DNA of 39,470 nt from Gammaproteobacteria bacterium (GTDB lineage Bacteria > Pseudomonadota > Gammaproteobacteria > Thiohalomonadales > Thiohalomonadaceae): assembly GCA_026196575.1 (NCBI GenBank), contig JAPHSX010000036.1, forward strand, positions 1 through 39,470. The letters run 5' to 3'. Shown in pieces: positions 1 through 39,470 of this stretch. Position 1 is the stretch's first letter, and each line of letters opens with the position of its first letter. A program made the translations under genes and the position numbers. A model generated the notes under the pieces. The model did not search any database. It worked only from the letters and a program-made list of their open reading frames with translations, and had not been told where the DNA came from.

Positions 1-15
1 CAGAATGTTTTGAGG

Positions 16-786
16 CTATTTCTCGGCGGGCTTGTCCGCCTCTTCGCCCGCCAGCCGCTGACGGCGACGGCGCAGCAACATCCAGGCGGTAGTGACCAGC
101 CCCGAGAGGGCGTAACCGGCAAACATCAGAAATAGGATCTTGGGCGGATCCAGTGTCACCAGCACAATGATTAACACCGCCAGCAGCAGGAAAAAAAAGG
201 GCACCTTGCCCTTGAGGTCGATGGTCTTGAAGCTGTAGTAGCGCACATTGCTCACCATCAGCAGTCCGGCACTTACTGTCACCACCCAGGCAAACCAGTC
301 GAGCCGGCGCGGCTCCAGCCCGAAGTCACCGGCAATCCAGACAAACCCCACCACCACCGCCGCCGCCGCCGGGCTGGCGAGGCCAACGAAGTAACGCTTG
401 TCCACCGTACCAATCTGGGTGTTGAAACGGGCCAAGCGCAACGCCGCCGCCGCGGTGTAGACAAAGGCCGCCAGCCAGCCGAGCTTGCCCATCGAGTGCA
501 GCGCCCACTCGTACATCACCAGTGCCGGCGCCACGCCGAAGGAGACCATATCAGAGAGCGAGTCGTACTCGGCCCCGAACTCGCTCTGGGTATTGGTGAG
601 GCGCGCCACCCGCCCGTCCAACCCGTCGAGCACCATGGCGATAAAGACCGCGATCGCCGCCGCCTCGAAACGCCCCCCCATCGCCGCCACAATGGCATAA
701 AAGCCGGCAAACAGCGCCGCCGTGGTAAAGAGGTTGGGCAGCAGGTAGATGCCGCGGTGGGGCGTTTTTTTGTTTTCTTCGCTCAT
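16..786 (-). CDS. pssA: CDP-diacylglycerol--serine O-phosphatidyltransferase
   Basis: This 256-residue inner-membrane enzyme makes phosphatidylserine from CDP-diacylglycerol and serine, the committed step to phosphatidylethanolamine. The CDP-alcohol phosphotransferase signature is intact: DGRVAR at residues 57-62, Gly71, Asp75 and Asp79, with the spacing DGx2ARx8Gx3Dx3D. Several hydrophobic segments follow, and the C-terminus is basic and charged. This is the integral-membrane type II enzyme rather than the E. coli phospholipase-D-like type. It lies downstream of ilvC on the same strand, a common gammaproteobacterial order, but a terminator separates the two, so it probably also has its own promoter. 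The identification is firm. Confidence 0.95.
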   Translation of the reverse strand: MSEENKKTPHRGIYLLPNLFTTAALFAGFYAIVAAMGGRFEAAAIAVFIAMVLDGLDGRVARLTNTQSEFGAEYDSLSDMVSFGVAPALVMYEWALHSMGKLGWLAAFVYTAAAALRLARFNTQIGTVDKRYFVGLASPAAAAVVVGFVWIAGDFGLEPRRLDWFAWVVTVSAGLLMVSNVRYYSFKTIDLKGKVPFFFLLLAVLIIVLVTLDPPKILFLMFAGYALSGLVTTAWMLLRRRRQRLAGEEADKPAEK

Positions 787-855
787 CGAAATCCCCTATT
801 GGTATGGCTACAGTTTAGTGGTGACGCCCTCCCTTTAACAAGTCACCACAGCCGA

Positions 856-889
856 AACAAAAACGGCCAGATGAAACCATCCGGCCGTT
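856..889 (-). terminator. Intrinsic terminator after ilvC
   Basis: Read on the minus strand, AACGGCC pairs with GGCCGTT, with an inner GAT/ATC pairing, and is followed directly by a T-rich run. It begins about 20 bases past the ilvC stop and should end the ilvBNC transcript before pssA. Confidence 0.8.
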
Positions 890-910
890 GCCCACGCAAA
901 AGAGAGAAAT

Positions 911-1945
<1,035 letters not shown>

Positions 1946-1982
1946 TCAAACAGTCGGTAGTCGGAAATTAAGGTGTTACTGG

Positions 1983-2477
1983 TTAAATATGCAGCGCCTT
2001 GTCGCCACGGGCGATGCCGGTAATACCGGAGCGCACCGTCTCCAGGATGTCATCCCCCTTGAGGGTGGCGATAAAGGCGTCGAGTTTGCACACATCACCG
2101 GTCAGCTCGATGGTGTAACTCTTGTCGGTAACGTCGATGATGTGGCCGCGGAAGATATCCACCAGCCGCTTCACCTCTTCGCGCTGGCTACCGCTGGCGG
2201 CCTTGACCTTGATCAGCATTAGCTCGCGCTCGACATGCGGCCCCTCGGTCAGATCCAGCAGCTTGACCACATCAATAAGCTTGTTCAGCTGCTTGGTGAT
2301 CTGCTCGATGATCGGCTCAGAGCCGCGGGTCACCAGGGTGAGGCGGGAGAGCGAAGGGTCTTCGGTCGGCGCCACCGAGAGCGACTCGATATTATAGCCG
2401 CGCGCAGAGAAGAGGCCAGCCACGCGCGACAGCGCACCCGCCTCGTTTTCCATCAGGATGGAGATAATGTGTCTCAT
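1983..2477 (-). CDS. ilvN: Acetolactate synthase small (regulatory) subunit
   Basis: This 164-residue subunit binds the catalytic subunit and carries feedback inhibition by valine. An N-terminal ACT domain (about residues 4-78) opens with [22 protein letters not shown], and the C-terminal ALS_ss domain follows. The length matches IlvH of E. coli (163 residues), so ilvH is an equally valid name. Its ATG overlaps the ilvB stop as ATGA, which points to translational coupling and balanced subunit production. Confidence 0.95.
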
Positions 2478-4168
2478 ATCAGGATCATCTCATCGAGTCC
2501 GGCACCAGCGGGCACCATGGGGTAGACATTCTCGCCCGGGTCGGTAATGAAGTTCATGAAGACAAACCGATCCTTCATCTTGAACGCCGCCTTCAACGCC
2601 CCCTCCACATCCTCGGGCTTGTCAATGCGCATGCCGACATGGCCATAGGCCTCGGCCAGCTTGACGAAGTCGGGCTGTGCCTCGACATGCACCTGCGAGT
2701 AGCGCTCCTCGTAGAAGAACTCCTGCCACTGGCGCACCATGCCGAGAAAACCGTTGTTCAGGCAGATGAGCTTAATCGGCAGCCCATACTGCATGCAGGT
2801 GGCAAGTTCCTGAATGTTCATCTGCACCCCACCGTCGCCGACGATGGTGACCACCGTCGCCTTGGGGTGGGCAAACTGTACCCCCATCGCCGCCGGCAGA
2901 CCGAAGCCCATGGTGCCGAGGCCACCGGAGTTGATCCAGCGGCGCGGCTTGTCGAACTTGTAGAACTGCGCCGCCCACATCTGGTGCTGGCCCACATCGG
3001 AAGTGACGAAGGCATCGCCCTTGGTCACCTTGTAGAGGGTGTCGATGACGTGCTGCGGCTTAATGAGCTGACCCTCGGTGCTGTATTTAAGACAGTCCCT
3101 GGCGCGCCACTCCTCAATCTGCTGCCACCACTTCGCCTGCACCTCGCCATCGGGTTTACGCTCGCTCACCTTGAGCTGATCAAGCATGGTCTTCAGCACA
3201 CTGTTCACGTCACCCACAATGGGGACATCCACCGTCACATTCTTGGAGATGGAGGCGGGGTCAATATCGACATGGATGATCTTGGCACGCGGGGCGAACT
3301 TTTCGATCTTGCCGGTGACGCGGTCGTCAAAGCGGGCACCGATGGCGATCAACAGGTCGCAGTGGGAGATCGCCATATTGGCCTCCACCGTGCCGTGCAT
3401 CCCCAGCATACCGAGGAACTGCCGGTCGGTAGCGGGGAAGCCGCCCAGTCCCATCGAGGTATTGGTCACCGGGAAGCCGAGCAGGTGCGCCAGCTCGGTC
3501 ATCGGTTTGACCGCATCGGCCAGGATAATGCCGCCACCGGTGTAGAAGATCGGGCGCTTGGCGGCAAGCATCATGTTCACCGCCTTTTTGATCTGCCCGC
3601 TATGCCCCTTCACCACCGGGTTATAGGAGCGCATGGTCACCTTGCGGGGGAACACATAATCGGTGCATGCACCGGTCACATCCTTGGGGATGTCGACCAC
3701 CACCGGGCCGGGGCGCCCGGTGGTGGCAATGTAGAAGGCCTTCTTCAGGGTCAGCGCCAGATCCTTTACATCCTTCACCAGGAAGTTATGCTTGGCGCAG
3801 GGGCGGGTGATGCCGACGGTATCGACCTCCTGAAAGGCATCGTTGCCGATAAGCGCGGTGGGCACCTGACCGGTGATCACCACCATCGGGATGGAATCCA
3901 TATAGGCGGTGGCGATACCGGTAACGGCATTGGTGGCACCGGGGCCTGAGGTAACCAGCACCACCCCCGGCTTGCCGGTGGAACGGGCATAGCCGTCCGC
4001 CGCGTGGGTGGCGGCCTGCTCGTGACGCACCAGGATGTGCTTGACCTTGTCCTGCTTGTAGAGCGCATCGTAGATGTGCAGTACCGCGCCACCCGGATAG
4101 CCGAAGAGGTGATCCACCCCCTCGTCATGGAGGAAGCGTACTAAAATCTCTGCACCGGTCAATTCCAC
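2474..4168 (-). CDS. ilvB: Acetolactate synthase large (catalytic) subunit
   Basis: This thiamine-diphosphate enzyme condenses two pyruvates, or pyruvate with 2-oxobutyrate, as the first common step of branched-chain amino acid synthesis. I start it at a GTG preceded by AGGAGA nine bases upstream; the product is 564 residues and begins [11 protein letters not shown] as in homologues. A longer reading to 4225 would begin upstream of the Shine-Dalgarno. The catalytic glutamate is Glu50 in [24 protein letters not shown] forms the cofactor pocket, and the GDG...N thiamine-diphosphate motif is in [15 protein letters not shown]. It is first in the ilvBNC operon and could equally be called ilvI. Confidence 0.96.
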
Positions 4169-4206
4169 CTTGCGAGTCTCCTGGCTCAATCCCAAATGGA
4201 CAAAAA

Positions 4207-4224
4207 TGCCCGCGAAAACGGGCA
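4207..4224 (-). promoter_or_regulatory. Hairpin with T run in the ilvB leader
   Basis: On the minus strand TGCCCG and CGGGCA pair around a six-base loop and are followed by TTTTT. It sits about 38 bases upstream of the ilvB GTG. It could be a weak terminator/attenuator or a 5'-end stabilising stem. It lies just after the predicted promoter, which favours the second reading. Confidence 0.4.
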
Positions 4225-4253
4225 AGTATATAAGAAGTTGCGGACTATGGGAA
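4225..4253 (-). promoter_or_regulatory. Predicted sigma-70 promoter of ilvBNC
   Basis: The minus strand has TTCCCA (-35, 4248-4253), a 17-base spacer, and TATACT (-10, 4225-4230). Both boxes are near consensus and the spacing is ideal. The transcription start would fall at about 4218, almost at the hairpin. Confidence 0.5.
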
Positions 4254-4385
4254 AGCTACTTACATTCCGCCGCAAGGTCAAGCGGTAGACGCGGATATCT
4301 CATCCCAACCGCCTGAAAACAGAAGACTTTGAACCAGTGCGTGATATCATGACCACCGTCAAACCATCACCCGTTCAGGACGAAT

Positions 4386-4796
4386 ATGTCTCACAACCAC
4401 CTTGTACTCGGCCTCACGCTGCTGCTCGCCACCCTGTTCAGCGCTAACACACTCGCCGCCAACAAACTCTACAAATGGACGGACGAGGCGGGCAATGTTC
4501 ACTACAGTGAAAAACCGCCCAGCGACCGCACCACCGATGTGGTGATCTCCGACACCCAACCCAAAGCCGAGACCGTGTCGCCCGACACCACCCCGCTGGA
4601 GATCCCGCAGGCCACCGATCAGGAGGCCGCGCGACAACTGGCAGAACGGTGCCAGAGCCTCTACCACGAACTTGAACGCTACCAGACAAGGGCGCCGATC
4701 GCCGACGGCGAGGGCAATGTCATGGTGATCAGCGAGGAGATGCGCGAGGCAAAGCTCATCAGTATCAAGGCAGAGCTGGATCAGTTCTGCCGCTAG
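4386..4796 (+). CDS. DUF4124 domain-containing secreted protein
   Basis: This is a 136-residue protein of unknown function. A signal peptide covers about residues 1-24, ending near TLAANK. The DUF4124 signature follows at once as LYKWTDEAGNVHYSEKPP, residues about 26-43. The rest is polar and mostly helical (EAARQLAERCQSLYHELERY) and includes two cysteines, the second just before the C-terminal Arg. DUF4124 proteins are common periplasmic proteins in gammaproteobacteria without a settled role. It is divergent from ilvB and sits 118 bases upstream of proS. Confidence 0.85.
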   Translation: MSHNHLVLGLTLLLATLFSANTLAANKLYKWTDEAGNVHYSEKPPSDRTTDVVISDTQPKAETVSPDTTPLEIPQATDQEAARQLAERCQSLYHELERYQTRAPIADGEGNVMVISEEMREAKLISIKAELDQFCR

Positions 4797-4849
4797 CCGG
4801 CACTCGTTCAACACCCGGCGAAACCGCCCTCACGCCGCGACATCCCACG

Positions 4850-4878
4850 TTCCCACCCCAGACAATCTGGCGTAAAAT
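4850..4878 (+). promoter_or_regulatory. Predicted sigma-70 promoter of proS
   Basis: TTCCCA (4850-4855), a 17-base spacer and TAAAAT (4873-4878) lie 36 bases before the proS ATG. The -35 hexamer is the same as that proposed for ilvBNC. Confidence 0.5.
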
Positions 4879-4914
4879 CCCCCACCTTCGCCAACAACCT
4901 GAAGAGCGACTGCC

Positions 4915-6639
4915 ATGCGCACCAGCCACTACCTTATCGCCACCATCAAAGAGACCCCCGCCGACGCCGAGGTGATCAGCCACCAGCTGATGCTGCGTGC
5001 CGGTATGATTCGCCGACTCGCCTCCGGTCTCTACAGCTGGCTGCCGCTGGGGTTGCGGGTGCTGCGCAAGGTGGAGGCCATTGTGCGCGAGGAGATGAAC
5101 CGCGCCGGCGCCCAGGAGGTGCTGATGCCGGCGGTGCAGCCCGCCGAACTGTGGCAGGAGTCGGGGCGCTGGGAGGCGATGGGGCCGGAGATGCTGCGTT
5201 TGACCGACCGACACCAGCGCGAGTATTGCTTCGGCCCGACCCATGAGGAGATCATCACTGATCTCTGCCGCGGTGAGTTGCGCTCCTACAAGCAACTGCC
5301 CGCCACCTTCTACCAGATCCAGACCAAGTTCCGCGACGAGCGCCGTCCGCGCTTTGGGGTGATGCGCGCCCGTGAGTTCCTGATGAAGGATGCCTACTCC
5401 TTTCACCTCGATGATGACTCGCTGAAAGAGACCTACGCGGTGATGCACGCCGCCTACACCCGCATCTTCACCCGCCTGGGGCTGGAGTTCCGCCCGGTGC
5501 TGGCCGATACCGGCGCCATCGGCGGCAGCGGCTCCCACGAATTCCACGTGCTGGCCGACTCCGGTGAGGATGCCATCGCCTTCTCCAGCGGGAGCGACTA
5601 CGCCGCCAATGTGGAGAAGGCGGAGAGTCTGCCGCCACAGGGCCAGCGTCCCGCCCCCAAGGCCATGATGCAGCTGATTGAAACCCCCAATCAGCACTCG
5701 ATTGAGGAGGTGAGCGCCTTCCTCAAGGTCGCGCCAAGAGAGACCCTGAAGACCCTGGTGGTGCGCGGCGCCGATGCCAACGGCGAGGCCGAAGGGGTCG
5801 TCGCCCTGGTGCTGCGTGGCGACCACGAACTGAACGAAATCAAGGCGGAAAAACTGCCTCAAGTCTACAGCCCGCTCACCATGGCCTCGGACGAGGACAT
5901 CCGCGCCGCCATCGGTTGCCCCCCCGGCTCCATCGGGCCGGTGGGGATCGGCACCCCGCTTATCGTCGACCGCGATGCCGCCTTCGTTACCGACTTCATC
6001 TGCGGCGCCAATGAGGAGGGCAAACACCTCAGCGGCGTCAACTGGGGGCGCGATTTGCCCGAACCCGAAGTGGCCGACCTGCGCAACGTGGTCGAGGGTG
6101 ATACCAGCCCCGACGGTAAGGGGGTGCTCACCATCAAGCGCGGTATCGAGGTGGGACACATCTTCCAGCTCGGCACCAAATACAGCGAGGCGATGAAGGC
6201 CACGGTGCTGGATGAGAACGGCAAGGGCGTCACCATGACCATGGGCTGCTATGGCATCGGCGTCTCCCGGGTGGTGGCCGCCGCCATTGAACAGAACCAC
6301 GACGAAAAGGGGATCATCTGGCCCGAGGCGATCGCCCCGTTCCAGCTCGCCCTGCTGCCGATGAATGCGCAAAAATCAGCGGCGGTGCGCGAGACGGTGG
6401 AAAAACTCTATACGGAGCTGAGCGCCGCCGGCTACGAGGTACTGCTGGATGACCGTGGCGAGCGTCCCGGGGTAATGTTCGCCGACATGGAACTTATCGG
6501 CATTCCGCACCGCATCGTCATCGGTGAGCGCGGCCTGCAGAATGGCACCCTGGAGTACAAGGGGCGGCGCGACGCGGAGAATCAGGATATTCCGCTGACC
6601 GGACTGTTCGACTTTCTGGCAGCGAAGATCAAACGCTAA
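4915..6639 (+). CDS. proS: Prolyl-tRNA synthetase
   Basis: This cytoplasmic class II synthetase charges tRNA-Pro. At 574 residues it is the long bacterial type: catalytic core, an editing insertion domain at about 225-400, and a C-terminal anticodon-binding domain from about 475. Motif 2 is [10 protein letters not shown] at 139-148, and motif 3 is in [18 protein letters not shown]. The 3' end overlaps the convergent rhombosortase gene by 11 bases, leaving no room for a terminator between them. A 535-residue frame antisense to it is a GC-bias shadow. Confidence 0.97.
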
Positions 6640-7266
6640 ACCGCCGCACCCGGGCGCCCCACGCCAGCAGCAGGGTGAAGAGGGCGCCGCTCAGGTAGCC
6701 CAGGGCATGGGCCTGCACCACCACCTCGCCACCGGCGGCCTCGCGGCTGCCCGGCAGCGGCCCCTGCCACAGCTCCCACGCCACCTTGGCGCTGACCATC
6801 AGCAACAGCAGCAGCGCCTCGCGTTCACCCCGCAACGCCAGTCTCACCCCCCCGCCACCAGCAACCCGTGCAACACCCCGGAGAGACCGACATACCACTC
6901 CACCCCTGGCAGCCACCACCACAGACCGAGCGAGATCCCCAACAGGGAGCCGCCAATGAGCCACCACCAGAGGCGCACGCAAAAGGCGTGGCCGACCAGC
7001 CACCAGACCAGCAGCAGCCCCGCCAGATTGAGCCACAGGTGCGACCAGCCAAGATGCACCAGATGACCAGTGAAGAGCCGCCACCACTCTCCAGCGGCAA
7101 TCGCCCCGCGTTGATAGCGCAGCAAGACCCCCAGTTCATCGCCCAGCAGCGCCACCACAAGCGAACCGAGCAACAGCAGCAGCGGCGGTTGCCAGCGCCA
7201 CCAGTCGCGATACCACGACTCTCTGTCCGAAGATGTGCCCGAAGATGTGCCCGAAGATTGCCCCAT
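6629..7266 (-). pseudogene. rrtA: Rhombosortase-type rhomboid protease, frame broken at G7
   Basis: Rhombosortases are intramembrane serine proteases that process GlyGly-CTERM proteins. The first frame, from an ATG at 7266 behind GGGGAGGG, reads through GEWWRLFTGHLVHLGWSHLWLN to GLSGVLHG, which holds the catalytic serine. It then stops at 6844 just after a run of seven G (6847-6853). The -1 frame continues with further membrane helices and QAHALGYLSG, which carries the catalytic histidine, ending at 6629. One extra G, or a -1 ribosomal slip, restores a single protein of about 212 residues, near the usual size. As written the gene is split. Sequencing error, phase variation and true decay cannot be told apart here. 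Confidence 0.7.
7229..7264. repeat. Three tandem 12-base units in the rrtA 5' end
   Basis: GAAGATGTGCCC occurs twice in succession (7229-7240, 7241-7252), and a third variant unit, GAAGATTGCCCC, follows. In the minus-strand protein it encodes SSGTSSGTSS just after the start codon. Unit gain or loss would keep the frame. Confidence 0.8.
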
Positions 7267-7325
7267 CGCACCCTCCCCAACTATGATTAGAGGCATGGTA
7301 GCCCGGAACGGATAATCATTTCAGC

Positions 7326-7937
7326 ATGCGACGAGCCAGTAAGCTCTTAGGCAAGACAGGCAGGCCACTTGGCCTCTGGCTGCTGCTGCTCTGCGTCGGC
7401 ACAAGCCACGCCAACCAGCAGCAGGGCATTATCGATCAGTCACTCAAGCAGCGACTGGTGGCGGCGCTGGCGGAAAAGGACAATAACGTCGACCGCTTCG
7501 AGGCCGAGGTGTGGCTGGTGGACATGATGCAGCGCCTCAGAGGACGCTTGAAGGAGCGCGGTGACAACGAGGAGATCTTGCTGAAGATGCTGCAACAGGT
7601 GCACCAGGAGGCGCGCCGCACCGAACTTGCCCCGGAGCTGGTGCTGGCGGTGATTCAGGTCGAGAGCAACTTCGATCGCTTCGCCATCTCCGAGGCGGGG
7701 GCGCGCGGCCTGATGCAGGTGATGCCCTTCTGGATCAAGGAGCTGGGCCGCCCCGACGACAATCTGTTCGAGCTGCAGACCAACCTGCGCATGGGGTGCT
7801 CCATCCTGCGTTACTATCTGGATCTGGAGCAGGGCAACATCACCCGCGCCCTGGCGCGCTACAATGGCAGCCGCGGCAGTTACCGCTACCCGGAGAAGGT
7901 ATTCAAGGCGCTACGCCAGACCTGGTACAAACCCTAA
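7326..7937 (+). CDS. Lytic transglycosylase, SLT domain
   Basis: This secreted muramidase-type enzyme cleaves peptidoglycan glycan strands. It has 203 residues, with an N-terminal signal/anchor (hydrophobic LGLWLLLLCVGTSHA, residues 16-29). The SLT fold occupies about residues 100-200. The catalytic glutamate is Glu113 in QVESNFDRFA. GARGLMQVMPFW and the later ALARYNGSRGSYRYPEKV are family signatures. The domain belongs to the MltC/Slt70 C-terminal group, but the protein is too short to be either, so it is a stand-alone type. It is divergent from the rhombosortase, and no strong Shine-Dalgarno precedes its ATG. Confidence 0.9.
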   Translation: MRRASKLLGKTGRPLGLWLLLLCVGTSHANQQQGIIDQSLKQRLVAALAEKDNNVDRFEAEVWLVDMMQRLRGRLKERGDNEEILLKMLQQVHQEARRTELAPELVLAVIQVESNFDRFAISEAGARGLMQVMPFWIKELGRPDDNLFELQTNLRMGCSILRYYLDLEQGNITRALARYNGSRGSYRYPEKVFKALRQTWYKP

Positions 7938-8210
7938 TCAACCGATGGTAAAACCGGCAGGAACCTCCGCCGGCGACAGCGGCTCACACTGCACGGCGGT
8001 TACCCGTGCATCACGGGGTCCCTGCCACAACCAGTCGCGTAACGCCTGCAGTGCGGCCTCCTCGCCACAGGCCACCACCTCGACGCTACCATCCGCTAGA
8101 TTGCGCGCCGAGCCGCGCAGCCCCAGCCGCTCCGCCTGCCGCCGGGTGGAGTCACGAAACCACACCCCCTGCACCCGCCCGCTGACGCGGCAGCGCAGAC
8201 AACAGCTCAC
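7938..8210 (-). CDS. acyP: Acylphosphatase
   Basis: This 90-residue cytoplasmic enzyme hydrolyses acyl phosphates. The catalytic Arg19 lies in GRVQGVWFRDSTRRQA and Asn37 in SARNLADGSVEV. It uses a GTG start that overlaps the stop of the upstream efflux adaptor gene as GTGA, so it is translated from the end of that operon. It appears to be a passenger; nothing in the sequence ties its reaction to efflux. The convergent lytic transglycosylase ends one base away. Confidence 0.93.
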   Translation of the reverse strand: MSCCLRCRVSGRVQGVWFRDSTRRQAERLGLRGSARNLADGSVEVVACGEEAALQALRDWLWQGPRDARVTAVQCEPLSPAEVPAGFTIG

Positions 8211-8983
8211 GGCAAGCTGACCCTCACCACCTCACCAATCGTCATCGCCTCACCCTTCTCCGGCGAAAAGAGAATCTCGACAGTCACCTGCGGCGCCGAG
8301 CCCGGCTCGCCGTGGTGGGTAAGCGCCGTCACCCTGCCGCGGTAGTGCTGCTCACCCCGCCGCAGCGCCAGTTCATCGCCCGGCTTCACACCAGCGGCCT
8401 GGGCCGGCATCACCACCAGGCGTACCACCCGATCCCGCGCCGCAGCCAAGGTATAGAGCGGTACAGAGTGCAGCCGGCCATTGACCCTCTCACCCGCCTG
8501 CACATGACGGCGCAGCACCACACCATCAAAGGGGGCCACCAGACGGATCTCTGCCACAGTGCGCTCTGCCGCCGCAAGCCCGGCACTGGCGCGCTGATAA
8601 CTGCTGTTGGCGGCAGCGTGGCCGATACGCGCCAGGTCCAGATCATGATCCGAGAGCAGGGCGCGATCATACAACTCCTCGCTACGCTGCAACTCACTCC
8701 CTGCCTCACGCAACAACAGCGTCTGATGGGCGACCTCGGCCACCGCCGCCGCCAGTTGCGCACGCGCCACATCATCATCCAGTTGCAACAACAACGCACC
8801 CTTCTTTACCAACTCGCCAGGACGCGCCGTCACCCGCACCACCTCGGCCTCAAGCGTGGTGGATAGCGTCACCGACTCACCCCAACCAACCTCACCCGAT
8901 AATTCGGCGGCACCCAACGGGGCGATACGCAGCATGAGGATCAGCGGCAACCACACCCTTGTTCCTGTCATCACTTTCATCAC
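8207..8983 (-). CDS. Efflux periplasmic adaptor (HlyD/MFP family)
   Basis: This 258-residue membrane-fusion protein has a signal peptide to about residue 26 (LGAAELSG). The biotinyl-lipoyl half motif VTARPGELVKKGALLLQLDDD is followed by a short coiled-coil hairpin. The second lipoyl half is AEIRLVAPFDGVVLRRHVQAGERV, and a beta-barrel domain ends the protein. It is short for an RND adaptor (usually 350-400), mostly because the hairpin is short and the membrane-proximal domain is missing. Its ATGA overlaps the stop of the TolC-like gene. No inner-membrane pump gene lies in this operon. Confidence 0.88.
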   Translation of the reverse strand: MMKVMTGTRVWLPLILMLRIAPLGAAELSGEVGWGESVTLSTTLEAEVVRVTARPGELVKKGALLLQLDDDVARAQLAAAVAEVAHQTLLLREAGSELQRSEELYDRALLSDHDLDLARIGHAAANSSYQRASAGLAAAERTVAEIRLVAPFDGVVLRRHVQAGERVNGRLHSVPLYTLAAARDRVVRLVVMPAQAAGVKPGDELALRRGEQHYRGRVTALTHHGEPGSAPQVTVEILFSPEKGEAMTIGEVVRVSLP

Positions 8984-10317
8984 TGCAACTCCCCCTGCGA
9001 CTCGCCAACCGCCTCATCCGCCCTCTTCGACTCCACACCGAGCAGCGTATAGAGCTGCTCCCAGGCCAGTTCGGCATCAAAATCAGTTTTCGTCAGCGCC
9101 AGCTGCGCATCACTCAGACGCACCATGGCGTCACCCAGATCCGCCTTGACCTCCATCTCGTAATTGGCACGACTCCAATCCAGATAGAGCTCACGATACG
9201 CCAGCTCACTTCGCGCCTGTTCACGCTGCTGCATCAAATACTGCAAATCCAGCCATATCTCCAGCAGCGCCTGCCGCAACTCCTGCCGTGCCAACTCCAG
9301 TTGGGCTTGCAGCCGCAGCACCGCCGCCTGCTCCCTGGCCACGGCGGCGCTGATGCGATCACCATTGTAGAGCGGCACACTTAACGTCACGCCGGCTCGC
9401 CAGCGATCATTGGAGCCAACGTCGCGACTGTAACTTGATGCCTCCAGCTCCGCATCCAGACGCGGGTGCTTCTCACTGCGCGCGGCATCAACCCGTGCCC
9501 GCGCCGCATCCAGCTCCAGCTGCAGTGCCCGCAGCGTGGGATTGTGCTGCTGCGCGCCCGCCAACAGCTGCTCATAATCGGGCAGCGGTGCCGCCACATG
9601 CCGCAAGGCCGGGGTGGCCAGTTCAGAGGGGAGCTCTCCCGGACGATTCAGCTGATTGGCCAGCCGCGAGCGGGTCAGGCGTTGTTGCGAGCCACTGCGC
9701 AGCAACTGGAGGCGGATCCGCTGATAGTTTTGCTCCTGTTCCAGCACCTCAATGTCGGAACCCTGGCCCAGTTCCCGGCGCGTACGGGCCCGATCCAACG
9801 TAATGTAGGCCACCGCCATCGCCTCGTTATCACGGAAATTTTCCTGATCGGCGAGCAGCACATCATAAAAGGCGCGCATGATCGCAAGACGCCGCTGCTC
9901 ATACTGCGACTGGTAACGCACCGCCATCGCCCGCGACTCACCGCCGGCGGCCTGTTGCAGCGCGCGGCTGCGGCCAAAATCGTACAGCGACTTGCGTACA
10001 AAGAGTGAACCCTTGTGATCATCCAGCGCCTCATCACCGGCAATAGATGGTGGCTGCACCCAGCGCGCGCGCGCCTCCAGCGAGACGGTCAGATCATTTT
10101 CCGCCTCATTCGCCAACGCTCGTGCCTGTGCTGCACGCTGATCGGCAAGTGACTGTTGCAACGAGGGGTGCTCCACGGCGTCCAGCGCGAGGGCGTGCTC
10201 CAGCGTCAACGGCTGAGGTAAGGGATCGACGCTTTGGGCGAAACTGTCACTGCCAATACCCGGCACCAGCAACGGGCACAACGAGAGGGCAACAAAGAGG
10301 AGCGTCTTGCCGACCAT
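8980..10317 (-). CDS. TolC family outer membrane efflux protein
   Basis: This 445-residue outer-membrane factor should form the exit duct for a tripartite pump or a type I secretion system. It has an N-terminal signal peptide (about residues 1-28) and two OEP repeats. Long amphipathic helices are evident (SLADQRAAQARALANEAEND; LQLELDAARARVDAARSE), as is the conserved pattern VTLSVPLYNGDRISAAVAREQA. The start is 5 bases after the stop of the upstream thioredoxin gene, with only a weak Shine-Dalgarno. It is followed by its adaptor. The transported substrate cannot be read from the sequence. Confidence 0.9.
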   Translation of the reverse strand: MVGKTLLFVALSLCPLLVPGIGSDSFAQSVDPLPQPLTLEHALALDAVEHPSLQQSLADQRAAQARALANEAENDLTVSLEARARWVQPPSIAGDEALDDHKGSLFVRKSLYDFGRSRALQQAAGGESRAMAVRYQSQYEQRRLAIMRAFYDVLLADQENFRDNEAMAVAYITLDRARTRRELGQGSDIEVLEQEQNYQRIRLQLLRSGSQQRLTRSRLANQLNRPGELPSELATPALRHVAAPLPDYEQLLAGAQQHNPTLRALQLELDAARARVDAARSEKHPRLDAELEASSYSRDVGSNDRWRAGVTLSVPLYNGDRISAAVAREQAAVLRLQAQLELARQELRQALLEIWLDLQYLMQQREQARSELAYRELYLDWSRANYEMEVKADLGDAMVRLSDAQLALTKTDFDAELAWEQLYTLLGVESKRADEAVGESQGELQ

Positions 10318-10322
10318 ACAAC

Positions 10323-10853
10323 TTAATTTTTGTATTCACGCTTGAAGCGGGCAAAGGGCAGCATCTCATAATGCCCCTCCGCCACATACCTGCCGATCAA
10401 CATAAACTCCTCCACCCCGGAGGTTTTCCCGGTATGCCGGTGAACACGATTACCCGCAAGATCGAAGAAGGCGATCACCGGGGTGGCACGCACCCGGTTT
10501 TTCTTGAAGGCGAAATCCTTTTGTGACATGTGCTCGCCCGTGAAATCGACAATCTCGATATCCCCCTCGACATCCACCGAAAAGAGCAAAAAATTCTGCC
10601 GGTAATACTCCTGCACCGAGGGCTGATTGAGCACATTGCCCTTCATGTAATGGCAGAATGGGCAATCATCCATCTCAAAGAAGATAACCACCCCCCTCTT
10701 CCCCTGCTCACGCGCCTGCTCCAACTCCTCGGAAAAATCACCGAAGGTTTCATTAAAGAAATATTGGTAGGGATCGCGCGGCGACTCCGCCACGGTAACG
10801 CCCGTCGCACACAGGGCAAGCAGAAAAATTACGCCCGACAATAACCGCCTCAT
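10323..10853 (-). CDS. Thioredoxin-fold protein with CPFC site (SoxW-like)
   Basis: This is a 176-residue exported thiol-disulfide protein. The signal peptide covers residues 1-23 (CATGVTVAES). The redox site is CPFC at 64-67 in FFEMDDCPFCHYM. ATPVIAFFDLAGNRVHRHTG carries the cis-proline loop. It matches the thioredoxin_2/SoxW group of periplasmic reductases. The ATG overlaps the stop of the upstream TlpA-like gene as TGATG, with GGGGGTG as Shine-Dalgarno, so the two are coupled. In sulfur oxidisers such proteins serve the Sox system or cytochrome c maturation, but no sox or ccm gene is in view. Confidence 0.85.
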   Translation of the reverse strand: MRRLLSGVIFLLALCATGVTVAESPRDPYQYFFNETFGDFSEELEQAREQGKRGVVIFFEMDDCPFCHYMKGNVLNQPSVQEYYRQNFLLFSVDVEGDIEIVDFTGEHMSQKDFAFKKNRVRATPVIAFFDLAGNRVHRHTGKTSGVEEFMLIGRYVAEGHYEMLPFARFKREYKN

Positions 10854-11341
10854 CAATCACCCCCTTGCTTGGCGGGATTTTCCGCTGCATAGGAATCGAT
10901 AAACTGCTCTATCGCCACCGCCGTAAGCGCCCCCACATGTTTTGCCACCGGGATGCCATCCGGGTCAATGAGATAGGTGGTTGGATAGTTGTTCACGCTT
11001 TCAAACGACGGCATCTCCGCCACCAGCGGCACAATGGGGTAGCTGATAAAATTGTCATCCACAAACTGAGCCAGAACGGCAGGCTCCAACATCTCCATAT
11101 CAATGCCGATCACCACACCGCGGCTATCCTTGTGCGTATCATGAAAATAGATTAATTCGGGGATCTCCTCCAGACAGGGGGGGCACCAGGTCGCCCAATA
11201 GTTGAGCACCACCCACTTGCCACGGTAGTCGGAGAGTTTGAATTGCCTCCCCTCCATATCAGTTAGTTCCAGGTCAACCGAATTGGCCAACAGTGGCTGA
11301 CTGCAAAGCAGCACGAAAAGAGACAAAAACCATTTAACCAT
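10853..11341 (-). CDS. TlpA/ResA-family periplasmic thioredoxin
   Basis: This 162-residue exported protein has a signal peptide at 1-19 (LLCSQPLLANS) and a thioredoxin domain from about 22. The redox site is WCPPC with Cys53 and Cys56 in NYWATWCPPCLEEIPEL. YPTTYLIDPDGIPVAKHVG holds the cis-proline. WCPPC with a Glu-rich helix is typical of TlpA/ResA reductases that keep periplasmic cysteines reduced. I start it at the ATG behind GGAGAG; a GTG twelve bases earlier would swallow that site. It heads the unit leading to the TolC-like gene. Confidence 0.88.
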   Translation of the reverse strand: MVKWFLSLFVLLCSQPLLANSVDLELTDMEGRQFKLSDYRGKWVVLNYWATWCPPCLEEIPELIYFHDTHKDSRGVVIGIDMEMLEPAVLAQFVDDNFISYPIVPLVAEMPSFESVNNYPTTYLIDPDGIPVAKHVGALTAVAIEQFIDSYAAENPAKQGGD

Positions 11342-11586
11342 GACGCTCTCCACAAATCACAAACAACTATCGCAACAGGATATCAGGTGATAACACCCGT
11401 GACACCAACAGAGAACGGCAATTTATGCCAGGCAGGCGCTGGACATTACTGGAGCACCCTCATGCGAGACACGCACGGGAGACTGTCCCAGCTGGAGTTT
11501 TCACTTGAGCGCGTGGCGGCAGGGCAGTAAATCACCTCGGGAAGAGAGTCACCCAGACGATAGCGTGAATGGAACTTCACCATACG

Positions 11587-11613
11587 AAAAAAAGGGCCCC
11601 GTCAGGAGCCCTT
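11587..11613 (-). terminator. Intrinsic terminator after the LysM gene
   Basis: On the minus strand AAGGGCTCC pairs with GGGGCCCTT (one G-U pair) around a TGAC loop and is followed by a T run. It starts about 20 bases past the stop of the DUF4398-LysM gene. The rest of the 11342-11634 gap shows nothing I can support beyond a possible 22-codon frame. Confidence 0.85.
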
Positions 11614-11634
11614 TTATATCCGCTGTATCGCTGG

Positions 11635-12255
11635 TTACCTGGCGAGATAGGCCTCGTCGCTGGCCTCGACCACACCCAGCGACCAGGCACCGCGGGTACG
11701 GGCGTGGTTGACTGCGGCATCGACCTCGGACGCAGCGGCATCGCGCCTGATGGTGAAGTTCTGACCGGGGAAGATCAGGTCGGCATCCTTAATCTGGCTG
11801 CGATTGGCCTTGAAGATCAGCGGCCACTGATAGGGGTTGCCGTAGATGCTGCTCTTTGCCGAGATGCCCCACAGGGTATCGCCTGAGACCACAGCATAGG
11901 TATCACTGGCCGTGCGCGCAGCAGCGTCAGCAGCCTCTTTCGCCATCTGATCCCGCATCTGCTTCAGGGCGTTTTCCGCCTGGCGGCGCGCCTGATTCGC
12001 CAACTGAATCGCCTTGCCGGTATCACCTGCGCGCAACGCCTCTTCGGCCTGCGCAATCAGGAGGTCGGTATCGCGCCAGGAGGCACCGGCCGCCAAGGCC
12101 TCGGCATTGGCGGCCTTGGCATCGGCGATGGCACGTTGCGCAACCACAAATTGATCGTCAACCGGCTCCGGCTCGGGAGTGCTGGCACAACCAACAGCGA
12201 TACCCAGCACCAATGCAACAAGGGCTGCCGTCCTTAATCCTTTGAAAAGTTTCAT
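11635..12255 (-). CDS. DUF4398 and LysM domain lipoprotein
   Basis: This 206-residue envelope protein has a lipoprotein-type signal ending near Cys23 (GIAVGCAST). A DUF4398-like helical segment at about 35-110 (AIADAKAANAEALAAGASW, Ala/Glu rich) comes next. A LysM domain at about 120-172 opens with TYAVVSGDTLWGISAKSSIYG and ends DLIFPGQNFTIRRD. LysM binds peptidoglycan, so a role tethering or organising the outer membrane to the wall is likely; the exact function is unknown. It follows a smaller DUF4398 lipoprotein by 136 bases on the same strand. A terminator closes the unit. Confidence 0.85.
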   Translation of the reverse strand: MKLFKGLRTAALVALVLGIAVGCASTPEPEPVDDQFVVAQRAIADAKAANAEALAAGASWRDTDLLIAQAEEALRAGDTGKAIQLANQARRQAENALKQMRDQMAKEAADAAARTASDTYAVVSGDTLWGISAKSSIYGNPYQWPLIFKANRSQIKDADLIFPGQNFTIRRDAAASEVDAAVNHARTRGAWSLGVVEASDEAYLAR

Positions 12256-12391
12256 CTTCTGTTGACTCCGCCGTTAAATTTGTTCGTTAACTTAATAAAT
12301 TATCAGGGCATTAAAGTAGCGCCTGGTTCACAATCATGTCAATACTGGCACCGTGATTATCTCCACAATTTCGGGTGCAAGTGTAGAACAA

Positions 12392-12694
12392 TTACTCTTT
12401 CCTCGCCATCAATGCCTCATCCCTGGCCTTGATTGCCAACGCCTTGGCCACCGTGGCCGCCATGCGCGCTGCCTCGTATTCGCCCTGATTGAGGGTGCGG
12501 GTGGCCAGCTCCATGGAATCCTCAGCGCTGCGCAATTTTTGCCCGGCGTACTGTTCGGCCTGCGCCTCGCGCGCCGCCTTCAACGCCTGCCGCGCATCGC
12601 TCATCTCCTGCACCGGCGGCACCATGGCGCACGCACCAACAAGTAGCGCACCAACCAGCCCCGGCAGAATATATTTTAATCGATTCAATAACAT
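12392..12694 (-). CDS. DUF4398 lipoprotein, small
   Basis: This roughly 100-residue lipoprotein has the lipobox LVGAC at about residues 18-22. A single DUF4398 helical segment follows (SDARQALKAAREAQAEQYAG ... LATRTLNQGEYEAARMAATV). It resembles the N-terminal part of the next gene, which adds LysM, so the two look like paralogues. Start choice is between this ATG and a GTG six bases upstream; the Shine-Dalgarno is weak in both cases. The function is unknown. Members of the family are often found beside OmpA-like or LysM proteins, and that fits here. Confidence 0.8.
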   Translation of the reverse strand: MLLNRLKYILPGLVGALLVGACAMVPPVQEMSDARQALKAAREAQAEQYAGQKLRSAEDSMELATRTLNQGEYEAARMAATVAKALAIKARDEALMARKE

Positions 12695-12842
12695 GAACAC
12701 TCGTCACGATTTGACGGCATAATGCCGCCAATTCACTGCATTTCCCCAAACTATTGCATAAAACGCTATCACCGGCCCTATGGGCTGTCAAGCCAAGAGC
12801 CGCTAGAATGGTGTGCCAATCCGGAGGAAAACAACCGTTCGC

Positions 12843-14147
<1,305 letters not shown>

Positions 14148-14153
14148 CAGTGG

Positions 14154-14843
14154 CTAAGAAATAAAGGGTCGAACAAAGGGGATGGTCAGCCTGCGCTGCG
14201 CCGCCAGCGACCCCTCATCGAGCCGCTCCAGCAGCGCAATCAGGTCGGGCATTTCACGCGAGGCATGGTTGAGCAGGTAGTCGGCCACCTCGGCGGGAAG
14301 TTCCATGCCACGCTGATTGGCGCGCAGACGCAAGGCGGCAGACTTTTCGCTATCGCTGAGCGGCTGCAGCTGAAACACCGGCCCCCAGCCAAGGCGTGAC
14401 AGCAGGTCGGGCAGGGCAATACCGAGTGCGGCGGGAGGGGCGTTGCCAACGACGATCAGACGATGACCGGCGTCGCGCATTCGGTTGTAGAGGTGAAACA
14501 GCGCCTGCTCCCACTCAGCGTTGCCGGCCAGCCGCTCCACATCATCCAGCGCCAGCAGCGCCATCTGTTCCATCCCCGCCAGCATCTGCGGCGACATCGC
14601 CATGCACTCCTCCAGCGGCAGATAGGCCGCCAGGCCACCCGCCTCGCTCACGGCATGACAGGCCGCCTGCAACAGATGGCTGCGTCCACACCCCGGTGGG
14701 CCGCCCAGATAGAGAAACGGCTCACGCGCCGCTTGCAGTGCATGCACCGCCGCCGCATTGGGACCGGGGTAAAAGTTGGTGAAGGTAGCGCCGTCGCGCA
14801 GGCCGATGCGCAGCGGGAGCTGCTGCCCGGGGTGGGATTTCAT
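14154..14843 (-). CDS. hda: DnaA regulatory inactivator Hda
   Basis: This 229-residue AAA+ protein works with the loaded sliding clamp to stimulate ATP hydrolysis by DnaA, preventing re-initiation. The clamp-binding motif QLPLRI is at 8-13. Walker A is GGPPGCGRS at 47-55, and Walker B is LLALDDVERLAG. Sensor residues lie near LPDLLSRLGWGPVFQLQPL. The ATG sits behind GGAG and overlaps the upstream transporter stop as ATGA. The pairing with a PerM-type transporter and purM across the divergent gap is a standard gammaproteobacterial layout. Confidence 0.94.
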   Translation of the reverse strand: MKSHPGQQLPLRIGLRDGATFTNFYPGPNAAAVHALQAAREPFLYLGGPPGCGRSHLLQAACHAVSEAGGLAAYLPLEECMAMSPQMLAGMEQMALLALDDVERLAGNAEWEQALFHLYNRMRDAGHRLIVVGNAPPAALGIALPDLLSRLGWGPVFQLQPLSDSEKSAALRLRANQRGMELPAEVADYLLNHASREMPDLIALLERLDEGSLAAQRRLTIPFVRPFIS

Positions 14844-15907
14844 TCGCACTCCGCCGTGTTCGTATAGAGGCGGCTGCCGACATAGCGCTCATGGGTATAG
14901 CGCAACAACACCATCACCACGGCGGCCACCGGCAGGGCGAGCAGGATACCGAAAAAGCCGAACAGCTGCCCGCCGGCCAGCACCGCGAAGATCACCGCCA
15001 CCGGATGCAGCCCGATCTTCTCCCCCACCAGCAACGGGGTGAGCACCATCCCCTCCACCATCTGCCCCACGCCAAAGACAACGGCCACATAGAGCAGCGG
15101 CAGCAGCTCCTGAAACTGCATCAGCGCGGCAATTCCGGCGACAACAATGCCGACGATAAAACCCAGATAGGGGACAAAACTGACCACCCCCGCCAACATG
15201 CCGATCAACAGCGCCAGCTCCAGGCCAACGATGCTCAGCCCCACCGAATAGAGGATCCCCAGCGCCAGCATTACCGTCAGCTGGCCGCGCAAAAAGGCCC
15301 CCATCACCTCATCGGAAGAGCGCGCCAGCCGCGCCACCGCCTCTTCATAACGGCGCGGGATGAGCTCGTGCACCCGCTCCACCAGCAGATCCCAGTCCCG
15401 CAACATATAGAAGGTAACCACCGGGATGAGCAGCAGATTGGCAACCATCGCCAACAGGGTGAGACCCGAGCGGGAGAGCACGCCGACCGCCCCCTTCACG
15501 GCGCCACCCGCCTGTTGCCACTGCTCGCGTAGCGACTCCTGCAGCGCCGCCAGATCAAGGAGCGGCCCATCAAAACCGAGGCGCTCACCAAGCCGCGGTA
15601 AAGCGGTCTCCTGCAGCCAACGCAGATAGTGCGGCAGCTTGGTAATGAGTAGCGTCACCTGCTGTTCCAGCATCGGCACCAGAATAAGCAGCAGTAGCAA
15701 AACAGACAGTGAGAGGACAAGAAAGACGGCAACCACCGACAGGGTGCGCGAGAGCTTGCGCGCCTCCAGCCGATCCACCAGCGGGTCACCGATATAGGCG
15801 AGCACCGCCGCCGCCAGAAATGGGGTGAGCACCGGGGCCAACAGGTAGAGCAGCAGCCCAGCGGAGGCAAGCACCGCCAGCAAAAACCACCTTTGCGACT
15901 CACTCAT
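14840..15907 (-). CDS. AI-2E (PerM) family transporter
   Basis: This 355-residue inner-membrane protein of the AI-2 exporter-like/PerM superfamily has about eight helices. These begin with SQRWFLLAVLASAGLLLYLLAP and PFLAAAVLAYIGDPLVDRLE. The family signature near the C-terminus is PYLGFIVGIVVAGIAAL, followed by LLVGEKIGLHPVAVIFAVLAGG. Family members range from AI-2 exporters to Na+(Li+)/H+ antiporters, so the substrate is open. The ATG at 15907 follows GGGAG and overlaps the upstream gene by 8 bases. hda is coupled downstream. Confidence 0.9.
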   Translation of the reverse strand: MSESQRWFLLAVLASAGLLLYLLAPVLTPFLAAAVLAYIGDPLVDRLEARKLSRTLSVVAVFLVLSLSVLLLLLILVPMLEQQVTLLITKLPHYLRWLQETALPRLGERLGFDGPLLDLAALQESLREQWQQAGGAVKGAVGVLSRSGLTLLAMVANLLLIPVVTFYMLRDWDLLVERVHELIPRRYEEAVARLARSSDEVMGAFLRGQLTVMLALGILYSVGLSIVGLELALLIGMLAGVVSFVPYLGFIVGIVVAGIAALMQFQELLPLLYVAVVFGVGQMVEGMVLTPLLVGEKIGLHPVAVIFAVLAGGQLFGFFGILLALPVAAVVMVLLRYTHERYVGSRLYTNTAECE

Positions 15908-16469
15908 CTCCCACCCCTCCCCTGCGTTGACAACGGCGCGCCTGACGGCCCCACTCCCGAACATAATCCCCCCCGCTCAGCAGGGTGGTCACTGTCACCA
16001 GGGCAATCATGCCGACCATCACCCACCCCGGCACAGCCAGCCCCAGTGGCAGCAGCAACAGCAGCATCACCAGCAAAATCTGCAACAGGGTGTTGGCCTT
16101 GCTGATGCGGCTCGGCGCCATCTCGATCTCGCCGCAAAGGCGATGGTAGGCCAACGCCCCCGAGACGATCACCCCATCACGCCCCAGCACCAGCGCCACC
16201 AGCCACCACGGCAGCAGCCCCAGCCAGCCAAGGGTGGCGTAGGTGCAGACCATCAACAGCTTGTCGGCCAGCGGGTCGAGGATCGCCCCCAATCGCGAGC
16301 GCCACTCATAACGGCGTGCCAGAAAACCATCGAGGCCGTCACTCCCCCCCGCCAGCGCAAACAGCAGTAGCACCGTGGCAAACTCCCCGCGCAGCAACCC
16401 CATCACGATGGGCGGCACCAACAGGATGCGCAGCACGCAGATCAAATTGGGGATGTCGCGCGCCTTCAC
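15900..16469 (-). CDS. CDP-alcohol phosphatidyltransferase, PgsA-like
   Basis: This 189-residue membrane enzyme transfers a phosphatidyl group from CDP-diacylglycerol to an alcohol, probably glycerol phosphate or a relative. The catalytic motif reads DGFLAR...G..LD..AD in SDGLDGFLARRYEWRSRLG and AILDPLADKLL, with all four aspartates present. I use a GTG start that overlaps the DUF2066 stop as GTGA; longer readings run into the upstream gene. This second paralogue, found between DUF2066 and perM in gammaproteobacteria, is distinct from the pgsA beside uvrC, so the exact acceptor is uncertain. Confidence 0.87.
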   Translation of the reverse strand: MKARDIPNLICVLRILLVPPIVMGLLRGEFATVLLLFALAGGSDGLDGFLARRYEWRSRLGAILDPLADKLLMVCTYATLGWLGLLPWWLVALVLGRDGVIVSGALAYHRLCGEIEMAPSRISKANTLLQILLVMLLLLLPLGLAVPGWVMVGMIALVTVTTLLSGGDYVREWGRQARRCQRRGGVGDE

Positions 16470-17677
16470 GGCAGCAGGCGGTAGAGCAGCTCCTGCGGCA
16501 CAACCACCGGAGGCTGTTGTGGCAACGGCGCAACGCCACCCGCGGGCCCATCCTGTCCCAGCAGCTGGGGTGCCTGGAGGAGAGACCACACCTCGGGTGG
16601 CGACACGCCAACCACTGGTGCCGGCAATGGCTCGGGCGTTGGTTCAATCCGGAGCAGCAGATCCCCCATCGAGATCGCCTGCAACACCGCCTCGCGCCCC
16701 CCCTCGATCTGTAACCGGAAGCTGCTGGCAGTGGCATCGACCCGGCGCAGAATCACCGCCGCTACCCCATGCAGGGAGAGCAGATAGTCGTGGGCGCGCC
16801 GAAAATCACTCATCCCGGTAACCCCCTCGATACGCAAGAGCAGCTCATCCCCCCCCAGCGAGCTGCTCTCGGCAAAGCGCTGCGACAGATAATCAGTAGC
16901 GCCGCCGACACCGCTGGCGATCGCCAGCTTCACATCGGCCGCCTGCTGCCGCCACTCATGCCACTCGCCCCGATAACGCAGACGCCAGCGCGCCTCCCAA
17001 CCGACGCCAACCGGATAGAACTTACCAATCAGCAGGGCCTGGGGCTCATAACGCTGTGAGGCGACCTCGATATTGTCGGTAAACCCGCCCCAGACATCGG
17101 CGGTGCGCACCTTGGCCTGGTCGGTCAGATCCAGCAGCGGTAGACGCAGCGGCAGGGCGCGTCGCCGCGCCTCGGCATCCAGCACCTCACGCACCAGCCC
17201 CTGATCATTGGCACCGACCAGCACCCGCTGCGCTCCCTCCTCCACCGCCAGCCACATCAGGGTGGCGGGGCGCGCCGCACTCCACACGGTATAACCGTGG
17301 CGGCGCAGCAGATTATCGATACTGGCACTGTCAAACCCGACCCATAGCCACAACCTGCTTTGCGGGACAACCTCCCCATCCGCCGCCTTGCGCTCCGCCG
17401 GCGGGATCTCCTCACTGCGATAACGGTACTGCTGCACATAGCGGGCGGCGTTGGCCATCGCCCCCTCTATCACCTCCGCACCCACTACCGCGCTGGAGCC
17501 ACTCACCTTGAGCAATACCGCCGCCATCGCCTCGGCCATGCCGGCGGCGCGCGCCGTCGGCCCCTGATCGGGCACGCTCACCTCGGCCTCGTAGAGACCA
17601 GCGACCTGAGCCGCCTGCAGCGGCAACCCCCAACTCCACAACAACCCACAAAGGGATAAAACCTTAAGATATCTCAT
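16466..17677 (-). CDS. DUF2066 domain-containing exported protein
   Basis: This 403-residue protein of unknown function has a signal peptide at about 1-21 (CGLLWSWGLPLQAAQ). The DUF2066 domain follows, recognisable from VAGLYEAEVSVPDQGPTARA, the conserved YVQQYRYRSEE, and a middle LWVGFDSASIDNLLRRHGYTVW segment. The C-terminal 120 residues are less conserved and rich in proline near the end. It heads the operon DUF2066-CDP-alcohol transferase-perM-hda, divergent from purM. I start it at MRYLKVL rather than the longer GTG reading because the signal peptide fits. Confidence 0.87.
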   Translation of the reverse strand: MRYLKVLSLCGLLWSWGLPLQAAQVAGLYEAEVSVPDQGPTARAAGMAEAMAAVLLKVSGSSAVVGAEVIEGAMANAARYVQQYRYRSEEIPPAERKAADGEVVPQSRLWLWVGFDSASIDNLLRRHGYTVWSAARPATLMWLAVEEGAQRVLVGANDQGLVREVLDAEARRRALPLRLPLLDLTDQAKVRTADVWGGFTDNIEVASQRYEPQALLIGKFYPVGVGWEARWRLRYRGEWHEWRQQAADVKLAIASGVGGATDYLSQRFAESSSLGGDELLLRIEGVTGMSDFRRAHDYLLSLHGVAAVILRRVDATASSFRLQIEGGREAVLQAISMGDLLLRIEPTPEPLPAPVVGVSPPEVWSLLQAPQLLGQDGPAGGVAPLPQQPPVVVPQELLYRLLP

Positions 17678-17828
17678 CTCTGCACTCTTTAATCCGGCAC
17701 CCGCAACCACCCCGACGCCCTCGCATGGCATGACACCAGTGCAAAATCAACGGTCGCTCACACGTCAGCGCACGCTAAGGCAGCGCATGGCTCAAGTCAA
17801 GGCGCTGGAAGACGGCACGACAAGCTAC

Positions 17829-17837
17829 TGGTAGAAT
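17829..17837 (+). promoter_or_regulatory. Extended -10 promoter of purMN
   Basis: TGGTAGAAT is an extended -10 element (TG, one base, TAGAAT) 55 bases before the purM start. No good -35 hexamer stands at the right distance, as is usual for extended -10 promoters. I see no clear PurR operator. Confidence 0.4.
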
Positions 17838-17891
17838 ACGCCGTTTCATTTTCCGGACCCTGACTTCAGGTCTCTTTGGGAGAGCAGCACC

Positions 17892-18944
17892 GTGAGCAAC
17901 GACAAACAGCAATCACCCGGCCTCAGCTATCGCGACGCCGGTGTGGACATCGACGCTGGCAACAGCCTGATCGAGCGTATCAAGCCCCACGCCAAACGCA
18001 CCACTCGCCCTGGGGTAATGGGCGGACTGGGGGGCTTCGGCGCGCTGTTCGAGGTGCCGCTGGATCGCTACAGGGAGCCGGTACTGGTCTCCGGCACCGA
18101 TGGCGTCGGCACCAAGCTCAGGCTGGCGATGATGATGAACAAGCACGACACCATCGGCATCGACCTGGTGGCGATGTGCGTCAACGACCTCATCGTCGGC
18201 GGCGCCGAGCCGCTCTTCTTCCTCGACTACTACGCCACCGGCCATCTCAATGTCGATGCCGCCGCCGACGTGATCAAGGGGATTGCCGATGGCTGCCTGC
18301 TCTCCGGCTGCTCACTAAGCGGCGGCGAGACCGCCGAGATGCCCGGCATGTACGAGGGAGAAGACTACGACCTCGCCGGCTTCTGCGTCGGTATCGTGGA
18401 GAAGAGCAAGGTGATTGACGGCGCCAAGGTCAAGGTCGGCGACACTCTCCTCGGCCTCGCCTCCTCCGGCCCCCACTCCAACGGCTACTCGCTGGTACGC
18501 AAGGTGCTGGAGGTGAGTGGTGCCAGCCTTGAGCAGGATCTCGGCGGTCGTCCGCTGGGCGAACAACTGCTGGAGCCGACCCGCATCTACGTCAAACCGC
18601 TGCTTGAGCTCTTCACCAAGGTCGACGTCCACTCCCTCTGCCACATCACCGGTGGCGGCCTGCCGGAGAATCTGCCGCGCGTACTGCCCGAGAACTGCCG
18701 TGCCGTCATCGACGGCAGCAGCTGGCGGCGCCCCGCCGTCTTCGACTGGCTGCAGCGCGAGGGCAACATCGCCCGCAGCGAGATGTACCGCACCTTCAAC
18801 TGCGGTATCGGCATGGTGGTGGTGGTTGCCGCCGACCAGGCGCAGCTCACCATCGATACCCTGCGCGCCGCCGGTGAAGAGGTGGCGGTGATCGGCACCA
18901 TCGAGGCCCACGACGGCGGCGAGCAGGTGGTGATCCACGGATGA
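17892..18944 (+). CDS. purM: Phosphoribosylformylglycinamidine cyclo-ligase (AIR synthase)
   Basis: This 350-residue purine biosynthesis enzyme makes aminoimidazole ribonucleotide with [16 protein letters not shown] opens the conserved core. [13 protein letters not shown] carries the ATP-binding site, and [21 protein letters not shown] is the family signature. The second half includes [14 protein letters not shown] and [16 protein letters not shown]. The GTG start follows GGGAG. Its stop overlaps the purN start as ATGA, giving the standard purMN operon. Confidence 0.97.
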
Positions 18945-19522
18945 TGGCAGAAAGACTGCCCATCGTTGTCCTCATCTCGGGCAGCGGATCAAACCTGCAG
19001 GCAATCATCGCCGCCGCCAACGACGGCCTGCCGGTCGAGATCCGCGCGGTGATCAGCAACCGAGCCGATGCCTACGGACTGGAGCGGGCCAGGGCGGCCG
19101 GTATCGAGACCGTGGTCATCGACCACACCCGCTTCGCGGGGCGCGAGGCCTTCGATGCGGCGCTGCAACAGACCATCGATCGCTACCAGCCAGGCCTGGT
19201 CGTGCTCGCCGGTTTCATGCGCATCCTCAGCGACGGCTTCGTCCACCACTACGACGGGCGGATGCTCAATATTCACCCCTCACTACTGCCAAAATACAAG
19301 GGAACCAACACCCACGCCCGCGCCATCGAGGCGGGGGAGAGCGAGGCCGGCTGCAGCGTCCATCTGGTCACCGCCGAACTCGATTCCGGTCGGGTGCTGC
19401 TGCAGGCGCGGGTGCCAATCCACAAGGACGACACCCCGGAGAGCCTCGCCGCCCGCGTGCTGGTGCAGGAGCACCGCATCTACCCCGAGGCGATCCGCCA
19501 GTTTGTCCTCCAACAAGGCTAA
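18941..19522 (+). CDS. purN: Phosphoribosylglycinamide formyltransferase
   Basis: This 193-residue enzyme transfers a formyl group from 10-formyltetrahydrofolate to [17 protein letters not shown] at the N-terminus binds the substrate phosphate. The catalytic Asn and His lie in [17 protein letters not shown], and the catalytic Asp is in [14 protein letters not shown]. The start codon lies within the end of purM. A strong bidirectional-looking terminator follows. Confidence 0.97.
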
Positions 19523-19543
19523 GTCTCACACATCACAAACAAG

Positions 19544-19567
19544 AAACGGGCCTGACGGCCCGTTTTT
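19544..19567. terminator. Intrinsic terminator shared by purN and amt
   Basis: AAACGGGCC pairs with GGCCCGTTT around TGAC. On the plus strand a T run follows it, ending purMN; the mirrored A-rich flank on the other side could serve the convergent amt gene. Confidence 0.85.
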
Positions 19568-19586
19568 ATTATCGCTGGATTGAGGC

Positions 19587-20780
19587 TTAACGGTCGAAGT
19601 TCGGCTCCGCCGCGATCTTGTGAATGGCCAGATCGGCGCCGTTAAACTCCTCCTCTTCGGAGAGACGCAGACCGACTACCTTCTTCAACACACCGTAGAC
19701 AATGAAGCCACCGCTGGTGGCAATCACCAGACCTAACAGCGTACCGGCGAACTGCCCCATGAAGGTGACGCCGCCCATGCCACCGAGCGTCTCCAGGCCG
19801 AAGATGCCGGCGGCAATCCCGCCCCAGGCACCGCACAGGCCGTGCAGCGGCCAGACACCGAGTACGTCATCAATCTTCCACTTGTTCTGCACCAGGGTGA
19901 AGCTCCAGACGAAGAGACCACCGGCAATGGCGCCGGTGAGAAGTGCCCCCAGCGGGTGCATCAGGTCGGAGCCGGCGCAGATCGCCACCAGACCGGCGAG
20001 CGGGCCATTATGGACAAAGCCGGGGTCATTCTTGCCGGCGATGAGCGCCACTAGGATCCCCCCCACCATCGCCATCAGTGAGTTGACCGCCACTAGCCCG
20101 GAGCTTCCCTCCACGCTCTGTGCCGACATCACATTAAAGCCGAACCAGCCGACGGTGAGTATCCAGGCACCCAGCGCCAGGAAGGGGATGCTTGAGGGGG
20201 GGTGAGCGTAGACCTCGCCATTCTTGCCGTAGCGCCCCTTGCGGTGGCCCAGCAGCACCACGGCACCCAGCGCCAGCCAACCGCCCATGGCATGCACCAC
20301 CACGGAGCCGGCAAAGTCGTGGAACGGCGCGCCAAAGGTGGCCTCGATCCACCCCTGCACCCCGAAATTGCCGGCCCAGACGATCCCCTCAAAGAAGGGG
20401 TAAATCAACGCCACCAGTACAAAGGTGGCCAGCAGCTGCGGATAGAAGCGGGCACGCTCGGCGATGCCGCCGGAGATGATCGCCGGAATGGCGGCGGCGA
20501 AGGTGAGGAGGAAGAAAAACTTCACCAGCTCGTAGCCGTTATTGACGCTAATCACCCGGGCGCTGTCGAAAAAGCCGACGCCGTAGGCAATCGCGTAGCC
20601 GATAAAGAAGTAGGCGATGGTGGAGACGGCAAAGTCGCTGATGATCTTGACCAGCGCATTGACCTGATTCTTCTTGCGCACCGTGCCCACCTCCAGAAAG
20701 GCGAAACCGGCGTGCATCGCCAGCACCATAATGGCGCCGAGAAGGACAAACAAGGTATCGATACCGCTACTGCTTTGCAT
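19587..20780 (-). CDS. amt: Ammonium transporter
   Basis: This 397-residue Amt/MEP/Rh channel conducts ammonium across the inner membrane with about eleven helices. The signature stretch near the first helices is MQSSSGIDTLFVLLGAIMVLAMHAGFAFLEVG. FHDFAGSVVVHAMGGWLALG holds the first pore histidine region, and VLGVWPLHGLCGAWGGIAAG the second. I start at the ATG behind GGGGAG; the upstream extension to 20903 is not protein-like and crosses the promoter. No glnK or other PII gene lies next to it, which is unusual for amt genes. Regulation is probably by NtrC and sigma-54. Confidence 0.95.
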   Translation of the reverse strand: MQSSSGIDTLFVLLGAIMVLAMHAGFAFLEVGTVRKKNQVNALVKIISDFAVSTIAYFFIGYAIAYGVGFFDSARVISVNNGYELVKFFFLLTFAAAIPAIISGGIAERARFYPQLLATFVLVALIYPFFEGIVWAGNFGVQGWIEATFGAPFHDFAGSVVVHAMGGWLALGAVVLLGHRKGRYGKNGEVYAHPPSSIPFLALGAWILTVGWFGFNVMSAQSVEGSSGLVAVNSLMAMVGGILVALIAGKNDPGFVHNGPLAGLVAICAGSDLMHPLGALLTGAIAGGLFVWSFTLVQNKWKIDDVLGVWPLHGLCGAWGGIAAGIFGLETLGGMGGVTFMGQFAGTLLGLVIATSGGFIVYGVLKKVVGLRLSEEEEFNGADLAIHKIAAEPNFDR

Positions 20781-20818
20781 GGTGGCTCCCCAATAAACCG
20801 ACTGAATCGCGCAACAAA

Positions 20819-20834
20819 AGCAATAACCGCACCA
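20819..20834 (-). promoter_or_regulatory. Sigma-54 promoter of amt
   Basis: The minus strand reads TGGTGCGGTTATTGCT, matching TGGCACG-N4-TTGCW with the essential GG and GC exactly ten bases apart. The start would be near 20807, leaving a leader of about 27 bases with the GGGGAG ribosome site. Confidence 0.7.
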
Positions 20835-20843
20835 ACACGGTGC
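20829..20843. promoter_or_regulatory. NtrC-like palindrome overlapping the amt promoter
   Basis: GCACC-N5-GGTGC is an exact match to the core NtrC half-site arrangement. It overlaps the -24 side of the sigma-54 promoter, so it may be a low-affinity or negative site, or a coincidence of the shared TGGTGC sequence. Confidence 0.4.
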
Positions 20844-20898
20844 CTCACACAAAATCAGTGCATTAGGAGAGAGATGAAGAGGGTAGCCCGCCAGAATC

Positions 20899-20915
20899 TG
20901 CACCAGCAGCGTGCA
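20899..20915. promoter_or_regulatory. NtrC-type enhancer site upstream of amt
   Basis: TGCACCAGCAGCGTGCA has the TGCAC ... GTGCA symmetry of NtrC sites with one departure from GCACC-N5-GGTGC. Its centre is about 100 bases upstream of the predicted start, the usual distance for NtrC enhancers. Confidence 0.55.
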
Positions 20916-20948
20916 ATTCGCGCACCATTGCCCGTTAGTGGGGCATCA

Positions 20949-23900
20949 CTATCTCCGATGGCACCAGAGACAGAGACGCCGATAGAGCCGCTCCGGATTC
21001 TCCATAAAGAGGCGATAGAGCAGCGGGGTGACAAAGAGGGTGAGCACGGTGGAGAGCGCCAGCCCCCAGACGATGGCGGTGGCCACCGGCCCCCAGATCA
21101 GCGAGTGGCCGCCCAGCCCGGTGGCCAATGAGAAGAGTCCGGCGATGGTGGTGAGCGAGGTGATGAGGATCGGGATCATGCGCCGGCGCGCCGCGTAGAC
21201 CGTGGCGTGCAGCACGCTCATCCCCGAGGCGATGCGCTGGTTGGCGGCGGAGATCAGCACGATGGCGGAGTTGACCGCGATCCCCCCCAGCGCCACCACC
21301 CCGTAGAGGGTGTAGAGGCTGAGCGGATTGGCGGTAAGCCAGAGCCCAATCAGCACCCCGGTAAAGGCCATCGGGATGGTAAAGATGATCAGCAGCGGCT
21401 GAAAGTAGCTGCCGAACTGGGTGCCGAGGATGAGGTAGATCATCCCCAGGCCGAAGAGAAAGAGCACCACGATCGAGTCGAGACTCTCATTGATGTCATC
21501 CAGTTCGCCGGAAAAATCGAGGGTGATCCCCGGATGGTTGGCGGCGACATGCTGCCAGCGCGCCACCAGCTGCGCATTGGCGGCAACGGTATCCTGCACC
21601 GCCTTGTCGAGGTCGGCCTCCAGGGTGATGGCGCGCAGCAGATTGTAGTGGCGGATATTGGAGCGCCCGTACTCCACCCGCTGCTCCACCAGCTCGCCCA
21701 GCGCCATCTGGCGGCCATCGGGCAGGGCGACGGGGGTACGCAGCAGCGAATCAAGATCGTGATAGCGCTGCTCGGCCAGCAGGCGCACCTCCACCTTCTC
21801 ACCGCGCAGCTGCACACTGGAGACCACCTCGCCATTACCCAGCATACGGATCAGACGCGACAACAGCGCCGGATTGAGTCCGGCACGGCGCACCGCATCG
21901 TGGTTAATGGCCAGCACCAGCTCCATGCCGCCGGGGCTATCGTTGTCACTGATATTGCTCACCCCGTCGATGGTGGTGAGGATCCCCTTTAGCTCCGCCG
22001 CCGCCGCGCCAATGCGGGCAAAGTCGTCACCGCGCACCTTGACCTTGATCGGTTTTTCGGTGGGCGGTCCATCCTTTTTCTCAAAAAAATAGTGCTCATC
22101 CACCCCCGTCAAATCGGCCAGCAACGGGCGCACCGCCTCCACCACCTCATGGGTGGTGCGCATCTCACCGCGTTGCGGATTGAGACTCACCATAATCTGG
22201 GCGTAGTTGTCCCCCATCAGCGGCTCGGTTTCGGTAAACATCAAACCGGCGTAACTGACCATGCCGCGCACCTCGTCCGGCCGCATGGCGCCGCGTATGC
22301 GCCGCTCCGCCTCGCGGCCCTTTTGCAGACTCAACTCCAGCGGCGTGCCCGGCGGCAACTCCAGATTGAGATAGAAGAGTCGCCCGGTCTCCATGGCAAA
22401 GAAGTTCACGTTAATGCGCCCCGTCGCCAGGGCACCGATAGAAACCACAAACAGCAGCAGCACCAACGCGCCCACCCGCCCCGGGTAGCGCATCGCCTTG
22501 AGCAGCAGCCGGGAGTACTTCACCTGCAACCAGTGGGTGAGGCGCTCACGGTGGCGATGCAGGCGTGAGGGGCTGTCAAAATTGACCCTGGCCCCGATCA
22601 CATGCGCGGGGAGGATCCAGTAGGCCTCCAGCAGCGAAATGGCCAGCGCCAGGGTAACCACCAGCGGGATCACCATCATGAACTGACCGAGAATGCCGGG
22701 CATCAGCATCAGCGGCATAAAGGCCGCCATGGTGGTGAGCACCGAGCTGGTCACCGGGGCGAAGACCTCGCGCAACGACTCCAGCGCGGCACGCGCCGCC
22801 TCCATGCCGTGACGGATGCGGTAGTAGATCCCCTCCACCACCACCACCGCGTCATCCACCAGCATGCCGAGGCTGATCACCACCCCCAGTAAGACCGAAT
22901 TGTTGAGCGTCTGCCCCATGTTACTCAGCAGCAAAAAGGTTCCCGCCAGGGTAAAGGGGATGCCGATGGTGACAAAAAAGGCGATACGCGAGCCGAGAAA
23001 GGCCCAGGTCACCAGCAGCACCAGCAGCAGGCCGATCAGCGCATTGGTCTCCATCACGCTGATGGCGTTGCGGGTGGAGACCGTCTGATCATCCACCAGC
23101 ACCAGGCGCAGGCCGAAGGGCTGCAACCCCCGGTTCTTCTCTGTAATAAAGGTGTTAAGCCGCTCCACCAGCTCCAGGGTGTTGGCGCTCTCCTTCTTGA
23201 ACACCGACAAAAAGAGTGCCGGTTGCCCATTAAAGCTGACCAGCCGCGCGGCCCGCTCACGATCGCGCCGCACCTCGGCCAGCGACCCCAGCGTCACCTC
23301 CCCGCTGGCGGTAATGATCGGCAGCGACTCCAGCACCCCCGGCGTCTCACCGGTACCCACCAGACGCAGCAGCACCTCACGGTTATCCATGCGCACGCTG
23401 CCGGCGGAGATATCGCGAAAATAGAGGGTGATGGTATCGGCCAGATCGGTGGGATTGAGCCCCAGAGAGCCCACCCGTTCCGGGTCAAATACCACCTTGA
23501 TCTCCGGGTCGCGCAACCCTGTGGCGTCGACCCTGTCGATACCCGCCTGCCGCTCCAGCTCCTTCTCCAGCTGGCGCCCGTGGAAGCGCAACTGCTCATC
23601 GTTGGCCTGCCCCTGCAACACCAGCGAGGCGGTCGGGAAGGCGCTGGCGGAGGTGATCTCATAGATAAAGGGCGAGCCGGCCGCCGCCGGCAGCTCGCTG
23701 TTCTCCACGTTCTGCACCTCGCGACGCAGGTCGTTCAACCGCTTGTCAAAGGTGCGCGCATCGAGTTCATTAAAGCGGATCAGCACGCTGGAGACCGACT
23801 CGCGGCTGGTGCTGGAGATAAAACGGATATCGGAGATCTTGGCGACCGCCTCCTCCAGCGGGGTGGTGATGAGCTTCTCCACATCGCCGGCGGAGGCACC

Positions 23901-24050
23901 CGGCAGCGCCGTGGTGATCTGGATCCAGTTGAAATTGATGCTGGGGTCCTTCTCGCGCGGCAGCATGTTGTAGCTGACGATGCCAAGCACCAACACCAGC
24001 ACAAAACTGAGGTTGGCCAACACGCTGTGTTGCAGCAGACGCAGCAGCAT
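20949..24050 (-). CDS. RND efflux pump permease
   Basis: This 1033-residue inner-membrane proton antiporter belongs to the HAE1/AcrB-like superfamily. It has the typical two-fold layout: a first helix, a large periplasmic loop (about 35-330), six helices, a second helix and periplasmic loop, and a last helix block. The proton-relay aspartates are Asp399-Asp400 in SLGMLVDDAVVVVEGI. NVLPREKDP-like NMLPREKDPSINF after helix 1 places it in the divergent clade whose members often carry PREKDP. It follows its adaptor by 6 bases (GGAG ribosome site). No TolC-family gene adjoins it. The substrate is unknown. Confidence 0.93.
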   Translation of the reverse strand: MLLRLLQHSVLANLSFVLVLVLGIVSYNMLPREKDPSINFNWIQITTALPGASAGDVEKLITTPLEEAVAKISDIRFISSTSRESVSSVLIRFNELDARTFDKRLNDLRREVQNVENSELPAAAGSPFIYEITSASAFPTASLVLQGQANDEQLRFHGRQLEKELERQAGIDRVDATGLRDPEIKVVFDPERVGSLGLNPTDLADTITLYFRDISAGSVRMDNREVLLRLVGTGETPGVLESLPIITASGEVTLGSLAEVRRDRERAARLVSFNGQPALFLSVFKKESANTLELVERLNTFITEKNRGLQPFGLRLVLVDDQTVSTRNAISVMETNALIGLLLVLLVTWAFLGSRIAFFVTIGIPFTLAGTFLLLSNMGQTLNNSVLLGVVISLGMLVDDAVVVVEGIYYRIRHGMEAARAALESLREVFAPVTSSVLTTMAAFMPLMLMPGILGQFMMVIPLVVTLALAISLLEAYWILPAHVIGARVNFDSPSRLHRHRERLTHWLQVKYSRLLLKAMRYPGRVGALVLLLFVVSIGALATGRINVNFFAMETGRLFYLNLELPPGTPLELSLQKGREAERRIRGAMRPDEVRGMVSYAGLMFTETEPLMGDNYAQIMVSLNPQRGEMRTTHEVVEAVRPLLADLTGVDEHYFFEKKDGPPTEKPIKVKVRGDDFARIGAAAAELKGILTTIDGVSNISDNDSPGGMELVLAINHDAVRRAGLNPALLSRLIRMLGNGEVVSSVQLRGEKVEVRLLAEQRYHDLDSLLRTPVALPDGRQMALGELVEQRVEYGRSNIRHYNLLRAITLEADLDKAVQDTVAANAQLVARWQHVAANHPGITLDFSGELDDINESLDSIVVLFLFGLGMIYLILGTQFGSYFQPLLIIFTIPMAFTGVLIGLWLTANPLSLYTLYGVVALGGIAVNSAIVLISAANQRIASGMSVLHATVYAARRRMIPILITSLTTIAGLFSLATGLGGHSLIWGPVATAIVWGLALSTVLTLFVTPLLYRLFMENPERLYRRLCLWCHRR

Positions 24051-24056
24051 TTGCCG

Positions 24057-25097
24057 TTACTCCACCACAACCACGGCGGCGCCATCGATGAGGCCGTAAC
24101 GCCCCTCGGTGATGATCAGGGTCTCGGGCGGCAGCGACAGCGCCACCGGGCTCCCCTCGCGCGCATCGTCGACCACGACAAATTGCGCCCGCCCCTCACG
24201 CAGCAGATAGACACCGTAACGGTCATCACGGCGCAACAGGAATTCGGCGGGCAGATGGGGGTGCGGATGGCGCCACTGCAGGCGCCCGCTACTGCCCGGC
24301 GGCGCCGGCTCGCCGACAAAGTCGAGGCGTAACTCGCGGCTGCGTGAGCGCGGTTCCAGTGCCGCCACCACCCGACGCAGCGCAAGGGGATAACGCCGTC
24401 CATCCACCTGCAGGGTGAGCTCCGTTTCATCCACCCCTTGCATCGACGCCAGCGGCGCGGCATCAAAGGCCGGCACCTGCGCCGTCACCTCCAGCAGCGA
24501 GAGATCCAGCAGGCGCAGCAGCGGCTTGCCCGGCTGCGCCCTCTCACCCACACCCATCAGCCGCTCCATCACCACCGCCTGGAACGGGGCGCGCACCACG
24601 CAACGCTCCACATTGCGCTGCGCCAACGTCACCCCCGACTCGGCCCCGTCCAGCTCCGCCTGCAGCGCCCCGGCATCGGCCTGGCGCTGGCGCAGCTGCT
24701 CATCGGAGATGGTTTTGCCCTGCACCAGCGAGCGGGCGCGGGCGTACTGAAACTCGGCAAAGGCGAGGCGCGCCTTGAGGGCATCGCGTGCGGCCAGGCG
24801 CTGCCCCAGAATATCGCGCTGATCGCCACACTCCAGGCGCAACAGCTCACTGCCCGCCGCCGCCACGTCACCCACCCGCACCGCGATCTGCTCCACGGTA
24901 GCGGTGATCGAGGCATCGACAAGGCTATCATTCAGACTCACCACCTGGGCCGGGGCGCTAAGCTGCGGATAGATCGCCAGCGACGACAGCGGGACAACCG
25001 CCACCGGCGTCGCCTCATCGGCGGCCCGCACCGGCGAGGCGGCCAGCAGCAAACCGGCCAGCAACACCGCCACCCTTGTCATACCCATTGAGATCAT
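24057..25097 (-). CDS. RND efflux periplasmic adaptor
   Basis: This 346-residue membrane-fusion protein has a signal peptide at 1-25 (AVLLAGLLLAASPVRAAD). The lipoyl half EQIAVRVGDVAAAGSELLRLECGD is followed by a coiled-coil hairpin (about 95-160, RLAARDALKARLAFAEFQYA). The second lipoyl half is RCVVRAPFQAVVMERLMGVGERAQPG, and the beta-barrel and membrane-proximal parts end the protein. I start at the ATG behind GGGAGAGG; a much longer upstream reading crosses the repeat-rich gap and is not credible. It forms an operon with the pump. Confidence 0.9.
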   Translation of the reverse strand: MISMGMTRVAVLLAGLLLAASPVRAADEATPVAVVPLSSLAIYPQLSAPAQVVSLNDSLVDASITATVEQIAVRVGDVAAAGSELLRLECGDQRDILGQRLAARDALKARLAFAEFQYARARSLVQGKTISDEQLRQRQADAGALQAELDGAESGVTLAQRNVERCVVRAPFQAVVMERLMGVGERAQPGKPLLRLLDLSLLEVTAQVPAFDAAPLASMQGVDETELTLQVDGRRYPLALRRVVAALEPRSRSRELRLDFVGEPAPPGSSGRLQWRHPHPHLPAEFLLRRDDRYGVYLLREGRAQFVVVDDAREGSPVALSLPPETLIITEGRYGLIDGAAVVVVE

Positions 25098-25172
25098 GGC
25101 CTCTCCCTTTTCGTCATTTCCGCCAGCAGCGCGACCCGCTGATGTTCGATATCGCTGCAGGCGACATACTAT

Positions 25173-25191
25173 ATCGCCAATATATTGAGAT
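25173..25191. promoter_or_regulatory. AT-rich palindrome upstream of the RND operon
   Basis: CAATATATTG (25178-25187) is a perfect 10-base palindrome, and GAT/ATC flank it. It lies about 80 bases before the adaptor start in an AT-rich island inside GC-rich DNA, where a TetR- or MarR-type operator would be expected. No regulator gene adjoins it. Confidence 0.35.
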
Positions 25192-25224
25192 ACCACATCA
25201 AATAGACCTTCTCCCCGCTTATCA

Positions 25225-25246
25225 CCCCCACGCTCCCGCGTGGGGG
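25225..25246. repeat. Perfect inverted repeat, 9-base arms
   Basis: CCCCCACGC and GCGTGGGGG enclose TCCC. No T run follows on either strand, so it is not an obvious terminator. It lies in the gene-free stretch 25098-25558, directly before the longer palindromic repeat. Confidence 0.7.
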
Positions 25247-25256
25247 CGGTTGTTTC

Positions 25257-25338
25257 GTAGGAGCGGCTCTGCCGCGATAGCGGGTGAGTGATGCCACCGA
25301 CCCATCGCGCCAGAGGCGCTCCTGCGGTTTTATCACCC
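25257..25338. repeat. REP-like extragenic palindromic repeat, copy 1
   Basis: This 82-base element starts GTAGGAGCGGCTCTGCCGCG and ends with an inverted counterpart (ATCGCGCC ... GGCGCTCCTGCG) plus GTTTTATCACCC. A second copy lies at 27845. By hand alignment about 70 of 82 positions agree, and several changes keep the stem pairing. Such GTAGGAGCG-headed repeats are common extragenic elements in gammaproteobacteria. Confidence 0.75.
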
Positions 25339-25345
25339 CTGCGCG

Positions 25346-25395
25346 CCTGCGTCTGCTTTGGGTTCCGGGGCCTCTTCAGCCGCGCCAGACGCAGG
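25346..25395. repeat. Inverted repeat, possibly a decayed REP
   Basis: CCTGCGTCTG (25346-25355) and CAGACGCAGG (25386-25395) are exact inverted copies 30 bases apart. GCAGGAGCG beside the right arm resembles the repeat head, so it may be a degenerate third copy. The remainder of the gap to 25558 shows only the ribosome site of the next gene. Confidence 0.5.
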
Positions 25396-25558
25396 AGCGT
25401 CCGAACATTGCGTGATAAATTATGAGAACGCAGGTTCGATACCCCGACGCATGACATGGCGGCACGACGGCGGATATGGCATAGTTTGCGCCAACAAAAC
25501 AGGGCGTGACCACACCGTGTCACAAGAGGGGGCCGGGTTGAACATAAGGAGAGAGAGA

Positions 25559-26647
25559 ATGCGTAAGAGTGCCTGGGTGTTACTGAGTGCCATTGTCCCC
25601 CTGATCCTTGGCGGCTGCGGTGTGGCCAAGGTGGATATGTATCGCGGCGATGCGGCCCACAGCGGCGCCTATAGCGGCGGGGTGAGCGCGCTCAACCATC
25701 TGGAGTGGAAATTCAACAGCGGCGCCGCCATCAAGGGCCCCTCGGTGGTGAGCGACGGCGTGGCCTACTTCGGCAACCTCGGCGGTTATCTCTTCGCCGT
25801 CGACACAAAAAGCGGGGCGGAAAAGTGGCGCTTCAAGAGCGATGGCCCCATCGGCGGCGCGCCGGCGGTCTCCGCCGGCAGGGCCTATGTGGGCAGTCAC
25901 GACGGCAAGGTCTACGCCATCGACACCGCCACCGGCCAGCCACTGTGGCAACGTGCCACCGGCGGCTCGGTCACCACCTCACCGGTACTGGTCGAGGGGG
26001 TTCTCTATATCGGCAACGTGGCCGGCAAACTCCTCGCCCTCGACAGCGCCAGCGGCAGCGAGCGCTGGCAGTTCGATGCCGGGGAGGCGATCTACTCCTC
26101 ACCGGCGGTGGCCAATGGCCTGGTCTTCTTTGGCAGCGACAACATGCATCTGTTCGCACTGGAGACGGCCACCGGTAACGAGCGCTGGCGCTTTACCACC
26201 GGTGGCAAGATCCACGCCTCGCCCGCCATCCACAACGGCATCGCCTATATCGGCAGCCAGGACAACGCCCTCTACGCCGTCGACATCAAGACCGGCCAGC
26301 AGGCGTGGCGCTACCGCACCGCCGGGGCGATCATCGGTGCCGCCGCTATCGGCGGCGGGGTGGTCTATGTGGGGAGTCACGACTACCACCTCTACGCCAT
26401 CGAGATAGCCACGCAGCGGCCGAAGTGGCGCTACAAGAGCAGCGATTGGCTCAGCGCCGCGCCGATCCTCGGTGACGGCCTGGTCTATGTGGGGGGATAC
26501 GACAAAAAGCTGCATGCGGTGAACGCCAGCAGTGGCCAACTCAAATGGCATTTGAACACACAGGGGAGCATCACCCACTCGGCGGTGATCGACGGCAACC
26601 GCCTCTACTTCGGCAGCAGCGACGGCTTCTACTACGCTATCCGTTAG
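25559..26647 (+). CDS. PQQ-like beta-propeller lipoprotein, BamB-like
   Basis: This 362-residue lipoprotein has a lipobox at LGGC (Cys20) after a short signal. The rest is a beta-propeller built of about eight repeats of the form VYVGSHDGKVYAIDTATGQPLWQ, each ending in a Trp-containing strand. The fold is that of BamB and of PQQ dehydrogenases, but PQQ-binding residues cannot be assumed, and no der or hisS neighbour marks it as the true BamB. A scaffold role in the outer membrane is the safest reading. The ATG follows AAGGAGAGAG. It stands alone before a patatin-like gene. Confidence 0.87.
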   Translation: MRKSAWVLLSAIVPLILGGCGVAKVDMYRGDAAHSGAYSGGVSALNHLEWKFNSGAAIKGPSVVSDGVAYFGNLGGYLFAVDTKSGAEKWRFKSDGPIGGAPAVSAGRAYVGSHDGKVYAIDTATGQPLWQRATGGSVTTSPVLVEGVLYIGNVAGKLLALDSASGSERWQFDAGEAIYSSPAVANGLVFFGSDNMHLFALETATGNERWRFTTGGKIHASPAIHNGIAYIGSQDNALYAVDIKTGQQAWRYRTAGAIIGAAAIGGGVVYVGSHDYHLYAIEIATQRPKWRYKSSDWLSAAPILGDGLVYVGGYDKKLHAVNASSGQLKWHLNTQGSITHSAVIDGNRLYFGSSDGFYYAIR

Positions 26648-26756
26648 CCTGTTTCGGCATCGCCCCGGCACCTCATCACGGCGCGATGCCTGCTTTCTTT
26701 CCATCCCCTCATATCTTCAACCGCGACAACATCCCCAACGGTGTAAAGGAGTGGTT

Positions 26757-27671
26757 ATGAGCAAGACAAAGATCGGTCTGGCCCTCGGCAGCGGCTCGGC
26801 CCGCGGCTGGTCACACATCGGCGTGATTCGCGCGTTGGAAAAACAGGGGATCAAACCGGACATCATCACCGGCTGCTCCATCGGCGCACTGGTCGGCGCG
26901 GCCTATGCCGGCGGGCAGCTCGACACCCTGGAGAAGTGGGTCAGCAAACTGCGTTTTCTCGATGTGGTGCGCCTGCTCGACGTGCGGATGAATGGCGGCC
27001 TGCTTGAGGGTGACAGCCTGATGGAGTCGTTTCGCGACAAGATCGCCCAGCTCGATATTGAAAAACTGCCGCTTCCCTTCGCCGCCGTCGCCACAGACCT
27101 TAACAGCGGTCGCGAGGTGTGGCTGCAAAAAGGCCCCCTGCCCGCCGCGGTGCGCGCCTCCATCGCCCTGCCCGGACTCTTCTCCCCGGTCACCCTCGAT
27201 GATCGCTGGCTGGTCGACGGCGGCCTCACCAACCCGGTACCGGTATCGCTCTGCCGCGCCATGGGTGCCGAGATCATCATCGCCGTCAACCTCAACAGCG
27301 ACATCGTCGGCAAACACCTGAACAGGGAAAAGAGAGCGCAGAGCGCCGAACCGCGCGACCTCTTCGCCCAGCTGCTCGACAAGGTCAATGAAAGCCTGAA
27401 GGACACCCGCCTCTCACAATGGCTGGAGGGGATAGAGAGCTCGCATGAAATCCCCGGCATGTTCGAGGTGATGGCCAGCGCCATCAACATCATGCAGGAC
27501 CGCATCACCAAAAGCCGCATGGCCGGCGACCCGCCCGACATCCTGATCTCACCCCGTCTGGGAAGCATGGGGCTGCTGGAGTTCGACCGCGCCGCCGAGG
27601 CCATCGCCGAGGGACACGACAGCGTCAAACGGGCGCTGCCCACGATTCAGCATGTGCTGGAGAACAGATAA
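26757..27671 (+). CDS. Patatin-like phospholipase, RssA type
   Basis: This is a 304-residue serine lipase-like protein. The oxyanion loop is GSGSARGWSHIGV at 11-23. The nucleophile is Ser41 in GCSIGAL (GxSxG), and the dyad aspartate is Asp154 in WLVDGGLTNPVP. Family members such as RssA act on phospholipid or thioester substrates in the cytoplasm or at the membrane. There is no signal peptide. The ATG is five bases after AGGAG; a GTG six bases earlier is less well placed. A tRNA gene follows on the other strand. Confidence 0.92.
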   Translation: MSKTKIGLALGSGSARGWSHIGVIRALEKQGIKPDIITGCSIGALVGAAYAGGQLDTLEKWVSKLRFLDVVRLLDVRMNGGLLEGDSLMESFRDKIAQLDIEKLPLPFAAVATDLNSGREVWLQKGPLPAAVRASIALPGLFSPVTLDDRWLVDGGLTNPVPVSLCRAMGAEIIIAVNLNSDIVGKHLNREKRAQSAEPRDLFAQLLDKVNESLKDTRLSQWLEGIESSHEIPGMFEVMASAINIMQDRITKSRMAGDPPDILISPRLGSMGLLEFDRAAEAIAEGHDSVKRALPTIQHVLENR

Positions 27672-27694
27672 GGGACGTGCATCAGGGGTAAATA

Positions 27695-27770
<76 letters not shown>

Positions 27771-27844
27771 CTTACAGGCAGGGCAAAACAAGGTGGGGAT
27801 TATATGGAATGCGGCAGCGACAAACAACACACCACCACAGTTTT

Positions 27845-27926
27845 GTAGGAGCGGCTCTACCGCGATAAAGGGTGAATAGTGCCACCCGCCCATCGCGCCA
27901 TAGGCGCTCCTACGATTTTATTACCC
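27845..27926. repeat. REP-like extragenic palindromic repeat, copy 2
   Basis: This 82-base element starts GTAGGAGCGGCTCTACCGCG. Its right arm, GGCGCTCCTACG, mirrors the left end. It is the partner of the copy at 25257 in the same orientation. It lies between tRNA-Thr and the Fur-family gene. Confidence 0.75.
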
Positions 27927-27951
27927 GCCCGATGGACAGGAGTTGCGCCGG

Positions 27952-28353
27952 TTAGTCCGCACGCCTCACGCGATAAATCACCTCAACCCCAACGGCGGTG
28001 GTGCCGCGAGGCAGCTCGGGCAACGACTGCGCAAAATGGGCGACGCCATCCACATCCCACAGCTCACCGGTATCGACGTTATAGATGTGGTGATGCTGCT
28101 CGGTGTTTGAATCGAAATAGACCTTCCCCCCATCGACACACACCTCACGCACCAGCCCGTGTCGACTGAAGAGGTTGAGGGTGTTGTAGACCGTCGCCTT
28201 CGACGTCCTCCCCCTTCCATCCAGCTCCTCCAGCACCTGATCGGCGCAAAGGTGGCATGGTCGGGCAAAGAGCAGCTGGCCGATATCCACGCGTTGTCGT
28301 GTGGGGTTGATTTGCTGGCTCTGCAGCAGCTTGATGACCTCGTGTTTTTCCAT
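27952..28353 (-). CDS. Fur-family transcriptional regulator, atypical
   Basis: This 133-residue winged-helix metalloregulator has a DNA-binding domain at about 1-80. NPTRQRVDIGQLLF and the recognition region TSKATVYNTLNLFSRHGLV are plain. The dimerisation part begins EQHHHIYNVDTGELWDVD, with a triple histidine (87-89) like Irr. Cys33 and Cys36 form CHLC inside the DNA-binding domain, while the usual C-terminal structural-zinc CxxC pairs are absent. So it is neither a standard Fur nor Zur; an Irr- or PerR-like sensor is possible. The start is uncertain: an ATG seven codons upstream is the alternative. Confidence 0.85.
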   Translation of the reverse strand: MEKHEVIKLLQSQQINPTRQRVDIGQLLFARPCHLCADQVLEELDGRGRTSKATVYNTLNLFSRHGLVREVCVDGGKVYFDSNTEQHHHIYNVDTGELWDVDGVAHFAQSLPELPRGTTAVGVEVIYRVRRAD

Positions 28354-28550
28354 CGCAAGACCCTTATCCGTCATCCATGTCAAAGGATAGCGAGTATAGA
28401 TGACAGAAATGGATTTTATCTAGAAACGGGGAGTCATCCAAGGCAATGGCCTACCTTCATTCAGTTACATTTGGCTCTTCTCTTTCTGGTGTAAGGGGGG
28501 CACTAACATCCGACGCAGACGCGTGCGGCCATAAATCGCAACAAAGGACG

Positions 28551-28580
28551 AAAAAAAAGGGACGAGGCCAGCCTCGTCCC
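28551..28580 (-). terminator. Intrinsic terminator of the minor pilin operon
   Basis: On the minus strand GGGACGAGG pairs with CCTCGTCCC around a four-base loop and eight T follow. It lies 24 bases past the stop of the giant pilin gene. Confidence 0.92.
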
Positions 28581-28603
28581 TCTATCTCCTGCTACGACAT
28601 CAA

Positions 28604-31384
28604 TTATGGAAAGAATGAACAGTACTCAACCGCATCCGTCCTGGCATCTTGATACGTCACCGAGCCTGGGACAAGATCCAACAGTGTTGCCACGCCGGTT
28701 GCCGCACTTATCGGGTTCGGAGAACAGATCCTCGCCCAATCGGTGCCGTTGGTTGTGAAAATGACATCTCCACTCCAGCGCTGATTTTTGTTTATCGGTT
28801 TCGTCGTCACGCATGAATAGGCATGCGATTGTACATAACCATCTAGCAGCGCCGGTACGCTCTCCAGCTCACACGCCCCATCGGGATAACCCGGATCACC
28901 CTCCATAGCCACCGCAAGCGAGGTAACCTGGTCCGCAGCAGGGCAGATATTGTGAGTCAAGAGCGGCGAATCTAAGTCTTCACAGTACGCAGTATCACTG
29001 GGATAGTACACAGAGATCGAACCCCGAATGAAGACATCGTCGGTAGTGTTACAGCTGACTAGCGCCGTGCTGCTGGAACTTTCGGTGATCCCGCTACCAC
29101 CCCAGATGGTCTCTCCGGTACAACTGAGCGAGTTATCTACCGGATCACTCACAGTAATGGTACCAGTCCACCCGCTGAGATAATTAAAGGTCACATCGCA
29201 GGTATAGGTGAAGTCCCAGGAGCCATCCACACGCAATACCTCGCAGGCCCCATCCGTGTTTGAGGAAACCAGCGGCAGAGTAGCCGCGGTGGTATCACTC
29301 ACACCGGTCAGGATACCGGTGATCGGCAAGGTCGTCACCGGCCCTGAACAGAAGGCATCAAAGGCCGTCGCGTCAGCCGTAATCTTCTCACCCTCGGCCC
29401 AGGTTTTGCTGGTCTGATTACAGGTGATACCCGCCGGTGGTGTGGCAGTCACGGTGCCCCACCAGCCGCTGCTAATGGCCTCTTCGTATACCGTGCAGGA
29501 GTACGTCGCCACCGTTCCACTATCCGGCATCACATCGCACTCCACCGGCTCCGCCAAGGTGCCATTCAGATTGGTGCGCACGGCGGTCACGGTGGTTCCG
29601 GCAAGCTCGCCCACATCGTTCATATAGGCGGTCAGCGAACCGGTAATGGTCATTTCGGCCAGTGGCACGCAGGCAAAGTTCTGGCCGGTTTGGTTGCTGG
29701 TGATCGCCGTATAGTCAATCGCAGGGTCACACAACAAACCAGGGCCTGGCGTCACATAGACCGACCCGGTCCAACCATTGCCCCAGTCATAGACAAGGCA
29801 GGCGTAATTAACTGAACTTTTGCCCGTAACCTCAGTGGCGACAAGAGCTTCAAGGTTGGCCAGACTTTCGACAAAGGAGCAGTTATCGGGATTTACGGAG
29901 TTGAGAATTTCCGTGCCATCCAGTACGGCCGGAGCGGACACCGAGACCGTGCCGGTAACATAGTAGGCCAGGGCCGGGCCGCGCGAGGGGTCGTAGGGAC
30001 AGTAATTTTTGGCGTAGTGCCCTGTCTTGAAGGTGTCCAGATATTTGAACGTCTCGGGTACCAGCTCTTCATTCAGGCAGACAAAGTCCGTGGAGACCCC
30101 ATAAAAGAGATCACCGGCGCTGCCATCACTGTTTGTGTCCGAGTCAGCACGAGTCAACGCATTGAGACACTTTGTGCCCGTTGCGGTGCCGGTTATACGC
30201 GTCACCACAAAATCATGACCGTAATAACGTGCCGGCCACGCAGGGTCGGGCAGCACCACGGCATCGCCAATACCCTGTGAATAGTAGAGGGTACCCTCAG
30301 GCAGCAGAACCGGCGAGCTTGCACTCCCGATAAAGGTCATGCCGCGATAAACCCGGCGGATTGCCAACTCCATCTGCCGCCAGTTATTGGTGCCGTCGCC
30401 ATCCTCAACGTTAGGTGATGTCGGGTCACCTATACAGGCGTAGTCCTGATTGCCTCCATCGTTAAAAATAACACCGATGTTTCCGTGCCAGCCGCCACCC
30501 AAGTAACAGGTGTAGTCGTAATACTCATAATTGCCGTTGGGCGAGGTGGTGGTTATGTTGGGGATATCACGCGCGCAATAGGCGGCGTCGGATGCCAGCA
30601 CATAGATATCGGCAAGATCCACTGTGGGATTGCCATCTATATCCCGATAGACACGCCCGGAGATCTTTACAAAGTCGAGACAGCTGCCACTTACACAGGC
30701 ATCCTCCAGGGTGAGTACGATATTGTAGGTGCCATCGTCATTGGCCGTGGTATCGACCAGCACGGTGTCATCACCCACATCAAAAATGGTTACGGTACCG
30801 TCATCGTTTGCGGTGCCCGCGTCGAGCTGATCCTGGGTCACCGTGCCGTCGCCCAGATAGGCCCGGCCGGTGGCCGAAGGGACCAATGGGGTAAAATCGT
30901 TGGAGGCCAGATCGGCCGTTCCACGGGGGTTTTTCCAGCCCAAATTGGTGTTAAGTGAAACCGTTTGCAGCCCCTGGCGCAGGTCGGTCCAGCTGACATT
31001 GACCACCACGCTACAGGAGTCGGCCGCGCACGCCACATCCCACTGTCGGGAGAAGTCGGCGTTAACGCCGCTAATGGCCTCTGCGGTGGTGGGGTAGGTC
31101 TGGTCGACGACATCCGTGGTGAACTCCAGAGTCGTATCGAGCGTGGCGTCCATCAGATTGGCAACCAGTCCCGGCTCGGTGGAGTAGGTACGCAATTCGT
31201 CAAGTTTCTGTTGCGCCAGCTGCACCGCCTCGCTGCGCGCCTTGCTGTAGGCGCTGCCCGCCACCAGCGTGCTCTGGAATTTTGCCACCGCCAACAGGCC
31301 AAACGAGAGCACGACCAACGCGATCAGCGCCTCAATCAGGCTAAAACCTGACATCTTTTTCACCGTATAGGTTCCCTTCGCCAT
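28604..31384 (-). CDS. Giant PilV-like minor pilin with cysteine-rich repeats
   Basis: This roughly 926-residue prepilin-like protein has a class III signal cut before FSLIEALIAL (GFSLIEA, Glu at +5) and a hydrophobic helix typical of PilV. Only about the first 150 residues look like PilV. A linker and TIFDVGDD region follow. Then come five divergent repeats, each with Tyr-x-Cys, 4-11 residues, and Trp-x-Gly (YTC..GWHG, YAC..GWTG, YSC..GWWG, YTC..GWTG, YSC..RWSG). The last four repeats each carry a four-cysteine pattern. There are 28 cysteines in all. The ATG follows GGAG by six bases. Ordinary PilV is 150-200 residues, so most of this is an extra surface-exposed module, possibly adhesive. 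Confidence 0.85.
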   Translation of the reverse strand: MAKGTYTVKKMSGFSLIEALIALVVLSFGLLAVAKFQSTLVAGSAYSKARSEAVQLAQQKLDELRTYSTEPGLVANLMDATLDTTLEFTTDVVDQTYPTTAEAISGVNADFSRQWDVACAADSCSVVVNVSWTDLRQGLQTVSLNTNLGWKNPRGTADLASNDFTPLVPSATGRAYLGDGTVTQDQLDAGTANDDGTVTIFDVGDDTVLVDTTANDDGTYNIVLTLEDACVSGSCLDFVKISGRVYRDIDGNPTVDLADIYVLASDAAYCARDIPNITTTSPNGNYEYYDYTCYLGGGWHGNIGVIFNDGGNQDYACIGDPTSPNVEDGDGTNNWRQMELAIRRVYRGMTFIGSASSPVLLPEGTLYYSQGIGDAVVLPDPAWPARYYGHDFVVTRITGTATGTKCLNALTRADSDTNSDGSAGDLFYGVSTDFVCLNEELVPETFKYLDTFKTGHYAKNYCPYDPSRGPALAYYVTGTVSVSAPAVLDGTEILNSVNPDNCSFVESLANLEALVATEVTGKSSVNYACLVYDWGNGWTGSVYVTPGPGLLCDPAIDYTAITSNQTGQNFACVPLAEMTITGSLTAYMNDVGELAGTTVTAVRTNLNGTLAEPVECDVMPDSGTVATYSCTVYEEAISSGWWGTVTATPPAGITCNQTSKTWAEGEKITADATAFDAFCSGPVTTLPITGILTGVSDTTAATLPLVSSNTDGACEVLRVDGSWDFTYTCDVTFNYLSGWTGTITVSDPVDNSLSCTGETIWGGSGITESSSSTALVSCNTTDDVFIRGSISVYYPSDTAYCEDLDSPLLTHNICPAADQVTSLAVAMEGDPGYPDGACELESVPALLDGYVQSHAYSCVTTKPINKNQRWSGDVIFTTNGTDWARICSPNPISAATGVATLLDLVPGSVTYQDARTDAVEYCSFFP
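28619..30667 (-). repeat. Five protein-level repeats in the giant pilin
   Basis: The units are approximately 30434-30667, 29669-29959, 29348-29650, 29051-29326 and 28619-29032, read from N- to C-terminus. A unique stretch of about 155 residues separates the first from the second. They are alignable only as protein; I see no long identical DNA repeats. Confidence 0.7.
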
Positions 31385-31404
31385 GATCTGCTCCTTACCC
31401 CGTA

Positions 31405-32649
31405 TCAATTAAAATCGCGCCAGCTGCCGCCACTGGAAGCGGGGCGTCCGCCCTCCGATGTTCGCCTTAGCACATCCGAGTTGTAGTGAATCTCGAAACT
31501 GCCCGTCAGATTGGAGGGCTCTCCGGCAACCACAATGGAACCCACGCTGTAGGGGTTACCGTGCCCTGACGTGCCTCCCATAACATAGAGCATGCCGTAA
31601 AAATCGGCGTTACCCTGCATGGTGAGCGTACCATTGACGATCATGATTACCGGCGAGATTTGAGCACCGGTGCAGTGATCATTGCCCGGGGGGTCGATAC
31701 CGCAGCCCACGATGGTTCCCGCACTGAGGGTGACATCCCCATCCACCCATATCACCTCGGGATTGGTTGAGAGATGGACTTCGGCACTCACATCATCCGT
31801 GGCCGGGTCGAGATCCATGGTCACCATGCTGTTGCGATACTCGGTGGGAGGCATGCCAAAAAAGTTCTCAAAGAACTCATCCTCCGTCAGATTAGCCAGG
31901 CTGCTGTCCTGCTCAATGACATCGAGGCCGGCAATACCACTATCGGAAGAACCCACCGTGACGCAGGGGGTGGAGGCGTCACCCAGACAGTTGGGATAAC
32001 CCGCATCGGCTGGATTGGCAATGAAGGTGTTTATCGTCGCACTACTACCCAGATCAACCGCACCACCAGACCAGATAGTGGAGTGCCCCTCAGCGTTGTA
32101 GACATCGGCGGAGCCGGAGATAATCGCGGTACCGCGTGTCAGCAGCGGGTTCTCCGGCACATTGGGCAGGGGGTTAACCAGCGCCACCACCTGTGTGATG
32201 GTGCGGGTGGCCATATTGTCATCACTCAATCCTGTCGAAACGATCTCCGTCGCCACGGTATCGCTAGTCGATAGATCCTCCAGTGTCACTGTCACACTGG
32301 CCCCGTTCGCCAGGGTGAAGGTGTTGCTGTCATTGGTACCATCATTATCGGCATCGAACAGAAACTCATCTGCGTCTGGAGTGGAAACATCGGCGGGAAG
32401 AATGCCGTCGCTATCCCTATCCCTGCCACCACCAATGTAGGCCAGGGCAAGCTCCATCCCCGCCTCGGCCGCCTCAAAAGCCATGTTGCTGCGATAGACG
32501 TTGGCCGCGACCTTTTGCTCCACCAACACCGTGCGTGAGGTATTGAGCGAGACCAGGGTGATCACCGCCAGCAGCACCAGCGAGATGAGCAGGGAGGCCG
32601 CCCCCCGCTGGCGGAACTGCAAAGCATCAACCATTACCATTCTTTTCAC
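31405..32649 (-). CDS. pilX: PilX-like minor pilin assembly protein, extended
   Basis: This is an about 414-residue protein. The N-terminal PilX signature RQRGAASLLISLVLLAVITLVSL lacks the usual Glu5 prepilin residue, as PilX proteins do. The helix continues to NMAFEAAEAGMELALAY. The C-terminal 200 residues are rich in short Gly/Ser/Thr strands (GDVTLSAGTIVG; GTLTMQGNADFYGMLYV), suggesting a beta-helix or beta-solenoid. Usual PilX is about 170-200 residues, so this one is roughly doubled. The GTG start at AGGAG plus six is preferred; an ATG nine bases later is possible. The downstream giant pilin begins 20 bases after its stop. Confidence 0.82.
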   Translation of the reverse strand: MKRMVMVDALQFRQRGAASLLISLVLLAVITLVSLNTSRTVLVEQKVAANVYRSNMAFEAAEAGMELALAYIGGGRDRDSDGILPADVSTPDADEFLFDADNDGTNDSNTFTLANGASVTVTLEDLSTSDTVATEIVSTGLSDDNMATRTITQVVALVNPLPNVPENPLLTRGTAIISGSADVYNAEGHSTIWSGGAVDLGSSATINTFIANPADAGYPNCLGDASTPCVTVGSSDSGIAGLDVIEQDSSLANLTEDEFFENFFGMPPTEYRNSMVTMDLDPATDDVSAEVHLSTNPEVIWVDGDVTLSAGTIVGCGIDPPGNDHCTGAQISPVIMIVNGTLTMQGNADFYGMLYVMGGTSGHGNPYSVGSIVVAGEPSNLTGSFEIHYNSDVLRRTSEGGRPASSGGSWRDFN

Positions 32650-32675
32650 ACCTCTCTCCTCACCAACTGATGGCA

Positions 32676-33473
32676 CTATGGAATCTCCCTGACCAGATTA
32701 TTGCGAACCTGCACGCTCTGCGTGAGACTGCCAACCACACTGGCATCATCGGCCAGGGCGGCACTTAACGTAATCGTTACCTGCCGAACCTCCACCACCG
32801 TCTCGCCCGTGTCGGCGGGGTACGAGGCGTTATAGCAGTCCCGCTCGGCGAACACCTCCGCCGCTGCGGCAACCGCCGCGCCGCTCGCCTCATCTTCCTT
32901 ATTGGGTTCACTAAGATTGAGGCACTGGGAATTACCCAGGTCGAAGGTCAGATCGGTGATGGTGATGGAGCTGGTGTCCGTCAGCGACTCCCATGTGCCA
33001 TTGGTACAGTTGTTAACCACGGTGTGCGCCGTGCGCGTCAAAATGGCATTGCCAGCGCCATCCCAGCGAAAACCGAACCCCTCGTTGGTATCCACCCCAC
33101 CGCCATGATTGAGGTCATAGGCATAGACGATACAGGAGCCGCTGCCCTGCGCCCCGGCATTGGCATAGACTCCTCCGCTTAGTGCATGCACCTCCAGCGC
33201 GGTTGAACCCGGTTGCGAAAAGGGATTGGCCGTCGCGGCACCAATGGTACCACCACCCCAGTAACCGGCCCGGCGGATGTCATTCATCATGACACTCATG
33301 ATGGCACCCATATCCTGATTGAGACGGCTGCTCTTCAAGGTGGCGCTACTGCCCTTGATAGTCGAGACATAGACGCTGGTCACCCCGCCGATGACGATCA
33401 TGCCAACCACCGTACCGATCATCAGCTCGACCAGTGAGAGGCCCGCCTGCCACCTTTTGCCACTCATCAACAT
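32676..33473 (-). CDS. pilW: PilW family type IV pilus minor pilin
   Basis: This 265-residue prepilin has the cleavage site before LSLVELMIGTVVG (Gly11, Glu at +5), so the first mature residue is Leu rather than Phe. The helix leads into SSRLNQDMGAIMSVMMNDIRRAGYWGG, a PilW hallmark. The pilin head follows, with several cysteines (SCIVYAYD, VNNCTNG, AERDCYN). PilW joins the tip-priming minor pilin complex in type IV pilus assembly. It overlaps the fimT-like gene by 7 bases. Confidence 0.9.
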   Translation of the reverse strand: MLMSGKRWQAGLSLVELMIGTVVGMIVIGGVTSVYVSTIKGSSATLKSSRLNQDMGAIMSVMMNDIRRAGYWGGGTIGAATANPFSQPGSTALEVHALSGGVYANAGAQGSGSCIVYAYDLNHGGGVDTNEGFGFRWDGAGNAILTRTAHTVVNNCTNGTWESLTDTSSITITDLTFDLGNSQCLNLSEPNKEDEASGAAVAAAAEVFAERDCYNASYPADTGETVVEVRQVTITLSAALADDASVVGSLTQSVQVRNNLVREIP

Positions 33474-34057
33474 GATGCATACCCCGCTACATTCATCGTC
33501 CCGGTGGGGCTACAGATACGCACCCGCCCGATGGTGCTGGAGATCACCCGCATCTCGTAGTCCGTACCACTGTACAGGTAGACCGTGCCATTGGTTGCGG
33601 TGCCACGCACATAGTTGAAGGTGAGCTGTGTAACGCCACCACTGAAGCTGACTGCGCCACCACTGTCGTTACCCATGCTTACCCCGGGGTAGGCGGTACT
33701 GGAGAGCACATTCAACACACGGTCATCCGTGAGGGCATCACCGTCATCAACTATCAGGGTACAGGCCGTCGCATCGGTGCGATCCGTCTCTGTCGGCACA
33801 CAATCAGTGACCGTGCTGACACCCACGGACCAGGTGGTGGAACCGTCCGTGCTGAAGCTGGCGTAAACATCTGCTGAACGGGCGATCGCCTCGGAACGGG
33901 CCAGTTGCAGCTGACTGAAGACCGCCTCCGCCGCGCCGATAAGGCGCCGCTTCTCGAAAAAACCCTTCATCGAGGGTACCGCCATCGACAGCAGCACGCC
34001 CAACACCACGACGGTGACCAGCAGCTCAATCAGCGTAAAACCTTTATCTCGTTCCAC
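33467..34057 (-). CDS. GspH/FimT family minor pilin
   Basis: This 196-residue prepilin opens with MERDKG and the cleaved stretch FTLIELLVTVVVLGVLLSMAVPS (Glu at +5). The head follows RRLIGAAEAVFSQLQLARSEAIARSADVY, characteristic of GspH/FimT pseudopilins. It has a C-terminal cysteine at the very end and others at CVPTET, ACTLIV and ICSP. It is first in the minor pilin operon fimT-pilW-pilX-giant pilin, divergent from pilE. Its role is probably assembly or DNA uptake rather than bulk pilus. Confidence 0.88.
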   Translation of the reverse strand: MERDKGFTLIELLVTVVVLGVLLSMAVPSMKGFFEKRRLIGAAEAVFSQLQLARSEAIARSADVYASFSTDGSTTWSVGVSTVTDCVPTETDRTDATACTLIVDDGDALTDDRVLNVLSSTAYPGVSMGNDSGGAVSFSGGVTQLTFNYVRGTATNGTVYLYSGTDYEMRVISSTIGRVRICSPTGTMNVAGYASC

Positions 34058-34245
34058 TCGTACTCTCCACCACTTTCCACATGTTTAGTGTATAACCTGT
34101 CATCAACTTCCCCAAGCCGACTTCGGCCCACTGGTCCCACCAGATATGCCGCTCGTCAGGATTTGCCGAGTGGATTCACAGGAAATCCATTGCGCGCCGG
34201 CAACAGATGCGATAGTTTCAGCCAACGAAGAGGGAGGAGTGCAAA

Positions 34246-34686
34246 ATGAAAAACCGCGGATTTACCCTTATTGAATTGATGATTGTCGTCGCGATAGTGG
34301 GCATTTTGGCCTCGATTGCGTACCCGGCCTACAACGATTATGTGTACAAGGCACGACGGGCGGATGCGCGATCGGCCCTCAGCGCACTGCAAATGGCGCA
34401 GCAACGGTTGCGTTCCAACTGCCGCTTCTATGCACAAAACCTCGACACGGCCGACAGCTGCGGGGCGAATGCGGGGGCGACCGATGTCAACCATCCGGCG
34501 ACCAGCCCTGATAATTTTTACGACATTGCCATTAGCGCAGGAAGCGCCAGCGGCAATGCCTACACGGCAACCGCCACTGCAAAGGGAGCACAACTGGCAG
34601 ATACCCACTGCGCCGTCTTCACCCTTACCGTGGATGCCGACGACCCAGATGGCGAGCGTACGGCAACAAATACCGACTGCTGGTAA
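34246..34686 (+). CDS. pilE: Type IV pilin, PilE-like
   Basis: This is a 146-residue prepilin with a five-residue leader MKNRG and mature start [28 protein letters not shown], with Glu at +5. The head carries cysteines at SNCRFY, DSCGAN, THCAVF and the C-terminal DCW. The last two cysteines probably form the D-region loop of pilins. It is preceded by GGAGGAG. PilE-type minor pilins assist pilus assembly; whether this is minor or major cannot be told from one locus. I see no sigma-54 promoter in front of it. Confidence 0.9.
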
Positions 34687-34717
34687 GAGGCGACCCTGCG
34701 CCACTGTTTGTAACCTC

Positions 34718-34741
34718 GGCAGTGGGGTCCCTCCCACTGCC
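34718..34741. terminator. Possible terminator-like hairpin after pilE
   Basis: GGCAGTGG and CCACTGCC are inverted around an eight-base loop, 31 bases past the pilE stop. No T run follows on either strand, so termination would be weak or factor-assisted. Confidence 0.3.
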
Positions 34742-34796
34742 CTTCACCACCCCTCTATCACCCCACCCGCACGAAGAGTCCCCCCAATGGCGTAAC

Positions 34797-36602
34797 TCAG
34801 GCCACCGCCTCGCACAGCTCGGCCGTGATGTCGGGTTGGCGACGGCGCTCGATATAGAGCACGTTGCCTGCCTGCTGCTTGGCCATGTGTTTGGCGCCGC
34901 TGGCGAGCGTGGCGATATCATGATGGCTCTTGCAGCTGACGGGATCGGGATTTACACAGCCAATGGAGAGACTGAGGAGCGGGAAGAGGCAGTAATTTCC
35001 GCCACGATCCTGCGCCCAGATCCCCGCCTGTTCCACATCCTCCCGCCTGTAGTAATCCGGCACCCGCGCCTCGAAGCGCTGCAGGATCTGCTCGCAGCGA
35101 CTCTGCCAGTCTTCACTGCGGAAGATGACAATAAAATCATCGCCGCCGATATGGCCGACAAAGTCCCGCTGCGCGTCCGTCGCCTCCTGCAGGATCTCGG
35201 CAACCCCCTTGATCACCCGGTCGCCCTTTTCGTAGCCGTACTTGTCGTTATAGGGCTTGAAATGGTCGAGGTCGCAATAGGCGACCACAAATGGCTGACG
35301 CGTTTGCAACAGCTGATCCAGCTCCTCGTAGATCGGCACATTACCCGGCAGCAGCGTCAGCGGGTTGGCATAGCGAGCATTGCGCACCTGCAGTTCGGTG
35401 ATCACCCTGAGCAGGTCGATCACCGAGCCGACACCGCAATAGCGCCCCTCTTCGGTGATAATAAAATCGAGCGACCGATCCTGCTGCATCTGCTCGCTCA
35501 CCATGGTGCTCGCCTGCTCAATCGGCAGGTGCGACGGCAGCATCAGGGTGTGGCTATCGACCAGCCGTGAAACCGGTTTTTTGCCGTGCAACTCGCGCCC
35601 GTAGCGGTTGAGCAGCAGGCTGGTGAGGGTATTGCGGCGCACCAGTCCGAGCGGACGCTCGCCGCTGACCACCGGCAGACTCTCCAGCTGCGGCGCGCTC
35701 TGAAATATTTGCGCGGTCTCCTCCACGCTGGTGGTGGCGCAGATGGCGCTCACCCGATGCATCAACTCACCGACGCACTTCGACAGATAGCCGTGGCTGC
35801 GCTGGGTGGAGGGCTCCTGCTCAAACAGGCTGCGTGCCACGCGGGTCTCGGGCAGCGCCGTGGGGCGGGCAAAGTAGTAGCCCTGAAAGAACTCCAGCCC
35901 CATCTGGCTGACCACGCGGTACTCATCCGCCGTCTCCACCCCCTCGCCCACCACCCGGCAGTCGAGCTCGCGGGCAATGTTGCGAATGGAGCGGACAAAC
36001 TCCTGCTTCACCTTGTCTTCGTGAATGTCCTGCATGAAGTGGCGGTCTATCTTCACATAGTCGGGGCGCAACTCGGACCACATGCGCAATCCCGCGTAAC
36101 CGGCACCCAGATCATCGATGGCGATCTCGAAGCCCATCTCCTTGTAGTGCTGCAGCGCCTCGCGTACCACGTCGTAATTATCGAGCGGGTACTGCTCGGT
36201 CAGTTCGATCACCACCCGCTCAGGGGAGAGCCCGGCCCGTTGCAACATGTCGAGGGTACACCCCGAGCGAAAATCGGGCTGAAACAGGGTCTCGGGACTG
36301 GCGTTGAGAAAGAGTTTTCCCGGCAGATTGAGTCGTTTGAACTGCTGGATCGAGACCTCGCGGCAGAGCAGCTCCAGGTCGACCAGACGAGCGTGGCGCA
36401 CCGCCGTTTCGAACAGATTGACCGGCGCATGCAGCGGGGTGTCGGAGGGGCCGCGAATCAACGCCTCGTAGGCATATATCTCACGCGTCTTGTGGGAGAC
36501 GATGGGCTGAAACAGCACCGTCAACCTGCGCTCGCGGATCACCCTGTCGAGGCAGGCCTCCAGTGATGGCGGCATCGCATCATGTTCTCTATCTTGATTC
36601 AT
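34797..36602 (-). CDS. EAL-CBS-GGDEF cyclic di-GMP signalling protein
   Basis: This 601-residue cytoplasmic protein may make and break cyclic di-GMP. The EAL domain (about 15-255) retains EAL at 46-48, ELTE, DDLGAGYAGL and VGEGVE, so it may be active. Two CBS repeats (about 275-405) follow. The GGDEF domain (about 425-590) has DLDHFKPYNDKYGYEKGD and GGDDF at 486-490, an accepted active variant. The RxxD inhibitory site expected just before GGDDF is missing. EAL before GGDEF is the reverse of the more common order. There is no clear Shine-Dalgarno. It lies just beyond the pilin locus. Confidence 0.92.
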   Translation of the reverse strand: MNQDREHDAMPPSLEACLDRVIRERRLTVLFQPIVSHKTREIYAYEALIRGPSDTPLHAPVNLFETAVRHARLVDLELLCREVSIQQFKRLNLPGKLFLNASPETLFQPDFRSGCTLDMLQRAGLSPERVVIELTEQYPLDNYDVVREALQHYKEMGFEIAIDDLGAGYAGLRMWSELRPDYVKIDRHFMQDIHEDKVKQEFVRSIRNIARELDCRVVGEGVETADEYRVVSQMGLEFFQGYYFARPTALPETRVARSLFEQEPSTQRSHGYLSKCVGELMHRVSAICATTSVEETAQIFQSAPQLESLPVVSGERPLGLVRRNTLTSLLLNRYGRELHGKKPVSRLVDSHTLMLPSHLPIEQASTMVSEQMQQDRSLDFIITEEGRYCGVGSVIDLLRVITELQVRNARYANPLTLLPGNVPIYEELDQLLQTRQPFVVAYCDLDHFKPYNDKYGYEKGDRVIKGVAEILQEATDAQRDFVGHIGGDDFIVIFRSEDWQSRCEQILQRFEARVPDYYRREDVEQAGIWAQDRGGNYCLFPLLSLSIGCVNPDPVSCKSHHDIATLASGAKHMAKQQAGNVLYIERRRQPDITAELCEAVA

Positions 36603-36654
36603 GGCGCCATGGTGCCGCGCCAATATTGCAAAATGATGAAGTACGCCTGCACAG

Positions 36655-36689
36655 AAAAAATCCGCTCACCCCGTTTGGGATGGCGGATT
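36655..36689 (-). terminator. Intrinsic terminator after the SulP gene
   Basis: On the minus strand AATCCGC pairs with GCGGATT with further inner pairing, and a T run follows. It separates SulP from the EAL-GGDEF gene. Confidence 0.85.
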
Positions 36690-36719
36690 CTTTGCCCGGC
36701 CAATTGGCCGTCAGCCGGA

Positions 36720-38498
36720 TCAGACTTCGGCCGGTGCCACACTCCTTGCGCCACCGCTACTCTTGGGGCTGAGTGGACAAAACTCCCCCTCACCGCCCAT
36801 GCGCCGGTAGATGTCGGAGAGGGCCATCCCCTCGGTGGCGAAGATATTCTCCTGGCCGATATGCTCAAACAGCATAGTCTGGCGCATCACCTGCAGCACC
36901 TGGCGTTTCAGACCACTCATCACCAGCGTAATGCCGTGCTCCCGCAGACGCTGGTTGATGTGGTGCAGCACCTCCTCGCCCGAGGCGTCGAGCTGGTTGA
37001 TGCCATCTCCTACCACCAGAAGATATTTGGCATCGGGCTTTTGCGCCACGGCGGAGAGAATGGTGTCCTCAAAGAAGGAGACGTTGGCAAAGTAGAGGGA
37101 ACCGTCAAAACGGACCACGATGATCCTCTCATCCGTCGGCAGATCGGGGTGTACCGCAAGGTCACGCAGCGTGCCATCCTCGTAGCGCCCCAGGTGGGCG
37201 ACGCGCGGCCGCATGCTGCGATAGAGATAGAGCATGATGGCCAGACCGGCACCCACGATGATCCCCTGATCCAGGTGGGGGGCGAAACCGAGGGTGGCGA
37301 TAAAGGTGACCATCGCGGCAACACCGTCGTGTTTACAGGCGTGCCAGGCGTGCTTGATGGCACTGAAGTTGATGAGGCCGATTACCGCCATGATGATCAC
37401 CGCCGCCAGCACCGCCTTGGGCAGGTGGTAAAGCAGCGGGGTAAGAAAGAGCAGGGTGATCACCACTACCGCGCCGGTAAAGACCGAGGACATACCGCTC
37501 TTTGCCCCGGCACCCAGATTCACCGCCGAGCGGGAGAAAGAGCCGGAGGCGGGGTAGGCATGAAAGAAACTACCGGTGATGTTGCCCAGCCCCTGACCGA
37601 TCAACTCCTGGTTGGGGTCGATGCGATCCTTGGTCTTGGCGGCCATCGCCTTGGCGATGGAGATCGCCTCCATGAAACCGACCAGTGCGATAATCATGGC
37701 GCTGGGGAGGAGCTGCGCCACCAGCTCAAAGCTGAAGGGGGGCACCGCAAAACCGGGCAGACCGGCCGGGATCTCACCCACCACACCGCCGCCCATCGAC
37801 TTGAAATCGATCGCCCAGCTGGTAACGGTGGTCACCACCACGGCGATGAGTACGCCGGGTAGCTTGGGGCGATATTTTTTCAGCCCCCACATGATAGCGA
37901 AGGCGCAGCTGCCCATGATAAAGGTGGGCCAGTGGGTCTCGCCCAGTTGCTGCAGCACCCCCCAGACTCGCACGCTGATAAAGGGATCGCTCGCCGCCCC
38001 CGGCATGGTCACACCAAAGATCTTGGAGAGCTGGGAGAGACCGATCACCATCGCCGCGGCATTGGTAAAGCCGACGATCACCGGGTGGGAGAGGAAGTTG
38101 ACGATCACCCCAAGACGAAACACCCCAAGGAAGAGCTGGAATAGCCCCACCAGCAGGGCGAGGAACATGGCGAGTGGGATATATTGCGCCGCCAGTTCAG
38201 GATTGGACTGTGCCGTCCCCCCCAGCAATGGCGCCAGGGCGGTCGCCGTCATGATCGAGACCACCGCCACCGGGCCGGTCGCCAGCTGTTTGGAGGAGCC
38301 AAACAGCGCCGCCACAACGACCGGGGTAAAGGCGATATAGAGACCATAGTAGGCGGGCAGGCCGGCCAGCTGGGCATAGGCCATCGACTGCGGAATAAGT
38401 ACCAGGGCAACGGTAATGCCGGCAATGAGGTCGGCGCGTAGGTATTCACCGCTTAACTGCCACTCAAGAAAGGGAAAAAATCGCTTTAACTTCTGCAT
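36720..38498 (-). CDS. SulP family anion transporter
   Basis: This 592-residue inner-membrane transporter has about 14 membrane segments from LRADLIAGITVALVLIPQSMAYAQLAG onward, the family's opening signature. A C-terminal STAS domain (about 440-560) contains VVGDGINQLDASGEEVLHHI. SulP proteins carry sulfate, bicarbonate or other anions; the sequence does not settle which. No carbonic anhydrase adjoins it. I start at MQKLKRFFPF, since the longer reading adds a non-homologous leader. Tail residues beyond the STAS domain are low in complexity. Confidence 0.9.
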   Translation of the reverse strand: MQKLKRFFPFLEWQLSGEYLRADLIAGITVALVLIPQSMAYAQLAGLPAYYGLYIAFTPVVVAALFGSSKQLATGPVAVVSIMTATALAPLLGGTAQSNPELAAQYIPLAMFLALLVGLFQLFLGVFRLGVIVNFLSHPVIVGFTNAAAMVIGLSQLSKIFGVTMPGAASDPFISVRVWGVLQQLGETHWPTFIMGSCAFAIMWGLKKYRPKLPGVLIAVVVTTVTSWAIDFKSMGGGVVGEIPAGLPGFAVPPFSFELVAQLLPSAMIIALVGFMEAISIAKAMAAKTKDRIDPNQELIGQGLGNITGSFFHAYPASGSFSRSAVNLGAGAKSGMSSVFTGAVVVITLLFLTPLLYHLPKAVLAAVIIMAVIGLINFSAIKHAWHACKHDGVAAMVTFIATLGFAPHLDQGIIVGAGLAIMLYLYRSMRPRVAHLGRYEDGTLRDLAVHPDLPTDERIIVVRFDGSLYFANVSFFEDTILSAVAQKPDAKYLLVVGDGINQLDASGEEVLHHINQRLREHGITLVMSGLKRQVLQVMRQTMLFEHIGQENIFATEGMALSDIYRRMGGEGEFCPLSPKSSGGARSVAPAEV

Positions 38499-38534
38499 CT
38501 GTCTACCCGCAACGGACTCTATTAAATAAACCGT

Positions 38535-38552
38535 GTGGAGAGAGATCTCCAC
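38535..38552. repeat. Inverted repeat upstream of SulP
   Basis: GTGGAGA and TCTCCAC enclose GAGA. It lies 37 bases before the SulP start and could be an operator or a leader hairpin; no T run follows. Confidence 0.4.
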
Positions 38553-38598
38553 CCCAAAAACCGGCACCATGCTACCAGATGGCGCAACGGCGAACCAA

Positions 38599-39470
38599 TT
38601 ACCCCTCCTGCGCGGCCAGCACCTCCCAGCGTGCGTAGGCCTGTTCCAGTTCGCCGGTGAGTTGCTCCAGCCGCTCGGTGGCGCGACTCACCGCCGCGCC
38701 ATCCGGCTGCTGGTAAAAATCGGGGGCGCCCATCTGCTGCTGCAATGCCTCCTGCTCCGCCTCCAGTTGGGCGATGAGCTCGGGCAACTGTTCCAACTCG
38801 CGCCGCTCCTTGTAGCTCAGCTTCTCCTTTTTCGGACGCGGCGCCTCCGGCTCCTTGCGCGCAGGAGTGGTGCTCTTTTTGCTGCCACTCGACTCCAGCT
38901 CGCAGCTGGGGCGCTGACGCAGCCAGTCATCATAGCCACCCACATACTCGTTGAGGCGACCATGCCCCTCGAACACCAGGGAGCTGGTGACCACGTTGTT
39001 GATAAAGACCCGGTCGTGGCTCACCAGCAGCAGGGTGCCCTGATAATCGAGCAACAGCTCCTCCAGCAGGTCGAGGGTCTCCACATCGAGGTCGTTGGTC
39101 GGCTCGTCCATCACCAGCAGGTTGGAGGGTTTGGTAAAGAGTTTGGCCAGCAGCAGCCGGTTGCGCTCACCGCCGGAGAGTGACTTGACCGGGCTGCGCG
39201 CCCGCTCCGGGGTAAAGAGAAAGTCCTGCAGATAGCCCATGATGTGCTTGCTGATGCCGTTGACCTCGACCCGGTCGCTGCCCTGGGCGACGTTGTCCAA
39301 CACCGAGGCCTCCTCGTCGAGGGCCGCGCGGTGCTGGTCAAAGTAGGCGATCTCCAGCTTGGTGCCGAGCCTCACCGAGCCCTGCTGCGGCGCCAGCTGC
39401 CCCAGCAGGATCTTGAGCAGGGTGGTCTTGCCGACCCCGTTGGGACCGAGGATCGCCACCTTGTCGCCAC
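38599..39470 (-). CDS. uup: ABC-F ATPase Uup, 3' part only
   Basis: The gene runs off the right edge, so about 290 C-terminal codons are seen. The second nucleotide-binding domain has Walker A GPNGVGKTT, signature LSGGERNRLLLAKLF, and Walker B LLVMDEPTNDLD. It is followed by a linker and a coiled-coil tail (LPELIAQLEAEQEALQQQMG ... LEQLTGELEQAYARWEVL) typical of Uup. ABC-F proteins bind ribosomes or branched DNA and have no membrane domain. Its stop lies 101 bases before the SulP start on the same strand. Confidence 0.9.
   Translation of the reverse strand, partial: GDKVAILGPNGVGKTTLLKILLGQLAPQQGSVRLGTKLEIAYFDQHRAALDEEASVLDNVAQGSDRVEVNGISKHIMGYLQDFLFTPERARSPVKSLSGGERNRLLLAKLFTKPSNLLVMDEPTNDLDVETLDLLEELLLDYQGTLLLVSHDRVFINNVVTSSLVFEGHGRLNEYVGGYDDWLRQRPSCELESSGSKKSTTPARKEPEAPRPKKEKLSYKERRELEQLPELIAQLEAEQEALQQQMGAPDFYQQPDGAAVSRATERLEQLTGELEQAYARWEVLAAQEG

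Follow-up and report, generated by a model that had tools for sequence, protein, structure and literature searches.

The last gene of a fimT-pilW-pilX-pilV operon in a gammaproteobacterium of the Thiohalomonadaceae encodes a 926-residue modular minor pilin, in which a short PilV-type pilin module is followed by an outer part of ~770 residues carrying tandem units with four cysteines each. The gene lies on a contig of 39,470 nt that was analysed as a whole (hereafter the window). Rather probably, though by no means surely, the product is the PilV of a pilus-tip complex and exposes a stack of disulfide-stabilised beta modules that serve as an adhesin, whereby this grading refers to the whole chain of argument.

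Gene, prepilin signal and operon

The pilV-like gene (28604..31384, minus strand) runs from ATG 31384 to a stop codon ending at 28604. The longest reading of the ORF comprises 934 aa and starts at TTG 31408. We prefer the 926-aa reading since a Shine-Dalgarno sequence AAGGAG (31391..31396, minus strand) stands 6 nt upstream of ATG 31384. A first-pass annotation of the window, made from the letters alone, had reported a 926-residue product with a prepilin N-terminus. The length agrees with the ORF, to which the minus strand is now added. The class III signal is confirmed by the N_methyl profile PF07963 (23.8 bits, cut-off 21.2) as well as by a translated 13-residue prepilin leader ending in Gly13 (31346..31384, minus strand) and by Glu5 of the mature protein, i.e. 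residue 18. G13 and E18 are invariant in alignments A1-A3, the last of which comprises 8 rows. The pilin module (30920..31345, minus strand) was delimited using DSSP of a low-confidence full-length model and the PilV N-terminal profile A7, and consists of a predicted N-terminal helix (~residues 16-67) and a beta head reaching to ~155. The PilV family model TIGR02523 matches residues 20-111 of the 934-aa reading over profile positions 2-92 of 139 (44.1 bits, E 2.7e-11). This is under the curated cut-off of 52.2, and the protein is far longer than the 139-position model.

The pilV-like gene is the last of its operon. It follows a pilX-like gene encoding up to 423 aa with a long head (31405..32676, minus strand; PF14341 PilX_N E 1.2e-9), a pilW-like gene of 265 aa (32676..33473, minus strand; PRK10557 E 6.3e-13, below its cut-off) and a fimT/gspH-like gene of 196 aa, which overlaps pilW by 7 bases (33467..34057, minus strand; GspH PF12019 E 3.9e-10). 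A pilE/ComP-type pilin of 146 aa is encoded divergently at 34246..34686 on the plus strand (PF16732 E 1.3e-17, PF07963). Assuming cleavage behind its Gly, the PilX-like product carries Leu instead of Glu as fifth residue of the mature protein; likewise, Glu is missing at this position from the pilin that caps the modelled V. cholerae tip (PMC12040237). Just 3’ of the pilV stop, an intrinsic-terminator-like stem of 12 pairs with a T run (28556..28583, minus strand) is the likely end of the operon. The terminator scan (5 sites, shuffle mean 4.9) is uninformative alone, and it is the long stem and its position that count instead.

The GC content of the gene (0.566) is near that of its operon neighbours (0.577-0.590; window 0.612), and the plasmid search with the middle domain of the protein yielded no match. 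Together with the PHROG search, these results leave a phage or plasmid origin unsupported. A second, canonical minor-pilin set (fimT-pilV-pilW-pilX-pilY1-pilE) is located on contig C47 of the same genome (locus L022). It contains the one PF05567 match of this genome; no PF05567 match was found in the 926-aa protein.

Four-cysteine units of the outer part

The first-pass annotation had described five divergent Tyr-x-Cys/Trp-x-Gly repeats, with four cysteines in the last four only. The motif Y[TAS]C.{3,14}W.G.[VI], which was widened from the version given there and hence is fitted to the find, occurs five times in the protein. Chance is excluded as the source of these copies because whole-protein shuffling (5000 rounds) yielded 0.0016 copies on average and never more than 1. 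The four cysteine quartets are exact after subtracting 8, i.e. after changing from the 934-aa to the 926-aa numbering, and read 502/529/552/572, 616/630/655/679, 714/729/755/778 and 838/858/887/922.

An HMM built on 13 units from relatives, with the window units excluded, was applied to the window protein. It recovers unit B (residues 474-575; 29660..29965; 37.3 bits; part of alignment A5), unit C (577-682; 29339..29656; 29.4 bits), unit D (685-781; 29042..29332; 26.6 bits) and unit E (783-926; 28607..29038; 11.1 bits over residues 836-890), all on the minus strand and all scoring higher than any of 500 shuffled versions of residues 161-926 (at most 7.8 bits). Besides its quartet, unit E contains an extra Cys pair, 801/814.

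The first repeat, unit A (residues 236-410; 30155..30679, minus strand; A4, A8), belongs to the conserved middle domain of the family. Its cysteines C270, C293, C317 and C406 accompany Y-T-C..W-x-G, and an insert of ~70 residues precedes C406. In a profile-profile comparison with the other units using hhalign (E 2.8e-4, probability 41%), C270, C293, W-x-G and C317 are in register. With the external-only HMM, unit A scores 5.9 bits, which 3 of 500 shuffles beat. Judged by sequence, unit A may be a divergent fifth four-Cys unit with an insert, the evidence being weaker than for B-E. Hence the restriction of the cysteines to the last four repeats does not hold, as the first is Cys-flanked as well.

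Alignment A5 comprises 16 chosen units: three of the window (B, C, D; its units A and E were omitted) plus 13 of L034-L037, L039 and L040. Exactly four Cys are present in 16/16, and so are Gly6, Cys30, Cys45, Gly57 and Cys71 (unit D numbering), while Tyr43 and Trp55 occur in at least 90%. The four-Cys units are homologous across 7 proteins. No DNA-level tandem repeats were reported inside the window pilV gene, and the units are therefore old and diverged. Searches of the outer part with Pfam, NCBIfam, PHROGs and phmmer versus PDB sequences gave no usable match. On the units, no Pfam family was above cut-off among 10 segments listed at E up to 10, whereby the HMMER filters drop most hits above ~0.1; sub-cut-off listings on the outer part (Big_6, NVEALA, Por_Secre_tail) were dropped as chance. 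The four-Cys unit appears to be a protein domain absent from the family libraries searched.

The structure of unit D was predicted by AF2 from the 16-row alignment. The best model is all-beta with eight strands (pLDDT 77.2, pTM 0.65); the other four models reach pLDDT 71.9, 59.8, 58.8 and 58.7. The full-length prediction (926 residues, 8 sequences) is poor with a pLDDT of 39.7, so that the arrangement of the units is not readable from it, and it was left out of the fold searches. Foldseek yielded no significant fold for the unit D model (best E 0.024). The nearest solved folds according to VIA-align 2 are beta sandwiches of several mixed kinds with Z ≤7.0. Between Z 7.0 and 5.5 the list contains the beta-amylase C-terminal domain, CBM20 domains, carboxypeptidase N, the transthyretin-like domain of carboxypeptidase D, a BOS complex chain, DUF4876, DUF3823, an S-layer protein, teneurin, a hydrazine dehydrogenase subunit and filamin. 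Several of these folds we take to be prealbumin/starch-binding-like, and the W-x-G ... T-G-x-N-F pattern of the units presumably resembles carboxypeptidase-regulatory-like repeats. Chains of CBM20, the transthyretin-like domains of carboxypeptidase N/D, DUF4876 and DUF3823 score Z 5.7-6.5, all amid other sandwiches and below 8, which may reflect no more than a common arrangement; families missing from the Foldseek and VIA-align 2 lists are not thereby excluded. No Pfam family of the prealbumin/CarboxypepD_reg-like fold matched the 10 segments by sequence at E up to 10.

According to DSSP of the unit D model, a short turn connects the two strands that bear Cys30 and Cys45. Our guess from this model is that the first cysteine pairs with the second and the third with the fourth. 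Of the disulfide-stapled beta domains proposed earlier, the repeated four-Cys units are borne out and an all-beta model of unit D supports the fold, while the disulfides themselves are what we infer.

Distribution and variation among relatives

Matches of the middle-domain profile A4 and the unit profile A5 are all found in PilV-type proteins. Within the order, A4 detects 6 of 20 genomes, five of which are rows of the profile while G007 is new, and A5 detects 4 of 20 (rows G000 and G001; new G005 and G016). In the class and phylum searches, with a first screen limited to 11-12 candidates per genome, A4 matches 6/369 class genomes and A5 matches 4/369 class genomes and 1/397 phylum genomes, the latter being the window's own. 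For A4, G000, G053 and G055 are profile rows, and new but weak matches (E 9e-8 to 5e-6) occur in G098, G118 and G236; for A5, G000 and G055 are rows and G053 and G279 are new. The long-PilX profile A6 matches 217 of the 369 class genomes, many of the matches listed covering only the N-terminal part. The PilV N-terminal profile A7 (E up to 1e-10) matches 205/369. At least 16 of the A7 matches, in at least 13 genomes (five genomes with profile rows), show a stop-to-stop frame of at least 400 aa, whereby such a frame can exceed the gene (G055:C129, frame 414, ORF 316). Conversely, a PilV frame of only 143-213 aa directly follows a long-PilX match in at least 11 genomes (one at a contig start).

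Gene identities in the relatives were assigned by eye from ORF lists. Read in this way, the order fimT-pilW-pilX-pilV is found in the window and at 15 other loci (G001, G002, G005, G006, G007, G009, G011, G016, G053, G055, G098, G118, L035, L037, L040). Among these, G001 belongs to the same genus as the window genome. L039 starts at pilX, the pilX region of L066 (G279) is disrupted, and for L068 (G236) no fimT is listed above the length filter. In five relatives (L035, L036/G055, L037, L039, L040) pilE directly follows pilV, so that pilV between pilX and pilE holds the slot that PilY1 occupies in the canonical cluster L022.

The PilV proteins themselves differ considerably, ranging from 276 aa (G006) to more than 1164 aa (G001, where the contig ends within the gene). 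Ser/Thr-rich linkers are present in G005 and G002 and a (GTDP)n-like linker in G006, and G001 contains a 46-aa tandem array of 5.1 copies (89% match). A search in relatives, likewise proposed by the first-pass annotation, did reveal homologous four-Cys units on the same kind of pilin: in relatives whose outer part is complete, a seed HMM of units B, C and D of the window finds 1-5 matches beyond unit A (domain E <0.05). By eye, similar Cys-bearing units also end the PilV of G118, G266, G079:C187 and G055:C129, and no clear ones were seen in G178 and G079:C22. Such variation of the outer part is what one would expect if the protein binds ligands at the surface. Eight other genomes (G002, G005, G016, G055, L035, L037, L039, L040) have a complete homologous ORF that includes the middle domain; the pilV gene of G053 is interrupted.

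Candidate role at the pilus tip

Based on the operon context we propose that the product would serve as the PilV of the fimT-pilW-pilX-pilV minor-pilin set, its short pilin stem joining the four-pilin complex that starts and caps the type IVa pilus. The modelled tip order in V. cholerae is PilX>PilV>PilW>FimT (available sections of PMC12040237), and in M. xanthus FimU-PilW-PilV-PilX-PilY1 from base to tip (PMC13190605, likewise in part). In both models PilV belongs to the core pilins of the tip complex. With PilV one step below the cap, an extension of ~770 residues is expected to project outside the fibre. The outer part, including the string of four-Cys beta modules, would thus extend from the tip, the disulfides of the modules probably being closed in the periplasm, and might act as an adhesin, stiff and resistant to proteases, that binds surfaces, glycans or cells.

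This gene order is also that of the V. cholerae competence operon. To our knowledge, the V. cholerae operon does not include a PilY1 gene. VC0858-0861 encode FimT-PilW-PilX-PilV (PMC13249403, as far as its text was accessible), whereas in the window PilV has 926 aa and PilX as many as 423 aa. The operon could accordingly form the tip of a DNA-uptake pilus as in V. cholerae. DNA would then be bound by FimT, and the PilV extension would act as a spacer or make envelope or cell contact without being an adhesin. A pilin with a ComP_DUS match adjoining the operon would fit this as well. However, the computed pI of the PilV segments is low (4.05 to 4.37), and such acidity disfavours DNA binding by PilV itself; moreover, the short PilV frames after long PilX indicate that such operons can do without the extension. 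We therefore regard this explanation as rather unlikely.

We also judge it unlikely that the protein is a cap or plug that takes over from PilY1 during pilus biogenesis, in priming, secretin gating or retraction control, and binds no ligand. The exact position of pilV in the PilY1 slot of five relatives speaks in favour of this, and so does the search for PF05567 in 12 strong carriers of the middle domain. Five of these match (G000, G002, G005, G053, G055) and PF05567 is undetected in seven (G001, G007, G016 and the genomes of L035, L037, L039 and L040), which may partly be due to incomplete MAGs. None of 14 control genomes matched, and the sensitivity of the search, which did not extend to the weak carriers G098, G118 and G236, rests on the genomes with a match. 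Within the order, however, PF05567 (E up to 0.001) is about equally common in middle-domain carriers (3/6) and the remaining genomes (9/14), and if carriers are defined by the operon the raw counts, given without a significance test, are 5/9 versus 7/11. That giant PilV excludes PilY1 is hence not borne out within the order. Among order members having the operon without a strong middle domain, PF05567 is present in G009 and G011 and was not found in G006. Moreover, similar operons with a short PilV exist and the unit number differs between relatives, both of which argue against a cap or plug.

The earlier annotation had left the place of display as at or along the pilus. Of the two, the tip is favoured over the shaft, because the gene sits in the core operon and, in the models, PilV belongs to the core of the tip complex. 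The system-specific PilV of Neisseria is spread along the filaments (PMC10191384, in the part at hand), and the giant protein might be scattered in the same manner. We consider this very unlikely, since the gene is located in the core four-pilin operon rather than being a stand-alone accessory pilin, and many subunits of 900 residues would seem hard to export. A decaying or chimeric gene, a frame fusion or an assembly artefact, to which the interrupted gene in G053 might point, is close to negligible given the 8 other genomes that contain the homologous ORF in full, middle domain included, the conserved four-Cys pattern and the good Shine-Dalgarno sequence and terminator, and an assembly or frame artefact in particular was rejected on the ground of conservation.

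The proposed tip-displayed PilV falls into a known general type. Modular pilins form a described class of more than 1,200 proteins in 264 architectures, among which grafted adhesive modules are established (PMC8179133), and are also described in PMC10191384. As in S. sanguinis PilB and PilC, which share a class III signal, a pilin stem and a bulky C-terminal non-pilin part (PMC8179133, same part), the window protein has a prepilin signal and a separate C-terminal module, with units over residues 474-926. Some grafts of modular pilins are PF13620 carbohydrate-binding-like domains, according to the same pages of PMC8179133, whereas the grafts of the window protein are tandem divergent four-Cys units assigned to no Pfam family, and their carrier is the PilV of a fimT-pilW-pilX-pilV operon. 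All 4 matches of the unit profile in the 369 class genomes are of PilV type, with no Pfam family over cut-off. CofB-type large minor pilins of type IVb pili also combine a pilin stem with extra beta domains (PMC8179133, in the accessible text); they belong to a different pilus class and show no sequence relation that we could see.

No large PilV of this kind was found described in the literature searched, which covered titles and the beginnings of abstracts, most subscription papers lying outside. The former statement that no pilin with this layout is described needs narrowing: modular pilins are a described and diverse class in the available part of PMC8179133, while none of the libraries used yielded a family matching the four-Cys module. 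Within the literature covered, modular pilins in general are known and the giant PilV with tandem four-Cys units is new.

What the tip of type IVa pili binds, and how this changes between species, is an open question, and much of the work has centred on PilY1. This tip adhesin (PilY1/PilC) is a large modular partner of four minor pilins, and its slot is that of pilV in the five relatives. PilY1 is a non-pilin with a C-terminal PF05567 propeller, in contrast to the prepilin studied here. If our reading is true, an interchangeable Cys-rich outer part on the PilV of a conserved operon, present in several genomes with no PilY1 detected, would be a second, simpler tip solution beside PilY1, and would make the relation between tip module and target accessible to experiments. 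More tentatively, and with less than even confidence, we suggest that some type IVa pili of Gammaproteobacteria form a PilY1-independent class. Their tip adhesin would be, instead of PilY1, an evolvable PilV extension, a chain of disulfide-stapled beta units that is rapidly re-armed as units are gained and lost while the fimT-pilW-pilX-pilV complex is otherwise conserved; genomes with both sets, such as that of the window, could switch tips. In the window genome the fimT-pilW-pilX-pilV set may be accessory, since PilY1 is present in the second minor-pilin set.

Variation of PilV among relatives

In G001, which belongs to the same genus as the window genome, PilV ends in a tandem array (L034:11761-12464) consisting of a 138-bp (46-aa) repeat in 5.1 copies with 89% match. 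The array is located C-terminal of three aligned four-Cys units and reaches the contig end. Its repeat is free of cysteines and distinct from the four-Cys unit, and the array represents a recent expansion. The pilV homologue of genome G053 is split into two frames of 466 aa and 349 aa, the break being located at L027:10140-10420. The splitting stretch, whose length is put very roughly at 280 bp, shows no visible resemblance to family members, and the Cys units are present in the second frame (349 aa). Among the matches listed, a further PilV-type match is G038:C1:782064-782243, whose frame spans 419 aa from stop to stop.

PilX and the two minor-pilin sets of the window genome

The PilX of the window operon (31405-32676) exhibits a long, well conserved head with TIWSGG and FFxNFFG motifs; the PilX of this genome's canonical set measures 190 aa. 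No Pfam family beyond PilX_N was found in the long-headed protein. On another contig (L022:71-7248, G000:C47), the window genome harbours a second minor-pilin cluster, which is of the canonical type and includes a PilY1 of 1252 aa, and therefore two different tip sets coexist.

Genes flanking the operon

Downstream of the window pilV, beyond a terminator-like stem, a Fur-family regulator gene (27952-28383, PF01475) is located on the same (-) strand. By eye, a similar gene is seen near the operon in genome G016 (L028:15142-15618). Directly after the operon, three relatives show an extra GspH/FimT-like gene convergent to pilE (L035:11453-12019, L037:11453-12019 and L040:11534-12097), likewise identified by eye.
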